From Gammaproteobacteria bacterium (GTDB taxonomy: Bacteria; Pseudomonadota; Gammaproteobacteria; Ga0077554; Ga007554), in assembly GCA_040183005.1 (NCBI GenBank), contig JAMPIW010000007.1:1806188-1870187 (forward strand): DNA of 64,000 bases. Reading direction: 5' to 3'. A program made the translations under genes and the position numbers. Every line of letters begins with the position of its first letter. Position 1 is the stretch's first letter. Under the pieces are notes generated by a model. It saw only the letters and a list, made by a program, of their open reading frames with translations. It made no database searches and had not been told where the DNA came from. This document shows, in pieces, positions 1-64,000 of the stretch.

Positions 1-1939
1 CAACCACCCGGATGCCCAGGTTGTGCGCCATGGCGATAATCGCCATGGCAATCGCCGCGTCATCATGATCGGCGGGGATGTCGCTCACGAATGAACGATC
101 AATTTTCAGGGTGTTGATCGGCAGGCGCTTGAGGTAGCCCAAGCTGGAATAGCCGGTACCAAAGTCGTCGATACTGATATCTATCCCCATGGCGTCCAAT
201 GCGTTCAGGGTAGTAATGGCGGTTTCAGCATTTTGCATGAGCATGGTCTCTGTCAGCTCCAGCTCCAGATAACACGGCTCCAGCCCCGTTTTCTGCAATA
301 TCTGCGCAACGGTACCAATAAAATTGGATTGCCGAAGCTGGCGCGCCGAGAGATTAACTGCCATGCGCACTGGCGGCAGGCCCTGATTCTGCCACGCCTT
401 GTTCTGCAGGCAGGCGGTGCGCAGCACCCATTCGCCTATCGGGCTGATCATGCCGGTGTCTTCAGCGATGGGAATAAACTGCAGCGGCGAAATCATGCCC
501 AGCTCAGGGTGCCGCCAGCGTATCAGGGCTTCCATGCCGATAATTTCGCCGCTTTCAAGATCCACTTGCGGCTGGTAATGCAGCAGAAATTCGTTCCGCT
601 CCAACGCATGGCGCAGGGCATTCTCCAGCGCCAGCCGCTCGAAGGCTTTGGCATTCATCGCGGCGGCGTAAAATTGATAGGCGCTGCGTCCCTGTTCCTT
701 GGCATGGTACATGGCAGTATCCACGTTTTTGAGCAGCGCCTCCGGTGTATCGCCATCGAGCGGGAAAAGCGCGATGCCAATACTGGCACTCATGAACAAT
801 TCGTACTCGCCAACACGGAAGGAATAGGCAAAACTGTCCAGGATTTTTTGCGCAACACGCGCCGCATCCTCCGCGTGCGCAAGATCCGGCACGATCACCG
901 CAAACTCGTCGCCTGCCAGACGCGAGACCGTATCCACCTCACGCATACAGGCTCTCAGCCTTTTGGCGACCACCTGGATCAACGCGTCGCCGACACCATG
1001 TCCCAGCGTATCATTGATGGTCTTGAAGCGATCCATATCAAGCAATAACACCGCAAGCACTCTGCCGCGCCGTTCAGCCTCAATAATGGCCTGTTCCAGA
1101 CGCTGCTTGAACATCACGCGGTTGGGCAGGCCGGTCAGATCGTCGTGATGGGCGAGGTGATGAATACGTGCCTCGGCGTGTCTACGCTCGGTGATGTCCT
1201 GTATCGCGCCCTCATGGTATAGCACCTGGCCGGTGACACCACTAACCACCCGGCTACTAATCTCGACCCAGATTATATCGCCATTATGGCGGCGCAACTG
1301 CGCCACAAAACCGCTGGTCTTTCCCCCTTGTTGCAGCATTTTGTCCTGCAGCCTCTGAAAACCCTCGGGATGCACACACAAATTGAGCACATTATGTGCG
1401 CGCAAGGCATCCAGGTCCTGGTAGCCAAGCATCTGCAGCAGCGCCGGATTGGCATCCAGTATTTGTCCATCCGGGGTTGTTTGATACAACCCCACGGGCA
1501 CACCATCAAACAGGCCACGATAGCGAAGCTCGGCATCCAGCAAAGCTCGCCGCTGCCGCGCCTGATTCAGGGCGGCATTGACCGCAACAACCAATCGGCC
1601 AATATGATCGGGGGATTTGATGATGTAATCATCAATATCCGCCTTCATCGCCGCTACGGCAACCTCCTCACTGCCCGTGGCGGTAAACATGATGACAGGG
1701 CAATGCGGCCAGCTCATTTTGACGGCACGTAATACGGCCAGGCCGTCCGTCCAACGGATTTGATAGTCCGTGATGACCAGATCAAAACCGCCCTCCGTCA
1801 GCGCCTGATCCAGCCCTGGCGCACCGGTGATTTCACGGACATAAGAATCGGGATATTCGCGACCCAGGACGCGCATTACCAGAGCACGGTCGTCAGGGTT
1901 GTCATCAACAAGTAAAATATGCAAGGGGCAATCAGTCAT
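1..1939 (-). CDS. Receiver-PAS-GGDEF-EAL response regulator (partial, 3' end outside window)
   Basis: Reading the minus strand from the ATG at 1937-1939 gives an uninterrupted frame to the window edge. The N-terminus is a CheY-like receiver (LLVDDNPDD, phospho-acceptor Asp in LVITDYQ, conserved Lys in DDYIIKSP). A PAS domain follows, then a GGDEF domain with signature AGDEF after LTGLPNR, then an EAL domain with GMEALIRW and DDFGTGYSSL. Both cyclic-di-GMP synthase and phosphodiesterase signatures look intact, so the balance of activities cannot be read from sequence. The AGDEF variant is accepted in active cyclases. The gene follows the histidine kinase at 2035-3777 by 95 bases in the same direction, so a two-component pair controlling cyclic-di-GMP is the natural inference. 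The C-terminal part of EAL lies outside the window. Confidence 0.93.
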   Translation of the reverse strand, partial: MTDCPLHILLVDDNPDDRALVMRVLGREYPDSYVREITGAPGLDQALTEGGFDLVITDYQIRWTDGLAVLRAVKMSWPHCPVIMFTATGSEEVAVAAMKADIDDYIIKSPDHIGRLVVAVNAALNQARQRRALLDAELRYRGLFDGVPVGLYQTTPDGQILDANPALLQMLGYQDLDALRAHNVLNLCVHPEGFQRLQDKMLQQGGKTSGFVAQLRRHNGDIIWVEISSRVVSGVTGQVLYHEGAIQDITERRHAEARIHHLAHHDDLTGLPNRVMFKQRLEQAIIEAERRGRVLAVLLLDMDRFKTINDTLGHGVGDALIQVVAKRLRACMREVDTVSRLAGDEFAVIVPDLAHAEDAARVAQKILDSFAYSFRVGEYELFMSASIGIALFPLDGDTPEALLKNVDTAMYHAKEQGRSAYQFYAAAMNAKAFERLALENALRHALERNEFLLHYQPQVDLESGEIIGMEALIRWRHPELGMISPLQFIPIAEDTGMISPIGEWVLRTACLQNKAWQNQGLPPVRMAVNLSARQLRQSNFIGTVAQILQKTGLEPCYLELELTETMLMQNAETAITTLNALDAMGIDISIDDFGTGYSSLGYLKRLPINTLKIDRSFVSDIPADHDDAAIAMAIIAMAHNLGIRVV

Positions 1940-2034
1940 AATACCCATTTTCCCGGCGCGTGTTTTGCCAGGGCAAACCCAGTGATCAGCATCCACTTTT
2001 CTCTCTGACGGCTACGTTATGGAACAACATCTGA

Positions 2035-3777
2035 TTATGATGATGAGGAAGCCCTCCGCAACTCTACCCAAAACCGGCTGCCCTTATCAAGCATTGATTC
2101 CACGCCGGCGCGCCCACCCATGCGTTCTATCCCTTTGTGCACAATCGCAAGGCCAATGCCGGTGCCTGGATAATGCTCAATCCCATGCAACCGTTCAAAA
2201 ACATGGAAGATACGCGCCTGGTTTTCCGGGGCGACGCCAATACCATTGTCTTCCACCCATACGCGCACCCACTCCCCGCGCTCCTCGGCCCATACCTTCA
2301 CTTGCGGCTCAATTTCGGCGGGCACGAACTTGATGGCATTGCCAAGCAGATTCGTCATCACTTGCTGTAGTGTGGCATAGTGCCCGATCACGGGAGGCAA
2401 AGGCGTCACAACGATCACCCGTGCCTGCCGTTCACGGATCTCCGCCTCCAGATGCGTCAACACACCCGTCATCACGCCCCCCAAATCGATGGCTGCGAGC
2501 GGAAACGCAGCGCGGCTGACATGGCTATAGGCGAGCAGATCCTTGATCAACTCATCCATGCGCCGCGCTGCGGCTATAACTCGCCGGGCATAATCCTGAC
2601 CGATGGCGTCGAGCTGCTCCCCGTAATCCTCCAGCAATGCCTGCGAAAAACCCTGCATGGCGCGTAGCGGGGCGCGCAAGTCGTGTGCCACGGAATAGGA
2701 GAAGGCTTCAAGTTCGCTATTGGCGTTGCTTAATTCCGCCGTACGTTCGGCTACTTTCTTTTCCAGATCGTCCTTCGCCTTGCGCAGCGCCTCCTCGGCC
2801 CGCTTGCGCTCGGTAATATCATACGCCGTGCCCAACCCCGCCAGCACCCCCTCAAATTCGATGGTGCCCGCCGTGATGTCCAGCCAGCGCTCTTCGGCGT
2901 TCTTTGTGAGTATTTTGAACTCGTAACGGGCTGAGGCAATTTCAGCCTCGCGGCGCGCCATCGCCTGCTGCTTTGCATACTCCCTGAATTCAGGATGCAC
3001 CACATCCAGGAAATCCATCGCCAGCAATTCCGTCCGTGTGTACCCGCTGATTGCTTCCGCCTGGCGGTTCACATAGAGTAGCGTCCCTCCACGGTAAATG
3101 AAGATCGCCGCCGCCATGCTCTCGGCCAGCGTGCGAAACTTGATTTCGCTCTCGCGCAGCCGCTGCTCGGTCTGTTTACGTGGAGTGATGTCTTGCAGAA
3201 TAACAGTGAAAAGGGTCTGTCCGTTTTGAACCAGTTTGGAGATATTCGCCTCGACGGGAAACTCGCTGCCGTCCCTGCGGCGTCCGAACACCTCCCTCTG
3301 CCCTGCCATGCAACGAGCGATATCAGAAGTGGCAGAAAAATCACGGATATGCTGGCGGTGAACATCGACAATGCGCGGTGGCAACAGCAGGTCCAGCGGC
3401 TGTCCCAGTACATCTGCAGCACGGTAGCCAAAGATATGCTCCGCACCCTGATTGAAAATGACGATGCGCTGCTCTTTGTCTATCGTAATAATGGCGTCAG
3501 CAGCGATACTCATCACATCCGCAAGATGCGCCTCGCTGACACGGCGCGCGGCATCTGCCTGCATGATCTGGCGTTGTTCGTGGCGTATCAGGAAATACAG
3601 CGACAGCGCGGTGACAAGAATGAACCCCCAACCCTTGAGAGTCTGCAATTGCGTCAGATGCTGGGCGTCGACAACATAACTGCCCAGCAGCCTGTCGGAA
3701 AGAAAGATCCACAACCCCGCAATGGCGGCATAAACCACACTAATGCGCAACGCCATCCGTGATGCGCCCCTGCTCAC
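2035..3777 (-). CDS. Membrane sensor histidine kinase with two PAS domains
   Basis: A 580-residue kinase. Two N-terminal membrane helices (about residues 8-33 and 44-63) flank a short periplasmic loop. Two PAS domains follow (about 83-200 and 207-325), then a coiled-coil linker, a HisKA domain with the phospho-acceptor His in SVAHDLRAPL (about 365), and a HATPase domain with N box (TNLLGNAIKF) and G boxes (EDNGIGVAPE, GTGIGLAIV). The kinase type resembles Cph1-like and other PAS kinases. The stimulus is unknown. The start is taken as GTG at 3777; an ATG at 3753 is an alternative and would still keep the first helix. The GTG overlaps the stop of a 19-codon reading frame that has a much better ribosome site. 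Downstream, in the same direction, is the receiver-GGDEF-EAL gene. Confidence 0.93.
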   Translation of the reverse strand: MSRGASRMALRISVVYAAIAGLWIFLSDRLLGSYVVDAQHLTQLQTLKGWGFILVTALSLYFLIRHEQRQIMQADAARRVSEAHLADVMSIAADAIITIDKEQRIVIFNQGAEHIFGYRAADVLGQPLDLLLPPRIVDVHRQHIRDFSATSDIARCMAGQREVFGRRRDGSEFPVEANISKLVQNGQTLFTVILQDITPRKQTEQRLRESEIKFRTLAESMAAAIFIYRGGTLLYVNRQAEAISGYTRTELLAMDFLDVVHPEFREYAKQQAMARREAEIASARYEFKILTKNAEERWLDITAGTIEFEGVLAGLGTAYDITERKRAEEALRKAKDDLEKKVAERTAELSNANSELEAFSYSVAHDLRAPLRAMQGFSQALLEDYGEQLDAIGQDYARRVIAAARRMDELIKDLLAYSHVSRAAFPLAAIDLGGVMTGVLTHLEAEIRERQARVIVVTPLPPVIGHYATLQQVMTNLLGNAIKFVPAEIEPQVKVWAEERGEWVRVWVEDNGIGVAPENQARIFHVFERLHGIEHYPGTGIGLAIVHKGIERMGGRAGVESMLDKGSRFWVELRRASSSS

Positions 3778-3833
3778 GAGCCTAGCCCATCCAGACTCAT
3801 CAAACCACCATGCTTTAGATCGTTGGCAGACAT
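3774..3833 (-). CDS. Possible 19-residue upstream peptide coupled to the histidine kinase
   Basis: The minus strand carries ATG at 3831-3833 preceded by a strong Shine-Dalgarno (GGAGGG, 4 bases upstream) and runs MSANDLKHGG..GLGS to a TGA at 3774-3776. That TGA overlaps the GTG start of the kinase. The kinase GTG itself has only a weak ribosome site, so translational coupling is plausible. The other reading is that a one-base frameshift separates a longer kinase N-terminus from its true start. No homology is claimed. Confidence 0.35.
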   Translation of the reverse strand: MSANDLKHGGLMSLDGLGS

Positions 3834-3891
3834 AACACCCTCCCTGGATTTATGGCCTACTCGGATGAAACAACTCAAAAAATCAAATATA

Positions 3892-3918
3892 GGAACCTCT
3901 GAATTTATTAGAGGTTCC
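3892..3918 (-). terminator. 9-bp perfect hairpin between prfA and the kinase
   Basis: GGAACCTCT and AGAGGTTCC enclose a 9-base AT-rich loop. On the minus strand it is followed by a T-rich stretch (TATATTTGATTTTTT), so it could serve as a second terminator behind prfA. It lies about 60 bases upstream of the short peptide frame that precedes the kinase. Confidence 0.4.
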
Positions 3919-3957
3919 GTGCGGCGCATGGATGCACCGCCATTTTTTGGTTTTCGT

Positions 3958-3989
3958 CTCTGAAAAATCCACGGATGGATTTTTCAGAG
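3958..3989 (-). terminator. 14-bp perfect hairpin just after prfA
   Basis: CTCTGAAAAATCCA and its exact complement enclose a four-base loop (CGGA). The hairpin starts 11 bases after the prfA stop. It lacks a clear U-tract on the minus strand, so it may act as a 3'-end stabiliser or as part of a two-hairpin terminator with the one at 3892-3918. Confidence 0.5.
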
Positions 3990-4000
3990 TTTCCTATATT

Positions 4001-5083
4001 TTACTCCCCCATCGCCGCCAACAGATCCGCCTGGTATTCGCTGCTCAAGGGATTGAGCACCGGATCGAGATCACCTTCCACGATGTCGGCGAGTTTGTAC
4101 AGGGTGAGGTTGATGCGGTGATCGGTGAGACGGCCCTGGGGGAAGTTGTAGGTGCGGATGCGTTCCGAGCGGTCGCCGGAGCCGACCAACAGGCGGCGGG
4201 TTTGAGCCTGTTCGGCAAGCTGTTTTTCACGTTGCGTGCTCAATAGCTTAGCTTGCAGCAGCGACATGGCGCGGGCGCGGTTTTTGTGCTGGGAGCGTTC
4301 TTCCTGGCATTCGATGACGATGCCGCTGGGCAAGTGTGTGATGCGAATCGCGGAATCGGTTTTGTTGACGTGCTGGCCACCCGCACCGGAGGAACGGAAG
4401 GTGTCGACCTTGAGATCCGCAGGGTTGATTGCCACCTCGTCGATCTCGGCGACCTCGGGCATTACCGCCACGGTGCAGGCGGAAGTGTGGATGCGTCCTT
4501 GTGACTCTGTCGCAGGTACACGTTGCACGCGATGCGCGCCAGACTCAAACTTGAGACGCGAATAGGCGCCGTGACCGATGACACGCGCGATAACCTCCTT
4601 GTATCCGCCGTGCTCACCCGGGCTTTCGCTGAGGATTTCCACCTGCCAGCGCTGTTTTTCGGCGTAGCGCAGATACATGCGGAACAGATCGCCGGCGAAG
4701 ATGGAGGCCTCATCGCCGCCAGTCCCGGCACGAATCTCAAGGAAGATGTTACTGGCGTCATGAGGGTCCTTGGGCAGCAGGAGTCTTTGCAGCTCCAGCT
4801 CTATCGCCTCCTGCCGGGCGCGCGCATCCTTGACTTCATCCTCAGCCATCTGCTGCACATCAGGGTCCTTATCTCGAAGCATTCCCTGAGCGGCGGCAAT
4901 GTCATCGAGCGCGACGTTGTAGCGGTCAAAACACGCTACCACCGGATTAATTTCAGCATACTCCATGGAAAGCGCACGAAACCGATCCTGGTTTTTGATA
5001 GTGCCGGAATCCGCGAGCAGGGCGCTGAGCTCCTGCAAGCGTTCGGAAAGACCTTCAAGCTTGCTGCGTATGGAAGGTTTCAC
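4001..5083 (-). CDS. prfA: Peptide chain release factor 1
   Basis: A 360-residue class I release factor, the usual RF1 length. It recognises UAA/UAG in the ribosomal A site and triggers peptidyl-tRNA hydrolysis. The RF1-type codon-recognition motif PAT is present in [13 protein letters not shown], and the catalytic loop [15 protein letters not shown] carries the GGQ whose Gln is methylated by PrmC. The N-terminal helical domain and the final LxxAMGE tail are intact. The ATG at 5083 lies 6 bases after the hemA stop, giving the classical hemA-prfA operon of gammaproteobacteria. prmC, often third in this operon, does not follow here: two strong hairpins and then the kinase gene come next. Confidence 0.98.
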
Positions 5084-5089
5084 GGGGTA

Positions 5090-6352
5090 TCAGGTGTCCA
5101 GGTTTTTTAGATCAAACAATTCGCGCGCCGCATCAAGTAACCCGGTGCGGCCTTCGAAACCGGCCTGTTTCATTTGGGTGCTGGGGGTGTGGACGAGTTT
5201 ATTGGTAAGGCCGCGCGCCAGCAGTTGTAGCGCCTCTTCGGGTGACCCCCCACGCGCCAGCAGGCGGCGCGCCTTTTCAATCTCGTCATCACGGATGCGT
5301 TCGGCCTGCTCGCGATAGGCGCGGATAGTGGAAACGGCCTCCAGCGATTTCAGCCAACCCATGAAGTGCGTCACCTGAACATCAATGATCTCTTCGGCCT
5401 GTTTGGCGGCCTCCTGGCGTGATTTAAGGCCCTCCTGGATGATCTCCTGCAAATCATCGACCGTATACAGATAAACATCGCGCAGATCGCCCGCTTCGGG
5501 TTCGATGTCACGCGGCACGGCTATGTCGACCATCAGCATCGGGCGGTGCTTGCGCACTTTGATGGCCCGCTCCACGGCGCCCTTGCCCAGGATTGGCAAG
5601 GGGCTGGCGGTGGATGAGATGACAATATCAGCCTCTGCCAAATGCGTGGGTATCTCCCCAAGCTCAATGGCATAACCATTGAATTCGCTGGCCAGCGCGT
5701 GCGCTTTTTCCAGTGTGCGATTGGCGATGATAATACGGCCAACGCCATTTTCATGAAGGTGACGCGCCGCCAGCTCGACAGTCTCGCCCGCTCCGATCAG
5801 CATCACGGTCTGCTTGGAGAGGTCACCGAAAATTTGTTTCGCCAGGCTGACCGCAGCAAACGCCACCGATACCGGACTGGAGCCGATGGCAGTGTCGGTA
5901 CGCACCTGTTTTGCAACAGAAAAGGTATGTTGGAACAGCCTGCCAAGCGTGGTACCGACGGTACCGGCCTGCATGGCGGCTGCATAGGCGGTTTTGATTT
6001 GACCGAGAATCTGCGGTTCGCCAAGGATCAGAGAATCCAGACCGCTGGCGACACGCAGGATATGGCGCACTGCGTCCTGCTCCGGGTAAAGATACACATA
6101 AGGGGCGACTTCATCCCTTCTGAGATGGTGATAATGCCCCAGCCAGTCAATGATTTCATCCTCATTGGCCTGGTTGGCGCAGCACAGCAGCTCGGTGCGA
6201 TTGCAGGTAGAAAGGATCGCCGCCTCATTGGCACGGCAACCCGTCGTGAGTTCACGCAACGCCTCGGGCAGGCGCTCGGGCGCGAACGCCACTTTCTCCC
6301 GTATATTCACGGGCGCTGTCTTATGATTGATACCGACGGCCAAAAGGCGCAT
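5090..6352 (-). CDS. hemA: Glutamyl-tRNA reductase
   Basis: A 420-residue enzyme of the C5 pathway that reduces glutamyl-tRNA(Glu) with NADPH to glutamate-1-semialdehyde, the first committed step of tetrapyrrole synthesis. The active-site Cys is residue 50 in [10 protein letters not shown]. The NADPH-binding domain shows [14 protein letters not shown] and the dimerisation helix is C-terminal. The N-terminus [15 protein letters not shown] matches the family start, supporting ATG at 6352. It heads the hemA-prfA operon and is divergent from the TPR lipoprotein gene at 6527, so the 174-base gap must hold promoters for both. Tetrapyrrole supply suits the many cytochrome genes in this window. Confidence 0.98.
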
Positions 6353-6526
6353 TGAACTTATCCGCCCCTAAGAAAACAAACACCTTGCGGCTGATAAAAG
6401 CACAGTCTGATTAAGCTCATGCAAACGTCTAATATATCAGGCTATCCTTTGCATGGGAAAGGGGGTGCAGACTTGTGGACCGTAATATGTGACACTTGTA
6501 CCCATGATTGGTTGCGGAGTAGCTAA

Positions 6527-8257
6527 ATGAAAATCTTGTCTTTATTTGTGGCTGTACTGGGAATATCCACCCTCGCGACAGGTTGCGCGACAGCCCGTCC
6601 GGGCAGTGCCGCAGCAGCGGCACCGGGCGATACACCATCGACAAAAGCCGCCAAACCGCAGCCAAAAACCCTACCCGCGCCGCCTGAAGCGATCTATCAG
6701 GCGCTGGTAGCTGAAATGGCCGCGCAACGCGGCCAATACGATATCGCCGCGGAATACTATCAACTCCTGGCGCGCACCACCCGCGACCCAAGAATCGCCG
6801 AACGCGCCACACGTATCGCAGTTTTTACCCGTAATGACAAAAAGGCACTTGAGTCCGCCAAAGTATGGCTGGAGCAGGATCCTGGCAGCCTGGATGCGCG
6901 ACTGCTGATCGCCGCAGTGCTCATCAAACAGGGACAGATTGACGCTGCCGCAGAGCACCTGGAGACTGTGCTGGCCGAGCAGGCCACCACCGCAGATCAC
7001 GGCTTTGGCACGGTCGTCACGCTGCTTGCCAGCCTCCCGGACAACAAGGCAGCGCTTGCAACCATGGAGAAGCTCGCCAGCAAGCATAAGGATGACCCAT
7101 TTGCCCAGCTTAACTACAGCCAGATCGCGTTGCGGGCTAACGCGCTGGACAAAGCCCGTAGCGCCGTGGAGACAGCCCTGCGCCTCAAGCCGGAATGGCC
7201 CAACGCCATGATTCTGCAGGCGCGCATCCTGCAATTGAGCGGCGATACCGCCGGGTCTCTAACTATCCTGGATGCCCTCATCAAGCAGCAACCCAATGAC
7301 ATACCCTTGCGCTTGGTTTATGCCCGCACCCTGATAAGCGCCAACCGTCACGCGGATGCGCTCACCCAATTTGAGGCGCTGCAAAAACAGTCGCCGGACA
7401 ATCCCGATGTACTGCTGGGCGCCGCCCTGCTCTCTATCGACCTCAAACATCTGGACAAGGCGGAAGGCTATCTGACCCAGCTGAACAAACAGCCGAAACG
7501 CAGTGGCGAGGCCAGCTTTTATCTTGGCGTGGTCGCGGAAGAGAAAAAAGACTATGACACGGCAAGGCAATGGTACGCCGTTGTGCCGCCGGGGGAAAAT
7601 TATCTGTCCGCACAGATCCGCATCGCCGACCTGATGGCGCGGCAGGGGGACATTGAAGGCGCGCGCGGCCATTTGCGTGGCCTGGGCTTTGCCGATCCCA
7701 GCCAAAAGCTGCGCATTTACCTGGCGGAGGGCAGCATCCTATACCAGGCAGAACAATACGGCCTCGCCATGGAGCTCTATGACGCGGCGCTGACAGAAAT
7801 ACCGGACAATTCCGAGCTGCTCTATAGCCGCGCACTGACGGCAGAAAAGCTCGACAGGCTGGATATTCTAGAGCGCGACCTGACCAGCATCATCAAACGC
7901 GAACCGGATAATGCACCAGTGCTCAACACCTTGGGCTACACGCTGGCCGACCGCACCAACCGTTACCAGGAGGCGCTGGGCTACATCAAACGCGCCCTGG
8001 AGCTGCGCCCCCAGGATTTTGCCATCATGGACAGCATGGGGTGGGTGCAGCATAAGCTGGGCAATAACGAAGAAGCCATCAAATACCTGCGCAAATCCTT
8101 CGAGCAGGGCCAAGATCCAGAGGTTGCAGCGCATCTGGGCGAGGTATTGTGGGTGACAGGCGATCAGGAGGGCGCAAAGGAAGTGTGGCAGCGCGCCGCC
8201 AAAACAGCACCTGATCACAAAGCATTGCTCGAAACAATGCGACGTTTTGGGCAGTGA
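6527..8257 (+). CDS. TPR-repeat lipoprotein upstream of lolB
   Basis: A 576-residue protein with a lipoprotein signal peptide (lipobox LATGC, lipidated Cys 20) followed by a low-complexity Ala/Pro linker and a long series of tetratricopeptide repeats, e.g. AAEYYQLLARTTRDP and EALGYIKRALELRPQDF near the C-terminus. A TPR protein directly before lolB and ispE is a recurring arrangement in gammaproteobacteria. Its exact role is not established, but outer-membrane localisation and protein scaffolding are reasonable inferences. Start ATG 6527 has GGAG 8 bases upstream. The stop overlaps the GTG start of lolB (GTGA), indicating translational coupling. Confidence 0.92.
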   Translation: MKILSLFVAVLGISTLATGCATARPGSAAAAAPGDTPSTKAAKPQPKTLPAPPEAIYQALVAEMAAQRGQYDIAAEYYQLLARTTRDPRIAERATRIAVFTRNDKKALESAKVWLEQDPGSLDARLLIAAVLIKQGQIDAAAEHLETVLAEQATTADHGFGTVVTLLASLPDNKAALATMEKLASKHKDDPFAQLNYSQIALRANALDKARSAVETALRLKPEWPNAMILQARILQLSGDTAGSLTILDALIKQQPNDIPLRLVYARTLISANRHADALTQFEALQKQSPDNPDVLLGAALLSIDLKHLDKAEGYLTQLNKQPKRSGEASFYLGVVAEEKKDYDTARQWYAVVPPGENYLSAQIRIADLMARQGDIEGARGHLRGLGFADPSQKLRIYLAEGSILYQAEQYGLAMELYDAALTEIPDNSELLYSRALTAEKLDRLDILERDLTSIIKREPDNAPVLNTLGYTLADRTNRYQEALGYIKRALELRPQDFAIMDSMGWVQHKLGNNEEAIKYLRKSFEQGQDPEVAAHLGEVLWVTGDQEGAKEVWQRAAKTAPDHKALLETMRRFGQ

Positions 8258-8874
8258 AATCAACCGCGGTGGTGCATTGGCTGTCAATGTGCGGCCTTGT
8301 GGTTACGCTGGCGGCCTGCGCCACCGCCCCGTCCCGCCTCCCCGTCACTGCGCCAGCGGACCTTGCCGCGCTTGAACAGGCCCGGCAGCAGACGCTTGCA
8401 GCGTTGCATGACTGGACGCTCACAGGCCGCATCGCCGTGCATAACGAGAACGAAAACTGGAGCGCGACCCTGCATTGGACGCAGCAGGCAGAAGCCTATA
8501 CCCTCAACCTGATAGGCCCACTGGGACAAGGAGCGGTACAAATTACAGGGGATCAGAGCGGCGTGTTAATGCGGCTCGCCGACGGCCAGTCCTTTACAGC
8601 GGACAACGCGGAAACCCTGTTGCGCGAACACGCCGGCTGGAACGTGCCGGTAACGGGATTACGTTACTGGGTGCGGGGCCTGCCCGATCCGCGCACCACC
8701 GCGAAAAAAGGCCTGGATGAGGCAGGCCGCCCGTTATTTTTCGAACAATCCGGCTGGCGCATTGAGTATTCGCGCTATGCCCGGGTCAATGGCGTTGATC
8801 TGCCGCACAAATTGATGCTCAATAATCCCCATCTGCAAATGCGCCTGGTGATCGACCGCTGGGATCTGGTTTGA
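8254..8874 (+). CDS. lolB: Outer-membrane lipoprotein insertion protein LolB
   Basis: A 206-residue lipoprotein that receives lipoproteins from the periplasmic carrier LolA and inserts them into the outer membrane. It begins with GTG overlapping the upstream TPR stop and has a signal peptide with lipobox LAAC (Cys 22). The core DWTLTGRIAVHNENENWSA and the C-terminal MRLVIDRWDLV are family-typical, as is the position immediately before ispE. Length agrees with characterised LolB. Its stop TGA shares a base with the ispE ATG (TGATG). Confidence 0.96.
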   Translation: MKSTAVVHWLSMCGLVVTLAACATAPSRLPVTAPADLAALEQARQQTLAALHDWTLTGRIAVHNENENWSATLHWTQQAEAYTLNLIGPLGQGAVQITGDQSGVLMRLADGQSFTADNAETLLREHAGWNVPVTGLRYWVRGLPDPRTTAKKGLDEAGRPLFFEQSGWRIEYSRYARVNGVDLPHKLMLNNPHLQMRLVIDRWDLV

Positions 8875-9752
8875 TGGCAACGGCATGGCCCGCGCCGGGC
8901 AAGCTCAACCTGTTCCTGCATATCACCGGCCGTCGCGCTGACGGCTATCACCTGCTGCAGACGGTATTCCAATTTATTGATCGCTGTGACTGGCTGTATT
9001 TCGATGTCCGCGACGATGGCGTGATCCGGCGCACCACCGATGTGCCCGGCGTACCCCCAGAGCACGATCTAACAGTGCGCGCCGCACACTTGTTACAGGA
9101 AGTATCAGGTCTGGCGCTGGGCGGCGGCTCCCGGCATCCTGCCTCCCGCCGCACTGGCGCATCCCTGCGCGGCGCTGATATCCGCATCGAAAAACATTTA
9201 CCAATGGGCGGCGGGCTGGGCGGAGGCAGCTCCGACGCCGCCACTACCCTCGTAGCCTTAAACAAGCTGTGGGCGCTGAATTTGCCGGTTGAACGGCTTG
9301 CAGCGCTGGGCCTGCAGCTCGGCGCGGACGTGCCGGTATTTGTACTTGGCCATGCCGCCTGGGCCGAAGGTGTAGGTGAACAGTTGACGCCGGTGGATCT
9401 GAAAGAGCCTTGGTATCTGGTGGTTGCGCCCCCTTGTAACGTCTCAACCGCAAAGATATTTTCCGCTCCGGAATTGACACGGAACCTCCCAGCCATCAAA
9501 ATAAGCGGCTTTCTCGCAGGCGAAGGCATAAACGTCTGTGAACCCGTGGTATGCGAACACCATCCGCAAGTCGCCGAGGCATTACACTGGCTGTCGCAGT
9601 TCGGGCAGGCCAGAATGACTGGCACCGGGGCATGCGTATTTGTATCTTTTAAAGATGAAGACGCCGCCCGCCGGGCGCTGGAGCGCCTGCCGCCAGCCTG
9701 GCAGGGTTTTGTTGCGAAAGGGATGAATCAATCCCCGTTGTTTACTGTTTAA
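8874..9752 (+). CDS. ispE: 4-diphosphocytidyl-2-C-methyl-D-erythritol kinase
   Basis: A 292-residue GHMP kinase of the MEP isoprenoid pathway that phosphorylates the 2-hydroxyl of CDP-methylerythritol. The N-terminal substrate motif APGKLNLFLHITGRRADGYH and the ATP-binding loop PMGGGLGGGSSDAATT are present. C-terminal MTGTGACVFVSF matches the third GHMP motif. ATG 8874 overlaps the lolB stop; a TTG three bases earlier is unnecessary. A slightly longer loop around residues 80-105 (GGGSRHPASRRTG) is a small lineage feature. tRNA-Gln follows within 15 bases, then prs, the standard order for the class. Confidence 0.97.
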   Translation: MATAWPAPGKLNLFLHITGRRADGYHLLQTVFQFIDRCDWLYFDVRDDGVIRRTTDVPGVPPEHDLTVRAAHLLQEVSGLALGGGSRHPASRRTGASLRGADIRIEKHLPMGGGLGGGSSDAATTLVALNKLWALNLPVERLAALGLQLGADVPVFVLGHAAWAEGVGEQLTPVDLKEPWYLVVAPPCNVSTAKIFSAPELTRNLPAIKISGFLAGEGINVCEPVVCEHHPQVAEALHWLSQFGQARMTGTGACVFVSFKDEDAARRALERLPPAWQGFVAKGMNQSPLFTV

Positions 9753-9766
9753 GTAGAACTAATTAT

Positions 9767-9841
9767 TGGGGTGTCGCCAAGCGGTAAGGCACCGGGTTTT
9801 GATCCCGGCATTCCCAGGTTCGAATCCTGGCACCCCAGCCA
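9767..9841 (+). tRNA. tRNA-Gln (UUG)
   Basis: A 75-base cloverleaf with encoded CCA. The acceptor TGGGGTG pairs with CACCCCA, the anticodon stem CCGGG/CCCGG holds loop TTTTGAT with anticodon TTG, and the T-arm is CCAGG-TTCGAAT-CCTGG. It lies between ispE and prs, a position common in gammaproteobacteria, and is probably processed from their common transcript. Confidence 0.97.
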
Positions 9842-9872
9842 TACATGCTTTAATGTTGCGAGAGGGCCTACT

Positions 9873-10823
9873 GTGACCGACAGCAGGATGATGGTCTTCA
9901 CCGGCAACGCCAATCCACGCCTGGCGGAGGATGTTGTCAGCCACCTGAACATGCCCTTGGGCAAAGCCAACGTGGGCCGCTTCAGTGATGGCGAGATCAT
10001 GGTCGAGATCATGGAGCACGTGCGCGGCAAGGATGTATTCATCGTCCAGCCGACCTGTGCACCGACCAACGACAACCTGATGGAGTTGTTGGTGATGGCC
10101 GACGCCATGCGGCGCGCCTCGGCGTACCGGGTCACGGCAGTGATCCCCTATTTCGGGTACTCGCGGCAAGACCGGCGCCCCCGTTCGGCGCGTGTGCCGA
10201 TCACCGCCAAGGTGGTGGCAAACATGATCAGCAGCGTCGGGGTGAACCGGGTACTGACCATCGACCTCCACGCCGACCAGATCCAGGGCTTTTTTGATCT
10301 GCCGGTGGATAACGTATACGCCTCGCCGATACTGCTTGGCGACATCTGGCGCCAGGAACACCCGAACCTGATGGTGGTATCGCCCGACGTCGGCGGCGTA
10401 GTCAGGGCACGCGCCATGGCCAAACACCTGGAAGCGGAGCTGGCGATTATCGACAAGCGCCGCCCGCGCCCCAACGAGGCCAAGGTGATGCACATCATCG
10501 GCGAGGTGGAGGGCCGCACCTGCGTGTTGATTGATGATCTGGTGGATACCGCGGGTACGCTGTGTCAGGCCGCGCTAGCGCTCAAAGAGCACGGCGCCAC
10601 AAAAGTGGTGGCCTATTGCACGCATCCGGTATTGTCAGGGCGCGCACTGGAAAATATCGAGAACTCCGTGCTGGATGAGATGGTAGTCACCGACACCATC
10701 CCGCTCAAGCCCGAAGCCCGTGCGTGCCGCAAGATCCGTCAGATGAGCGTCGCCACCATGCTCGCCGAGACTATGCGCCGCATCAGCGCAGAAGAATCGG
10801 TCAGTTCGCTTTATATGGATTAA
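9873..10823 (+). CDS. prs: Ribose-phosphate pyrophosphokinase
   Basis: A 316-residue class I PRPP synthase that transfers pyrophosphate from ATP to ribose-5-phosphate, feeding nucleotide, His and Trp synthesis. Visible motifs are the ATP-binding [16 protein letters not shown], the metal/ATP motif [11 protein letters not shown], and the PRPP-binding loop [12 protein letters not shown]. The frame is open through the tRNA, but GTG at 9873 is chosen because AGAGGG lies 6 bases upstream and the resulting start ([20 protein letters not shown]) aligns with the family. PRPP made here is used by TrpD, PurD and the other purine enzymes in the window. Confidence 0.97.
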
Positions 10824-10867
10824 TTTTAAGTTATAGCGGGGGCGGTTAATCCATCCCCGCACCTTGC

Positions 10868-10897
10868 CTTCCCTGGTCGCAAGGGAGGGTGTTTTCA
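10868..10897 (+). terminator. Weak hairpin between prs and rplY
   Basis: CCTTCCCT and AAGGGAGG form an imperfect stem followed by GTGTTTT. It could terminate part of the prs transcripts or be a leader structure of the L25 gene that starts about 20 bases later. Confidence 0.3.
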
Positions 10898-10916
10898 GCA
10901 ACTGTGGAGAAACACT

Positions 10917-11543
10917 ATGAGCATCAATTTTGAACTGGTCGCCGAAGCGCGTCACGACTTGGGGAAAGGTGCGAGCCGCCGCCTGCGTCATGATAACAAG
11001 GTACCCGCCGTACTGTATGGCGCGGACAAAAATGCCACCTATATCAACCTCAACCATAACGAGGTTCTCAAGAGCCTGGCACACGAGGCGTTTTATTCTC
11101 ATGTTTTGACCATCAACCTGGATGGACAGACAGAGCGCGCCGTGCTCAAAGATGTGCAAAGGCATCCCAGTAAGCCGCGCGTCATGCACATGGACTTCCT
11201 GCGTATTAACGAAAACGAAAAAATCCGCATGCACGTCCCCTTGCACTTTATCAATGCCGACATCGCGCCCGGCGTGAAACAGAGTGGCGGTATTGTTGCC
11301 CACCTCATGAATGACGTGGAAATCACCTGCCTGCCCAAGGACCTGCCGGAATTCATTGAAGTTGACCTACAGGGCCTGCACGTGAACGAGGCAGTGCACC
11401 TGTCCGATCTCAAGCTGTCAACGGGCGTGGAAGTCGTTGCACTGACTCACGGCGCAGAGCATGATCTGCCAGTAGCCTCCATCCATGTGCCGCGTGGCAG
11501 CGTGGAAGAAGCTGCTGCAGCCGCGACACCTGCCGCAGGTTAA
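10917..11543 (+). CDS. rplY: 50S ribosomal protein L25/Ctc (two-domain form)
   Basis: A 208-residue 5S rRNA-binding protein of the TL5/Ctc type: an N-terminal L25 domain ([19 protein letters not shown]) plus the C-terminal beta domain (IPVxx-like region ending in the Ala-rich [12 protein letters not shown]). This is the long form, roughly twice the length of E. coli RplY. ATG 10917 is preceded by GTGGAG 8 bases upstream. It is followed by pth, with which it is nearly always linked. Confidence 0.97.
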
Positions 11544-11616
11544 TGTATCAAGCGAGGCAGAGTGCTGTTGCATAGCCCCGACACTAGCACGTCCATGTGC
11601 GTCGGAAAGAACGGCG

Positions 11617-12201
11617 TTGTCAGCGCCTGTTGATCTGATTGTCGGCCTGGGCAACCCTGGCGGCAATTACGAGCAGACACGGCACAACGCCGGCTTCTGG
11701 TTTGTTGACGCACTGGCCCGCCAGGGCGGCGCTTTCAGGCCCGAATCCAAATTTCAGGGGGACGTATGCAAGGTTTCCCTGGCGGGCCGTGATTGCTGGC
11801 TGCTCAAACCTGCTACCTTCATGAATCGTAGTGGGCAATCAGTGGCTGCCCTGGCGGGCTTTTACAAAATACCTGCCGAAAATATCCTGGTCGTGCATGA
11901 CGAGCTTGATCTGCCACCGGGCGTGGCGCGCCTCAAGCAAGGGGGCGGGCATGGCGGGCACAACGGCCTGCGCGATCTTATCGCCCGGTTAGGCGCTAAT
12001 TTTATGCGCCTGCGCATTGGCATTGGCCATCCCGGCAGCAAGGAACAGGTCATCGACTATGTACTGCAGCGTCCCTCACTGGCGGACCGGCAGCAGATCG
12101 ACTCAGCCATCGACGCCGCTCTGGCCGTGATGCCGGAACTGTTATGTGGCGAAGCGCAGCGGGCAATGAACCAGTTGCATAGCAAATCAGCTGCTGAATA
12201 A
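11617..12201 (+). CDS. pth: Peptidyl-tRNA hydrolase
   Basis: A 194-residue enzyme that releases peptides from prematurely dissociated peptidyl-tRNA. The signature [20 protein letters not shown] contains the catalytic His (residue 23 here). FMNRSG and [11 protein letters not shown] follow, and the GHNGLRD motif is intact. The frame is open far upstream into rplY, but TTG at 11617 is preferred: GGAAAGA sits 6 bases upstream and the resulting length equals that of the E. coli enzyme. No in-frame ATG is available nearby, so this is a genuine non-ATG start. Confidence 0.95.
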
Positions 12202-12262
12202 ATCAGAGATTTTTTAATTTTCAGCGACCCTTCCGTGCTCATTATGGCTTAAAGGAAAACTT

Positions 12263-13354
12263 ATGGGTTTCAAATGCGGCATTGTCGGTCTGCCCAATGT
12301 AGGCAAGTCCACCCTCTTTAATGCGTTGACCAGCGCGGGCATTGCGGCGGAAAACTATCCTTTCTGCACCATCGAGCCAAACGTCGGCGTGGTGGCGATG
12401 CCGGATCCGCGCCTCGACGCACTGGCGGCCATTGTTAAACCGCAGCGTGTACTGCCCACCACCATGGAATTCGTGGACATTGCGGGCTTGGTGGCCGGCG
12501 CCTCCAAGGGTGAAGGGCTGGGCAACAAATTTCTCGCCAACATCCGTGAAACCCAGGCCATCGCTCATGTGGTGCGCTGTTTTGAAAGCAGCGACGTGGT
12601 GCATGTGGCGGGAAAGGTTGATCCGCTCAGCGATATCGAAGTGATCAACACCGAGCTGGCGCTGGCCGACATGGAAACGGCGGAAAAGGCACTGTTCCGC
12701 TGCGCCAAAGCCGCCAAGGGCGGCGACAAAGAGGCCGTGGCGCAAAAGACCGTGCTGGAGAAAGTGCTCGCCTGCCTCAATGAGGCCAAACCAATACGCT
12801 CGCTCGGGCTGGATGCGGATCAGCAACGGCTGCTGCGCGACTTGCATCTGCTCACCGTGAAACCGACCATGTACATCGCCAATGTCGCGGAGACCGGTTT
12901 TGCGAACAACCCCTATCTCGAACAGGTACGCGCCTTCGCAGCACAGGAAGGCTCCACCGTGGTGCCGGTATGCGCCGCCATAGAGTCCGAGATTGCCGAA
13001 CTCTCCGACGCCGAAAAGGGAGATTTCCTTGCGGATATGGGACTGGATGAGCCGGGCCTGAACCGCGTGATCCGCGCTGGCTACCAGTTGCTCGGCCTGC
13101 AGACCTATTTCACCGCCGGGGTAAAAGAAGTGCGCGCCTGGACCATCTCCATCGGCGCAACCGCACCCCAATCAGCGGCCGTGATCCACACCGACTTTGA
13201 AAAAGGCTTCATCCGCGCCGAAGTGATCGCCTATGCCGACTTTATCGCCGGCAAGGGCGAGCAAGGCGCCAAAGAGGCCGGCAAGTGGCGCCTGGAAGGC
13301 AAGGACTATGTCGTGCAGGATGGCGATGTCATGCATTTCAGGTTTAATGTTTGA
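12263..13354 (+). CDS. ychF: Ribosome-associated ATPase YchF
   Basis: A 363-residue Obg-family P-loop protein, the same length as E. coli YchF, which binds the ribosome and prefers ATP over GTP. The P-loop is GLPNVGKST (residues 9-17) and switch II is [15 protein letters not shown] helical insertion and the C-terminal TGS domain ending [11 protein letters not shown] are present. RBS AAGGAAAA lies before ATG 12263. It closes the housekeeping block; immediately downstream begins the degraded island. Confidence 0.97.
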
Positions 13355-13409
13355 AACTTTCGTTTCAACGTCCAGTAAATACGGGGTATTGAGTTAGCAG
13401 GCTCCCCTT

Positions 13410-13524
13410 ATGCCACATGACACCCTGATCGACACCAAGATCAGAACCGCGAAGCCCGACGTCCGCCCCCTACTTTTGGGGGATGGCGGCGGGCTTTTCC
13501 TTTTGGTGCGGCCGAAAGCATCGA
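13410..13524 (+). pseudogene. N-terminal fragment of a P4-type tyrosine integrase
   Basis: From ATG 13410 the frame reads MPHDTLIDTKIRTAKPDVRP, then LLLGDGGGLFLLVRPKAS. This is the DUF4102 arm-binding N-terminus of P4-family phage/island integrases (typical form TDTKIRTAKP..DGGGLYLLV). Homology stops near 13524 and the frame ends at 13559, leaving under 50 of about 400 residues. The catalytic domain is gone. It lies just behind ychF and marks the edge of an old integrated element. The family assignment is by recognition of the motif, not by search. Confidence 0.75.
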
Positions 13525-13527
13525 GAG

Positions 13528-13597
13528 TTGTTACAAAGGCAGGACGAAATTCAAGCTAAGCGTGATAATCTGATTGATGAACTGGAAAAACAACTAA
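13528..13597 (+). pseudogene. Possible C-terminal tail of a defence-type helicase
   Basis: In another frame from the integrase fragment the sequence reads LLQRQDEIQAKRDNLIDELE, continuing KQL. Such Gln/Arg/Glu-rich tails, with an AKRDxLIxxLEKxL pattern, resemble the C-termini of large SNF2/DEAD-box helicases found in restriction and DISARM-like islands. The upstream part is missing, joined directly to the integrase fragment, and the end is interrupted by the palindromic element starting at 13598. Identification is tentative. Confidence 0.35.
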
Positions 13598-13740
13598 TCC
13601 TACTGTGGCACAGAGTGATCAAGGGATGCAGTGCAAGGCAAAATCGGGCGAAAAAGCGGGGTTTACACGGAGTAAATGAGTATTTTGAGTCCGATTTTAA
13701 CGCCGCAATGCACCCTTCAGCGCTTTGTGACACAGTAGGA
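13598..13740. repeat. 143-bp palindromic element, copy 1
   Basis: Nearly the whole 143 bases form one imperfect palindrome. The terminal arms (13598-13615 and 13723-13740) match with two mismatches, and the centre is TTTAC-ACGGA-GTAAA. The core is shared with 29789-29931 and 54463-54605. Inside it are the conserved blocks GATGCAGTGCAAGGCAAAAT and CGATTTTAACGCCGCAATGC. No reading frame inside looks real. It lies between the helicase fragment and mntA. Confidence 0.9.
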
Positions 13741-13774
13741 CTTAAAGAATACCGACATCCTTATGGAGGCTGCA

Positions 13775-14065
13775 ATGAACCGATCACGCGTCCTTGAGCT
13801 GCTCACCCAGAGCAAACCAATATTGGCGACCCGATACGGGGTGACGCACCTTGCCCTGTTCGGCTCCACCGCACGCGACACCGCGCGGAACGATAGCGAC
13901 ATCGACATCTTGGTCGCGTTCGACGGACCGGCCACATCTGAACGCTACTTCGGCGTCCAGTTCTATCTCGAAGACCTGTTCGGCTGCCCGATCGACTTAG
14001 TGACCGAAAAGGCCCTGCGTGCGGAGCTGCGTCCATTTATTGAAAAGGAGGCAGTGCATGTCTGA
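13775..14065 (+). CDS. mntA: MntA-type minimal nucleotidyltransferase antitoxin
   Basis: A 96-residue MNT-fold protein. The nucleotidyltransferase signature GSx10DxD is complete (Gly30-Ser31, Asp42-x-Asp44 in SDIDILVAF). Known MntA proteins AMPylate and so neutralise the HEPN toxin HepT; that role is inferred here from family and neighbour. ATG 13775 is chosen because GGAGG lies 5 bases upstream; an in-frame ATG at 13763 lacks a site. The 3' end overlaps hepT by 8 bases. This pair follows the antitoxin-first gene order. Confidence 0.9.
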   Translation: MNRSRVLELLTQSKPILATRYGVTHLALFGSTARDTARNDSDIDILVAFDGPATSERYFGVQFYLEDLFGCPIDLVTEKALRAELRPFIEKEAVHV

Positions 14066-14411
14066 TGCCACGCAGCGCGAATGGCGGTTTTACCTTGATG
14101 ACATGATCGGCTTTGCCGAGAAGGTCGTTGCCTACACCCAGGGCTTGGATCAAGACGGCTTCGTCGCCAGCGGGCTTAATTACGACGCTGCTGTGCGCAA
14201 CCTGGAGCTAATCGGCGAGGCGGCCACCCATATTCCAGATACCGTTCGCCAAGCTAATCCGCAAATACCATGGCGGCTCATCATTGCCACCCGCAACCGG
14301 CTGATCCATGGCTATCTCGGCATCGACAACGACACGCTGTGGAGCATCATCTGTAGCGACATTCCCACCTTGCTCCCTCATTTGATCGCGCTCAGGAAAA
14401 AACTGGCATGA
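14058..14411 (+). CDS. hepT: HepT-like HEPN RNase toxin (DUF86)
   Basis: A 117-residue HEPN protein. The RNase motif R-x4-H is Arg79-His84 in TRNRLIHGY, followed by Tyr86, the residue position AMPylated by MntA in characterised pairs. These toxins cleave RNA, tRNA included, as dimers. ATG 14058 lies inside the end of mntA and has AAGGAGG 6 bases upstream, so both genes are co-translated. The stop TGA overlaps the ATG of the next gene (ATGA), extending the coupled unit to the DUF2130 gene. Confidence 0.9.
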   Translation: MSDATQREWRFYLDDMIGFAEKVVAYTQGLDQDGFVASGLNYDAAVRNLELIGEAATHIPDTVRQANPQIPWRLIIATRNRLIHGYLGIDNDTLWSIICSDIPTLLPHLIALRKKLA

Positions 14412-15688
14412 CAGAACCCACCATCACCTGCCCGAACTGCAAAACGGAAATCAAACTCACCGAATCGCTGGCTGCGCCGCTGATTGAATCCACTCGCAGG
14501 CAGTTTGAGCAGCAACTGGCACAGAAAGACAGCGATATTGCCACGCGCGAACAGGCCATGCGTGAGAAGGAAAAGCAGCTGGCTGACGCCAAAAACAAAC
14601 TTGATGAACAAGTGGCCAATCAGGTTGAAGAGCAACTGAAAAAGGATCGTACCCGAATAGCAGCTGAGGAAGCCAAAAAAGCCAAACAAGCCGCAGCAAC
14701 AGACCTCGAACAGAAAACCCGTGAAGTGGCTGACCTGCAAGAAGTGCTGAAAAGCCGTGAAGAAAAGCTTGCGGAGGCACAGAAGGCGCAGGCCGATCTG
14801 ATCAAAAAACAGCGCGAACTGGACGATGCCAAGCGTGAGCTGGAACTCACCGTTGCAAAGCGCGTGCAGGAAGGACTCGACGCCACCCGCCAACAAGCCA
14901 AAAAGGAAGCCGAGGACGAACAAAAACTCAAAGTAATGGAAAAAGAGCAGACCATTGCCGCGATGCAGAAACAGATTGAGGACCTCAAGCGCCGAGCCGA
15001 GCAGGGCTCACAACAACTACAGGGCGAAGTGCAAGAGCTGGAACTTGAAAACCTGCTGCGCGCCAAATTCCCTTTCGATGCCATTGAGCCTGTACCCAAA
15101 GGCGAATATGGCGGCGATGTGCTGCACCGTGTTGTCAGCTCAGGCGGCCAGCACGGCGGCACCATTTTGTGGGAGTTCAAACGCACCAAAAACTGGAGCG
15201 ACGCCTGGCTGATAAAGCTTCGCGGTGATCAGCGCACCGCCAAGGCAGAAATCGCCGTGATCGTGAGTCACACATTGCCAAAAGGCGTTGAAACCTTTGA
15301 AATGGTAGAAGGCGTCTGGGTAACTCATCCCCGCGCCGCATTGCCGGTAGCCATGATCTTGCGCCAGTCATTGCTGGAACTTGCCCTTGCGCGGCAGACC
15401 ACCGAAGGCCAGCAGACCAAAACAGAAATGGTCTACCAGTACCTCACCGGCCCACGCTTCCGCCAGCGCGTGGAAGCCATCGTCGAAGCGTTTTCCACCA
15501 TGCAGGAAGACCTCGACAAGGAAAGAAAAGCCATCATGAAACAATGGGCCAAACGCGAAGAACAGATTATGCGCGTGATGGGCGCAACGGTGGGCATGTA
15601 TGGGGACTTGCAGGGGATTGCGGGGAAGTCTTTGCAGGAGATTGAGGGACTGGAGTTCCCGGCACTTGAAGATGGAGGAACCTTATAG
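14408..15688 (+). CDS. DUF2130 coiled-coil protein coupled to hepT
   Basis: A 426-residue protein. The N-terminus has a zinc-ribbon-like pair TCPNCKTE, then a long charged coiled coil (about residues 25-215, rich in Lys/Glu/Gln). The C-terminal globular DUF2130 domain includes FPFDAIEPVPKGEYGGDVLH and GTILWEFKRTKNWSDAWL. The latter segment (WE.K.T..W...W) has the look of a PD-(D/E)xK-type nuclease core, an inference only. The function of DUF2130 is unknown to me. The start codon overlaps the hepT stop by 4 bases, so it is translated with the toxin-antitoxin pair. The next gene, ietA, starts 67 bases downstream with its own ribosome site. Confidence 0.85.
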   Translation: MTEPTITCPNCKTEIKLTESLAAPLIESTRRQFEQQLAQKDSDIATREQAMREKEKQLADAKNKLDEQVANQVEEQLKKDRTRIAAEEAKKAKQAAATDLEQKTREVADLQEVLKSREEKLAEAQKAQADLIKKQRELDDAKRELELTVAKRVQEGLDATRQQAKKEAEDEQKLKVMEKEQTIAAMQKQIEDLKRRAEQGSQQLQGEVQELELENLLRAKFPFDAIEPVPKGEYGGDVLHRVVSSGGQHGGTILWEFKRTKNWSDAWLIKLRGDQRTAKAEIAVIVSHTLPKGVETFEMVEGVWVTHPRAALPVAMILRQSLLELALARQTTEGQQTKTEMVYQYLTGPRFRQRVEAIVEAFSTMQEDLDKERKAIMKQWAKREEQIMRVMGATVGMYGDLQGIAGKSLQEIEGLEFPALEDGGTL

Positions 15689-15755
15689 CATTAGAACATA
15701 AAGCTCATCTAATGAGACTGCGAATAGGGTAGAATTACGAAAATTGGGGGGTATT

Positions 15756-16787
15756 ATGGCGAGCGGAAAGATATTAAGGCAATTGATCCGGGCGGGAGCC
15801 AGCGGCGACCTCGCGGCTTTCAAAGACGCCTCAGAATCCATTATCCAGGAAGAGCGTCAAAAGCAGCATCACCTATTGGCAAATGACCTAGAACGCATTC
15901 TTCATGGGGACATTTATCAGGCTCAACCGTTACGGCACGGTCTAAAAGAGCGCATCCCGACTGATCAGGAACGGGGCCTGCCCCTTCTTACACTACGGGA
16001 GCCGACGCGCAGGTTGGATGAAGTCGTGCTGTCCCAAGAGGGGCGACAGGCAATCGAAGAACTTTTGGAACAGCATCATCGTGGCGATGTACTGAGGAGC
16101 TACGGGCTACGCCCTGCCGACAGGGTGCTGTTTTGCGGGCCACCGGGGTGCGGCAAGACACTGACAGGCGAAGTTATTGCAACGGAACTGGATCGCCCTC
16201 TCGCACTTATTCGCCTGGACAGCGTGGTTTCGTCCTATCTCGGCGAAACTGCCGCAAACCTGCGCAAGGTTTTCGATTTCATCGAATCTGTCCCGACGGT
16301 AGCGTTGTTCGACGAATTCGACGCCCTTGGCAAGGAACGGGCGGATGCCAGCGAGCACGGGGAACTTAAGCGCGTGGTCAACGCAGTGCTGCAAATGCTG
16401 GACGCCTACCAAGGCAAGAGTCTAATCATCGCAGCAACAAACCATGAAGGCATTCTCGACTCAGCTATTTGGCGCCGCTTTGAGGAAGTGCTGGTCTTCT
16501 CGCCGCCAAATCGGGAAGAACTGACACAGCTACTCAATATCAAGTTACGCGGCGTTCGGCGCGACTTCGAAGTGGATAATGAACAAGTTCTGACGCTGTT
16601 TTCAAGTATGCCACACGCGGATGTTGAACGCATTCTACGCCGCGCCATAAAAGACATGATTCTCAAGGGACAGGAGTTTCTCCAGCTACGTCATCTCACA
16701 AAAGCACGGGAACGAGAAGTCGCCAGAATAAAAAAATTGGAAGGGGGAATGACAGAGCATGGACGTATATCCTCATCTGCGGATTGA
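15756..16787 (+). CDS. ietA: IetA-like AAA+ ATPase
   Basis: A 343-residue AAA+ protein. Walker A is GPPGCGKT (about 128-135), Walker B ALFDEFDA (Asp186-Glu187), with sensor-1 IIAATNHE and arginine-finger region AIWRRFEE. The N-terminal ~100 residues are helical and specific. Its ORF overlaps by 29 bases the subtilase gene behind it. The ATPase plus subtilase architecture is that of IetAS, described as a plasmid-maintenance pair in Agrobacterium-type plasmids and as a phage-defence system. ATG 15756 follows a GGGGGG ribosome site by 4 bases. The gene symbol rests on architecture and motifs, not on alignment. Confidence 0.85.
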   Translation: MASGKILRQLIRAGASGDLAAFKDASESIIQEERQKQHHLLANDLERILHGDIYQAQPLRHGLKERIPTDQERGLPLLTLREPTRRLDEVVLSQEGRQAIEELLEQHHRGDVLRSYGLRPADRVLFCGPPGCGKTLTGEVIATELDRPLALIRLDSVVSSYLGETAANLRKVFDFIESVPTVALFDEFDALGKERADASEHGELKRVVNAVLQMLDAYQGKSLIIAATNHEGILDSAIWRRFEEVLVFSPPNREELTQLLNIKLRGVRRDFEVDNEQVLTLFSSMPHADVERILRRAIKDMILKGQEFLQLRHLTKAREREVARIKKLEGGMTEHGRISSSAD

Positions 16788-19074
16788 GCGGGAGCAACCC
16801 GTCAAACAGAAGCGACCCGGACAACCTCCCCGTTTTTCGAGGCCAGTAGACTTGCCTGCACATGCGCGCAAACTCCAAAAGAGCCTTGCGACCTCAATTG
16901 AGGAGGCTGGTAAAGACATCGGAGGTTTTGACAACCGTCCGCTTTTCAAATTGAAGGTCGGCGCGCTACCACCAGAGCAAATTGAGCAAGCATTCCCCGG
17001 CGTTGAGGTTGTAAGCCAAGAAGATGGCGGCTACGCGCTTGCCTTCGCCGACAAGGCCGCACTTGATGAATTTGAGGCCAGGCTTAGCCAACTTGCCGAT
17101 GGTAAGACACCCAAGTACGCCAACATCCTCTATGCACTGGAAGCGTTCGACCACTGGACGCCGGAAGATCGTATGGGCTGGGCCTTGAGGCGTGATGGGC
17201 TACCGACTCAGGAACCTTTCATCCTCGATGTGGAGTTGTGGCCTCTTGGGCGACGCGACGAACGCGAGGCAATGACAACAGCCTTCAATGCCTGGCTGGT
17301 GAAAGAGGGAGCCGTAATACTGGATCGCATCAACGCGGAAGACTTGGTTGCCTATCGCCTGAAAACGTCACGTGAACAGGCCGAGGCGTTATTGAGACAC
17401 CGCGATGTTCGCGCTGCTGACTTGCCACCTCGGTTGGGGTTGGAACTTGGCGTCATGCATCTCGATATTCAGGAGGTCACGCAATCTGCGCCACTGGCTA
17501 ACGCCCCATTTGTGGCGGTACTCGATAGTGGCATCGCCGAAGGCCACCCGTTGCTTGCCCCGGCGCTGGGCGATGCACAGGGCTTTCTGCTCCCAGACAA
17601 GGCGTCCCATGATGATGACGGTCATGGAACTATCGTAGCGGGTATCGCACTCTATGGAGATGTCGAAGCTTGTGCCCAGGCTAAGGAATTCATCCCACAG
17701 TTGCGCCTATTGAGTGGACGCGTGCTCGATCACAAAGCCGAATCCGACGCGCGTTTCATCGAGAACATCGTGGATGAAGCGGTAAGGTATTTCCACGAGA
17801 ACTATGGCTGCCGTGTCTTCAACCTTTCCTACGGCAACTTGAACAAACCATACCTTGGAGGTCGGGTTGGTGGTCTCGCGTACACTCTGGACCGCCTTGC
17901 GCGTGAATTGGATGTACTCTTCGTCGTACCGACGGGAAACTTCCGGGATGTACCTGTCGAGTGGTTGAAAACCGAATATCCGCGTTACCTCTTTCGAGAC
18001 GAAGCCAGACTGGTCGATCCGGCTCCAGCGTTAAACGTGCTTACCGTTGGGAGCCTTGCCCGCTGGGATCGGGGCGCCAAGGCATGGCGCTGGCAAAACG
18101 ACTTGCCGGAAAACCCGATTGCCCAAAGAGATCAGCCATCATCGTTTACCCGTTGTGGTTGTTCCGTAAAAGGGGCCATAAAGCCGGAGTTGGTGGCCTA
18201 TGGCGGAAACCAGGCCATTGATCCCCGTGGTGGAAATGTGTCGAATCGGTGGCTGGGAGAATTGTCCACTGGAAAAGATTTCGCAGATGGACATTTGCTT
18301 TCTGAGAGAGCGGGCACAAGCTTCGCAGCCCCTCATGTCGCCCATGCTGCCGCTCGATTGTTGGCGGAAGTCCCCAATGCCAGCATGAATCTTCTCCGCG
18401 CGTTGCTGATTGCGAACGGAAGGATACCTACCGCTAGCCATGATCTTTTCGGTGGTGAGGAAGACCAGCTGGCGCAAGTCGTCGGTTACGGAATGGTTGA
18501 TGTTTCCAATCTGTTCCGGTCCACTGAGGAGCAGGTAATTTTGATTGCTGAATCGGCCCTCATCGACAAGCATCATCACTTCTACGAAGTGCCGGTTCCA
18601 GAGAGCTTCTACAACAGCGGCAAGAAAAGCCGAAGGCGTGAAATCACCGTTGCGCTCGCACACTGCCCACCGGTCCGGACAACGCGCCTCGATTACAAGG
18701 CCAGCCGTTTCCAGTTCCGGCTAGTGGAAGCGGGGACTCTTGAAGATGCCGTGGCCGCTTTCGACAAGGCAACAGTCGATGAAGTTGAAAGCATCAAGGA
18801 AATCAACTGCAACAAGACAAGCTACGGCGCCCAGAAGCGCGCCTACGGGACAGTACAGGCATCCACATGGGCAATCAAGCGGTCCCGCACGAAAAAATTA
18901 TTTGTTGCGGTGACCCGCAACGATCATGCATGGGGCATCCCGCCGTTTACGCTTGAAGAAGAACCCTATGCCTTGGTGATCCGCATGAGCGACCGCGAAA
19001 ACGAAGAGGCGCGGCTCTATACACAAATCCGTGCGCAGTTGCAGGCGCGCGAACGGGCGCGTGTCCGTGTGTAA
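16759..19074 (+). CDS. ietS: IetS-like subtilisin-family (S8) serine protease
   Basis: A 771-residue cytoplasmic-type protein without a signal peptide. The S8 triad is complete: Asp256 in VAVLDSGIAEGHP, His289 in DDDGHGTIVAGI, Ser521 in GTSFAAPHVAHA. An N-terminal ~240-residue region precedes the protease domain, and about 250 residues follow the Ser, including EVPVPESFYNSGKKSRRREI. Partner of the AAA+ ATPase with which it overlaps by 29 bases. In the IetAS model the ATPase controls the protease; the target is not known. The stop at 19072-19074 lies only about 10 bases from a REP-transposase remnant, so the cassette boundary is abrupt. Confidence 0.87.
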   Translation: MDVYPHLRIEREQPVKQKRPGQPPRFSRPVDLPAHARKLQKSLATSIEEAGKDIGGFDNRPLFKLKVGALPPEQIEQAFPGVEVVSQEDGGYALAFADKAALDEFEARLSQLADGKTPKYANILYALEAFDHWTPEDRMGWALRRDGLPTQEPFILDVELWPLGRRDEREAMTTAFNAWLVKEGAVILDRINAEDLVAYRLKTSREQAEALLRHRDVRAADLPPRLGLELGVMHLDIQEVTQSAPLANAPFVAVLDSGIAEGHPLLAPALGDAQGFLLPDKASHDDDGHGTIVAGIALYGDVEACAQAKEFIPQLRLLSGRVLDHKAESDARFIENIVDEAVRYFHENYGCRVFNLSYGNLNKPYLGGRVGGLAYTLDRLARELDVLFVVPTGNFRDVPVEWLKTEYPRYLFRDEARLVDPAPALNVLTVGSLARWDRGAKAWRWQNDLPENPIAQRDQPSSFTRCGCSVKGAIKPELVAYGGNQAIDPRGGNVSNRWLGELSTGKDFADGHLLSERAGTSFAAPHVAHAAARLLAEVPNASMNLLRALLIANGRIPTASHDLFGGEEDQLAQVVGYGMVDVSNLFRSTEEQVILIAESALIDKHHHFYEVPVPESFYNSGKKSRRREITVALAHCPPVRTTRLDYKASRFQFRLVEAGTLEDAVAAFDKATVDEVESIKEINCNKTSYGAQKRAYGTVQASTWAIKRSRTKKLFVAVTRNDHAWGIPPFTLEEEPYALVIRMSDRENEEARLYTQIRAQLQARERARVRV

Positions 19075-19084
19075 GAGGGCTCAT

Positions 19085-19222
19085 GAGGCGTTTTGCGATC
19101 ACGCCGCGCGCAAAGAGGAAGATATACAGGGCATTGCGCGGTATATCGTTGCCAACCCGCTACGCGCTGGATTGGCAGAAAATATCGGGGATTATCCGCT
19201 TTGGGACGCAATATGGTTGTAG
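19085..19222 (+). pseudogene. C-terminal remnant of a REP-associated tyrosine transposase (RAYT)
   Basis: The frame reads FCDHAARKEEDIQGIARYIV then ANPLRAGLAENIGDYPLWDA and ends IWL-stop at 19222. This is the characteristic C-terminus of RAYT/TnpA_REP proteins (ARYIVANPxRAGL..DYPxWDA). The HUH and catalytic Tyr regions are absent; what precedes is the ietS stop. A REP pair begins at the last bases of the remnant, as expected for a RAYT and its cognate repeats. Confidence 0.8.
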
Positions 19223-19279
19223 GTGCGAATTTATTCGCACGTTTTGGTTCATAAGCAATGCGAATAAATTCGCACCTAC
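19219..19279. repeat. Inverted REP pair (BIME) next to the RAYT remnant
   Basis: GTAGGTGCGAATTTATTCGC at 19219 recurs as its reverse complement ending at 19279, separated by about 19 bases. Each half is itself a palindrome around AATTTATT/AATAAATT. It overlaps the RAYT stop codon, the usual location of such pairs. Confidence 0.85.
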
Positions 19280-19396
19280 GCCTGGATAAGCAAGGATGCA
19301 CGGCCCAAACTGGAACCACGCATTCTGTCGAGGGATTCTGAAAAGAGCACCGAAGAGTCACGGCCAGCCTGTACCGAGAAAAAAGGAGATTTCCAA

Positions 19397-19735
19397 ATGA
19401 CTTCACGCAAGAAAAATCCCTTCATCGGCACATGGCGCATCGTGTGGATGGAGACCTGGGATCAGGATTACGTGGATATGGAAATACCAGGGCATATCAC
19501 CTTTGGGAAAAACGGCATCGGAAATTTCCAATTCGGCTTGGTGCAGGGCGAAATGGATTACCGCGTCAACACTAATCGCGTCGAATTCACATGGAGCGGC
19601 TCCGAGGAAGGTGATGAGACGAGTGGGAGAGGTTTCGCCGAGATCGAAAACAACGAACTGTGTGGCCATTTTTACATTCATATGGGGGATGACTCCGCCT
19701 TCCGCGCCGTAGGGGAAAAACAGAAGTCACCATAA
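19397..19735 (+). CDS. Small uncharacterised protein (112 aa)
   Basis: ATG 19397 has a good ribosome site (AAAGGAGA, 8 bases upstream). The protein is soluble, without signal peptide or Cys, rich in Trp, Gly and acidic residues: IGTWRIVWMETWDQDYVDME near the start and GHFYIHMGDDSAFRA near the end. The alternating pattern suggests a small beta-barrel with lipocalin-like character (GTWR/VWME at the first strand), an inference only. I do not recognise a named family. It lies between the RAYT/REP scar and a 22-codon gene remnant, so it probably belongs to the accessory region. Confidence 0.7.
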   Translation: MTSRKKNPFIGTWRIVWMETWDQDYVDMEIPGHITFGKNGIGNFQFGLVQGEMDYRVNTNRVEFTWSGSEEGDETSGRGFAEIENNELCGHFYIHMGDDSAFRAVGEKQKSP

Positions 19736-19800
19736 GCGAATACCAATACTACGAATTCGTCGCCATCGACCGGCCGCTGAGCCGCGAAGAAATGGCGTAA
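19732..19800 (+). pseudogene. 22-codon remnant of a hypothetical protein
   Basis: SEYQYYEFVAIDRPLSREEM followed by A and stop resembles the N-terminus of a recurrent hypothetical protein whose start reads like YQYYEFxAIDRPL. There is no start codon in frame and the frame stops after 22 codons. It overlaps the end of the preceding gene by 4 bases. Recognition is from memory and tentative. Confidence 0.35.
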
Positions 19801-19895
19801 CGTGGTTCCCGTCCCTCGCCAGCGGCTGGTGTTTTACATCGGATTGGAGAATAATTAGCTCAAACGCCTCTCTCACGCATCGAGGCCGAACAATA

Positions 19896-22800
19896 ATGCG
19901 CCCGCCCGCTTTTGCTACCAAGATTTCTGGCCGAAAAGTCATACTGTGGCTGGTCGGCCTGCTGGTGCTTTTCAGCATTGCGGGCTTTCTCGCCACCCCA
20001 CCGCTAATCAAAAAAATCGCTGCTGACCTGGTCTACGAGAAATTTCAGCGTCGGCTCGTCATTTCAGACATCACCTTAAATCCCTACACGCTGACACTGA
20101 CGGCAAGCGGCGTGTCGCTCAGCGAGCCGGATGGAAAAAGTCCGGCTGTTACGCTCGACGAGGCGCTGGTCAATCTCGACATAACATCCGTGTTGCGCCG
20201 GAGCATGATCATCCGCGAACTGAAACTTACCGGACCCCACATCAAGCTCATACGCTACGAAGGCGCCCGCTATAACATCTCGGACATCATTGCAGAGTTG
20301 CTCAAGCCATTGGAGTCGCCGACACGGTTTGCCATCAGCAACATCCAGATCAGCGGTGGCCAGATCGACTTTGAGGATCGCCCCAAGAGCGGCCGCCACC
20401 GTGTTAGCGATGTGAAACTCGCCCTCCCCTATATCTCCAATTTCCCGGACTATGCGGATATCTATGTCGAGCCAGCGTTTTCCGCACGGGTTGACGACCA
20501 TCCCGTGACACTCGCGGCAAAGAGCAAACCTTTTGAGAAAACGCGCGACAGCATCCTCGAAGTCACGATCAAGGATCTTCATCTGCCCGAGTACCTTGAG
20601 TATGTCCCGTTCGAGATTCCAGTCAAAGCAACTTCCGCGACACTGAACACTGATCTCAAGGTGCTGTTCAGCATGAAGGAGAATCAGCCGAACAGCATCC
20701 GTGTGTCTGGACAGGCCGCGCTTGACGGCGTGGAACTGAAAGAGAGAGATGGCGCCGAGTTGTTCAAGCTTGCCCGGCTGACTTTCCATATCGCCGACCT
20801 CGACATCATCGCCAGGCAAGCAAACATCACTAAGGTGGGTTTTGAGTCGCCCGAGCTTTATTTGAGCCGCACCAAGAGCGGCTCCTTCAATCTGGCATCG
20901 CTGTTACCCGCTGACACCAAGGCTGCAAGTCGCGAGAATAACAGTAGCGAATTCCGCTATGCGGTAGACCAGGCCTCGATAACAAACGGAACAGTACATT
21001 TTTCCGACCTTGCCCTCCGGCAGCCATTCCACGCCACCTTGCAGGACATCGAAATCAAGGCCGCCAAGCTCGGCAATCGGCCGGGGCAGGCCGCCACACT
21101 CGATGCCACACTAAAGACAGATGGCGGCGAATCCCTGGAACATCACGGCGATATCACACTGGCTCCATTATCCGCACAGGGCAAAATCTCGCTGGACGGG
21201 CTGGATCTTCTACGCTACGCGCCTTACTACGACTCAGCATCGCCGGTTGCCGTGCACGAGGGGATGCTCGGCGCCTCATCACGGTATAGCTTTGCGCAAA
21301 CCAAAAACGGCGCGGCGCTGCGCCTGACGGAACTGGCGATGACGGCAAGCGCCTTGCGCCTTGGCATCAAGAACGAGCGGCGCGATTTCCTCACCATTCC
21401 CGCGCTCTCGATCGAGGGCGTGGACATCGACTTCACCCAGCATACGCTCTCCGCAGGCGCCATCTCCAGCCGCGACGGGCGGTTGCTCATTAGCCGGGCC
21501 AAAAACGGTTCGCTCAACCTCTCCAAGCTCGCGCAAGGCGGCCCGCAGCAGACCAAAAAGCCTGAGAGACAAGATGCCGCATGGCAAATCGCGGTGAAGA
21601 AAGCCGAACTCACCGGCTACACCCTCAAATTCGATGACCAGGCCGCGGCAGGGCCGGTGACGCTGACGGCAAGCCCACTGAATCTGGCCATCGAGGACTT
21701 TGCGACGTTTCCACGCAGCCGGGCGACCGTTTCGCTGCGAACGAAACTGCGCGGCGGCGGTTCGCTAGCGGCCAGCGGCCCGCTCCAGTTCGGCCCCTTT
21801 TCGACAAAGCTGCGCCTGCGTGCCAACGGCATCAATCTCGTCGCGCTGCAGCCGTATTTCACCGACAAGGTGAACATAATTCTTACCCGCGGCGAGGCGG
21901 CGGTTAACGGCAGAGTGAATATAGAACCCGTGTCGGGCGACACCCATAAAGTGTTATGGGTGGGGGAGGCGGATATCAGCCATCTGCACTCAGTCGACAA
22001 AGTGAATGCGGAGGACTTCCTGGAATGGGACTCGCTCCATGTGGGCGGGATTAACGGCTCGTATAACCCGTTCCGGCTCGACATAAAGGAAGTCGCGCTG
22101 TCGGATTTTTATTCGCGCGTAATCGTCAATCCCGACGGCAGGTTCAACCTGCAAAACATACTCGTCAAGGAAGAAAAGCAGTCGCAGGAACCGCCGCCAC
22201 CGGCGCAGCCATCCGCCGATGGCGAGAACCCGGTGCGAATCGGTGCAGTCACCCTGCAAGGCGGCCGCATCAACTTTTCCGACCGCTTCATCAAACCCAA
22301 TTACTCGGCGAATCTGACCAAGTTCGGTGGGCGGGTGACAGGCCTGTCGTCGCAGGCAAGCATACTCGCAGATGTAGATCTGCGCAGCGAAGTCGACGGC
22401 GCCGCACCGCTGGAGATCAAGGGCACGATCAATCCGCTGGCGAAAGAACTGTTTCTCGACCTGCAGGCCAATGTAAAAGGATTTGAGCTTTCGCCGCTGA
22501 CCCCTTACTCAGGCAAGTACGCCGGTTACGGCATCGACAAGGGCAAGCTCTCCCTTGATATCAAGTACCATGTCGAAAACCGCAAACTGGAGGCACAGAA
22601 CAAACTCCTGCTCGAACAACTGACCTTCGGCGAAAAAATCGACAGTCCCACCGCTACCAAGCTGCCCGTGTTGCTCGTCGTTGCGCTGCTCAAGGACCGC
22701 AACGGCAACATAGATGTCAACCTCCCCATCAGCGGCACGCTGGATGATCCTGACTTCAGCATTGGCGGAATTGTCATCAAGATGATCGTGAATTTCGTTG

Positions 22801-23432
22801 TGAAGGTCGTAACCTCGCCGTTTGCACTGCTGGGATCGCTGTTTGGCGGCGGCGAAGAGCTGAGTTATCTTGAGTTCGATTATGGCCGCCACGCCATTGC
22901 CCCGGCCATGGAGAACAAGCTGAACACGCTCGCCAAAGCCTTGAACGAACGCCCTGCTCTTGATCTCGATATCGCCGGTCGTGCCGACCCGGAACTCGAC
23001 AAGGAAGGTCTGCGCAACTATCAGATGGAGCAGAAGGTCAAAGCGGCCAAGCTCCGGACTCTCGTCGAGCAGGGCATCCCCGCCGGTTCGGCAGAAGAAA
23101 TTACTGTCGAATCTCAGGAATATCCGAAGTACCTGAAAGAGGCCTACAAGCGGGAGAAATTCCCCAAGCCACGCACCTTCATTGGGCTACTCAAGGATCT
23201 GCCTGTGCCCGAGATGGAAAAGCTGATGCTGGCCAATACCATCATCACGGACGACGATTTGCGGCAACTTGCCAACGAACGCGCTAATGCGGTGAAGGAA
23301 TACCTGCTCAGGACTGGCCAAGTGGTCCCGCAACAGCTCTTTGTGGTTGCGTCCAGATTGCAGGCTGAAGAGGGCAAGGACGCCAGCAAGGACAAGGCGA
23401 AACAAAGCCGCGTCGATTTCTCACTCAAGTAA
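19896..23432 (+). CDS. DUF748 AsmA-like giant periplasmic protein
   Basis: A 1178-residue protein with one N-terminal membrane anchor (about residues 13-36, VILWLVGLLVLFSIAGFLAT) and a long repetitive beta-rich periplasmic region of the AsmA/DUF748 type. Recurrent units such as VNLDITSVLRR, ISNIQISGGQIDFEDRP and IGAVTLQGGRINFSDRFIKP mark DUF748. The C-terminal ~170 residues change to a helical, charged region resembling an OmpA-like fold (LDLDIAGRADPELDKEGLRN). AsmA-like proteins are proposed to bridge the inner and outer membranes and move phospholipids; that is family-level inference. ATG 19896 is used. It stands alone, followed after 250 bases by tRNA-Met. Confidence 0.9.
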   Translation: MRPPAFATKISGRKVILWLVGLLVLFSIAGFLATPPLIKKIAADLVYEKFQRRLVISDITLNPYTLTLTASGVSLSEPDGKSPAVTLDEALVNLDITSVLRRSMIIRELKLTGPHIKLIRYEGARYNISDIIAELLKPLESPTRFAISNIQISGGQIDFEDRPKSGRHRVSDVKLALPYISNFPDYADIYVEPAFSARVDDHPVTLAAKSKPFEKTRDSILEVTIKDLHLPEYLEYVPFEIPVKATSATLNTDLKVLFSMKENQPNSIRVSGQAALDGVELKERDGAELFKLARLTFHIADLDIIARQANITKVGFESPELYLSRTKSGSFNLASLLPADTKAASRENNSSEFRYAVDQASITNGTVHFSDLALRQPFHATLQDIEIKAAKLGNRPGQAATLDATLKTDGGESLEHHGDITLAPLSAQGKISLDGLDLLRYAPYYDSASPVAVHEGMLGASSRYSFAQTKNGAALRLTELAMTASALRLGIKNERRDFLTIPALSIEGVDIDFTQHTLSAGAISSRDGRLLISRAKNGSLNLSKLAQGGPQQTKKPERQDAAWQIAVKKAELTGYTLKFDDQAAAGPVTLTASPLNLAIEDFATFPRSRATVSLRTKLRGGGSLAASGPLQFGPFSTKLRLRANGINLVALQPYFTDKVNIILTRGEAAVNGRVNIEPVSGDTHKVLWVGEADISHLHSVDKVNAEDFLEWDSLHVGGINGSYNPFRLDIKEVALSDFYSRVIVNPDGRFNLQNILVKEEKQSQEPPPPAQPSADGENPVRIGAVTLQGGRINFSDRFIKPNYSANLTKFGGRVTGLSSQASILADVDLRSEVDGAAPLEIKGTINPLAKELFLDLQANVKGFELSPLTPYSGKYAGYGIDKGKLSLDIKYHVENRKLEAQNKLLLEQLTFGEKIDSPTATKLPVLLVVALLKDRNGNIDVNLPISGTLDDPDFSIGGIVIKMIVNFVVKVVTSPFALLGSLFGGGEELSYLEFDYGRHAIAPAMENKLNTLAKALNERPALDLDIAGRADPELDKEGLRNYQMEQKVKAAKLRTLVEQGIPAGSAEEITVESQEYPKYLKEAYKREKFPKPRTFIGLLKDLPVPEMEKLMLANTIITDDDLRQLANERANAVKEYLLRTGQVVPQQLFVVASRLQAEEGKDASKDKAKQSRVDFSLK

Positions 23433-23586
23433 CCCGTCCCTCGCATTCCTCTCGGATCGTGCAGCAAGAGAGCTTTGGTTGGACTCCGTCAAAACCAGAA
23501 CCCACACGTGGCATGGTCTGCGGCAGGGAAGGCGCGGTTCAATGTTTGATCCAAGGTAAAGTATTTAGAAAATTACCAAACTTGGG

Positions 23587-23615
23587 TGGGCAGACGCAGG
23601 AAAAGAGGTTATAAT
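23587..23615 (+). promoter_or_regulatory. Putative promoter of tRNA-Met
   Basis: A perfect -10 TATAAT (23610-23615) is preceded at 17 bases by TGGGCA (23587-23592). A GC-rich discriminator (TTCCGCCCGC) follows, as in stringently controlled stable-RNA promoters. It lies 70 bases upstream of the tRNA. Nothing else is seen in the 250-base gap after the DUF748 gene. Confidence 0.55.
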
Positions 23616-23684
23616 TTCCGCCCGCTAGTGCTTGGCTCATGGTTACCTGAGGCTTGCTGCTTGTAAATTCCCGTTTGATAAAAT

Positions 23685-23761
23685 GGCTACGTAGCTCAGC
23701 TGGTTAGAGCGCGGCACTCATAATGCTGAGGTCGGTGGTTCGAGTCCACCCGTAGCCACCA
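23685..23761 (+). tRNA. tRNA-Met (CAU, elongator)
   Basis: A 77-base cloverleaf with encoded CCA. The acceptor GGCTACG pairs with CGTAGCC, the anticodon loop CTCATAA holds CAT at 23719-23721, and the T-arm is GGTGG-TTCGAGT-CCACC. The acceptor and D-arm match elongator Met rather than initiator (first pair G-C) or lysidine-type Ile tRNAs. Confidence 0.96.
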
Positions 23762-23937
23762 CAGACTTTCCCGGGATAGTCCGGAACACCCCACCTTCAA
23801 ATATTTACCATCATTCCCATAGAGCGGAGATTTCTTTTTCCATGGGCATTGCATACACTTGCTTACTAAAAGACTATATTCCTAAGTGATGTTAGCTGCC
23901 AAAATGGCGCACTGAACATATTGAAATAATTTAGATA

Positions 23938-24315
23938 ATGATTCCAACGACGAAAATATCGCAAACAATCCTCGAGTTCGGCAAAGAATTGATCATGAAT
24001 TTGCCAAATCATCATACAAAAGATGAACTCGAAACCGCAATTAAGATAGTTATAACTGCATGGAATGCCGTAGTTTTGGACGCTTGGAATAATGAAAATC
24101 ACTATGAATCAGAGCTTGTAAAAACATTGGATGAAATGCCTAAGGAAATGAAAATAATCATTAAGCGATTAATTAAAAGAAAGAAAACTATGTTTGCTTC
24201 AGATCCAAGAGCAGTTGGAAACTACTGGGTTAGAGAGAATGACGGTGGGTTCATTTTTGGTTGTGAAGCACGGCTTGACGTCGAAAATGCCCCTACGACA
24301 GAGGTAGCACACTGA
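23938..24315 (+). CDS. AT-rich hypothetical protein, probable integron cassette gene
   Basis: A 125-residue protein of unknown function with helical composition (KDELETAIKIVITAWNAVVL) and a Trp/Tyr-containing C-terminal half (GNYWVRENDGGFIFGCEARL). There is no signal peptide. Its base composition is clearly richer in AT than neighbouring genes. It is a single gene that ends 10 bases before an attC-like site, and the flanks carry an 11-bp inverted repeat, GTTAGCTGCCA at 23889 and TGGCAGCTAAC at about 24319. That is the layout of an integron gene cassette. No integrase is in the window. The start ATG 23938 lacks a strong ribosome site, common for cassettes. Confidence 0.65.
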   Translation: MIPTTKISQTILEFGKELIMNLPNHHTKDELETAIKIVITAWNAVVLDAWNNENHYESELVKTLDEMPKEMKIIIKRLIKRKKTMFASDPRAVGNYWVRENDGGFIFGCEARLDVENAPTTEVAH

Positions 24316-24325
24316 ATATGGCAGC

Positions 24326-24382
24326 TAACAAGCGCATCAAATCCGACTCGCTACCGCTCGCGGCTTATGCGCAACGTTATGC
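24326..24382 (+). other. attC-like recombination site
   Basis: The segment begins TAACAAGCGC, ends GCGCAACGTTATGC, and folds on itself: GCGCAT pairs with ATGCGC, then CCGACTCGC with GCTCGCGG through a short TAC loop and unpaired bases. The right end GTTATGC resembles the GTTRRRY core. The size (about 57 bases) is within the range of attC sites. It follows the cassette-like gene directly. Confidence 0.5.
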
Positions 24383-24520
24383 GCCATCCACGAACGGATT
24401 GTACTGCTAAATTTTTTCGTGCCTTTCGTGTTTTTCGTGGATCGCACCTTCTCGTTGAGCGTATGTAACATCATTTCCGAAAAAATCCGTATCCGTCATC
24501 ATGAAGCTCAGGAATCACAC

Positions 24521-25204
24521 GTGATCAAAGCTATCCTCACCGATATCGAAGGCACCACCTCCTCGCTGTCCTTCGTAAAAGATATACTTTTCCCCTATGC
24601 CAGGGAACGCATGGCGGATTTTGTGCGCGATCATGCGCATGATGCGGCAGTGCGCAAGCTGCTGAACGACGTAAAACAAATTGTGGAGCGTGACCTCAGC
24701 GACCACCAGGTCATCGAGCAGCTCATCCGCTGGATTGATGAAGACAAAAAGATTACCCCCCTCAAGGCGCTGCAGGGGATGATCTGGGAAGACGGCTACC
24801 AGCGCGGTGCCTTCAAGGGCCATGTCTATGAAGATGCCGTGCGCAATCTCAAAGCGTGGCACGGGCAGGGCATACGGCTTTGCGTCTACTCCTCCGGCTC
24901 CGTTCATGCACAAAAACTGCTTTTCGCACACACCGAATACGGCGACCTGACGCCACTATTTTCCGGGTATTTCGACACCACTACGGGTGGCAAACGAGAG
25001 GCAAATGCCTATCTCACTATTGCTGAGGCCATGAATACCGATCCCAGCGAAATCCTGTTCCTCTCCGACATCAAGGAAGAGCTCGATGCTGCTCATACGG
25101 CGGGAATGCAGACGGTGTGGCTGGTGCGCGAAGGCGCCCTGGATACGACTGCTGAGCATCGGCAGGTCGCGGATTTTGACAGCTTGTTGACCGCTGATAA
25201 ATAA
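24521..25204 (+). CDS. mtnC: Enolase-phosphatase E1 (methionine salvage)
   Basis: A 227-residue HAD-family enzyme that enolises and dephosphorylates 2,3-diketo-5-methylthiopentyl-1-phosphate. The HAD motif I is LTDIEGTTSSLSFVKD, motif II YSSGSVHAQK, and motif III-IV LFLSDIKEELDAA. GTG 24521 is chosen: AGGA lies 7 bases upstream and the resulting N-terminus MIKAILTDIEG matches the family, whereas the frame extends 34 codons further upstream without family similarity. The usual companions mtnB and mtnD are not adjacent in this window, so the pathway genes are scattered or partly outside. Confidence 0.93.
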   Translation: MIKAILTDIEGTTSSLSFVKDILFPYARERMADFVRDHAHDAAVRKLLNDVKQIVERDLSDHQVIEQLIRWIDEDKKITPLKALQGMIWEDGYQRGAFKGHVYEDAVRNLKAWHGQGIRLCVYSSGSVHAQKLLFAHTEYGDLTPLFSGYFDTTTGGKREANAYLTIAEAMNTDPSEILFLSDIKEELDAAHTAGMQTVWLVREGALDTTAEHRQVADFDSLLTADK

Positions 25205-25262
25205 GGCGTATAGTCAAACTCACCACCATATGTGTGGGTTCGGGATGGGCAGAATATGCAGC

Positions 25263-25283
25263 GGCTTTCCGAAGTCTTTTTTT
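25263..25283 (+). terminator. Short hairpin with T-tract after mtnC
   Basis: GGCTT-TCCG-AAGTC forms a 5-bp stem directly followed by seven T residues. It sits 60 bases after the mtnC stop. Confidence 0.4.
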
Positions 25284-25314
25284 CGCCATCATCTATTCTC
25301 AAGATAGACTTATG

Positions 25315-25343
25315 TTGACATTGCCACCTAACGAAAATAGATT
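25315..25343 (+). promoter_or_regulatory. Putative sigma-70 promoter of the phosphoesterase-cytochrome cluster
   Basis: A perfect -35 TTGACA (25315-25320) is followed after 17 bases by TAGATT (25338-25343). It lies about 90 bases upstream of the first ATG. The rest of the gap holds only AT-rich sequence and the ribosome site GGAGGAG before 25431. Confidence 0.45.
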
Positions 25344-25430
25344 TATTTAGATTAAGACCAAGACTAAAGTTTAAGCTCAAAGATGCCGAAAACGGATTTA
25401 CACACCACAGCATAGAGGAGGAGCACTGCA

Positions 25431-26447
25431 ATGACTGATTTCAGCAAAATGAACAGAAGGGAATTCCTGGGCATCACGGGCAAGGCGGGGCTGGCGACCC
25501 TGGTAGCCAGTGCCGCCGGGGTTTCCTTTGGCATGGTGCAGGTAGCGGAGGCTGCGGGTAACAGTCGGCTTACACCGTTCCGGTTTGCGATTCTGACCGA
25601 TGCGCATCTCTACGACATCCCTGATCACAAGTTCGACGGCATTCTGAAAAAAGCAGTCGATGACGTCAACAACATGAATCCCCTGCCGGATTTTGTCGTC
25701 TATCTCGGCGACATCGGCCAATCAGGCAAGCGTACCGAGCTGGAAAAGGGCAAGCGGATACTTTCCAAGCTAAAAGTGCCACTCAAGGTTATCCCCGGCG
25801 AACACGACTGGTATCTGGACATGGGGCAGGCATGGCGTGACATGTTCGGCAGTCCGACGTGGTCCTTCGATCACAAAGGGGTGCACTTTATCGGCATGAA
25901 CTCTATTCTGGTGCGCGATTTCTGGACGATGAAGGGTCTGACGCCGGATGAAAGAATGGGCTTCATGGAAGAGCTGGAGTGCCATCATTGCGGCCTGTGG
26001 GGCGTCCGTGAAGAGCAGCTTGAATGGTTAAAGAAAGACGTCAAAAAACTCAAGCCCGATACCCCGGTAGTTGTCTTCACTCATTCGCCGTTGTGGGATT
26101 ATTACCCGCGTTGGAACTTCCAAACCGAGGACGCGCCGCAAATCCGCGAGATCCTTTCCGGCTTCGAGCGGGTGATGGCATTCCACGGTCATGTGCATCA
26201 GGTTGTGTATAACCGGATAGGCAACCTATCCTCCGTGGGCACCCTGTCTACCTCCTGGCCCTGGCCCTACCCTGGCGTCGAACTGCCCTTCCCCGATATC
26301 AAGATGAATCGCGTCGATCCAGGCGACATCCTGGACGGCTTGGGTACGCAATACATTGACCTGGAAAAGGAGTTCAGCGGTGCTCTGCATTATGATGCGT
26401 GGGCGGATCTTCTGCCGGAAGGCGTCAAGAAAGGCGTCAAACTTTAA
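25431..26447 (+). CDS. Tat-exported calcineurin-like metallophosphoesterase
   Basis: A 338-residue protein with a twin-arginine signal (MNRREFLGITG, then a hydrophobic stretch ending VAEAAG), so it is exported folded. The phosphoesterase metal ligands are present in order: TDAHLYD, YLGDIGQSG, PGEHDW (in place of GNHD), FTHSPLW and HGHVHQ. A CHHCG pair at about residues 184-187 is unusual and might bind an extra metal. The substrate is unknown. It is the first gene of a four-gene run of exported proteins with cytochromes. ATG 25431 has GAGGAGGAG 7 bases upstream. The stop is merged with the ribosome site of the next gene. Confidence 0.88.
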   Translation: MTDFSKMNRREFLGITGKAGLATLVASAAGVSFGMVQVAEAAGNSRLTPFRFAILTDAHLYDIPDHKFDGILKKAVDDVNNMNPLPDFVVYLGDIGQSGKRTELEKGKRILSKLKVPLKVIPGEHDWYLDMGQAWRDMFGSPTWSFDHKGVHFIGMNSILVRDFWTMKGLTPDERMGFMEELECHHCGLWGVREEQLEWLKKDVKKLKPDTPVVVFTHSPLWDYYPRWNFQTEDAPQIREILSGFERVMAFHGHVHQVVYNRIGNLSSVGTLSTSWPWPYPGVELPFPDIKMNRVDPGDILDGLGTQYIDLEKEFSGALHYDAWADLLPEGVKKGVKL

Positions 26448-26459
26448 GGAGGCATGTCA

Positions 26460-26942
26460 ATGAAATCAAACACCAAAGGCCGTTTATTCGCGTTCACCGG
26501 CATCACTGTTGCTATCGTTTCCTTTGCCATTTTTACCATCGAGCCCGCGCAGGCCAGAAAGCCGTTTACCCAGGACGAGCTGGCAGCCCAGTACAAAGAC
26601 CTTATGGCGACCGTAAAAGAGGGCGATGACCTGTGGCATAGCGCCAAGCTCGGCAAGAACGGGCTGGCCTGCGCCAATTGCCACCCGGATGCGGCGGCGT
26701 CCAATCCCCACACCTTCCCCAAGTGGCAGGCCAATCTGGGACAGGTGATTCCGCTGCGCGACATGATCAACTGGTGCATTCAGGTGCCGCTGGAAGGGCA
26801 GGCACTGGACGCCAACAGCAAGGAAATGAAGGCACTGGAGGCCTATTCCTTCTACATGCACCGTGGCTTCAAGCTCAAACCAGGCGAAAACACCAGGCAG
26901 CATCCGTCGGTCGAAGTGCGCAGCGGCGCGGGCTACCCATAA
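26460..26942 (+). CDS. Exported monoheme cytochrome c, SoxX/TsdA-like
   Basis: A 160-residue protein with a Sec signal peptide (cleavage near AQA-RK). A single heme site CANCH is followed by PDAAASNPHTFPKW. The later segment INWCIQVPLEGQALDANSKE-MKALEAY resembles SoxA/TsdA-type cytochromes, in which a conserved Cys or Met near this position can ligate heme; here a Cys is present (NWC). ATG 26460 is preferred over 26454 because GGAGG lies 7 bases upstream of it and only one base from the other. The gene starts 12 bases after the phosphoesterase stop and is probably co-transcribed. The redox partner is unknown. Confidence 0.85.
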   Translation: MKSNTKGRLFAFTGITVAIVSFAIFTIEPAQARKPFTQDELAAQYKDLMATVKEGDDLWHSAKLGKNGLACANCHPDAAASNPHTFPKWQANLGQVIPLRDMINWCIQVPLEGQALDANSKEMKALEAYSFYMHRGFKLKPGENTRQHPSVEVRSGAGYP

Positions 26943-27020
26943 GCCTACTAAACCAGAGGCCGCCCACTTCACACAGGAGGCGGCCTTTATCTTGCAGAAT
27001 GAATACCAAGGAGTCGAACT

Positions 27021-27560
27021 ATGGGGGCAAAACACCTCTTCTTCCTGTACGCGGCAATGGCTTGCGCTGCGCCAGCCTGGAGTTACACCTGCGATACCGG
27101 GTCCCGCCCCATGTCCACGCCCACCGAGCGCTTCAAGGATAATGGCGACGGCACGCTAACCGATAGCCAATCGGGCCTGACCTGGATGCGTTGCGCACTG
27201 AATCAAAGCTGGGATGGCGCAACATGCAAGGGCACGCCGGGCGGCTATACCTGGCAGGGCGCCTTGGATGCGGCCAATCAACTCAATAAAAAGGGGGGCT
27301 ATGCAAAGCATAGCGACTGGCGTGTCCCCCATATCCCCGAATTGGCCATGATCGCGGAACGGCAATGCACTGATCCCCGCATCAACCTGACGCTCTTCCC
27401 GGCCACCCCTGCCGCCCCGTTCTGGTCCGCCACGCCGCGCAAGGGCTTTGACAATGACGCCTATATCCTGAGCTTCGGCCCGGAGGGCGCAACCCCCGGT
27501 GACAAAGGGGAAGCACGCTTCGTTCGCTTGGTGCGTGGCGGCAAAGGTACACAACACTAA
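27021..27560 (+). CDS. Secreted DUF1566 (Lcl C-terminal) protein
   Basis: A 179-residue protein with a signal peptide (cleavage near AWS-YT). The DUF1566 pattern is clear: RFKDNGDGTLTDSQSGLTWM, WQGALDAANQLN, DWRVPHIPEL, and C-terminal FVRLVRGG. Members are exported, often cell-surface and Cys-linked; this one has Cys pairs around residues 17-20 and 56-65. Function unknown. ATG 27021 has AAGGAG 8 bases upstream. It lies between two exported cytochromes in the same direction. Confidence 0.88.
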   Translation: MGAKHLFFLYAAMACAAPAWSYTCDTGSRPMSTPTERFKDNGDGTLTDSQSGLTWMRCALNQSWDGATCKGTPGGYTWQGALDAANQLNKKGGYAKHSDWRVPHIPELAMIAERQCTDPRINLTLFPATPAAPFWSATPRKGFDNDAYILSFGPEGATPGDKGEARFVRLVRGGKGTQH

Positions 27561-27645
27561 CCTCCTCCCTTCCCTCCCCTGCCGTTAACCCCGATAATAG
27601 AGTGACTGGCTGATAGGTGCCTCACTCTTGGGTAGCGGGAACATC

Positions 27646-28965
27646 ATGAAAAAAAGCCTCATGGCTATCTTCTTCGGACTGGCATTCACGCTGCTGCTCA
27701 GCAGTCAGGCCCATGCAGCGGGGAGTAACGGCATCACCCTCATCTACACCAGCAATCTCGATGGCGAGCTGGAGCCCTGCGGGTGCAGCCTGGAGGGGGA
27801 TTTCGGCGGAATCCGGCGCCAAGCCACCATGATTGATCGCTTACGCAAGGAAAAGCCTGGCCTGTTCCTGGTCTCATCCGGCGGTTTCTTGCGCAGCGAG
27901 TCGGTGCATGACCGGCTCACGGGGGAGTATATCCTCAAGGGCGTCAAGACGCTCAATTATGACGCCATTGGTGTGCAATGGACGGATCTCGCCTACGGCA
28001 CCGATTTCATCAAAAATGATACGCTACCGTGGGTGGCGAGCAACTGGAGTGATGCCACCTTCCAGACTGAACGGGACATCACACGCAACGGCAGGACACT
28101 GGCCTTTTTTAGCTGGATCGACCCCCGCGAGTCGCCTCTCCAGCAGATGGGAGGAGCACACACAATGACAGCGCCGGGCAGCGACGGTGCAGCGCTGACC
28201 CAAGCCCTGCAACACGCTAAACAAAGCGGTGCGCTCACGGTGCTGGCCACCACGTTGACGCTGGATGACGCGCGCCGCCTGTTGCCGTTGCAGCAGGTGG
28301 ACATCCTGCTGATCCGCTCCGCCTACGAAAAATACAGCGAGCCGAAAAAGGTGGACAACACCCTGGTGTTGCAACCGGGGTCGCGCGGCATGCGCCTGGG
28401 ACGACTCGACATCGCGCTGGACAGCGCGGGGGCAATCCAGTCATGGAAGCATAAGATCATCCCGCTGCCCAAAACTATCCCCGATGCGCCGCGCTTGAAG
28501 GCCTGGTACAAGCAATATAACGCCCAGGTCGAGGCGGATTACCAAAAAAGCGTAAAGATCACCAAGGCCCAACAGGCCGGTGAAAGCCCATATGCCGGAG
28601 CGCAGGCCTGCCAAAGCTGCCATGCCGAGCAGCACAAGACCTGGCACGCCAGCCGTCACGCCCATGCCTATGGCACACTGCGCCGGGTCAACAAGGCGTT
28701 TGATCCCAACTGCATCGTCTGTCACACCGTGGGGTTCAACAAGCCCGGCGGCTTCATCGACGACGACACTACCGGCAATCTGAGCAATGTGCAGTGCGAG
28801 TCCTGTCACGGCCCTGCCCAGGCGCACGTTGCATCAAGTGGCACGAAGCCTGTAGGAAACGCCGATTGGCCGCGCGAAAAGATGTGCGCGCAATGCCACA
28901 CCCCAGCCCATAGTCCGTCGTTCAACGTCGACACCTATTGGCCGAAGATCAGGCATTCACGCTAG
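27646..28965 (+). CDS. Exported tetraheme cytochrome fused to a degenerate 5'-nucleotidase-like domain
   Basis: A 439-residue protein with signal peptide (SQAHAA). Residues ~25-290 follow the outline of the UshA-type metallophosphatase fold (LIYTSNLDGELEPCGCSLEG, LFLVSSGGFL, DAIGVQWTDLAYG), but the expected ligands (TNDxHG, GGD, GNHE) are not conserved. The C-terminal part has four CxxCH sites: CQSCH, CIVCH, CESCH, CAQCH, spaced as in cytochrome c554-type domains. Similar PCGC..GGIRRQ proteins are known as multiheme cytochromes of uncertain function. ATG 27646 is preferred to an upstream TTG. It closes the exported cluster and is followed 3 bases later by the YgjP-like gene. Confidence 0.85.
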   Translation: MKKSLMAIFFGLAFTLLLSSQAHAAGSNGITLIYTSNLDGELEPCGCSLEGDFGGIRRQATMIDRLRKEKPGLFLVSSGGFLRSESVHDRLTGEYILKGVKTLNYDAIGVQWTDLAYGTDFIKNDTLPWVASNWSDATFQTERDITRNGRTLAFFSWIDPRESPLQQMGGAHTMTAPGSDGAALTQALQHAKQSGALTVLATTLTLDDARRLLPLQQVDILLIRSAYEKYSEPKKVDNTLVLQPGSRGMRLGRLDIALDSAGAIQSWKHKIIPLPKTIPDAPRLKAWYKQYNAQVEADYQKSVKITKAQQAGESPYAGAQACQSCHAEQHKTWHASRHAHAYGTLRRVNKAFDPNCIVCHTVGFNKPGGFIDDDTTGNLSNVQCESCHGPAQAHVASSGTKPVGNADWPREKMCAQCHTPAHSPSFNVDTYWPKIRHSR

Positions 28966-28968
28966 GCA

Positions 28969-29676
28969 ATGGTTAACGCTTACTCTATTCGGGAAAGTGC
29001 CAAGGCAAGGCGCGTCTGCCTGAAGATTTCGCCGCTGGGGCAGGTGGAGGTGGTGGTGCCGCGCGGCTTTGATCACCGGCGCATTCCAGCCCTGGTGCAC
29101 GGGAAACAGGCATGGATTAACAAGACCCTGCAGCGGGTCAATGAACAACGGCAATGGCTCGGCCAGAGCGCTCACGACACCCTTCCCGATATCATTGCCA
29201 TGCAAGCAATAGATGAGGTCTGGCAGGTTGAATACAAGGCCATTGATTCACGCCGCGTAACATTGTCGCAAAGTGATGGTGCGCGGCTAATCGTGCGCGG
29301 TGCTGTGGACAATACCTCATTGTGCAAGTCCGTGCTGAGGCTGTGGCTGGCACGCAAAGGCCAAACGCACCTGCGGCCCTGGCTGGAGCAGATCAGCCAT
29401 GAAACCGCTCTACCCTTTCGTCAGGTGCGCATCCGAGGACAAAAGACCCGATGGGGAAGCTGCTCCCGCCAAAAAAACATCAATCTCAACTACAAGCTGC
29501 TATTCCTGCCCGCACCCCTGGTGCGTTGTGTGCTCGTCCATGAACTGTGCCACACCATTCAGCTCAATCATTCACCGAAGTTTTGGGCACTGGTGGAAAA
29601 AAAAGAACCCGGCTACAAAGCCCTCGACGCCGAACTGCGCACAGCCCGGCGCCATGTGCCAGGATGGGTGGAGTAA
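28969..29676 (+). CDS. YgjP-like (DUF45) SprT-type metalloprotease
   Basis: A 235-residue soluble protein. The zincin motif HELCH is in VLVHELCHTIQLNHSPKFW, with the third ligand region downstream. RGQKTRWGSCSRQKNINLNY is the strong DUF45 signature. The C-terminus DAELRTARRHVPGW fits the family. Substrates are not established. ATG 28969 is 3 bases after the preceding stop and without a strong ribosome site, so translation may be coupled. A REP-type palindrome and copy 2 of the 143-bp element follow. Confidence 0.92.
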   Translation: MVNAYSIRESAKARRVCLKISPLGQVEVVVPRGFDHRRIPALVHGKQAWINKTLQRVNEQRQWLGQSAHDTLPDIIAMQAIDEVWQVEYKAIDSRRVTLSQSDGARLIVRGAVDNTSLCKSVLRLWLARKGQTHLRPWLEQISHETALPFRQVRIRGQKTRWGSCSRQKNINLNYKLLFLPAPLVRCVLVHELCHTIQLNHSPKFWALVEKKEPGYKALDAELRTARRHVPGWVE

Positions 29677-29695
29677 ACGGCCAATCATCCTTCAC

Positions 29696-29757
29696 GTAGG
29701 ATGCGCCGCGCGCATCATGGGTCCGGCAAATGAATTGGTGCGCGCGACGCACCCTAC
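29696..29757. repeat. REP-like palindrome, GTAGG(A/G)TGCG family
   Basis: GTAGGATGCGCCGCGCGCA and TGCGCGCGACGCACCCTAC form a long imperfect stem across 62 bases. The ends match those of repeats at 46032-46056 and 49395-49450. Confidence 0.7.
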
Positions 29758-29788
29758 ATTTGAGGCGGACAGGGAACAGCCCATCTAC

Positions 29789-29931
29789 TTCTACTGTGTC
29801 ACAAAGTGATCAAGGGATGCAGTGCAAGGCAAAATCGGGCGAAAAAGCGGAGTTTACACGGAGTAAATGAGCATTTTGAGTCCGATTTTAACGCCGCAAT
29901 GCGCCCTTCAGCGCTTTGTGACACAGTAGAA
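29789..29931. repeat. 143-bp palindromic element, copy 2
   Basis: The outer arms (29789-29806 and 29914-29931) are perfect 18-base complements. The core matches copies 1 and 3. The right end directly abuts the tsaC stop codon (29932-29934). Compared with copy 1, the second base pair of the arm is T-A instead of C-G on both sides. Confidence 0.92.
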
Positions 29932-30489
29932 CTACCCGGGCCTGACAATCTTACCGGTTGCGGCATCGCGGATCTCGCTGGGATTTCTCCGAGGGCCTAT
30001 CGCGCCGGACAGGATGCAATCAATGGAATCGCCGAAATAGCCACGCACCTGCAAGGCGTTGCGCGCGGGTTTGCGCCCACCCGGATTGGCGCTCGTGGAG
30101 ACAATAGCGCCACCGAACGCCCTGCACAGCGCCGCTGCCTGCGGGTGGTCGGTGACACGCACCGCGAGGGTGTCGTGTGCGCCGCGCAGCCAGGCCGGGG
30201 TTTCGGGTGTGGCGGGCAGCAGCCAGGTGACGGGGCCAGGCCAGGTGCGGCTTATTTTGTCCATGATGGCTGGATCAAGCGGGCAAACAAACGGCGTGAG
30301 TTGCTGGAAGTCGCTGGCGATCAGGATCAACCCCTTTTCCATGGGGCGATTCTTCAGCCTCAGCAGACGCAGCACCGCTTGCGCATTGAGCGGATCACAC
30401 CCCAGCCCGTACACCGCCTCGGTGGGATAGGCGATGACCCCGCCCTTGCGCAGTTCACGGGCAGCTTGTTTAAGACGCCAAAAACTCAA
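29932..30489 (-). CDS. tsaC: Threonylcarbamoyl-AMP synthase TsaC
   Basis: A 185-residue YrdC-fold enzyme that makes threonylcarbamoyl-AMP from Thr, bicarbonate and ATP for t6A37 tRNA modification. The family marks GGVIAYPTEAVYGLGCDP, RLKNRP, PGPVTWLLPA and VSTSANPGG are present. It is the short TsaC form without the Sua5 domain. The ATG at 30489 overlaps the purD stop by 4 bases, so it is translated after purD. Its stop is the exact border of palindromic element copy 2, so the element or its insertion may have trimmed or replaced the natural 3' end. Confidence 0.95.
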   Translation of the reverse strand: MSFWRLKQAARELRKGGVIAYPTEAVYGLGCDPLNAQAVLRLLRLKNRPMEKGLILIASDFQQLTPFVCPLDPAIMDKISRTWPGPVTWLLPATPETPAWLRGAHDTLAVRVTDHPQAAALCRAFGGAIVSTSANPGGRKPARNALQVRGYFGDSIDCILSGAIGPRRNPSEIRDAATGKIVRPG

Positions 30490-31772
30490 AGTTTCTCGCG
30501 CACCATAGCGCGATAACCTATATCGGTACGGTAATACATGTCCTTCCAGGAGACCTGCTTCACAAGGTTATACGCGCGCGTCTGGGCCTCGGAGACGCTG
30601 TCGCCAAGCGCGCAGACGCACAACACCCGCCCCCCGGCCGTGATGACATCACCATCCTTTAGCGTAGCACCGGCGTAGAAGATCTTGCTGCCGTCCGGCT
30701 CTTTTTTGTTCAGGCCGAAGATCACATCACCCTTGCGGTAGGCATCCGGGTAACCGCCCGCCGCCAGCACCACGCCCAGCGCGGGGCGCGGGTCCCATTC
30801 AGCCTGCACCTGATCCAGACGCCCATCGAGCGCCGCCTCGCACAATGCCACCAGATCCGAGCGCAAACGCATCATCACCGGCTGGGTCTCCGGGTCGCCA
30901 AAGCGGCAATTAAACTCCAGTGTTTTGGGAGTGCCATCGGGGGCAATCATCACGCCGGCATAGAGAAAGCCGGTATAGGGCGTACCTTCCTGCGCCATGC
31001 CACGCACCGTGGGCTCAATCACCTCGCGCATGATGCGTGCGTGGATTTCCGGCGTCACTACTGGGGCAGGGGAATAGGCGCCCATACCACCCGTGTTGGG
31101 GCCGTGATCGCCATTGTCGCGCGCCTTGTGATCCTGCGAGGTGGCAAGTGGCAGGATGTGCTCGCCGTCCACCATGACTATAAAGCTGGCTTCCTCGCCC
31201 CGCAAATATTCCTCGATCACCACCCGATGGCCCGCCGCGCCAAAGGCATTGCCGGCCAGCATATCGCGCACCGCATCGATGGCCTGCGCGGTGGTCTGGG
31301 CGATGATCACCCCTTTGCCCGCGGCCAGCCCATCGGCCTTGACCACCAAAGGGGCGCCTAGCTGGTGGATATAGGCAATGGCCTCCGTCACATCGGTGAA
31401 TTTGCCATAGGCTGCCGTGGGGATGCCATGGCGCGCCATGAAGTCCTTGGCGAATGCCTTGGAGCCCTCCAGCTGCGCGGCCTGCTGCGTTGGTCCGAAG
31501 CAGCGCAGTCCCGCAGCGCGGAAGGCGTCCACCACCCCCAACACCAGCGGCACCTCGGGGCCTACAATGGTCAACCCAATGCTATTGTCCCGCGCAAAGG
31601 CCAACAACCCTGCAATGTCATCCACCGCAATCGCCACATTCTGCACCTTCGGCTCGCGCGCCGTGCCCGCATTGCCGGGTGCGACACACACATGTTCCAC
31701 TCCAGCGGACTGCGCCGCCTTCCACGCCAGCGCGTGCTCACGCCCGCCGTTACCAATGATTAAAACATTCAT
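30486..31772 (-). CDS. purD: Phosphoribosylamine-glycine ligase
   Basis: A 428-residue ATP-grasp enzyme that joins phosphoribosylamine and glycine, the second step of purine synthesis. N-terminal MNVLIIGNGGREHALAWK and ATP-grasp segments GLAAGKGVIIA, VIEEYLRGEEASFI and LEFNCRFGDPETQ are present. ATG 31772 is used; the frame extends 13 codons upstream without family similarity. AAGGGGCGGG precedes it. purH, normally adjacent, lies 4.5 kb away on the same strand with three unrelated genes in between. tsaC follows with overlapping stop/start. Confidence 0.97.
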   Translation of the reverse strand: MNVLIIGNGGREHALAWKAAQSAGVEHVCVAPGNAGTAREPKVQNVAIAVDDIAGLLAFARDNSIGLTIVGPEVPLVLGVVDAFRAAGLRCFGPTQQAAQLEGSKAFAKDFMARHGIPTAAYGKFTDVTEAIAYIHQLGAPLVVKADGLAAGKGVIIAQTTAQAIDAVRDMLAGNAFGAAGHRVVIEEYLRGEEASFIVMVDGEHILPLATSQDHKARDNGDHGPNTGGMGAYSPAPVVTPEIHARIMREVIEPTVRGMAQEGTPYTGFLYAGVMIAPDGTPKTLEFNCRFGDPETQPVMMRLRSDLVALCEAALDGRLDQVQAEWDPRPALGVVLAAGGYPDAYRKGDVIFGLNKKEPDGSKIFYAGATLKDGDVITAGGRVLCVCALGDSVSEAQTRAYNLVKQVSWKDMYYRTDIGYRAMVREKL

Positions 31773-31909
31773 TATCCCGCCCCTTGCACAAACCCCACCG
31801 CCATACCTCATGCGGTCAGGAAAAGTTATTTTGGATTTCAGAAAGCAAAGGATAACCTATCAGACTATTCCAGGTCATCTGGCCTTACGGATGATCTATA
31901 ATCCCCCCT

Positions 31910-32797
31910 ATGTACTACCAAGAAATCTGGCGCCTGCTGCGCGACACCTTCTTCGCCTGGCTCGACGACCGGGCAGCAAGCATGGGTGCAGCGCTGGCGT
32001 TTTACACCCTGTTTTCTCTGGTGCCACTGTCGATTATCGTCATCACAATCGCTGGCGTCTTTTTTGGTCAACAGGCCGCGGAAGGGCAGCTCGTCGCCCA
32101 GATTCAAGGGCTGATCGGCAAGCAGGGCGCCACCACCATCCAGGCGATTATCGAAAGCGCCCGCAACCCCATGGCAGGGCTTGCCACAGTGATCGTGGGT
32201 CTGGCCACCTTGTTCATTACCGCAACCACGGTCTTCGTTGAACTCAAGAACAGCCTAGATCACATCTGGGGTGTCAGGGCACCTTCGAGCAGGGGCATGC
32301 TGGACATGATCGAAACGCGGCTGTTATCGTTCAGCATGATCGTGATCATCGGCCTGCTGCTGCTTGCATCGCTCGCAGTGAGTACCGCGCTCACCGCGAT
32401 TGAACAACACACCGATTTACTGCCGGAAAAGACCCATGTAGTAGCGGTTCTGAATTTTGTCCTGTTTTCCGGCACCATCACAGTACTGTTCGCCGCCATC
32501 TACAAACTGCTGCCCGACATCAGTATCGCCTGGAAGGACGTCTGGATCGGCGCCGCGCTCACCGCACTGCTGTTCACCCTCGGCAAATCGGTGATCGCCT
32601 TCTACCTCGCCAACACCCCCATCACCTCTGCATTCGGCGCAGCGGGATCGGCGATTGCAGGGTTGCTGTGGGTCTACTATTCCGCACAAATCTTCTTTCT
32701 CGGCGCGGAATTCACCAAACTGTATGCGCGGCGGTATGGATCCCATCAAACACCGGAAGCGCGCACCGCATCAAGCGCTGAGACCAGATCGGGATAG
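31910..32797 (+). CDS. YihY/BrkB family inner-membrane protein
   Basis: A 295-residue protein with about six membrane helices. MGAALAFYTLFSLVPLSIIV near the N-terminus and the tail ITSAFGAAGSAIAGLLWVYY-SAQIFFLGAEFTKLYA are the strongest family features. The family was once misnamed RNase BN; its actual function is unsettled, with transport suggested. It is divergent from purD across 137 bases and its last 52 bases overlap, tail to tail, with the sulP gene. Both reading frames look intact there. Confidence 0.92.
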   Translation: MYYQEIWRLLRDTFFAWLDDRAASMGAALAFYTLFSLVPLSIIVITIAGVFFGQQAAEGQLVAQIQGLIGKQGATTIQAIIESARNPMAGLATVIVGLATLFITATTVFVELKNSLDHIWGVRAPSSRGMLDMIETRLLSFSMIVIIGLLLLASLAVSTALTAIEQHTDLLPEKTHVVAVLNFVLFSGTITVLFAAIYKLLPDISIAWKDVWIGAALTALLFTLGKSVIAFYLANTPITSAFGAAGSAIAGLLWVYYSAQIFFLGAEFTKLYARRYGSHQTPEARTASSAETRSG

Positions 32798-34389
32798 ACG
32801 TTTCCCTCCCCCAGCTGCTCGATGATGTGCGCCTGGGTCAGTTTATGGATGACACGCTCATTGGCCTCGCAAATGACGATGCGTGTGCGGCGCTTCTGAA
32901 ACAGCTTGATCATTTCAGCGAAGGTGTGCATCGCCGTGGCGTCGATGAACGGCACGCGCCCCAGCCTTATGATCAGCACCTTTACATCCACATGCAGTCC
33001 GGCCAGGGTACGTTCGAAGGTTTCCGCTGCGCCAAAGAAGAACGGGCCGTCGATGGAATAGATACGCACACCTTGTGGCAATTCGCCCTGAGCACCTTCC
33101 GGTAAAGCGGCTTCGATTTCCCCGGCAGTAATGTCTTCGATACGCACCGATTCCGACATGCGTTTCATGAACAGCAATGCCGCCAGGATCACACCGACGT
33201 TGACCGCCACCACCAGATCCGCAAACACGGTGAGCACGAAAGTGATCAGCAGCACGATTACGTCGTTGCGCGGGCCGCCGCACACCAGGCCGATGAAATG
33301 ACGCATCTCGCTCATGTTGTAGGCAACCACAAACAGGATCGCGGCGAGCGCGCACAGCGGAATGTGCGCCGCATAGGGCGCCAATACCAGTAATATTAGC
33401 AACAGCGTCACGGCGTGGGCGATGCCTGCCAGGGGGCTGTTGCCGCCATTTTTGATATTGGATGCCGTACGGGCAATCGCGCCGGTGGCGGCGAAACCTC
33501 CAAACAGGGGCGTCACCATATTGGCCACACCCTGACCGATCAGCTCCTGGTTGGAATCGTGCTTGACGCCGGTCATGCCGTCCGCCACCACCGCCGACAG
33601 CAAGGATTCAATGGCGCCCAGCATGGCAATCGTCAACGCCGGGCCGATCAATTCGACGATGCGCGTAAAACTGATCTCCGGCATCTTGAATTCAGGCAGC
33701 CCTTGCGGTATGCCACCGAAAGCGCTGCCGATAGTTTCGACCCCTTTAAACTGGAATATCGCCTGCAACGCGGTCACTGCCAGCATCGCCACCAGCGGGC
33801 CGGGGATGCGTCTCAGATATTTAGGAGAGAAAATCACCAGCAACAATCCGGTGAGGGCAAGGCCCGCAGTGGCCGGGTGCAGGGTGGGAAAGGCTTCGAT
33901 CAGGTGCAGCACCTTCTGGTGAAAGTGATTACCAGATTCCACCGGCTGCAATCCGAAAAAGTCCTTCCACTGACCAACCCAGATGATCACCGCGATGCCG
34001 GAGGTAAATCCCACCACCACCGGGTTGGGAATAAACTTGATGATCCCGCCGAGCTTCGCCATGCCCATCACCACCAGGATCACACCTGCCATGAGGGTGG
34101 CGATTTGCAGGCCGTCGATGCCATATTTGGCGCTGATGCCGAAGAGAATGGCGATGAAGGCCCCGGTGGGGCCGGAGATCTGCACCCGGCTGCCGCCGAG
34201 CACAGCAGCCAGGAAACCGGCGATGATTGCAGTATAGATACCCTGCTCGGGTTTGGCCCCTGACGCAATGGCAAACGCCATCGCCAGCGGCAAGGCGACG
34301 ATGCCGACGACAACACCAGCCAACAGGTTGGGCGCTACATGCTCGCGTCGCAACAAGCCGGCGCGTTTAGCTTCAAGCAGAGCAATCAT
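32746..34389 (-). CDS. SulP-family anion transporter with STAS domain
   Basis: A 547-residue SLC26/SulP transporter. The N-terminal part (LLAGVVVGIVALPLAMAFAI and about 11-12 further hydrophobic segments to residue ~405) includes SGPTGAFIAILFG, typical of the family. A C-terminal STAS domain (about 435-540) contains RLGRVPFIDATAMHTF, the conserved Asp-Ala-Thr phosphorylation-type site. Substrates of the family include sulfate, bicarbonate and organic acids; specificity cannot be told here. Start ATG 34389. The 3' end overlaps yihY convergently by 52 bases. Confidence 0.93.
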   Translation of the reverse strand: MIALLEAKRAGLLRREHVAPNLLAGVVVGIVALPLAMAFAIASGAKPEQGIYTAIIAGFLAAVLGGSRVQISGPTGAFIAILFGISAKYGIDGLQIATLMAGVILVVMGMAKLGGIIKFIPNPVVVGFTSGIAVIIWVGQWKDFFGLQPVESGNHFHQKVLHLIEAFPTLHPATAGLALTGLLLVIFSPKYLRRIPGPLVAMLAVTALQAIFQFKGVETIGSAFGGIPQGLPEFKMPEISFTRIVELIGPALTIAMLGAIESLLSAVVADGMTGVKHDSNQELIGQGVANMVTPLFGGFAATGAIARTASNIKNGGNSPLAGIAHAVTLLLILLVLAPYAAHIPLCALAAILFVVAYNMSEMRHFIGLVCGGPRNDVIVLLITFVLTVFADLVVAVNVGVILAALLFMKRMSESVRIEDITAGEIEAALPEGAQGELPQGVRIYSIDGPFFFGAAETFERTLAGLHVDVKVLIIRLGRVPFIDATAMHTFAEMIKLFQKRRTRIVICEANERVIHKLTQAHIIEQLGEGNVYPDLVSALDAVRASGV

Positions 34390-34484
34390 CGGGCGATGTC
34401 GAACCTCCTTGGCGTATCACGCCCTTAGCAGCGTTGGTTACCCCCGAGCAGCTGCTGTAGGGGGTCGCCACGCCATGTTTAGGA

Positions 34485-35984
34485 TCATACCTTAAATCGC
34501 CCTACGTAATCACCCAACTGATCACCAAGGCCCAGCACCTTTCCGCTGGTTTGACTAACCTGCTGCATCTTTTCGGCATTATCGTTAGCTGAATGGTTAA
34601 TGCTATGAATATTGCGATTGATCTCATCGGCCACGACGCTCTGTTCTTCTGCGGCACTGGCGATCTGCAGGTTCATGTCGCGGATGGCCGATACCGCATT
34701 GGCGATGGCTTGCAAGGCATCACTTGCCCGGTTGGCTTGCTCCACGCCATGCTGAGCCCTCGCCTTACCCTCTTGCATCGCCACGACAGCATTCTTCGAA
34801 CCTGTTTGAAGTTTTTCGATCATGGACCGAATTTCAGCAGTGGACTGTTGGGTGCGGCTAGCTAGGGTACGCACTTCGTCGGCCACAACCGCGAAGCCGC
34901 GACCCTGTTCGCCCGCGCGTGCCGCCTCAATGGCCGCATTCAAGGCCAACAGATTAGTTTGTTCGGCGATGCCCTTGATCACATCCAGCACCATACTGAT
35001 ACCTTGACTGTCCTGCTCAAGTTTTTGAATGACAGCGGCCGATTGCTCTACCTCATTGGCCAGATTGAGAATCGATTGACGCGCCTGATCGATAACAAAT
35101 TGGCCGGCTTTGGTCTCCTGATCGGCGTTAGTAGTAGCCTGGGCAGCCCGTTCCGCACTCCGCGCCACTTCCTGCACTGAGGCAGTCATTTCATTGATAG
35201 CCGTGGCCGCGTGGTCGGTGTCGGCCAATTGTCTTTGAGCATTTTCATTGGCCTGGCTGGTGGTTTGCTGCATTTTCCGCATGGAAGCACCCAACATTTG
35301 GGAAACTGTCCTGGCGTTCCCGATGGCATTGTGAATGGCCTGCATGTACTCATTAAAACCGCGCGCGAACTCACTGCTGGCGTTGGCTGAACGGAAATTG
35401 AGATCGATAATGCCATCCCGGATATTCAAGTGTTGGCCAATTTCACGTAGCTCCTCGGATTGCACCGCGTCCTTGCGGAAGTTAATGGCAAGCAGCACCA
35501 GCACTGCCGTCTCAAAGACGACAAAAGCGGCGTGAATCAGCACGATGCCAATCCCACTGTGGTCATGGAAGACATGCACACCATAACCGCCTTCCTGCAA
35601 AAAGTTGAAGGCCAGATGATGAACAGCAATCACCACTGCGGCGGCAACAATGGGTTTCCAATCCACGTAATAGAGCAAAAAAGCCAACAGCGCGAATATG
35701 CCAAAATGCATCTCGATCATGCCATGGCTTTGATGTATATGCAGCGCCGCAAAAACCATAAAAGTGGTGGCATTCGTCAATCGGGTAGCAAGACTACCCG
35801 GCATCATGAAATACATCGCGGTAGAAGCGATAACAGCCGGCAGGCCAATTGCAAAGGCTGCAAACCAGGTGTCATGCCATGCGGCCAGCATCAACGACAC
35901 AACCAGCAACAGCCAGTTGATGCTGGTCATGAATTTGTCACCCCGCCGATACAGGGTTTGTAATGAATAGGTGCTATTGCTCAT
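34485..35984 (-). CDS. Methyl-accepting chemotaxis protein with multi-helix membrane sensor
   Basis: A 499-residue chemoreceptor. Instead of a periplasmic ligand domain it has about six membrane helices (residues 20-180) rich in His ([32 protein letters not shown]), which may bind heme, metal or a quinone, an inference only. The cytoplasmic part has the MCP hairpin tip [20 protein letters not shown] and flanking methylation regions. No HAMP is obvious. ATG 35984 is favoured over the in-frame GTG at 35993. It stands alone, without other che genes, between purH and sulP. Confidence 0.92.
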
Positions 35985-36226
35985 GATTTCCACTCGATTG
36001 ATATGCGATCAACGTCACTTGGAAAAGACAATGTCTTTTTCTTTTTCGTGCTCCTCTTTAGCGGTATTTGATAATTAAAACTTTAATAATCCACCCGGCC
36101 TTTTCATAACAAGGTGGCAGACAAAAAGCTGAAGAATGAAACTGCGAGGGGCGGGGAGAGTAAGGGGCAAGAGAGTAAAACCTGGCGGGAGCAGCGCCGT
36201 ATGGCGCACGCCACTCCCTTGCAGCA

Positions 36227-37822
36227 TCAATGCCTGAAATGTCGCATCCCGGTGAATACCATGGCGATGCCATGTTCGTTAGCGGCATCGATCACCTCCT
36301 GGTCGCGCATTGAGCCACCCGGCTGGATGACGGCGGTTATACCCACTTCTGCGGCACTGTCCAGGCCATCGCGGAACGGGAAAAAGGCGTCGGAGGCCAT
36401 TACTGAGTCTTTGACCTTCAGCCCGGCGTCGGCGGCCTTGATGGCGGCGATGCGGGCGCTGTAGACGCGGCTCATCTGGCCGGCGCCGATGCCGATGGTC
36501 GTGTTGTCTTTGCAGTAGACGATGGCATTGGATTTGACGAACTTGGCGACCTTCCAGGCGAAGAGCAGATCACGCATTTCCTGTTCAGTGGGCGCGCGAC
36601 GCGTGACCCATTTGAGATTGGCAAGATTAATCATCCCTACGTCACTGTCCTGCACTAACAGGCCGCCGGTGACGCGCTTGTAGTCCAATCCAGTCACGCG
36701 TTCGGCACCCCATGTACCGGACGCCAGCACCCGCACGTTGCTTTTAGTCGCAAGAATCGGCAGGGCATCATCAAGCACGGCAGGGGCGATAATCACCTCA
36801 ACGAACTGGCGTTCGATAATCGCCTTGGCAGTAGTGGCATCCAACGGCTGGTTGAAGGCGATGATCCCTCCAAAGGCGGAAGTGGGGTCGGTGGCATAGG
36901 CGCGATCATACGCCTCCAGCAATGTGGAGCCCAGCGCCACGCCGCACGGATTGGCGTGTTTGACAACGACACAGGCCGGGCCTTCGTTGAAGGATTTCAC
37001 ACACTCCAGCGCGGCATCGGTGTCGGCAATGTTATTGAATGAAAGCTCCTTACCCTGAATCTGGCGGGCGGTACTGATACTGGCCTCGCGCTGTTCGCGC
37101 TCGACGTAGAATGCAGCCCGCTGGTGCGGGTTTTCGCCATAGCGTAGATCCTGGGCCTTGGCGAATTGCACGCTGTAGGTACGCGGAAAACGACCGTGCT
37201 TGTGCCCTTCAGGGTACTCGCCATTGTCCTGCATCGCGCCAAAATAGTTGGCAATGGCGCCGTCATAGCGGGCAGTGTGTTCGAAAACCTTGACTGCCAA
37301 CGAAAAGCGCGTTGCTGCGCTCACGGTAGCGTCGTTGGCATCCATCTCGGCCAGCACCTTATCGTAGTCGGCGGCGTCCACCACTACGGTGACAGCAGCA
37401 TGATTCTTGGCACTGGAACGCAGCATGGCAGGTCCACCGATATCGATGTTTTCAATTGCGTCTTCCAGCGTGCAGGCCGGATTGGCAACCGTCTTTTCGA
37501 AGGGGTAGAGATTCACTGCTACCAGGTCGATAGGGCCAATGCCGTGCCTCGCCATCACAGCGTCATCGACACCGCGCCGCCCCAGCAAACCACCGTGAAT
37601 TTTTGGATGCAAGGTCTTGACGCGCCCGTCCATCATCTCGGGAAAGCCGGTGTAATCAGAGACCTCGATGACTGCAATGCCATTATCAGCGAGCAACTTG
37701 GCGGTACCGCCAGTGGAGAGAATTTCAACGCCGCGCTCACGCAAGCGGTGGGCAAAGTCGATGATGCCGGTTTTGTCGGATACGCTAATCAGCGCCCGTT
37801 TTATGGGGGTGTTGTTTTGCAT
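36227..37822 (-). CDS. purH: Bifunctional AICAR formyltransferase/IMP cyclohydrolase
   Basis: A 531-residue enzyme carrying out the last two steps of IMP synthesis. The N-terminal cyclohydrolase domain starts [18 protein letters not shown] and contains [12 protein letters not shown] and [13 protein letters not shown]. The C-terminal transformylase has [11 protein letters not shown] and ends [26 protein letters not shown], with the expected terminal RHF(R)H. ATG 37822 is chosen over an upstream TTG because [17 protein letters not shown] aligns with known starts. It follows fis in the dusB-fis-purH order. Confidence 0.97.
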
Positions 37823-37975
37823 GGGATGATTGATTCTCAAATTTCGGAATAAAAAAATTTTTCGATTTTTGCCAAAAAGGAGCAGAGGTTTTTATCATTA
37901 TTACCGCAGCACAATTTCAAAGCCGCGTATCTCTTCTCGATATCCTCTGTGCCTCTGTGGCAAATTCAATAGGGA

Positions 37976-38257
37976 TCATTCCAGATTATATTGCTGTAGC
38001 TTCTTGCGCAGGGTACCGCGATTAATGCCGAGTATTTCCGCAGCCAGGCTCTGGTTGCCGCGTGCATGTTGCATCACTGCCGCCAGCAAGGGGCGCTCCA
38101 CCTCGCTGATCACCATCTGATAGAGGTCGCCAGAAGGAGCATGCCCGTCCAGGTCTTTGAAATAGCTCACCAGGGCGGCTTCGACACAACCAGACAGCGG
38201 TTTTTTGCGGCGTTCGTTTACAACGAATGCCGACGTTTCTGTTGGAGACATGCTCAT
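37976..38257 (-). CDS. fis: DNA-binding protein Fis
   Basis: A 93-residue nucleoid protein, close to the 98 residues of E. coli Fis. The C-terminal helix-turn-helix is GNQSLAAEILGINRGTLRKK-LQQY, and the N-terminal beta-hairpin arm region contacts recombinases and RNA polymerase. Fis bends DNA and activates stable-RNA promoters. ATG 38257 overlaps the dusB stop by 4 bases, the conserved dusB-fis arrangement in gammaproteobacteria and a good class marker. Confidence 0.97.
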   Translation of the reverse strand: MSMSPTETSAFVVNERRKKPLSGCVEAALVSYFKDLDGHAPSGDLYQMVISEVERPLLAAVMQHARGNQSLAAEILGINRGTLRKKLQQYNLE

Positions 38258-39240
38258 GCGGCCATCTCCAAGCCCATCTCCAGACGGTCGAAAAAGTCTC
38301 GCGTCACGGCGAGTTGTTGTTCGATGGTTTCCAGCTTGTTGACTTCATGACGGAACGCACCACCACCCGGCTGACCCTTGCTGTACCAGGAGATATGCTT
38401 GCGCGCCATGTGCACGCCGGTGCGCTCGCCGTAGAACTCGTAGAGCCTGTGCAGGTGATTCATCATGATATGGCGTATCTCCGGCACCGAGGGATCGGGA
38501 AGCACTTCGCCGGTTTTCAGGAAATGATCGATAATGCGGAACAGCCACGGCCGCCCTTGCGCGGCACGACCGATCATAACGGCATCGGCGCCAGTATAGT
38601 CGAGCACGAACTTGGCCTTTTCAGGCGTGGTGATGTCGCCGTTGGCGATCACTGGAATATTGACAGCGGCCTTGATGGCGGCAATGCTGTCATATTCCGC
38701 ATCCCCCGTGTAACCGCAAGCACGGGTGCGGCCATGCACCGCCAGTGCCTGGACGCCGGCCTGCTCGGCGATACGCGCGATGGCTATGCCGTTGCGGTGG
38801 TTCTTGTCCCAGCCGGTGCGGATTTTGAGCGTTACCGGCACATTCACGGCAGCCACCACGGCATCGAGAATCCGTCCCACCAGCAACTCATCCTGCAACA
38901 ACGCCGAACCGGCCATGACATTGCATACCTTCTTCGCCGGGCAGCCCATGTTGAGGTCGATGATCTGCGCGCCATTGTCCACGTTATAACGTGCGGCCTC
39001 GGCCATCATGGCAGGATCGGCCCCCGCAAGCTGCACCGATGTAGGCTCGGTCTCACCCTCGTGGTTGGAGCGACGCAAGGTCTTGGCGCTGCCCCACAGC
39101 AACGAGTTGGACGACACCATTTCGGATACGGCCATGCCTGCACCCTGCTCCTTGCATAATTGCCGGAACGGGCGGTCTGTCACGCCTGCCATAGGGGCAA
39201 GCACCAGGTTATTAATGAGTTTGTACGGGCCGATCTGCAT
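38254..39240 (-). CDS. dusB: tRNA-dihydrouridine synthase B
   Basis: A 328-residue FMN enzyme that reduces uridine 17 in the tRNA D-loop. LAPMAGVTDRPFRQLCKEQG at the N-terminus, DLNMGCPAKKVCN with the catalytic Cys, and VTLKIRTGWD are DUS signatures. HGRTRACGYTG fits DusB. It heads the dusB-fis-purH run. The promoter must lie in the 190-base gap shared with the divergent GlcF-like gene. Confidence 0.97.
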   Translation of the reverse strand: MQIGPYKLINNLVLAPMAGVTDRPFRQLCKEQGAGMAVSEMVSSNSLLWGSAKTLRRSNHEGETEPTSVQLAGADPAMMAEAARYNVDNGAQIIDLNMGCPAKKVCNVMAGSALLQDELLVGRILDAVVAAVNVPVTLKIRTGWDKNHRNGIAIARIAEQAGVQALAVHGRTRACGYTGDAEYDSIAAIKAAVNIPVIANGDITTPEKAKFVLDYTGADAVMIGRAAQGRPWLFRIIDHFLKTGEVLPDPSVPEIRHIMMNHLHRLYEFYGERTGVHMARKHISWYSKGQPGGGAFRHEVNKLETIEQQLAVTRDFFDRLEMGLEMAA

Positions 39241-39430
39241 AGTTTTTTGTGGGCGTGACGCCCTAATGATCGCGAAGTATAAGGTCGGAAATGATACCCC
39301 TTAAACAGCCATGGAGAAAGGGCAACCGCATGGGAAATCATGGCTGTTTCCTTAAAATTTAACCAGGATACCCCGAAAAATTCGTGCGATAATCACGTAC
39401 AATATTGGTTTTACAGAGAATTTTTTACTT

Positions 39431-40666
39431 GTGACGGATTTATTAAAACAAACCGACCTCTGCGTGAAATGCGGGCTGTGCCTGCCACACTGCCCCACGT
39501 ACACCAAGACGCGCAACGAGGGTGAATCGCCGCGCGGGCGCATCGCCCTGATCGAGGGACTGGCGGGCGGGCGGCTGGCGCTGACGCCACGCCTGGAGGC
39601 GCATCTGGCAAGTTGCCTCACCTGCCGCGCCTGCGAGGACGTGTGCCCCTCCGGCGTGCGCTACGGGACGATCATCGACGCCGGGCGTGCACTCATAAAA
39701 AGCCAGCGGGAACAGTCGACGCGCGAAGCAGCCATGTACGGGTTGATCGCCCGCAAGCCGCTGTTACGATTCGCCGCCAGGCTGCTGCGCTTCTACCAGC
39801 GCTCCGGCCTCCAACGGCTGGCACGCGTGAGCGGTTTGGCGCGGCTCGCGGGCGCCGGGCGGCTGGACGCGCTGCTGCCACCTCTCCCGCCCGCCCCTGC
39901 CTGGCAGGACTATTATCCGCCACGCGGCGAGAAACGCGGCACGGTGGCGCTGTTTACCGGATGCGTCGCCGAGGTGATGGACACGGCCACTCTGGGCGCG
40001 GCAATCCGCCTGCTGACCACCTGCGGCTACGGAGTTCACGTGCCGCGCACCCAGGTGTGCTGCGGGGCACTGCATCTGCACAATGGGCAACCTGCACAGG
40101 CGCGGCAACTGGCAGAAAAAAACCTTGCCGCATTCGCAGCACTGAAAGTGGACGCCGTGATCTCAGCCGCCAGCGGCTGCGGCGCGCAGCTTGCCGAATA
40201 TGATCAGCTCATCCCCGACGATCAACGGACACAATCCTTCGCGCACTCGGTGCAGGATATCAGCCAATTTCTGACAGACATCACCTGGCCGGGGGATGTC
40301 ACATTCTCGCCGCTCCTCAAACGGGTCGCAGTGCATGACCCGTGCAGCCTGCGCCACGTGCTGCATCAGCAAATCCCCCCCTATACCCTGCTGCGCAATA
40401 TCCCCGGCATCGAACTGATCCCCCTGCCGGGAAACACCCAATGCTGTGGCGCGGCGGGCGCCTACATGATCACCCAGCCTGTACTTGCCGACAGCTTGCG
40501 TAACGACAAACTGGAGGCGCTGAAGGCTGCGGGCGCGGAAATACTGGTCAGCTCCAACCTGGGCTGCGCCTTACATTTAGCGGCGGGGCTGCGCGCGGCT
40601 GGTAAAGATGTCGAAGTTATCCACCCTGTGACATTGCTAGCAAGACAGATGAACGTGGCAAAATAA
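39431..40666 (+). CDS. GlcF-like iron-sulfur subunit with two CCG domains
   Basis: A 411-residue protein. Two ferredoxin-type clusters are at the N-terminus ([14 protein letters not shown] and [14 protein letters not shown]), followed by two cysteine-rich CCG domains ([10 protein letters not shown] and CCGAAGAYM). This is the architecture of the glycolate oxidase subunit GlcF. No glcD/glcE FAD subunits are adjacent, so it may serve another flavin dehydrogenase or its partners are elsewhere. The start is GTG 39431; upstream sequence is AT-rich with no strong ribosome site. It is divergent from dusB. Confidence 0.88.
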
Positions 40667-40725
40667 GCCCACGCCCGCCCTATCGCAGCTTGCCACGCAC
40701 TACCGGACTCTTGTATCTTAATCCA

Positions 40726-41364
40726 ATGCGCCACTACTCCCCCATTGACAACCTGCTCATCAATCTCGACCAGGCAGTTCGCACCGTGTTCGGCAAACCG
40801 CAGGTCACCGAGCGCCCCAACCCCGCCGATGCTCATGAAGACCCCGTACTTTCCGAGGAAGAACGGCATCGCGCAGCGCGCCTGATGCGTGTCAATCACG
40901 CGGGCGAGGTTTCAGCGCAGGCGCTCTATCAGGGGCAGGCTCTCACCGCGAAATTGCCTGAGGTACGCGAAAAAATGGAACGCGCGGCACTGGAGGAGAA
41001 CGATCATCTCGACTGGTGCGAGGGACGCATCAAGGAACTGGGCAGCCACACCAGCGTGCTGAACCCGGCATGGTATGCAGGATCGTTCGCCATCGGCGCA
41101 CTGGCAGGTGCAGCGGGCGACAAATGGAGCCTGGGATTCGTGGCGGAGACCGAGCACCAAGTGGTGAAGCATCTGGAAGATCACCTGCAACACCTGCCGC
41201 ACCAAGACATGAAAAGCCGGGCGATACTTGAGCAGATGAAAGAGGATGAGGCCCACCATGCAACCGTCGCACTCGAAGCAGGCGGCGCGGCGTTGCCATG
41301 GCCGGTCAAAAAACTGATGGCGCTTACTTCGCGCGTGATGACGTGGACAGCGTATCGAGCATAG
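40726..41364 (+). CDS. coq7: 2-polyprenyl-3-methyl-6-methoxy-1,4-benzoquinone hydroxylase
   Basis: A 212-residue di-iron monooxygenase of ubiquinone synthesis (Coq7/UbiM-type C6 hydroxylation). The ligands are in [39 protein letters not shown] and [14 protein letters not shown], forming two ExxH pairs. It replaces UbiF in organisms without that flavoprotein. ATG 40726 is chosen over a TTG 12 codons upstream. Its presence indicates an aerobic, ubiquinone-based chain. Confidence 0.95.
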
Positions 41365-41455
41365 CCTTGGTGTATGCCTACCACGTAGCGCGTACAGAAT
41401 TATCCAGCATGCCCCCAACCATAAACAACCTCGCTGTTCCTAACAAGGGAAAATC

Positions 41456-43489
41456 ATGCGCATTGCACCCGAAGTATTGAGAAAAATCAGCCACCACGCC
41501 AGACATAATTTGACATATATGATAATGGCAAGCGTGCTGGTCGGCATGATCATGCCGCGGCTGGCGGCGGCATTAACTCTACCGCCTGAGCAGGTCGCCC
41601 TAATCAAAGAGACCATTTTTGAGGTGGTCATACCGAAGCCTGACGAAACAACCATTTCTTACGATCAGCCTATCAATTTTGATCTCATGCCTTATTCCTA
41701 CCGAAAAGATAAGTACGTTTCCATTGGCACTGCCTTTGCTCTCCCCAACGGACTTGTGGCGACCGCCGCGCATGTGCTCAATCTGCACTCTCCAACTCTT
41801 TTTGGTGTCCCGATGCTCCGTGACACCAAAGGCACTGTGTATGAGATCGACAAAATCGTTAAATACTCTACCCAGCGCGACTTCGCTGTATTTACCTTGA
41901 AAGATTACAAGCCAATCAAATCTTTAACGCCAACCCAGACGCCACACATTAACGAGCCCGTATTCGCGGTGGGCAACGCCTTGGGGGATGGCATCGTAAT
42001 ACGCGACGGAACATACACTTCCGACACACCGGAAGATCGTGAGGGCGAGTGGAAATGGATACGCTTTTCTGCCGCAGCCTCACCCGGCAACAGTGGTGGA
42101 CCCTTGCTGGATAAAAACGGCAACGTACTTGGCATTGTGATAGCCAAGTCGCCCAACGAAAATTTGAATTTTGCGCTGCCACTGAAAGAAGTCTTCAACG
42201 CACCTGACAATCTAGCGGTGATGAAGCGGTTGCAGACATACCAACTGCCCAATATGGATTTTTCAGACACAAACACATTCGAAATAAAAGTAGATCTTCC
42301 ATTGCCACCCAAGGATCTCCAGCAGAAACTGCAACCCAGCAACGCCCAATTCTCATCGACCCAACTGGCGGCAATTTTCACACGCTATGGCGGCGACATC
42401 TTTCCCCGCGGAAAAAACGCGAGGAAACTCCTTTCCTCAACATTAACCGTTAAGGAGCCAACCTTGATCGCAAGACGCCCTGATGGTGACTGGGAGCCGC
42501 GCCAAGCAACACAGCTCTTTAAAAATGACTTGGGCGAGAATGGATTTGTCATTGGCGGAAAGATAAGCCCGGCTTATTATCTGGTTCGCCTGCGCAAACC
42601 GGACAGCGTGACCTTGCAAGACTTAATGGACGATTCGAAACTATTCATGGACCTGTACTTAAAGGCGTTCCCCATCAAAAGGGACATGGGTTACGAAACC
42701 AGGCGGGTCACCTCCCTGGGGCAGGCGCAACAAAGCCGATGGTTCCGCGATAACTACGGGCGAGCTTGGCAGGCGCAACGTTGGGACATCCCATTTCTCA
42801 ATCGGCAATTGCTTGCTTACAGCTCGCCGACACCCGAAGGTTCTGTGATTCTGCTCTCTGTTCCGCCGGTTGAGGCTACGCCAGATTTCGAGAAAGACAC
42901 AGAGGCCTTGGTGAATTTCATGTACTTCACGTATGGCGGCTCTATCAGTGATTGGAGTTCATTCATGAAGCTGCCGAAGCTGATGCCAACTCCACTGGAC
43001 ACGCTAAAGATTAATTATGATGGCAAAGAATCGCTGTCCGTACATACAAATCAATTCACGTTCGAATGCACAGCTGACTGCATGTCCATCAGCCCGAAAT
43101 CCCGCCTGGACGTTGGCTTTAATTTCGCCAACAACGATAATAAACCATCGCTTAACATTGGAGCGGTTGCTTTGTTCGAGTCCATCGGCGCGGACAAGAC
43201 ATTAGTTGTTTCTCGAGTACTTCAACCTGCAGAGGATTTGGGTGAAGAGTTCCGAAAACGCTGGCTGGATGTCTCAAACAGCACTACCCCTTACGATGGA
43301 CGACCAATCATTGACAATGGGCGCACGTCCATCCACAAGAATATTGGGTGCCATAGATATAAAGATAAGGCTAAAGCGGATGAGGAAAGCTGTTATGTAG
43401 CAGGCTACATCCAAAGCGGGGATCAAAACAAGGAGAGCTTCGAGCGTAAATTCGGGGCGCTAACCCAGCGTATCGTAGTGCTACCTTAG
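41456..43489 (+). CDS. Secreted trypsin-like serine protease with long C-terminal region
   Basis: A 677-residue protein with an N-terminal signal or anchor (about residues 19-40, ending RLAAA). Residues ~70-235 form a trypsin/DegP-like protease: His in TAAHVLNL, Asp in QRDFAVFTL, Ser in SPGNSGGPLLDKNG. No PDZ domain is visible. Instead about 420 residues of unrecognised sequence follow, with Trp/Tyr-rich beta-type stretches (NLNFALPLKE, SDWSSFMKLP, IGCHRYKDK). Activity is likely periplasmic. ATG 41456 has AAGGGAAA 4 bases upstream. It is convergent with speD. Confidence 0.82.
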   Translation: MRIAPEVLRKISHHARHNLTYMIMASVLVGMIMPRLAAALTLPPEQVALIKETIFEVVIPKPDETTISYDQPINFDLMPYSYRKDKYVSIGTAFALPNGLVATAAHVLNLHSPTLFGVPMLRDTKGTVYEIDKIVKYSTQRDFAVFTLKDYKPIKSLTPTQTPHINEPVFAVGNALGDGIVIRDGTYTSDTPEDREGEWKWIRFSAAASPGNSGGPLLDKNGNVLGIVIAKSPNENLNFALPLKEVFNAPDNLAVMKRLQTYQLPNMDFSDTNTFEIKVDLPLPPKDLQQKLQPSNAQFSSTQLAAIFTRYGGDIFPRGKNARKLLSSTLTVKEPTLIARRPDGDWEPRQATQLFKNDLGENGFVIGGKISPAYYLVRLRKPDSVTLQDLMDDSKLFMDLYLKAFPIKRDMGYETRRVTSLGQAQQSRWFRDNYGRAWQAQRWDIPFLNRQLLAYSSPTPEGSVILLSVPPVEATPDFEKDTEALVNFMYFTYGGSISDWSSFMKLPKLMPTPLDTLKINYDGKESLSVHTNQFTFECTADCMSISPKSRLDVGFNFANNDNKPSLNIGAVALFESIGADKTLVVSRVLQPAEDLGEEFRKRWLDVSNSTTPYDGRPIIDNGRTSIHKNIGCHRYKDKAKADEESCYVAGYIQSGDQNKESFERKFGALTQRIVVLP

Positions 43490-43596
43490 CCTATTAATCC
43501 AGCGCAAGGGTTGCGTATTGGAGAAACGGGGGAGCTGCACAACAATCGTGAAAAATGTTTGCGGTCAAGCTCCCGCTGCTATAAAACCTAGAAGTC

Positions 43597-44412
43597 TTAT
43601 ACCCTCAACCCTTTCTTCAAGTTCCGCCCGTAAAAGATTTCGGCCATTTCGCGGCGCAACATTTTTTTGATCTTTTTACTCTCGGTGGGCAACAGATCTT
43701 TCTGCCCCGTGCCGAACAGGTAGTTGTCCAGATCAAACTCTTTCAGGATCATCTTGGTGTGAAAGATGTTTTCCTGATAGACATTCACGTCGATCATCTG
43801 ATAACGATCACGGGTATCTTCGGACAAATAGTTCTGGATCGAATTGATCTTGTGGTCGATGTAGAGTTTTTTGCCGTTAATGTCACGGGTGAAGCCGCGC
43901 ACCCGGTAGTCCATGATAACGATGTCGGACTCAAAGCGATGGATGAGGTAGTTCAACGCCTTGAGCGGCGAAATACGCCCGCAGGTGGAAACATCAATGT
44001 CGGCGCGAAAGGTACTGATACCGCTGACCGGGTGGCTCTCCGGGTAGGTATGCACAGTGATATGGCTTTTATCCAGATGCGCAACAACTGACTCGGGCAG
44101 TGGACCCGGCGCTTCGGAATTGGACAGATCCTGCGCAACCACCGGCTCCTCGGAGATGAGCATGGTAACGCTTGCCCCCTGCGGATCATAATCCTGATGG
44201 GCGACATTGAGGATGTTGGCACCGATGATATTGGAAACATCGGTCAGGATTTGCGTTAGCCGCTCGGCGTTGTAGGCCTCGTCAATATATTCGATATACT
44301 CGCCACGCTGCTTGGGCGTCTTGGCGTAGCAAATGTCGTAGATATTGAAGCTCAACGACTTGGTAAGATTATTAAAGCCTTGCAGCTTGAGCTTTTTGAG
44401 TGGCTTTACCAC
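43597..44412 (-). CDS. speD: S-adenosylmethionine decarboxylase proenzyme (E. coli type)
   Basis: A 271-residue proenzyme, the long bacterial class 1A form. Self-cleavage at Lys-Ser in [17 protein letters not shown] generates the pyruvoyl group; the product is the aminopropyl donor for spermidine. [20 protein letters not shown] is another conserved segment. Start ATG 44412 follows a GGGAGGATGTG ribosome region. speE is not adjacent. It is divergent from the DUF5666 lipoprotein gene over 341 bases. Confidence 0.96.
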
Positions 44413-44753
44413 GTCACATCCTCCCGCGATTTAGGAACCCGAAAGAGACCCCTAAAAATAGATAGCAGACCAGCGCACATCGCGCGGGAGCATCCCGTCT
44501 GCGCTAGCCAATCCTAAAACGGCGTATTATGCACTATTCTTACTGCCTTTTGTGAAGAACTGTTTCCTCGCACCCGGCATCAGTAATCCACCCCCCCTCC
44601 TTGTCGCAGAACTTGCCCGCCACCCCTCCTTTTGTTGCCATCACGTGAAAAGTTTCCGGCAAGAGGCTTGACATCCCAGAAAATAGGGAATAAATTCCCA
44701 AACAAGCCGACAATGGCGACCGACCCACCGAACAGATACAAAAGGAGATCATC
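44413..44753 (+). promoter_or_regulatory. Intergenic region with putative promoter of the DUF5666 gene
   Basis: No gene is seen in these 341 bases. TTGACA at 44668-44673, a 17-base spacer and TAAATT at 44691-44696 form a plausible sigma-70 promoter about 60 bases before the lipoprotein ATG. AAAAGGAGATC precedes that ATG. A GC-rich partial hairpin (GCGCGGGAGCATCCCGTCTG) lies near 44482. Confidence 0.45.
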
Positions 44754-46025
44754 ATGAACATCAAAAACCTGGTTAGAGCAGTCACCGCCGCCGTGGCGGT
44801 ACCCGCTATCGTCGCGTGCGGCGGAGGCGGCGGAGACCCGGCGCCAGGCACCGGGGGCAGCCCCACCGCCAGCAGAGGCCTCAGCCAGGGGCCTATCACT
44901 GGCTTCGGCAGCGTGTTCGTCAACGGGGTTGAGATCGAGATCCCGAGCGGAACACGCATTGAGGTGGAGGGCGAAAGCAAAACCGAGCAGGAGTTGCGCA
45001 TCGGCATGATTGTGAAGGTCGAGTGGGAGAAGAATGCCAGCGGCAGAGCGGCGGCCAAGAGCATCAAATATGCCGACGATGTGCAGGGACCACTGCGAGA
45101 CATTGATCCCGTGGCCGGCACGTTCACCGTGTTGAAGCAACGCGTGATTGTGGACCGGCTGACGAAATTTGAACTTGACGACTCAAGCACCCCCATCACC
45201 AGTCTTAACGCGTTAAAGGACGGCGATATCGTTGAAGTCAGCGGGCTAAGAGACGCCAGCGGCGCGATCCGCGCCACGCGCATCGAGGTCAAGACAGGAA
45301 CATCGGCGTCGTCTGAATTCGAACTCAAGGGTATCGTCAGCAACTTCAATGGCTCGGCAATGACGTTTATGATCGGCACAACCAAAGTGAGCTATGTCAC
45401 CGCCAATCAGGTTCCCGGCGGCACCTGGGGCGACACTGCATGCGCGGAGGTCAAGGGATCAATGCCTGGCGACACACTGGTTGCAGCCAGGATCAAACTG
45501 GATGACAGTTGCTCCTTGAGCGGCAGCATCAGCTCGGATTCGGAAGTCGAGGTCGAAGGCTATATCAGCGGCCTTAACGGCAGCGATTTCAAGGTCAACG
45601 GCCAGACGGTACGCGTGACCAGCACCACCGGCTATAAAATGGGAGACCAGTCCGCCGACGCGAGCATGCTCAAGAACGATGCCCGCATCGAAGCCGAAGG
45701 GTTTATCGGCAGCGACGGCATACTGGTGGCGAAAAAGGTATCTTTCAAACTGGGTAGCGACGATCACAGCAAGGGAGGCGATGATTCATCCAGCCCTTAC
45801 AAGGAAACCAAGGGCCGGGTAAGCGTCACCCCGTCGAACGGCACGGTTACGATCACGAATAGCGCCGGCACGATAAGCATAACCGTCAACAGCTCAACCA
45901 TTCTTGAAGACGGCATCAAGCTCAACCTGAGCAATCTTGGCACAGGACAAGGCATTAAAGTCTATTACCGTGAGCAGGAAGGCAAGCGCATCGCCATCCG
46001 CATCAAACTGGAAGATTCGGTGTAA
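44754..46025 (+). CDS. DUF5666 repeat lipoprotein
   Basis: A 423-residue protein with a lipoprotein signal (lipobox IVAC, Cys 22) and a Gly-rich spacer. About five DUF5666 units follow, each a small OB-like beta domain; examples are GFGSVFVNGVEIEIPSG, DDVQGPLRDIDPVAGTFTVL, FELKGIVSNFNGSAMTFMIG and VEVEGYISGLNGSDFKVNGQ. The C-terminal unit follows a Ser/Asp/Lys linker. Function unknown; probable outer-membrane or surface location. Strong ribosome site AAAAGGAG. A 25-base perfect hairpin of the REP type follows 6 bases after the stop. Confidence 0.88.
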   Translation: MNIKNLVRAVTAAVAVPAIVACGGGGGDPAPGTGGSPTASRGLSQGPITGFGSVFVNGVEIEIPSGTRIEVEGESKTEQELRIGMIVKVEWEKNASGRAAAKSIKYADDVQGPLRDIDPVAGTFTVLKQRVIVDRLTKFELDDSSTPITSLNALKDGDIVEVSGLRDASGAIRATRIEVKTGTSASSEFELKGIVSNFNGSAMTFMIGTTKVSYVTANQVPGGTWGDTACAEVKGSMPGDTLVAARIKLDDSCSLSGSISSDSEVEVEGYISGLNGSDFKVNGQTVRVTSTTGYKMGDQSADASMLKNDARIEAEGFIGSDGILVAKKVSFKLGSDDHSKGGDDSSSPYKETKGRVSVTPSNGTVTITNSAGTISITVNSSTILEDGIKLNLSNLGTGQGIKVYYREQEGKRIAIRIKLEDSV

Positions 46026-46031
46026 GGGAGC

Positions 46032-46056
46032 GTAGGGTGCGCACGGCGCACCCTAC
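46032..46056. repeat. Minimal GTAGGGTGCG hairpin repeat
   Basis: GTAGGGTGCGC, a 3-base loop and its exact complement. It shares its ends with the longer palindromes at 29696 and 49395 and may double as the transcription end of the DUF5666 gene, though no T-tract follows. Confidence 0.7.
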
Positions 46057-46103
46057 AAACGAACAACAACTACGGCGGGCCATGGAAGGCTCGCCGTATT
46101 TTT

Positions 46104-46508
46104 TTACGGCCGTGAACCCGCTATTGGCGGGTGATAAATCATCTGCACCGTACTTCCATCCGGGTCCAGACAATAAAAACTGCGTGCGCCATCGCGGTGG
46201 GTGCGCGGCGCGGTTTTCATCGGCACGTCATGGGCGTGAAGAAAGTCATACCAGACATCCACCTCTTGCGGGGACTCAATAATAAACCCAATATGATCGA
46301 GACGTTGCGGGCCATCCGGCGCGAATCCCGCCGGGGCGCGATGCAGCGCGAGGTTGTCATTACCCGACGTGAGATAAACATTGTCCGGGTCAGGGCGCCA
46401 TTCCACCGTCATGCACAGCAAGTCCACATAAAAATGTTCGCAGGCCTCCAGGTCTTTCACAAACAGGGCGACATGGCGCATACCGGCAGTGGGTTTAGGC
46501 CTGATCAT
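46104..46508 (-). CDS. VOC/glyoxalase superfamily protein
   Basis: A 134-residue single-domain vicinal-oxygen-chelate protein. MRHVALFVKDLEACEHFYVD supplies the first metal ligand (His) and the beta-alpha-beta start. RLDHIGFIIESP and FYCLDPDGSTVQMIYHPP carry the other expected positions (His and Glu/Gln). This looks like the glyoxalase I fold, but dioxygenase or resistance functions are equally possible. ATG 46508 is used. It starts 4 bases after the OsmC stop and is probably co-transcribed with it. Confidence 0.88.
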   Translation of the reverse strand: MIRPKPTAGMRHVALFVKDLEACEHFYVDLLCMTVEWRPDPDNVYLTSGNDNLALHRAPAGFAPDGPQRLDHIGFIIESPQEVDVWYDFLHAHDVPMKTAPRTHRDGARSFYCLDPDGSTVQMIYHPPIAGSRP

Positions 46509-46512
46509 CGCG

Positions 46513-46932
46513 CTACGCCTCCTCGCGAATCTCATAGTCATGGGTGATGTTCGCCGTCTTACCGAGCATGATCGACGCCGAGCAGTATTTTTCCGCCGAA
46601 AGATCAATGGCGCGCTTCACAGTGGCCTCTTTCAGGCTCTTGCCGGTAACGATGAAATGCACATGGATAGCGGTGAACACCTTGGGATCGGTGTCCGCCC
46701 GCTGCGCCTGCAACTCAATCACGCAATCCTTGACCTGTTCACGCGACTTTTTGAGGATGAGCATGACGTCTATTGCCGTGCAGCCACCCATACCCAGCAA
46801 AAGCATTTCCATGGGCCGCATGCCCAGATTGCGACCGCCAATCTCCGGCGCGCCGTCGAGCACCACTGCGTGCCCCGTCTCCGACTCGCCGACAAACATT
46901 ACATCCTGCACCCATTTAATACGCGCCTTCAT
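46513..46932 (-). CDS. OsmC-family protein (YhfA-like)
   Basis: A 139-residue OsmC/Ohr-fold protein. GMRPMEMLLLGMGGCTAIDV contains the first reactive Cys; the second is in SAEKYCSASIML. Such proteins reduce organic hydroperoxides, though the YhfA branch is uncharacterised. ATG 46932 is used, with a GTG codon directly before it as alternative. It is divergent from crp, as yhfA is in E. coli, which supports the YhfA assignment and the gammaproteobacterial origin. Confidence 0.92.
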   Translation of the reverse strand: MKARIKWVQDVMFVGESETGHAVVLDGAPEIGGRNLGMRPMEMLLLGMGGCTAIDVMLILKKSREQVKDCVIELQAQRADTDPKVFTAIHVHFIVTGKSLKEATVKRAIDLSAEKYCSASIMLGKTANITHDYEIREEA

Positions 46933-47045
46933 CACGGCCTCCGTTGATTACCAGATAACGCAAAGCTTATCACAAGACACTTCAGAGACCTTTATCATTG
47001 GCCGCTAATACTGACAGGACTACGTTTACCCTTAGGAGATAATCC

Positions 47046-47678
47046 ATGGTTATCAAGAAACCTCTCAAAAGTCCCGCAATAGAACGCTTTATCACCCATT
47101 GCAACCGGCGCCGCTACCCCCCCAAGAGCGTACTGATCTATGCTGGGGACGCGCCCGATGTTCTTTACTATATTGTCGATGGCTCGGTGACGGTACTCAT
47201 CGAGGATGAGGACGGCCGTGAGATCGTGCTTTCCTACCTGAATGCCGGTGATTTCTTTGGTGAAATGGGGTTGTTCGACGAACAGAAAAAACGCAGCGCC
47301 TGGGTACGCGCCCGCGGCCAATGCGAGGTCGCGGAAATCGGTTACACCCGGTTTCGCCAACTGGCCATGGAAGACCCCGATATCTTGTTCGAACTCGCCA
47401 CGCAAATGGCATTGCGTCTGCGCCGAACCAGTGGTATGGTTGGTCGACTGGCCTTCATGGATGTCGCGGGGCGCGTAGCCCGCACCCTGCTTGATCTGTG
47501 CAAGGAACCCGACGCCATGACACACCCCGACGGGATGCAGATACGCATCACGCGCCAAGAGTTGGGCCGCATCGTCGGCTGCTCGCGAGAGATGGTGGGA
47601 AGGGTGCTGAAAAGTCTGGAAGATCAGAATCTCATCACTGCGAGGGGGAAAACCATCGTGGTGAATGGAGCTCGATAA
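47046..47678 (+). CDS. crp: Crp-family cAMP receptor regulator
   Basis: A 210-residue Crp/Fnr-family regulator. The cyclic-nucleotide domain shows the phosphate-binding cassette region [20 protein letters not shown], matching the Crp pattern GELGLF..RSAWVRA. No Fnr-type Cys cluster is present. The C-terminal helix-turn-helix is [20 protein letters not shown], close to Crp of E. coli. Divergence from an OsmC gene also matches crp. Ribosome site TAGGAGA before ATG 47046. It may instead respond to c-di-GMP like Clp, but the R-S-A-W core favours cAMP. Confidence 0.92.
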
Positions 47679-47726
47679 TTGTGCATTGTCACAATGCGGT
47701 CATTGGCGCATTGTGACAATGCACAA
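47679..47726. repeat. 20-bp perfect inverted repeat after crp
   Basis: TTGTGCATTGTCACAATGCG and its exact complement are separated by 8 bases, beginning at the base after the crp stop. Each arm also contains the small palindrome ATTGT(C/G)ACAAT. No T-tract follows. It may stabilise the crp mRNA 3' end or be a mobile repeat. Confidence 0.75.
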
Positions 47727-47731
47727 ACTAA

Positions 47732-47756
47732 GAAGCCGCTGTTTCTCAGCGGCTTC
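47732..47756. terminator. 10-bp perfect hairpin between crp and the outer-membrane gene
   Basis: GAAGCCGCTG-TTTCT-CAGCGGCTTC is a perfect stem and could terminate crp transcription in either direction, though the U-tract is weak. Confidence 0.5.
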
Positions 47757-47770
47757 CGTATCGGTGGGAG

Positions 47771-47818
47771 GGGGCTCACGCGCCATGCGTTAACGTATGA
47801 CGCGTGAGTTTTTAGCCC
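47771..47818 (+). terminator. Intrinsic terminator between convergent crp and outer-membrane gene
   Basis: CTCACGCG and CGCGTGAG pair around a further palindrome CATGCGTTAACGTATG and are followed by TTTTT; outer GGGGCT/AGCCCC extend the pairing. It ends 7 bases before the convergent gene's stop and can serve both. Confidence 0.65.
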
Positions 47819-47824
47819 CGCTCC

Positions 47825-48484
47825 TCAAAAATGATACCCTATACCCACTGACGCAACCGGGTAGTATTTAAACTCCTTCAATGAAGCATTCACGTTCGCC
47901 TCTTCACGCGCCAAATCGTCTTTAAATGTCGGCAACGATGTCACAGTGCCGGCTGCGCTGAGGACAGCCTTGGGCGCCCCCTGAAGCATCACACCAAGAT
48001 CCATGGCGAAACTGAAGTGATCACCCTTTTCCACTGCATTGCCCCAGCCTATACCAAAGTAGGGGGCGACCTTGTTGAAGTCGACGACACCGGTGAGCGT
48101 ACCCACCTCTGCGGCGGTATAGGTATTATTACCAATAGAGTAACTGCCCGCTGGCGTGGCGGTCAGGTTCAGCGCATTCTTGTTATACATCGCGCCGCCC
48201 GTAAAACGGAAACCGCCCGCAAACGGATGCCAATCCAGTAACAGCTCCCCGGATTTTAGTCCCAAACCAACATCGTAATTAATATTGTCTTTGATGGTGC
48301 TGTAATTGTAGGTGTAATTATTAAAGCCCAGCCTGCCATTAAATACCGGCGAAAATCCCGCCGTAAGTTGCAGTCCAAGACCCAGCGTGCCAGCCTTGAC
48401 CGTCACACCGACACCCTCGGCATGAACCAGTGAGGAACACAACAGCGCCACAGCCGCCATGCCTGCGATTTGGATTTTGTTCAT
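47825..48484 (-). CDS. Outer-membrane beta-barrel protein
   Basis: A 219-residue protein with a Sec signal peptide (cleavage near VHA-EG). The mature part has alternating hydrophobic strands (VGVTVKAGTLGLGLQLTAGF, RLGFNNYTYNYS, APYFGIGWGNA) and ends SVGIGYHF with the C-terminal Phe required for BAM-mediated insertion. An 8- to 10-stranded barrel of the OmpW/OmpA-like size is inferred. Function unknown. ATG 48484; a run of GAT..GGGTG precedes it. It is convergent with crp. Confidence 0.85.
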   Translation of the reverse strand: MNKIQIAGMAAVALLCSSLVHAEGVGVTVKAGTLGLGLQLTAGFSPVFNGRLGFNNYTYNYSTIKDNINYDVGLGLKSGELLLDWHPFAGGFRFTGGAMYNKNALNLTATPAGSYSIGNNTYTAAEVGTLTGVVDFNKVAPYFGIGWGNAVEKGDHFSFAMDLGVMLQGAPKAVLSAAGTVTSLPTFKDDLAREEANVNASLKEFKYYPVASVGIGYHF

Positions 48485-48575
48485 CAAACACCCCGTCGAC
48501 AAGATTAAACATTATCAGGAGGCCCAAACAAAGCCTCCGTCCGCGTTTAACTTATCGACGCCCAGGCGTATATCT

Positions 48576-49370
48576 TTAGAACAGGCTGCGCAATGCCTCG
48601 CCTGGATCGGGAGTCCTCATGAACGCCTCACCTACCAGAAAGGCATGAACGTTGTGGCTCCGCATCAGTGCGACATCTTGCGCGGTGTGGATGCCGCTCT
48701 CGGTGATCACGATACGATCCGATGGGATGTTACCCAGCAAATCCAGCGTAATTTGAAGATCTGTATTGAAGGTACGCAGGTCGCGGTTATTAATGCCGAT
48801 CAACGGGGTATCGAGCATCAGCGCCCGCTCCAGCTCGTGCGCATCATGCACTTCGACCAGCACCGCCATACCCAGGTGATCCGCCAGTTGCGCCAGTTCC
48901 AGCATGGTGGCATCACCTAAGGCGGCGACGATCAACAAGATGCAGTCCGAGCCAATCACCCGCGCCTCGTAGACCTGATAAGGGTCGATGATGAAATCTT
49001 TGCGCAGCACCGGCAATGAGCAGGCGGCGCGCGCCTGTTGCAGATAGGCCTCGGAACCCTGGAAAAAATCCGCATCGGTCAACACCGACAGGCACGCCGC
49101 CCCGCCACGCTCATAACTGGCTGCGATCTCGCCGGGATGGAAATCCTCACGCAACATGCCCTTGCTGGGAGATGCCTTCTTGATCTCAGCAATAACGGCA
49201 GGAAGACGCGCTGCCAGCTTGGTTTCGATTGCACCCACAAAATCGCGCGGCGCGGGCGCGGCGGCCACCTGCTTGCTCAGCTCGCGCATCGGCAACGCGG
49301 CACTGCGTTCGGTGATCTCCTCGGCCTTGCGCTTGAGTATTTTTTTGAGAATATCGGGGGTTTGGGTCAT
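48576..49370 (-). CDS. trpC: Indole-3-glycerol-phosphate synthase
   Basis: A 264-residue monofunctional TIM-barrel enzyme that closes the indole ring. The N-terminal [13 protein letters not shown], the catalytic segment [27 protein letters not shown], and [16 protein letters not shown] with ESGI near the C-terminus are all present. It is the last gene of the trpE..GDC run and is separated from trpD by a REP-like palindrome of the GTAGGGTGCG family. Confidence 0.97.
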
Positions 49371-49394
49371 GTTTTTTTTAAGGTTTCAGTTTGC

Positions 49395-49450
49395 GTAGGG
49401 TGCGTCCCACGCACCACATGAAAGTGAATGGTGCGCAAGGCGCACCCTAC
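49395..49450. repeat. REP-like palindrome between trpD and trpC
   Basis: GTAGGGTGCG at 49395 and CGCACCCTAC ending at 49450 frame an imperfect hairpin, with inner GCAC/GTGC also paired. It is the third member of the family in this window and sits inside the trp transcript. Confidence 0.75.
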
Positions 49451-49468
49451 AGAATGTTCGGGTTAGGC

Positions 49469-50488
49469 TCACACAAAACTGTTAGTGAACTTAATCAGCG
49501 CTTCCAGTTTGGCGCGCGCCGCGCCGCTGGCGATGGCATCGCTGGCCTTGCGCACGCCCTGCTCCAGAGTCTCGGCCAAGCCTGCCGCATAGATCGCCGC
49601 CCCGGCGTTCAGCGCTACGATATCCCGCGCCGGACCCGGCGTATTGTCCAGCGCCGTGCGTATCATGGCGAGGCTGTGCTGCGCGTCACTCACCTTCAGC
49701 GCGTCGATAGCCGCGCGTTGCATGCCGAACCGTTCCGGCGCAACGACATAGGTACTTACCTTCCCATCTTTCAGTTCGGCAATCTTCGTTTCGGCACCGA
49801 TACTGATTTCATCCATACCATCTTCAGAGTGCACCACCAACACGTGCTCGCTACCAAGCCGCGCCAATACCTGCGCCAACGGAACCAGCCAGGCATCGTC
49901 AAACACGCCTATCACCTGATTCGGCGCACCGGCCGGATTGGTCAGCGGACCAAGCACGTTAAACACGGTGCGCACCCCCATCTCGCGGCGTGGGCCAATG
50001 GCATGCTTCATCGCGCCGTGGTGGGCGGGAGCGAACATGAAACCCACGCCCACCTCATTTACACAACACGCCACCTCGTGCGGCGTCAAATCAAGCCGCA
50101 CACTCGCCGCCTCCAGCACGTCGGCACTGCCCGACTTGCTGGATACAGAACGGTTACCATGCTTGGCCACTCTCGCTCCGGCAGCGGCGGCTACGAAGGC
50201 GCTGGCGGTGGAGATATTAAACGTGTGCGCGGTATCGCCACCCGTTCCGCAGGTATCCACCAGATGCGGGCCGCCTATCTCCACCCTGACCGCCAGCTCG
50301 CGCATCACCTGGGCGGCGGCGGCTATCTCGTCTACTGTTTCGCCCTTCATGCGTAAACCGATCAGAAAGCCACCGATCTGCGCGGGCGTTGCCCCGCCGC
50401 TCATGATTGTGTTCATGACATCGGTCATTTCTGTGGATGTCAGATCACGGCGCTCGGTAACGGCGCGGATGGCGGATGGCATGTCCAT
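49469..50488 (-). CDS. trpD: Anthranilate phosphoribosyltransferase
   Basis: A 339-residue enzyme joining anthranilate to [24 protein letters not shown] is the PRPP-binding loop; [19 protein letters not shown] and [20 protein letters not shown] are the anthranilate-site and metal-site regions. ATG 50488 ([16 protein letters not shown]) is preferred over an in-frame TTG at 50512 inside trpG. It follows trpG by 13 bases. Confidence 0.97.
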
Positions 50489-50501
50489 TTGTCTTAAAAC
50501 C

Positions 50502-51086
50502 TCAGCGCTCAATTTCCAAAAAATTCTTCAACAACGCATGGCCGTGCTGGGTAAGGATGGATTCCGGATGGAACTGCACCCCTTCCACGGCATACTCTTT
50601 ATGGCGCACGCCCATAATCTCGTCCATCTCGCCGCTGGGTGTTTCAGTCCAGGCAGTGATCTCCAGACAATCCGGCAGCGTCTCTTTTTCGATCACCAGC
50701 GAATGATAACGCGTCGCCTCGAAGGGATTGGATAGCCCGTGAAACACACCCACATTCTTGTGATGAATCATGGAGGTCTTGCCATGCATGATCTGCCTGG
50801 CATGAATGATGCGCCCGCCGAACGCCTGGCCGATACTCTGATGCCCCAGACAGACGCCCAAGAGCGGAATCTTGCCGACAAAGGCTTTGATGGTTGCAAC
50901 CGAAACGCCCGCCTCGTTGGGCGTGCAAGGCCCCGGCGAGATCACGATATGATCCGGCGCCAGATGCGCGATCTCATCCACCGTGATCTGGTCATTGCGA
51001 TACACCCGCACATCCGCACCCAGCTCACCTAGATATTGCACCAGGTTGTAGGTGAAGGAGTCGTAGTTGTCGATCATCAGCAACAT
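50502..51086 (-). CDS. trpG: Anthranilate synthase glutamine amidotransferase component
   Basis: A 194-residue class I amidotransferase that supplies ammonia to TrpE. The nucleophile Cys is in [17 protein letters not shown], and the His-Glu pair is in [10 protein letters not shown]. In many bacteria it also serves PabB. It is separated from trpE by 1.16 kb holding a DUF2283 gene and an MNT/HEPN pair, all in the same direction, which is unusual because the two subunits are normally adjacent. Confidence 0.97.
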
Positions 51087-51192
51087 ATCGCGGCTATCCT
51101 TTTATTACTGATACCAATCTCTGTTTTCGATGCCCGCTTTTTTTGTAATACGCCATGACCAAGCTATAGTACCGAGCACACGAAAGACGCCA

Positions 51193-51549
51193 TTATCGCC
51201 CAGAATGGCCCAGGCATAAACCCTCGCACACCAGCAGTGCCCTAACTCTCTCGATCATAAACACCACGCCCACACGCTCGATATGCTCCTGTAGCTTCGC
51301 GTGGTTTAACTCATCGAAAATGGATAGATCAATGGTGTAGGGCAGCAGCAGGTCGTCCAACTCATTCGCTATAGTCGAACACAAGTCGGATGTGAGTGCT
51401 TCGCCGTAAAGGGTCAGGTCAATATCCGATCCGGTTTTGAAGTTGCCCTTGGCACGCGAGCCATACAAAACGGCTTTTTGAATCTCCGGGAAACGCGCAA
51501 AAACGCCTTGGATTTTTTCGACTGTGGCTTCGCTCAACCCGTATTTCAT
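51193..51549 (-). CDS. MNT-domain nucleotidyltransferase (HI0073-like)
   Basis: A 118-residue minimal nucleotidyltransferase. The catalytic signature GSRAKGNFKTGSDIDLTLYG is complete (GSx10DxD). ATG 51549 overlaps the stop of the upstream HEPN gene by 4 bases (ATGA). Together they form an HI0073/HI0074-type pair, regarded as toxin-antitoxin related. Its C-terminal tail EGLCLGHSGR is atypical and may be extended. About 105 bases separate it from trpG. Confidence 0.9.
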   Translation of the reverse strand: MKYGLSEATVEKIQGVFARFPEIQKAVLYGSRAKGNFKTGSDIDLTLYGEALTSDLCSTIANELDDLLLPYTIDLSIFDELNHAKLQEHIERVGVVFMIERVRALLVCEGLCLGHSGR

Positions 51550-51971
51550 AAGTCCGTATCTGGCTGGCCGCACAGAGCGGTAAAGGTTTGCACCATCGCA
51601 GCAAAGGCCGGATAAAACCTCGCCAGGATGTTATTCACGATGCTCTGCGCAATCTCCGTGTTATAGGTGTGCGACGTCAAGTTGCGCGCTTTAATCATAT
51701 CCATCCAGGCCTCACCATCGGTAATCAGGCCATTTTTGAATGCTTCTCTGGTCGCATTTTTTGAGCCGATGATGCCCACAAAGCCTTGCTCTTCTAAATA
51801 GTCCTTCAAGACATTCCAAGCCAGCTCATGGGTAAACTCAAAACCCTGACTCAACCCCTGTTGCTCCAGCCTGGATAATTCGCGCGTCCGCGCCAACTCC
51901 ACCGCCTCGACAAGCATCTGAAATGCCTTGAGATAGTTATCAAAGCGCTGTTTCCAACGGATGTCTTGCAT
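51546..51971 (-). CDS. HEPN protein (HI0074-like, nucleotidyltransferase partner)
   Basis: A 141-residue all-helical HEPN-fold protein of the HI0074 type. The RNase-type motif R-x4-H is Arg96-His101 in KARNLTSHTYN, and GFEFTHELAWNVLKDYLEEQ is the family signature. The gene precedes its MNT partner, the reverse of the mntA-hepT order at 13.8 kb. ATG 51971. Inferred role: toxin-like RNase controlled by the nucleotidyltransferase. Confidence 0.9.
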   Translation of the reverse strand: MQDIRWKQRFDNYLKAFQMLVEAVELARTRELSRLEQQGLSQGFEFTHELAWNVLKDYLEEQGFVGIIGSKNATREAFKNGLITDGEAWMDMIKARNLTSHTYNTEIAQSIVNNILARFYPAFAAMVQTFTALCGQPDTDL

Positions 51972-52035
51972 GGCCCGATTTTCCTTCGTTGTAGCCGCTT
52001 AGGTTGAAGCCCGAAAGGAAATCTTGCGAAGAAAT

Positions 52036-52236
52036 TCAGGCTGCCTGCCGTTCCCCACCGCTGTGAAAGGGCATGAATCCAGACTTGATTGCATCGAGGG
52101 TCACGATCTCGACCATCGAATCATCAGCCGCATAACTCACGTTCACATTCCAGTTTTGAGATATCTCCCGAACAATCGGTTTATCACCAAACTGGATTTC
52201 CAGAATATCATCCGGCGGATAGTAGGTCGTTTTCAT
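52036..52236 (-). CDS. DUF2283 small protein
   Basis: A 66-residue protein of the DUF2283 family, recognisable from MKTTYYPPDDILEIQFGDKP and a later VTLDAIKSGF segment. Members often pair with DUF4258 proteins in toxin-antitoxin-like loci; no DUF4258 partner is present here. It starts 14 bases after the trpE stop and is co-directional, so it is probably translated from the trp mRNA. Confidence 0.8.
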   Translation of the reverse strand: MKTTYYPPDDILEIQFGDKPIVREISQNWNVNVSYAADDSMVEIVTLDAIKSGFMPFHSGGERQAA

Positions 52237-52250
52237 GGATCAAACTCCCA

Positions 52251-53738
52251 TCAGCGATGCGCACCATCCAACCCCGCCTCAGCCATGGCCACCGCCCTGA
52301 AAATCGCCCGTCCCTTGTTCATCGTCTCCTCCCACTCCATGGCGGGCACGGAGTCGGCGACGATGCCCGCACCGGCCTGGATGTGCAGCACGCCATCCTT
52401 GATCACGGCGGTGCGAATGGCGATGGCAGTGTCCATGTTGCCATTCCAGCCAATGTAGCCCACCGCGCCCGCATAGACGCCGCGCTTTACCGGTTCCAGC
52501 TCGTCAATAACCTCCATGGCGCGCACCTTGGCCGCACCGCTCACGGTGCCAGCGGGAAAGGTTGCGCGCAACACATCAATGGCGGTCATGTCAGGCTTCA
52601 ACTGTCCAGTGACGTTGGAGACGATATGCATCACATGAGAATAACGCTCAACGATCATCTTCTCGGTGAGCTGCACGCTGCCAGTCTCACTCACTCGCCC
52701 CACATCATTGCGCCCCAGGTCGATGAGCATGAGATGTTCGGCGAGCTCCTTGGGATCGCCCAGCAAATCCTGCTCCAGCGCGCGATCTTCGGCCTCACTG
52801 GTACCGCGCCGGCGGGTACCAGCAATCGGGCGCACAGTGATCATGCCGTCCTCCAGGCGCACCAGGATCTCCGGCGAGGAACCGACGACATGGAAGCCGC
52901 CCAGGTCCATATAAAACATGTACGGCGAGGGATTGAGACTGCGCAGGGCGCGATACAGATCAAGCGGCGCGGCCTGATAGGGGATAGACAGGCGCTGCGA
53001 CAGCACCACCTGCATAATATCACCCTCCAGAATGTACTCCTTGGCACGCTCCACGGCGGACTCGAAACCCTGCCGGGTAAACCCCGAAACGAAATCCTCC
53101 TCGTTCACCTGCAGCGCGCGGCGCGGCGCGGGCGGACGGGGGGTGGTCTCACGCAAGATTTGCACCAGCGTATCGAGACGCTGCTGCGCTTTGTTCCACG
53201 CCTGGTCGATGTCGGGATTGACGTGGATTACCACATACAGCTTGCCGCGCAGGTTATCAAACACCAGCACCTCATCAGACACCATCAACAGGATATCGGG
53301 CGTGCCGAGCGGGTCAGGTTTGGCGCACTTCGCCAGACGGGCCTCGATATAGCGCACCGTGTCATAACCGAAATAGCCCACCATGCCGCCTGTGAAGCGC
53401 GGCAAACCGGCGACTTCCGGCACCCGGTAACGGGTGCGGAAATCTTCGATCCAGGCAAGGGGATCAGTAACACGCAGAGTTTCCACCACCGCGCCGTCCT
53501 TCTCCACGGTAATGTCATGCCCTGCAACACGCAGGATAGTCCGGCACGGTAGGCCGATGATGGAATACCGCCCCCACTTCTCGCCACCCTGCACCGACTC
53601 GAACAAATAGGAATAGGGGCCGTCGGCCAGCTTGAGATAAGCGCTGAGCGGCGTATCGAGATCCGCCAGAACCTCGCGCATCAAGGGGATGCGGTTGTAT
53701 CCCTGAGCAGCGAGCTTTTGAAATTCATCGTGCAGCAT
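52251..53738 (-). CDS. trpE: Anthranilate synthase component I
   Basis: A 495-residue chorismate-utilising enzyme that makes anthranilate with TrpG. The N-terminal feedback site [15 protein letters not shown]-type motif reads [20 protein letters not shown]. The catalytic half has [30 protein letters not shown] and [23 protein letters not shown] 53738 lies 15 bases after the gph stop, so it shares the rpe-gph transcript and no leader peptide attenuator fits between them. Confidence 0.97.
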
Positions 53739-53753
53739 GGCCAGAGATAGTCC

Positions 53754-54431
53754 TTAGACCGCCGGTTCCAATAAACCCTGCAGCTCCGCCATGGAATCAA
53801 TCACCGCATCGGGCTGAGACTCGCGGATATCAATGCCGTGATTGTAACCATAGGTCAGGCACACAATCTGGAATCCTGCGGCACGCGCGGCCTTCACATC
53901 GCTCATGGAATCACCCACCATCAGCGCATCCTGCGGAGCCACGCCGAAGAACGCACACGCATGCAATAACGGCATGGGATCGGGCTTCTTTTTCGGCACG
54001 GTATCACCGCTGACCACAATCGAAAAACAATCGTAAATACCCATATCCTTGAGCAACGGTTCGGTGAATGCTGCGGCCTTGTTGGTCACGCAGCCGAGTT
54101 TGTAGCCCGCCCCCACCAGGTAATCCAGCCCTTCACGTACACCCGGATAAAGATGGCTGCGCTTGCTGGTGTTCTCGGCATAGAGCCCCATAAAAATCGG
54201 CAGCGCCTTCTCAAACAAAGCCTCGTCCGGCTCACCGTCCAGCTGATTGATGAGGGCACGGCGCACCAAACGCTCGACACCGTTGCCCACCCACTCGCGC
54301 ACCCGCGCCTCGCCGCGCGACGGCATATCCAGACGTTGCATCATGGCATCCACACAAAACGCCAGGTCCGGTACGCTGTCCACCAGCGTGCCGTCAAGAT
54401 CGACCAATACCATCTGCGGTTTTTTAAGCAT
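53754..54431 (-). CDS. gph: Phosphoglycolate phosphatase
   Basis: A 225-residue HAD hydrolase. Motif I LVDLDGTLVDSVPDL, motif II CVTNKAAAF and motif IV ALMVGDSMSDVKAARAAG are intact. It removes phosphate from 2-phosphoglycolate, arising from DNA repair or from Rubisco oxygenation. ATG 54431 is preferred to an upstream GTG at 54443. Palindromic element copy 3 lies between it and rpe, occupying most of the gap. Confidence 0.94.
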   Translation of the reverse strand: MLKKPQMVLVDLDGTLVDSVPDLAFCVDAMMQRLDMPSRGEARVREWVGNGVERLVRRALINQLDGEPDEALFEKALPIFMGLYAENTSKRSHLYPGVREGLDYLVGAGYKLGCVTNKAAAFTEPLLKDMGIYDCFSIVVSGDTVPKKKPDPMPLLHACAFFGVAPQDALMVGDSMSDVKAARAAGFQIVCLTYGYNHGIDIRESQPDAVIDSMAELQGLLEPAV

Positions 54432-54462
54432 TCGAAAGCCCACGGTTTATGCGGGTTGGGCT

Positions 54463-54605
54463 AGAACCTGTTCACGATCTCGATCAAGGGATGCAGTGCA
54501 AGGCAAAATCGAACGAAAAAGCGGAGCATACATGAAGTATGTGAGCATTTTGAGTTCGATTTTAACGCCGCAATGCGCCCTTCAGCGAGATCGTGAACAG
54601 GTTCT
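54463..54605. repeat. 143-bp palindromic element, copy 3 (divergent arms)
   Basis: The arms (AGAACCTGTTCACGATCTC at the left, its complement at the right) pair perfectly over 19-20 bases but differ from the arms of copies 1 and 2. The core is nearly the same. Differences inside the core fall in pairs: CATAC/GTATG replaces TTTAC/GTAAA at the centre and TCGA/TCGA replaces TCGG/CCGA further out. It lies between rpe and gph inside a likely operon. Confidence 0.92.
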
Positions 54606-54644
54606 TGGGTGCGCAGCACCGTCACCCAACATCCGCTCTGTATT

Positions 54645-55319
54645 TTATTTACCGGCCTTGGCCAGTTCGGCACGCATCGCAGCGACGGTGGCCTTGTAAT
54701 CGGGGGTATTGAAAATCGCCGAACCTGCCACGAAGGTATCCGCACCTGCCTCGGCAATCGCGCGGATATTGCTTACATTTACACCGCCGTCGATCTCCAG
54801 GCGGATATCGTATCCGCTCTCGTCAATCAAACGGCGCGCCTCGCGCAGTTTATCCAGTGTAGCGGGGATGAACTTCTGGCCGCCAAAACCCGGATTAACC
54901 GACATCAGCAGTACCATATCCACCTTATCCATCACATACTTCAGATAATCCAGCGGGGTAGCAGGATTGAACACCAGGCCGGACTTGCAGCCGCAATCGC
55001 GCACCAAGGCGAGCGAACGGTCGATATGCTCACTGGCTTCGGGGTGAAAGGTAATATAAGTAGCGCCCGCCTTGGCGAAATCGGGGATAATGCGATCCAC
55101 CGGCTTGACCATCAGATGCACATCAATCGGGGCGGTGATGCCATGCTTGCGCAGGGCCTCGCACAACAGCGGGCCGATGGTCAGATTGGGGACATAGTGG
55201 TTGTCCATCACGTCGAAATGCACGATATCCGCGCCGGCATCCAGCACGTTGTTGACCTCCTCCCCCAGGCGCGCAAAATCCGCCGACAGGATGGAGGGGG
55301 CTATTTTATAATCTGGCAT
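54645..55319 (-). CDS. rpe: Ribulose-phosphate 3-epimerase
   Basis: A 224-residue TIM-barrel enzyme interconverting ribulose-5-phosphate and xylulose-5-phosphate, for the pentose phosphate or Calvin cycles. [42 protein letters not shown] and [13 protein letters not shown] contain the metal-binding His, Asp and catalytic residues. It heads the rpe-gph-trpE order. ATG 55319. Its downstream gap to gph holds palindromic element copy 3. Confidence 0.97.
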
Positions 55320-55450
55320 AGAGATGGCCTCATCAAAGTAAGTGCAATGCAGTAGCGGCCAACACCGCCCCGCTTCCGGGATTCGAACGGCTAACTTTAC
55401 CTGAATATGGAAAATTTTTCACTTTCAGCCGCATCATCGAGGCCAAACTG

Positions 55451-56305
55451 ATGGTAAAAATCCTTGCAGCGCTGATCCTCACCCTCTCCGCCGGGCTGGC
55501 GCTTGCCACAGACAGCGGCAGGGAAAAACGCCTGGGCGAAATGCTCAGCGCCAGCGCAACCCTGACAGGAGAGGCGGTTTGGCTGGACGCCGGGGCAGAC
55601 AAATTCCTCGGCCTGTACACCGCGCAGACCACCAGGACACTGCAAGGCGGGGCGATTATCCTGCACGATACGGGGATGAATCCCGATTGGCCCGCCGTCA
55701 TCGCGCCACTGCGCCGCGAACTCCCCAAACGTGGCTGGTCCACGCTTGCAGTGCAATTACCGCTGCCTGGCGAGGCCAAGGAAGATAATAGCGCACTACT
55801 CGACCAAATCCCGGCGCGGATCAAAGCGGCAATCGCATTTCTGCACACCAAAGATATAACGCGGATCGTACTGATCGGCCACGGCCAGGGCGCCACGCTG
55901 GGCGCAACCTTTCTCGCCAACGACCCTCAATCCGGCATCGGCGCGCTGATAGGCATTGGCATGAGCGCCGAAAAAAACCAGGAGCCACGGCTATACCTCC
56001 CCACAGCACTGGAAAAGATCTCCCTCCCGATCCTCGATATCTACGGCAGCAGGGATGAGGACAGCAGCCGCACCAGGGCCGAGCGCCGCAACGCTGCCGT
56101 CAAGGCCAGTGCAAGCACCCCCCCTCAACAGACAGGAGCCCCTCCCAAGCGCCCCGGAAACGCCTTACAATACCGGCAAATTGAAATTCCCGGCACGGAT
56201 CACCTTTTTACCGCATCCGATATCATCCTGGTCAAACGCATCACCGGCTGGCTGAAAAAATACGCCGCCACGGCGCCATCATCAACACAACCCGCAAAAC
56301 CCTAA
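55451..56305 (+). CDS. DUF3530 alpha/beta-hydrolase-like exported protein
   Basis: A 284-residue protein with a signal peptide (cleavage near ALA-TD). The alpha/beta-hydrolase outline is visible: GGAIILHDTGMNPDW, RIVLIGHGQGATLGATFLAN, and GTDHLFT for the His region. The nucleophile elbow reads GHGQG, so the expected Ser of GxSxG is Gly and catalysis by the usual mechanism is unlikely. A Pro/Thr-rich linker lies around residues 215-235. DUF3530 function is unknown. ATG 55451. A CopD-like gene follows 9 bases after its stop. Confidence 0.85.
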   Translation: MVKILAALILTLSAGLALATDSGREKRLGEMLSASATLTGEAVWLDAGADKFLGLYTAQTTRTLQGGAIILHDTGMNPDWPAVIAPLRRELPKRGWSTLAVQLPLPGEAKEDNSALLDQIPARIKAAIAFLHTKDITRIVLIGHGQGATLGATFLANDPQSGIGALIGIGMSAEKNQEPRLYLPTALEKISLPILDIYGSRDEDSSRTRAERRNAAVKASASTPPQQTGAPPKRPGNALQYRQIEIPGTDHLFTASDIILVKRITGWLKKYAATAPSSTQPAKP

Positions 56306-56314
56306 GGAATCGTC

Positions 56315-56770
56315 ATGCTCATCGCCCTGCCTCTGCACTTGCTCGCCGCCATCATCTGGGTCGGCGGAATGTTCTTTGCCTACATGGCGCTGCGCCCCGT
56401 CGCAGCGACGTTACTGGAACCACCCCAGCGACTACCCCTGTGGTCACAAACCTTCGGGCGCTTCTTCCCCTGGGTATGGAGTGCAATCGTGCTGCTGCCC
56501 GCGACAGGGCTGTGGATGATCTTTATGGAGTTCGGCGGGATGAAAAACAGCGGCGGACACATACACCTGATGCTGACGGTGGGCACAGTGATGATTCTAC
56601 TGTTCCTGCACGTGTTCTTCGTGCCCTACCGGAGAATGAACGCAGCCATTGCGCGCGCGGAGCTTGCTGCGGCGGGTAAATATTTGGGGCAGATACGCCG
56701 CATCATAGGCATCAATCTGATACTGGGGCTAATTACAGCGGTTGTCGCCAGTGCAGGGCGTTTTTTGTAA
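56315..56770 (+). CDS. CopD-like four-helix membrane protein
   Basis: A 151-residue inner-membrane protein with four helices: LPLHLLAAIIWVGGMFFAYM, FFPWVWSAIVLLPATGLWM, LMLTVGTVMILLFLHVFFVP and IIGINLILGLITAVVASAGR. His in the first helix and in GGHIHLM suggest metal or heme binding, as in CopD-type proteins. Role unknown; copper handling or oxidase assembly are possible. AAGGAAT precedes ATG 56315. It probably forms a two-gene unit with the DUF3530 gene. Confidence 0.82.
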   Translation: MLIALPLHLLAAIIWVGGMFFAYMALRPVAATLLEPPQRLPLWSQTFGRFFPWVWSAIVLLPATGLWMIFMEFGGMKNSGGHIHLMLTVGTVMILLFLHVFFVPYRRMNAAIARAELAAAGKYLGQIRRIIGINLILGLITAVVASAGRFL

Positions 56771-56826
56771 AAGAAAGGGAACGACTGCGCGCCCTAATTC
56801 CTTCTTCAACTCAAAGGCAGACACCC

Positions 56827-56851
56827 CCCTCTCCCGCAAGGCGGGAGAGGG
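56827..56851. repeat. 11-bp perfect hairpin repeat
   Basis: CCCTCTCCCGC-AAG-GCGGGAGAGGG, followed by GCTGGGGTGAGGG. This unit is a commonly seen intergenic repeat in proteobacterial genomes. It lies between the convergent CopD-like and beta-helix genes. Confidence 0.75.
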
Positions 56852-56914
56852 CTGGGGTGAGGGTAGGGGAAAATGCCAACCGAACTCTGAGGCCTCCCCA
56901 GCCCGTCATCATCT

Positions 56915-59335
56915 TTATGCCTTACAACTCACACGGCGCCTATACCCCAGCCACACACCAAACATCCCCAACACAGCCAAAGGTATCATCCCAAAAGCAC
57001 CACCACCGCCACCAGCAGCAGCGCCCGGTGTCGAACTATTCGGGATGGGTTCAAGAGCCGCCGAAACGGTAAGGGCAGCACTGTTATTGTCCGGCACAAA
57101 ATCGACAACAGCTGTAGATGCTGATGAAACCGTAGCCGTGCTTTTTAGACTCGCCGCACCGCGGGGAGGAGTGACGACCACATACACAACAATAACGTCA
57201 CCCTTTTTCAACACCTTATCGTATGTGCAAGTGACAGCACTGCCCGACTGCTGACACGTAGCCCCCTGGGGACTATTCGACGTAGCCATAACGACACCCG
57301 CATCCAGCGTTTGAGTGATTCTCACACCAGAAGCATCACCGGGGCCATTGTTGGTGACCGTAATGGTGTAATTGACCGGATCAGCGGAACTGGCGGCCTT
57401 GAGTGCACGCCCCGTCGCTGCGCTGGTGGTCAGGATAATCTGTAAATCAGTGATCGCGGCCGGAGTGGAGTTTATCTCTACCGCCCCGATGTCGCAGCCA
57501 CTTGTTGTATAGGGTCGAACATGCAAGCGTTGGTCCACGCCTGGCGTAGGACATGCGCCCGTTGGTATGGCATCAACCGCAGGACCGACCGCAGGGACAT
57601 GCACCCACCGCGGCAAAGTGATACCGCCCGGAAGGGTAATAGGCCCACCGCCCGCAGTGCTCCCCACATCGGTAAGCACCCCCAGCAAGGCATTGGCATT
57701 GGGCGGCAGGTCGTTCGCTGCAACCAGCTTGCACGTGCTGCCATTATCGATGTTGTAACCCTTGCTGGTAGTTGTGAAAGGCTTGGGTGCCGTGAATTGG
57801 GTAGCGTTAGTTATGTCATCAACGAAACTCCCGGAGAAACAGTTCCCGACGGCGGCGGCGGGGCTAACGAGGCCGGCGATGATGCTGCTTTGAAACACGG
57901 TAGCATCGTTTGATGACACATCCGGATCTATGAACACTTCATTGCCAAGGGCATATTTCAGCCCGTCGGCACTCGCGGTAACACCAGCACCGGCGCGGTT
58001 ATTACTCAAAGTAACGTGCGCGAGCTCGGCCCGCGAGCCGTTAAAGAGGCCGCCACCCGCACGAAAGGCTCTATTTCCACTCAGCGTAGAATGTTTTACC
58101 GTCAGCGTACTAAAGCCGGAATTATGTATGCCGCCGCCATCCCCGATCAGTATGAATGAGCCAGAACCCACTATGTTATTCGTAATGGAGCTGTATAGAA
58201 TGCTCATCGTACTAAAGTTATCGATGCCGCCACCCCAAAGCTGGGCCGTGTTGCGACTGATGTCGCTGGACACGATGATGACCACGCCCTCCGTGGCGAT
58301 GGCATCGTTGTAGATGCCAGCACCTTGCGTGGCCAGATTGCCGGTTACTGAACTGTCCCGAAGGGTGAGCCTTCCACCTATGTTTGCTATTGCCCCGCCC
58401 CTTGAAGAACTCTGTCCTTGAGTAAAGGGGGTCGCATCCGAGTTACCCCTGAGTATGCTCGCAACAATGGTCAGCGCGCCGCTGTTCAGTATGCCGCTTC
58501 CGTATCGAATGGTGGAATTGTTTTCGACTATGCTGTTCCGGATGGTCATCTCGCCTACATTATAGATTCCCCCTCCGCCATCGCGAAAATTGTTGCCAAA
58601 AGAATCAACGGGTATCTCGACGATATTGTTTCCGATAGTGCAGTTTTCGATGGTCATCCTGGTTCCGCTGGCGTTATAAATACCTCCACCCGTACCCTGG
58701 CTGTCCGGGACATTACCGTTCGCCCATTCCGCAATGTTTTGGGATATTTCGCAGTTTTTGAGCGTTACAAACGCACCCGCGTTATAAATGCCGCCTCCGA
58801 GACTGCCCCCACCAGAAGACACATACGCATACCCCTTCTCGATGGCTACACCATCAATGGTGACGTTATTACGTCCGATAAGATGAAATACCCGATCAAC
58901 CGTACCCCTGAGGGCAGTAGAAACGATTCCCGTCCCTTGTTGAGCAATACGCGTCACCGCAGCCCCCGCGCCCAGGATAGTCAGATCATCTGTACCCGTG
59001 ACATCAAGGTCACCGCTGGCCGCCGCGTTTTCATTTTTACCTGCAAGGGTTAGTGTGTAGGTTCCCGCTGGCAGGTTGATTGTATCCGCCCCCGCCAACG
59101 CATTGGCTTCCTGGATGGCAGCGCGCAGGCTACAGACACCCGCGCTGGTCGCGCACGTTCCGTCGCCTGGAGTAGCATCGACGGCATCAGCAGTACTGGT
59201 GACTGGGAAAGTAGCAGCTTGTAATGAGGGGGCAGCGAATAACCCTGAAGCCAGGGTTATCAGGAACAGCGGATATCGGATCGGGCGAAAAAAACCAAGA
59301 CCTGCACCAATCCCTTGACTTTTTCTTTGAAACAT
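56915..59335 (-). CDS. CSLREA-type beta-helix surface protein A with C-terminal sorting signal
   Basis: An 806-residue exported protein. After the signal peptide comes the CSLREA-like domain (DGTCATSAGVCSLRAAIQEA). A long right-handed beta-helix follows with repeated TIENCTIGNNIV-type rungs. Near the C-terminus is a DUF11 domain (VNYTITVTNNGPGDASG, CQQSGSAVTCTYDK). The end is Gly-rich, hydrophobic, then basic (GGGGGAFGMIPLAVLG, then YRRR), the tripartite form of exosortase/rhombosortase-type sorting signals; no sorting enzyme is in the window. ATG 59335 with AGGTGA upstream is preferred to one 21 codons earlier. It is a paralogue of the next gene. Confidence 0.88.
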   Translation of the reverse strand: MFQRKSQGIGAGLGFFRPIRYPLFLITLASGLFAAPSLQAATFPVTSTADAVDATPGDGTCATSAGVCSLRAAIQEANALAGADTINLPAGTYTLTLAGKNENAAASGDLDVTGTDDLTILGAGAAVTRIAQQGTGIVSTALRGTVDRVFHLIGRNNVTIDGVAIEKGYAYVSSGGGSLGGGIYNAGAFVTLKNCEISQNIAEWANGNVPDSQGTGGGIYNASGTRMTIENCTIGNNIVEIPVDSFGNNFRDGGGGIYNVGEMTIRNSIVENNSTIRYGSGILNSGALTIVASILRGNSDATPFTQGQSSSRGGAIANIGGRLTLRDSSVTGNLATQGAGIYNDAIATEGVVIIVSSDISRNTAQLWGGGIDNFSTMSILYSSITNNIVGSGSFILIGDGGGIHNSGFSTLTVKHSTLSGNRAFRAGGGLFNGSRAELAHVTLSNNRAGAGVTASADGLKYALGNEVFIDPDVSSNDATVFQSSIIAGLVSPAAAVGNCFSGSFVDDITNATQFTAPKPFTTTSKGYNIDNGSTCKLVAANDLPPNANALLGVLTDVGSTAGGGPITLPGGITLPRWVHVPAVGPAVDAIPTGACPTPGVDQRLHVRPYTTSGCDIGAVEINSTPAAITDLQIILTTSAATGRALKAASSADPVNYTITVTNNGPGDASGVRITQTLDAGVVMATSNSPQGATCQQSGSAVTCTYDKVLKKGDVIVVYVVVTPPRGAASLKSTATVSSASTAVVDFVPDNNSAALTVSAALEPIPNSSTPGAAAGGGGGAFGMIPLAVLGMFGVWLGYRRRVSCKA

Positions 59336-59450
59336 AATTTGGTCACCTATATCCGTGGCGATGGGAAAGCAAAGTGTCCCTTGACAGTAAAAGGGCAAGA
59401 GGGCGAACGATCACATAAACGGCCACTTCTGCGTCTTTTCCCTGGTTGAT

Positions 59451-59480
59451 TCTATAGCATGTTTTTTATAATAAAGTCAA
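59451..59480 (-). promoter_or_regulatory. Putative promoter of beta-helix gene A
   Basis: On the minus strand, TTGACT, an 18-base spacer and TATAGA lie about 115 bases before the ATG. The same arrangement precedes paralogue B. The remainder of the 444-base gap (59336-59779) is AT-rich, with one small hairpin (CCCTT..AAGGG) in the leader near 59375-59393 and the terminator of gene B at its right end. Confidence 0.45.
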
Positions 59481-59717
59481 GCCAAGGGGGCCGCTCAAAT
59501 ATACAAAAAAGTCGCTCAACCTCCAGAATAAACGAATAAAAACAAATGATTAAAACAATAGAATAGCAGGCGCAGAAAAGAAGCAAGGCCGCCTCATGCT
59601 GCCAACCTCGGGGGAAAGTATCATTAGAGAAAAACGAACACCGTCTTATTGAAAAGCAGGCAGAGGGGGAGTTACTGAAAGCACGTCACACTGCACACGC
59701 CGCCTTAGAGGGCTGTC

Positions 59718-59750
59718 AAAAAAACGCAGGGTGGTCGTGCCACCCTGCGC
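59718..59750 (-). terminator. Intrinsic terminator of beta-helix gene B
   Basis: On the minus strand CGCAGGGTGG-CACGA-CCACCCTGCG is followed by TTTTTTT. It begins about 30 bases after the stop of the gene at 59780. Confidence 0.85.
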
Positions 59751-59779
59751 ATTTCAATTCACCACCCCGACAGGCCAAC

Positions 59780-62323
59780 TTACATTACACGTGCCGCACT
59801 ACGCCTATAGCCTCGCCATGCGCCAAAAAGACCCAGCAACGTCAAAGGCAACACCCCAAAAGCACCGCCACCGCCAGTTGAAAAACCGCCCGGCCCAACA
59901 CTGTTAGGGAAGGGGTCAGTAATCGCCACGGAGCGCGCAACAGTCACTCTATCGTTGCTGCTTATTGGATCGATGGTGACACCGGAATCCGGGAATGAAA
60001 CCGTAACCGTGCTGTTGAGATCCTTCCGGTTAAGATCCGATGGACTGACGGTCATATAGGCATCGAAAGACTTGTCCGACGCCAGCCCACCAGCGTACTC
60101 GCAAGTGACTGTCTTACTATCGAACTGCTTGCAGACTACATTCTGGGGGCCGTACGACCCAAGCGCAACATCGGCATCGAAGACCTGAGTGACGGTAATT
60201 AACGCGCTTACATCCATAGGACCATTGTTCGTTACCGTGACTGCATAGCTCATGCTCGCCGCAGAATTGAAGGCAGCCTTGAGAGAGGCATTGGCACGGG
60301 TAGCGAAACTCACCGCAACCTGCAAATCCGCAATCGACGCTGCAACAGATGCCATTTCCACAGAGCCCATATCACATAGGAGACTGGTCGTGCCAGGCCG
60401 GACATACAGGCGCTGATCCACGCCGGGCTTGGGGCAGGCGCTATTGGGGATGGCGTTGATTGCCGGGCTGCCGGTATTGAGCATATACATCCACTGGGGC
60501 ACTTTGCTGACGCCGGAGAGGTAAGCGGGAAGCGCGGCACCACTGCCGAAATCGGCGAGCGTCGCAAGCTGTGGATTGGTGTTGATCTTGTCATTTTTGG
60601 TCGTATCCAGCCCACAGGTATTGCTGCTGTCGATGTTGTAACCGTTCGATTTAGACGGGAAGGGCAAGGTGGGCGCGGCAAGCAGGGCGGGATCGAAACC
60701 GGCGGTAGCAGGCTTGCCTGCCAGGCAGTTTCCGGCAGGGCTGGCGCCGCCCGCGATGATCGTATGTTCGAAAATAGTGGCTACATTATTCGATACAGCC
60801 AAGGCATTAATAAACACCTCATTACCCAGGACGTAAGTACCGGAGCTACCACCACCGGAACCACCGCCACCGAAACCACCGCCACCGAAACCACCACCGC
60901 CGAAACCACCACTACCACAGAAACCAATACAGTCATCGGCGGTGGGATCGACGGGGCCACTCCCCGCCTTGTTATTGGCGAGGGTTACATGCAGCAGCCT
61001 CGCTTTGGCGCCATTGAACAGTCCGCCGCCCGCGCGGTTGGCAGAGTTACTGCTGATCGTGGAATGTGCGACCAACAGATCACCTACACCCATGCTCCGG
61101 ATACCGGCACCATCACCCAGGAGAGGGCCGCCGAAACTACCCCCAAAACCGGAGCCACTACTATCACCAGCAAACCCGGCGGTATTCTTGTAGATTGCGC
61201 TATAGCTGATACGCATCACGCCCCAGTTGTCGATCCCACCGCCCCACTGTTCTGCCGAGTTGGAAGACACGGTACTGGAGATAATGTTGAATTCAGGCAC
61301 GTTCGCGCCAATTTGCAAATTAAGGATACCGCCCCCCTCAATTGATCTATTACCGGTAACCAAGCTGTCCCTGAGCGTGACAATGCCGCCGTCATTGGCA
61401 ATCCCCCCGCCCATTCCGAACGGGCCAGTGTTCCGGCTGCTTGATTGATTGCTGCTGCCAGCAGGCCCTACGTTGTTGCTCACGATGCTTTTGGTGATAG
61501 CCAGCGTCCCTTCATTGAGTATGCCGGCCCCGTTCCTGTACGTCGTATTGTTGTCCACAACAGTGCTGAGGATGGTCATATCACCGCCATTGAAGACGCC
61601 CCCGCCACCGTTAAACCCCGGCTCAGAAGAGTCCCCGCTTATCGGTGTGCTATTACTTTTAATAGTGCAGCTATTGATGGTCATCTTGGCGCCGGGAGCG
61701 TTGTAAACACCACCACCCTGGCCGCCTGACCGAGCGCTATTCGACCATGCCGAGGCGTTCCCAGTTATCTGGCAGTTTGAGAGCGTAACCCAGGCTGTTT
61801 CATTGAAAATACCGCCGCCATAGCCTTTTACGCCGCTCGCGTAGCCCCTTTCTATCGACACATTGCTAATGGTGACGTTATTCTTGCCGATGAAGTGGAA
61901 CACCCGGTCTATACCTGGAGAAGAAGACCCTCCCAGAATACGCGTGGTGGATGAACTGACACCCTGGATGGTCAAATCCCCCCCTCCGGTGACATCGAGA
62001 TCGCCTTTGGCAGCGCTGTTTTCGCCTGTGCCGGTTATGCTGAGTGTATACGTCGTCCCTTGCAGCGTGATGGTATCCGCCCCCAGCGAGGCATTAGCCT
62101 CCATAATCGCGGCACGCAGGGTGCATACGCCGGTGGACGTGGCGCATGCGCCATTGCCCGGATTGGCATCGACTGCATCGGACGTGTTATTGACAGCGAA
62201 AATAGCAGCGTGCGATGGAAAATTGATCAATAGGCCTAAAGCCAGGGGGGCGAACAGCCGATACCTGATAGTGCGGAAAGAGGTTGAACATGCCCCGGCG
62301 ACTTTATTTTTTACTATCAACAT
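59780..62323 (-). CDS. CSLREA-type beta-helix surface protein B with C-terminal sorting signal
   Basis: An 847-residue paralogue of protein A with the same order: signal peptide, CSLREA-like region (GACATSTGVCTLRAAIMEAN), beta-helix (ITISNVSIERGYA-like rungs), a DUF11-type domain (MSYAVTVTNNGPMDVSA), and the ending GGGGAFGVLPLTLLGLFG then YRR. It differs by a Gly/Phe-rich insertion (GFGGG units, around residues 470-500) that protein A lacks at the matching point just before YVLGNEVF. The CSLREA motif itself is CTLREA-like. ATG 62323 has AGAGGGTGG 5-6 bases upstream. Probably a cell-surface or secreted adhesin-like protein; the ligand is unknown. Confidence 0.88.
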   Translation of the reverse strand: MLIVKNKVAGACSTSFRTIRYRLFAPLALGLLINFPSHAAIFAVNNTSDAVDANPGNGACATSTGVCTLRAAIMEANASLGADTITLQGTTYTLSITGTGENSAAKGDLDVTGGGDLTIQGVSSSTTRILGGSSSPGIDRVFHFIGKNNVTISNVSIERGYASGVKGYGGGIFNETAWVTLSNCQITGNASAWSNSARSGGQGGGVYNAPGAKMTINSCTIKSNSTPISGDSSEPGFNGGGGVFNGGDMTILSTVVDNNTTYRNGAGILNEGTLAITKSIVSNNVGPAGSSNQSSSRNTGPFGMGGGIANDGGIVTLRDSLVTGNRSIEGGGILNLQIGANVPEFNIISSTVSSNSAEQWGGGIDNWGVMRISYSAIYKNTAGFAGDSSGSGFGGSFGGPLLGDGAGIRSMGVGDLLVAHSTISSNSANRAGGGLFNGAKARLLHVTLANNKAGSGPVDPTADDCIGFCGSGGFGGGGFGGGGFGGGGSGGGSSGTYVLGNEVFINALAVSNNVATIFEHTIIAGGASPAGNCLAGKPATAGFDPALLAAPTLPFPSKSNGYNIDSSNTCGLDTTKNDKINTNPQLATLADFGSGAALPAYLSGVSKVPQWMYMLNTGSPAINAIPNSACPKPGVDQRLYVRPGTTSLLCDMGSVEMASVAASIADLQVAVSFATRANASLKAAFNSAASMSYAVTVTNNGPMDVSALITVTQVFDADVALGSYGPQNVVCKQFDSKTVTCEYAGGLASDKSFDAYMTVSPSDLNRKDLNSTVTVSFPDSGVTIDPISSNDRVTVARSVAITDPFPNSVGPGGFSTGGGGAFGVLPLTLLGLFGAWRGYRRSAARVM
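60861..60920 (-). repeat. 15-bp tandem repeat encoding GFGGG in beta-helix protein B
   Basis: On the plus strand the unit CCACCGCCACCGAAA occurs at 60861-60875 and 60876-60890, followed by a variant at 60891-60905 and a degenerate unit to 60920. It keeps the reading frame and encodes GFGGG on the minus strand. Confidence 0.85.
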
Positions 62324-62444
62324 ATAACCACCCTCTTATCACAATAGGGAAAGCCGCCGATCCTTTGCAGCAAAACACCAGGCTTGACACGCTGAAACAT
62401 AGACTGTCTAGAATTTGGCTCTATTTTTGCTTATTACGAGCCTA

Positions 62445-62474
62445 CATATAGCAAAAAACCCAGCACTTAGTCAA
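62445..62474 (-). promoter_or_regulatory. Putative promoter of beta-helix gene B
   Basis: On the minus strand, TTGACT, an 18-base spacer and TATATG lie about 122 bases before the ATG at 62323, closely matching the arrangement for gene A. The rest of the 336-base gap has AT-rich sequence and the actF-side terminator. Confidence 0.45.
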
Positions 62475-62593
62475 GGTGGAATAGGTCTAGACACTGATAG
62501 TCATAGAATTTATATACACAAAAAAAAGCCAGACCAAGAAGCAAAGTCATACAGTTTTGCTTTATGCAAGTTGAATTTCAGGAGAGCATTTAT

Positions 62594-62632
62594 AAAAAAA
62601 CCGCTGGCCCCACGTTTTATGGGGTCAGCGGT
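62594..62632 (-). terminator. Intrinsic terminator after actF
   Basis: ACCGCTGACCCC and GGGGCCAGCGGT (minus strand) enclose a short AT loop and are followed by a run of seven T. A T-rich run also flanks the other side, so it can work in both directions. Confidence 0.85.
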
Positions 62633-62659
62633 ACATTTTTTCCAGCAAATAGCTAGAAG

Positions 62660-63691
62660 CTAGGCTTTAATCAATCCGTACCTGGTCAGCGACCACCTTA
62701 CCGCAAACCACGCCACGCCGAAGATGGCTATGGTTACACCGATACCAAATGCTGAGGTCATCGGCATGGTGTAGTACTGAGGATCCACCGATCCCGCGAT
62801 CCAGGTATAACGTTCAATCCAGGTGCCAAGCCAGATCGATGTAGCCACCATCACGATCACATACGGATTGTGACGGTTTGGTGTAATCGCCAGGGTGGTA
62901 AACGGAATGATGAACTTCATGGTCAGGAACGTCCACCACAGCGGACCAAAGCCCTGGTACATCATGTTCCTGTAGCGCGTCACATCGTCAGGCAGGCGCC
63001 CGTACCACATAATCAGGAACTGGGTGAAGTACAGGTAGGTAAACAGGATGGTAAAGGCCAGCATGAACTGCGCCATATAATTGAAGATATGGGGTTCGAA
63101 CGGCTTGGTCAACTTATCCGATCTGTAGAGGAAAAACAGAAAGATCGTGAAGAAGGCCAGGAAGCCATGGAAATTGCTCACGAAATGATAGGCGCCATAG
63201 CTCGCACTGTGCCAGCCGGGCAACATGGTCATTTCAAAGTCCCATGCCACCATCGTTGCATAAAGGAAATATGCGACCGGAATCAGCAGGGCAACATTGC
63301 GGAAACGCCGCTGCGCTGCGTAGGACTCATCGATCTCACTCTGATGCTGATACTTGATGAACAGACCGTACAGGCCCGCCACGATCAGAAAACCGACGAT
63401 TTGCCGGGTCACCAGGAAGGTGTAGTTATGCCAACCCGGCAGATGCTGCCCCTCATCGTGGGCGTGTGCCAGCCACTGGAAGGTCGCCTCGCCGTTTGCC
63501 AAAAGCACTAGCAGCAAAACAAACGCAATGGGGAACAGTACTGCCAATGCACAAGCCAGCTTGCGCACCTGAAAGCGCCACTTGCCATTGACCAGGTGAA
63601 GGACAGCAGAAAATGTCACGCCACCCAGCGCCAGATACAGAATAATCAAAAAGTCTACGGTCAATACTGACCAGCTACCAAAGTTTTCCAT
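62660..63691 (-). CDS. actF: Alternative complex III membrane subunit ActF
   Basis: A 343-residue polytopic protein with about ten membrane helices (ALGGVTFSAVLHLVN, LACALAVLFPIAFVLLLVLL, YHFVSNFHGFLAFFTIFLFF, MLAFTILFTYLYFTQFLIMW). It matches the NrfD/PsrC-related small membrane subunit of alternative complex III, which oxidises quinol and reduces cytochrome c or feeds an oxidase directly. PGWHNYTFLVTRQI is a conserved periplasmic segment. ATG 63691; a strong terminator follows, so it is the last gene of the act operon, in which actE precedes it. Confidence 0.88.
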   Translation of the reverse strand: MENFGSWSVLTVDFLIILYLALGGVTFSAVLHLVNGKWRFQVRKLACALAVLFPIAFVLLLVLLANGEATFQWLAHAHDEGQHLPGWHNYTFLVTRQIVGFLIVAGLYGLFIKYQHQSEIDESYAAQRRFRNVALLIPVAYFLYATMVAWDFEMTMLPGWHSASYGAYHFVSNFHGFLAFFTIFLFFLYRSDKLTKPFEPHIFNYMAQFMLAFTILFTYLYFTQFLIMWYGRLPDDVTRYRNMMYQGFGPLWWTFLTMKFIIPFTTLAITPNRHNPYVIVMVATSIWLGTWIERYTWIAGSVDPQYYTMPMTSAFGIGVTIAIFGVAWFAVRWSLTRYGLIKA

Positions 63692-63725
63692 TTTGCCCCT
63701 CTGGTGTTCGTATTTCTATTGCGTT

Positions 63726-64000
63726 TTATTTAGCGGATACAGTTTTCGCAGGCTCGGCCTGTGCATCCTGAACCATTTTATGACGAACATAGTTCACCAC
63801 ATGCCAGCGCTCTTCCACGGACAGGTCGTTGGAGCCACGCCCATCTTCACGTGCGCTCGGTTTACCATAGGCCGGCATAATCGCGCTGCCAAAGGTAATG
63901 GTGCCGAATATCCATCCCTCGGTGAGATTCTTCTGGGCATAATCGTCGGTCAGGTTGATAGCACCGATTTTTGCAGTAATCGGGGAATCCGCCTGACCGG
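63726..64000 (-). CDS. actE: Alternative complex III cytochrome c subunit ActE (C-terminal part)
   Basis: Only the C-terminal 90 or so residues are inside the window, reading INLTDDYAQKNLTEGWIFGT, then FGSAIMPAYGKPSAREDGRG and ERWHVVNYVRHKMVQ before the stop at 63726-63728. The MPAYG segment supplies the distal Met ligand of a class I cytochrome c, and the ERWHVVNYVR helix matches ActE C-termini. The CxxCH motif lies outside. It ends 34 bases before actF on the same strand, the standard act order. Confidence 0.85.
   Translation of the reverse strand, partial: GQADSPITAKIGAINLTDDYAQKNLTEGWIFGTITFGSAIMPAYGKPSAREDGRGSNDLSVEERWHVVNYVRHKMVQDAQAEPAKTVSAK

Follow-up and report, generated by a model that had tools for sequence, protein, structure and literature searches.

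Palindromic MITEs that combine one structured core with the ends of different transposase families

The window, which is the whole analysed stretch of 64,000 nucleotides from a gammaproteobacterial genome (G000), contains three copies of a 143-bp palindrome, which in fold, model score and copy number is far beyond chance. Judging from sequence comparison, these copies are best described as insertions of a non-autonomous palindromic MITE, the ends of which appear to have been swapped among unrelated transposons, and they apparently belong to a superfamily in which the structured core persists while the ends are exchanged. The reading preferred here, at a probability of about 0.65, is that the elements are moved in trans by DDE transposases that would recognise their ends, and that the core is kept through one folded strand and a widespread host factor. 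The features of the three copies are given in Table 1.

Table 1. Features of the three palindromic elements (positions are those of the window)
Feature	Position	Strand	Remarks
Copy 1, type B palindromic MITE	13598..13740	+	flanks CTAA (13594-13597) and CTTA (13741-13744)
Copy 1, conserved structured core	13632..13707	+	model R1, 90.8 bits
Copy 2, type B palindromic MITE	29789..29931	+	ends match IS701-family IS
Copy 2, target duplication CTAC	left 29785..29788, right 29932-29935	.	direct sequence reading
Copy 2, conserved structured core	29823..29898	+	model R1, 98.9 bits
Copy 3, type A palindromic MITE, element proper	54464..54604	+	core read on +; site empty in G001, G002, G003; IS5-family IS ends
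Copy 3, left outer arm GAACCTGTTCACGATCT, IS5-family terminal repeat	54464..54480	+	identical letters at both ends of IS5-family IS, L281
Copy 3, right outer arm, inverted terminal repeat	54588..54604	-	reverse complement of left arm
Copy 3, left target-site triplet CTA (TNA class)	54461..54463	.	relatives' empty sites GGTTGGG-TTA/TCA-GGTG
Copy 3, right target triplet TTG, decayed	54605-54607		
Copy 3, conserved structured core	54497..54572	+	model R1, 97.3 bits
Copy 3, apical hairpin CATAC-ATGAA-GTATG	54527..54541	+	equivalent apical letters, unspecified in the scan, pair in 124 of 124 matches listed

As initially annotated, the three copies have equal length and align without gaps; for copy 3 (54463-54605) this length stands, but the outermost A:T pair is part of the target duplication and does not belong to the element proper. 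The paired changes described in that annotation are also present: in the core of copy 3, TTTAC:GTAAA is replaced by CATAC:GTATG and TCGG:CCGA by TCGA:TCGA, and between copies 1 and 2 an arm pair changes from TCC..GGA to TTC..GAA. The pairing, which had been called perfect, is however broken by conserved internal loops (G/GA, A.A, GSAG/TGA and AAG/AAC) and by several outer-arm mismatches in copy 1. The elements (141-143 bp) have long inverted arms, and no gene lies within them. On the + strand the consensus of the core is TGC AAG GC [10-bp variable stem] G AAAA A GC GSAG [NNNAC] N5 [GTNNN] TGA GC A TTTT GA [variable stem] AAC GC N GCA, and the three copies match the core model with E-values of about 1e-21 to 1e-24, which are rough for this model. 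RNA folding gave z = -12.6 for the + strand and z = -11.8 for the - strand against shuffled sequences; since both strands fold far better than shuffles, the strand cannot be chosen from fold energy alone.

Evidence for insertion comes from the joined flanks of eight copies of the own genome, which were searched in relatives and then aligned. Orthologous sites were found uninterrupted in congeners, and that of copy 3 is uninterrupted in all three listed in Table 1. At L012, the empty site CTTA-AAAAAA of G003 corresponds to CTTA-GAACC..GGTTC-TTA-GAAAAA in the own genome, a 3-bp TTA duplication, and L015 has a TAA duplication at a site that is likewise empty in G003. Type B copies are flanked by duplications of 3-4 bp with a central TA (CTAC in copy 2, TTAG in L023, ATAA in L022), and in the Pseudomonas class nine of the 19 copies have an identical 4-bp duplication, nearly always YTAR, against 3.9 in shuffled pairs. 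The transposable hairpin suggested in the initial annotation is thus borne out by target duplications and empty sites. To explain arm exchange, the same annotation had proposed that the core enters palindromes already in place, and the flanks of a few copies do pair by eye (L113 and L151). This explanation, for palindromes as for terminators, is scarcely credible: flank pairing shows no excess over shuffled flanks (7 against 4.5), the outer arms are transposon ends, and the empty sites lack the outer arms, which refutes it at the loci tested, as the arms were acquired jointly with the core, with a short TA-type duplication.

The TAA target of L015 (G000 C4:174864-175006) is also occupied in G002 (L261, C37:2281-2434), with the core in the opposite orientation, through either a second independent hit on one target or an inversion by arm recombination; the orientation at a site is thus not fixed. 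Two more repeat families of this genus, one of about 120 bp beside L011 and one of 36 bp (TGTTGGGTCCGCTTCGCTTGACCCAACCTACA) beside L012, lie in the left flanks of these loci, each with many hits in G001-G003.

The outer arms in the own genome are of three types: A (GAACCTGTTCACGATCT), B (TCCTACTGTGTCACAAAG) and C (GGGTACCTCTAAAAATTCG, in L192 and L196). The type A end matches, over 16-20 bp at both ends, IS5-family elements of Xanthomonas campestris (854 bp, TTA duplication) and Moraxella osloensis, and the type B end matches IS701-family elements of Burkholderia glumae (1482 bp, TTAG/TTAA) and Bradyrhizobium (the right end being weaker in the latter). These BLAST matches are short, with E-values of 0.04 to 2 each, and come from other genera; the match at both ends, the transposase annotation and the agreement with the independently found duplication lengths together make chance unlikely. 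In Pseudomonas, copies have the end CAGGCCGTTGAAAAA with a CTAG duplication, which is the end of the IS5-family element ISPst12. No IS match was found for the type C end, and the core is absent from the IS named above. A transposase with matching ends, for which the initial annotation had proposed a check, was found in IS5 and IS701 families of other genera but not in the own genome: a search there for an autonomous partner found none, no A or B end pairs occur at IS distance, and other ends are present on those DDE_Tnp_1 IS that were examined. One IS of the own genome (e.g. L220 and L242), encoding a 402-aa DDE_Tnp_1 transposase, is present in about 22 near-identical copies, far above its relatives. 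The model predicts that the remaining end types (GGGTACCTCTAAAAA and, in Alistipes, GAGAGTGAATAAAAAG) belong to further transposases.

The own genome has about 26 core matches, and separately at least 22 longer matches plus fragments; dozens of matches are found in each of all seven relatives from the family; many copies in G003 are 98-99% identical to copy 3, indicating recent amplification. Both core variants occur with A arms (CATAC in copy 3, TTTAC in L017a) and with B arms (TTTAC in copies 1 and 2, CATAC in L017b and L027), so that arms and cores reassort. Because the core is contiguous, its two arms can be exchanged together in one conversion tract running from one shared flank to the other, and no special or folded-strand mechanism is necessary for the swap. 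The initial annotation had taken the paired changes to imply selection or a copying mechanism acting on the folded strand; for the exchange of cores between arm types this is not required, but for the double changes inside the arms it holds, in the form of structure selection, arm-to-arm copying, or both.

Among individual copies, the type B copy L195 (G000 C2:227198-227285) retains both outer arms and has lost the entire inner hairpin. Insert modules recur at fixed stem positions (L019 and L194; L016, L027 and L081; L024, L025, L028 and L192; L073 and L098; L057, L161 and L205), and one of them (GACCGGGCTGGCGCACCAGCC) is common to Halomonas (L073) and Pseudomonas (L098). Most copies lie on one strand contig-wide, with ratios of 9:4, 6:2, 8:3 and 6:1 in the complete genomes G117, G294, G320 and G327, and of about 17:6 on contig C7 of G000; by eye, and with the origin position not located, the copy strands in these five sequences form no two-block or replichore pattern that would link them to the direction of replication.

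A scan for the core, with 24 specified bases and free stem letters, found at least 119 stretches. Hosts among the matches listed are Pseudomonas, Halomonas, Marinobacter, Nitrosomonas, Gallionella, Methylococcaceae, Magnetococcales, Mariprofundales, Desulfobacterales, Desulfuromusa, Thermodesulfatator, Balneolales, Alistipes, Bacteroidaceae and one Clostridia bin; many of these are metagenome bins, so single host assignments may be wrong. The outer arms vary by host. Of 370 gammaproteobacterial genomes sampled evenly across the class, 138 (about 37%) had a match to a covariance model of the core, as did 112 of 273 genera. In 13 named hosts, which include Bacteroidota, Balneolota, Desulfobacterota and Zetaproteobacteria, model R1 found from 3 to 149 copies per genome: 149 in Mariprofundales (150 candidates scored), 101 in Desulfobacterales, 71 in Pseudomonas chengduensis, 46 in Balneolales, 40 in Rikenellaceae, 36 in Thermodesulfatator, 32 in Alistipes and 23 in Magnetococcales. 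The core is rare in mobile records (five viral contigs and a few plasmids), and none of the phage records matched either of two queries. Neither this spread over many phyla nor the identity of the differing outer arms with the terminal repeats of two transposase families had been remarked in the initial annotation. A MITE is commonly regarded as the decayed remnant of a single insertion sequence; in the present case, a core with cross-phylum conservation of sequence and structure outlasts its ends, and one genome alone has ends of two or more transposase families. As the hairpin is kept nearly constant across phyla while the ends change, something beyond one transposase probably preserves it.

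The excess of pair-preserving changes is upheld in a much larger copy set, the opposite of the independent substitution on each side that the initial annotation had named as contrary evidence. At the three apical pairs, the letters of which the scan did not specify, all matches listed are complementary (Table 1), with seven letter combinations. In 57 distinct diverse cores, 96.4% of cells pair and 17 of the 26 pairs have double changes; the double-change cells number 182 against 44.5 in shuffles of these rows, relatedness inflating such counts, and pairing falls to about 43% if the partner is slid by one column. The rows of alignment A1 were selected for at least 8 of 10 paired positions in the variable stem, whereas the apical stem is free of this selection bias.

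On the + strand, G.T exceeds A.C by 30:8 among distinct arms (symmetric filter, p=5e-4), by 47:23 and 65:23 in model alignments and by 20:9 in the outer arms. The purine internal loops are near-invariant; the loop columns that the scan had specified are so in alignment A2 as well, the rows of which are mostly relatives found by similarity (most loop columns conserved in 53-60 of the 61 rows, gaps included). Together, the two- to fourfold preference for G.T and the near-invariant loops point to selection on one folded strand, while a double-stranded or cruciform process predicts G.T equal to A.C. The G.T excess is modest and could partly stem from relatedness, model alignment bias or strand-biased mutation.

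It might also be supposed that these are ordinary MITEs only, in which hairpin-templated arm copying (quasi-palindrome correction) and the need of transposases for matched ends produce the double changes, while the core is a passenger that was inherited and spread through horizontal transfer. The outer arms of several copies do contain double changes from C-G to A-T, which need a non-wobble intermediate if the sides change one at a time, and the abundance of very similar copies in G003 fits such a view. It is nevertheless rather unlikely, since arm copying should also repair the conserved mismatches, yet the loops are near-invariant; since it predicts equal G.T and A.C, against the 30:8 observed; and since a neutral passenger would hardly stay near-identical across phyla while its ends change. 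The element also lends itself to telling structure selection and hairpin-templated arm copying apart in palindromes.

At 74 of the 84 loci, the core sits in the gap between roughly called ORFs, in many cases at a stop codon, and no neighbour gene is common to the loci. Its orientation to the flanking genes is not fixed (++ 18, -- 24, +- 23, -+ 9). The closeness of copies to gene ends and the rarity of divergent pairs (9), along with the + strand wobbles and RNA-like purine loops, would suit an element that encodes a structured RNA serving the host, for example at the 3' ends of mRNAs, with the transposon ends being incidental. Such a role is improbable given that orientation to genes varies, that orthologous sites in congeners have no copy, and that Rfam 15 gave no match at the gathering score and, at E up to 10, nothing more than weak and spurious matches of miRNA and other types.

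The best guess remains that a host factor acts on the element's own folded strand, as this best fits the cross-phylum conservation, the independence from one transposase, the strand sensitivity and the absence of a fixed gene orientation. In this mechanism, DDE transposases would recognise the outer arms, move the elements in trans and cut at short TA-containing targets. The + strand of the core would fold, either as DNA exposed during replication or transposition or as RNA, and be bound by a factor that most bacteria possess, which may raise the success of the element whichever transposase moves it. Cores and ends would reassort by ordinary conversion between copies, and newly acquired ends probably become symmetrical with the help of template switching from arm to arm on the hairpin. 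If the folded strand has a function, this is a very common bacterial structured element unlisted in Rfam, and a host factor shared by phyla is to be identified.

A bolder version, which is doubtful, makes the core itself the selfish unit. It would be a folded single-strand module of pan-bacterial range that recruits a host factor conserved across phyla (e.g. PriA, to load the primosome, or some other factor of replication or RNA) and survives by repeatedly acquiring locally available transposon ends, symmetrised by hairpin-templated copying. PriA primosome assembly sites are hairpins of single-stranded DNA recognised by a factor that most bacteria have, and the recognition hairpins in phiX174 and ColE1-type plasmids share the letters AAGCGG. 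The 5' side of the core, AAAAAGCG[G/C], contains AAGCGG, with the variant letters AAGCG[G/C]; the phiX174 site reads CGAAGCGG..hairpin..CCGCTGAGG, and that of ColE1 GAAGCGGAAAAGCGCC..GCATTTTC. Both have AAGCGG on the 5' side of the hairpin as in the core, but are located in replicons and not in transposons. With the core model they score 13.5 and 6.7 bits, which is not significant, and the resemblance is limited to AAGCGG and a hairpin; the PriA link is thus an idea and not evidence. Readings as an attC site or a kink-turn were set aside because the conserved letters do not fit them.

Several known systems resemble the elements. REP/RAYT elements differ, being 20-40 bp palindromes with a GTAG or CGTC tag and neither terminal repeats nor target duplication, whereas the present element has 143 bp, transposon ends and a duplication. 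ERIC, RUP, Correia, QMITE2 (PMC5896051) and Rickettsia palindromic elements are likewise near-palindromes of about 100-200 bp with tens to hundreds of intergenic copies, but their descriptions, as group-restricted elements with one kind of end, set them apart from the present core. TIMEs, the Tn3-derived inverted-repeat miniature elements, are also non-autonomous, found in Pseudomonas and moved in trans (PMC4133298); their ends are of the Tn3 family, while those here are of IS5 and IS701 with 3-4 bp duplications. The literal core motifs are absent from the open-access text searched, and topic searches gave analogues only, although ISfinder and subscription literature may describe single families. 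By the comparisons made here the elements are type II prokaryotic MITEs, which are intergenic elements of <500 bp with terminal inverted repeats, short direct repeats, a stable fold and IS likeness only at their ends (PMC10969869). The present elements share these features, being short, non-coding and multi-copy, with terminal inverted repeats, target duplications, empty sites and ends that match autonomous IS of other genera. They differ from type II MITEs (PMC10969869) in that one structured core is joined to ends of different transposase families in hosts of different phyla. Relative to the literature found, this combination of a single structured core with IS5 and IS701 ends, spread across phyla and absent from Rfam 15, is new.
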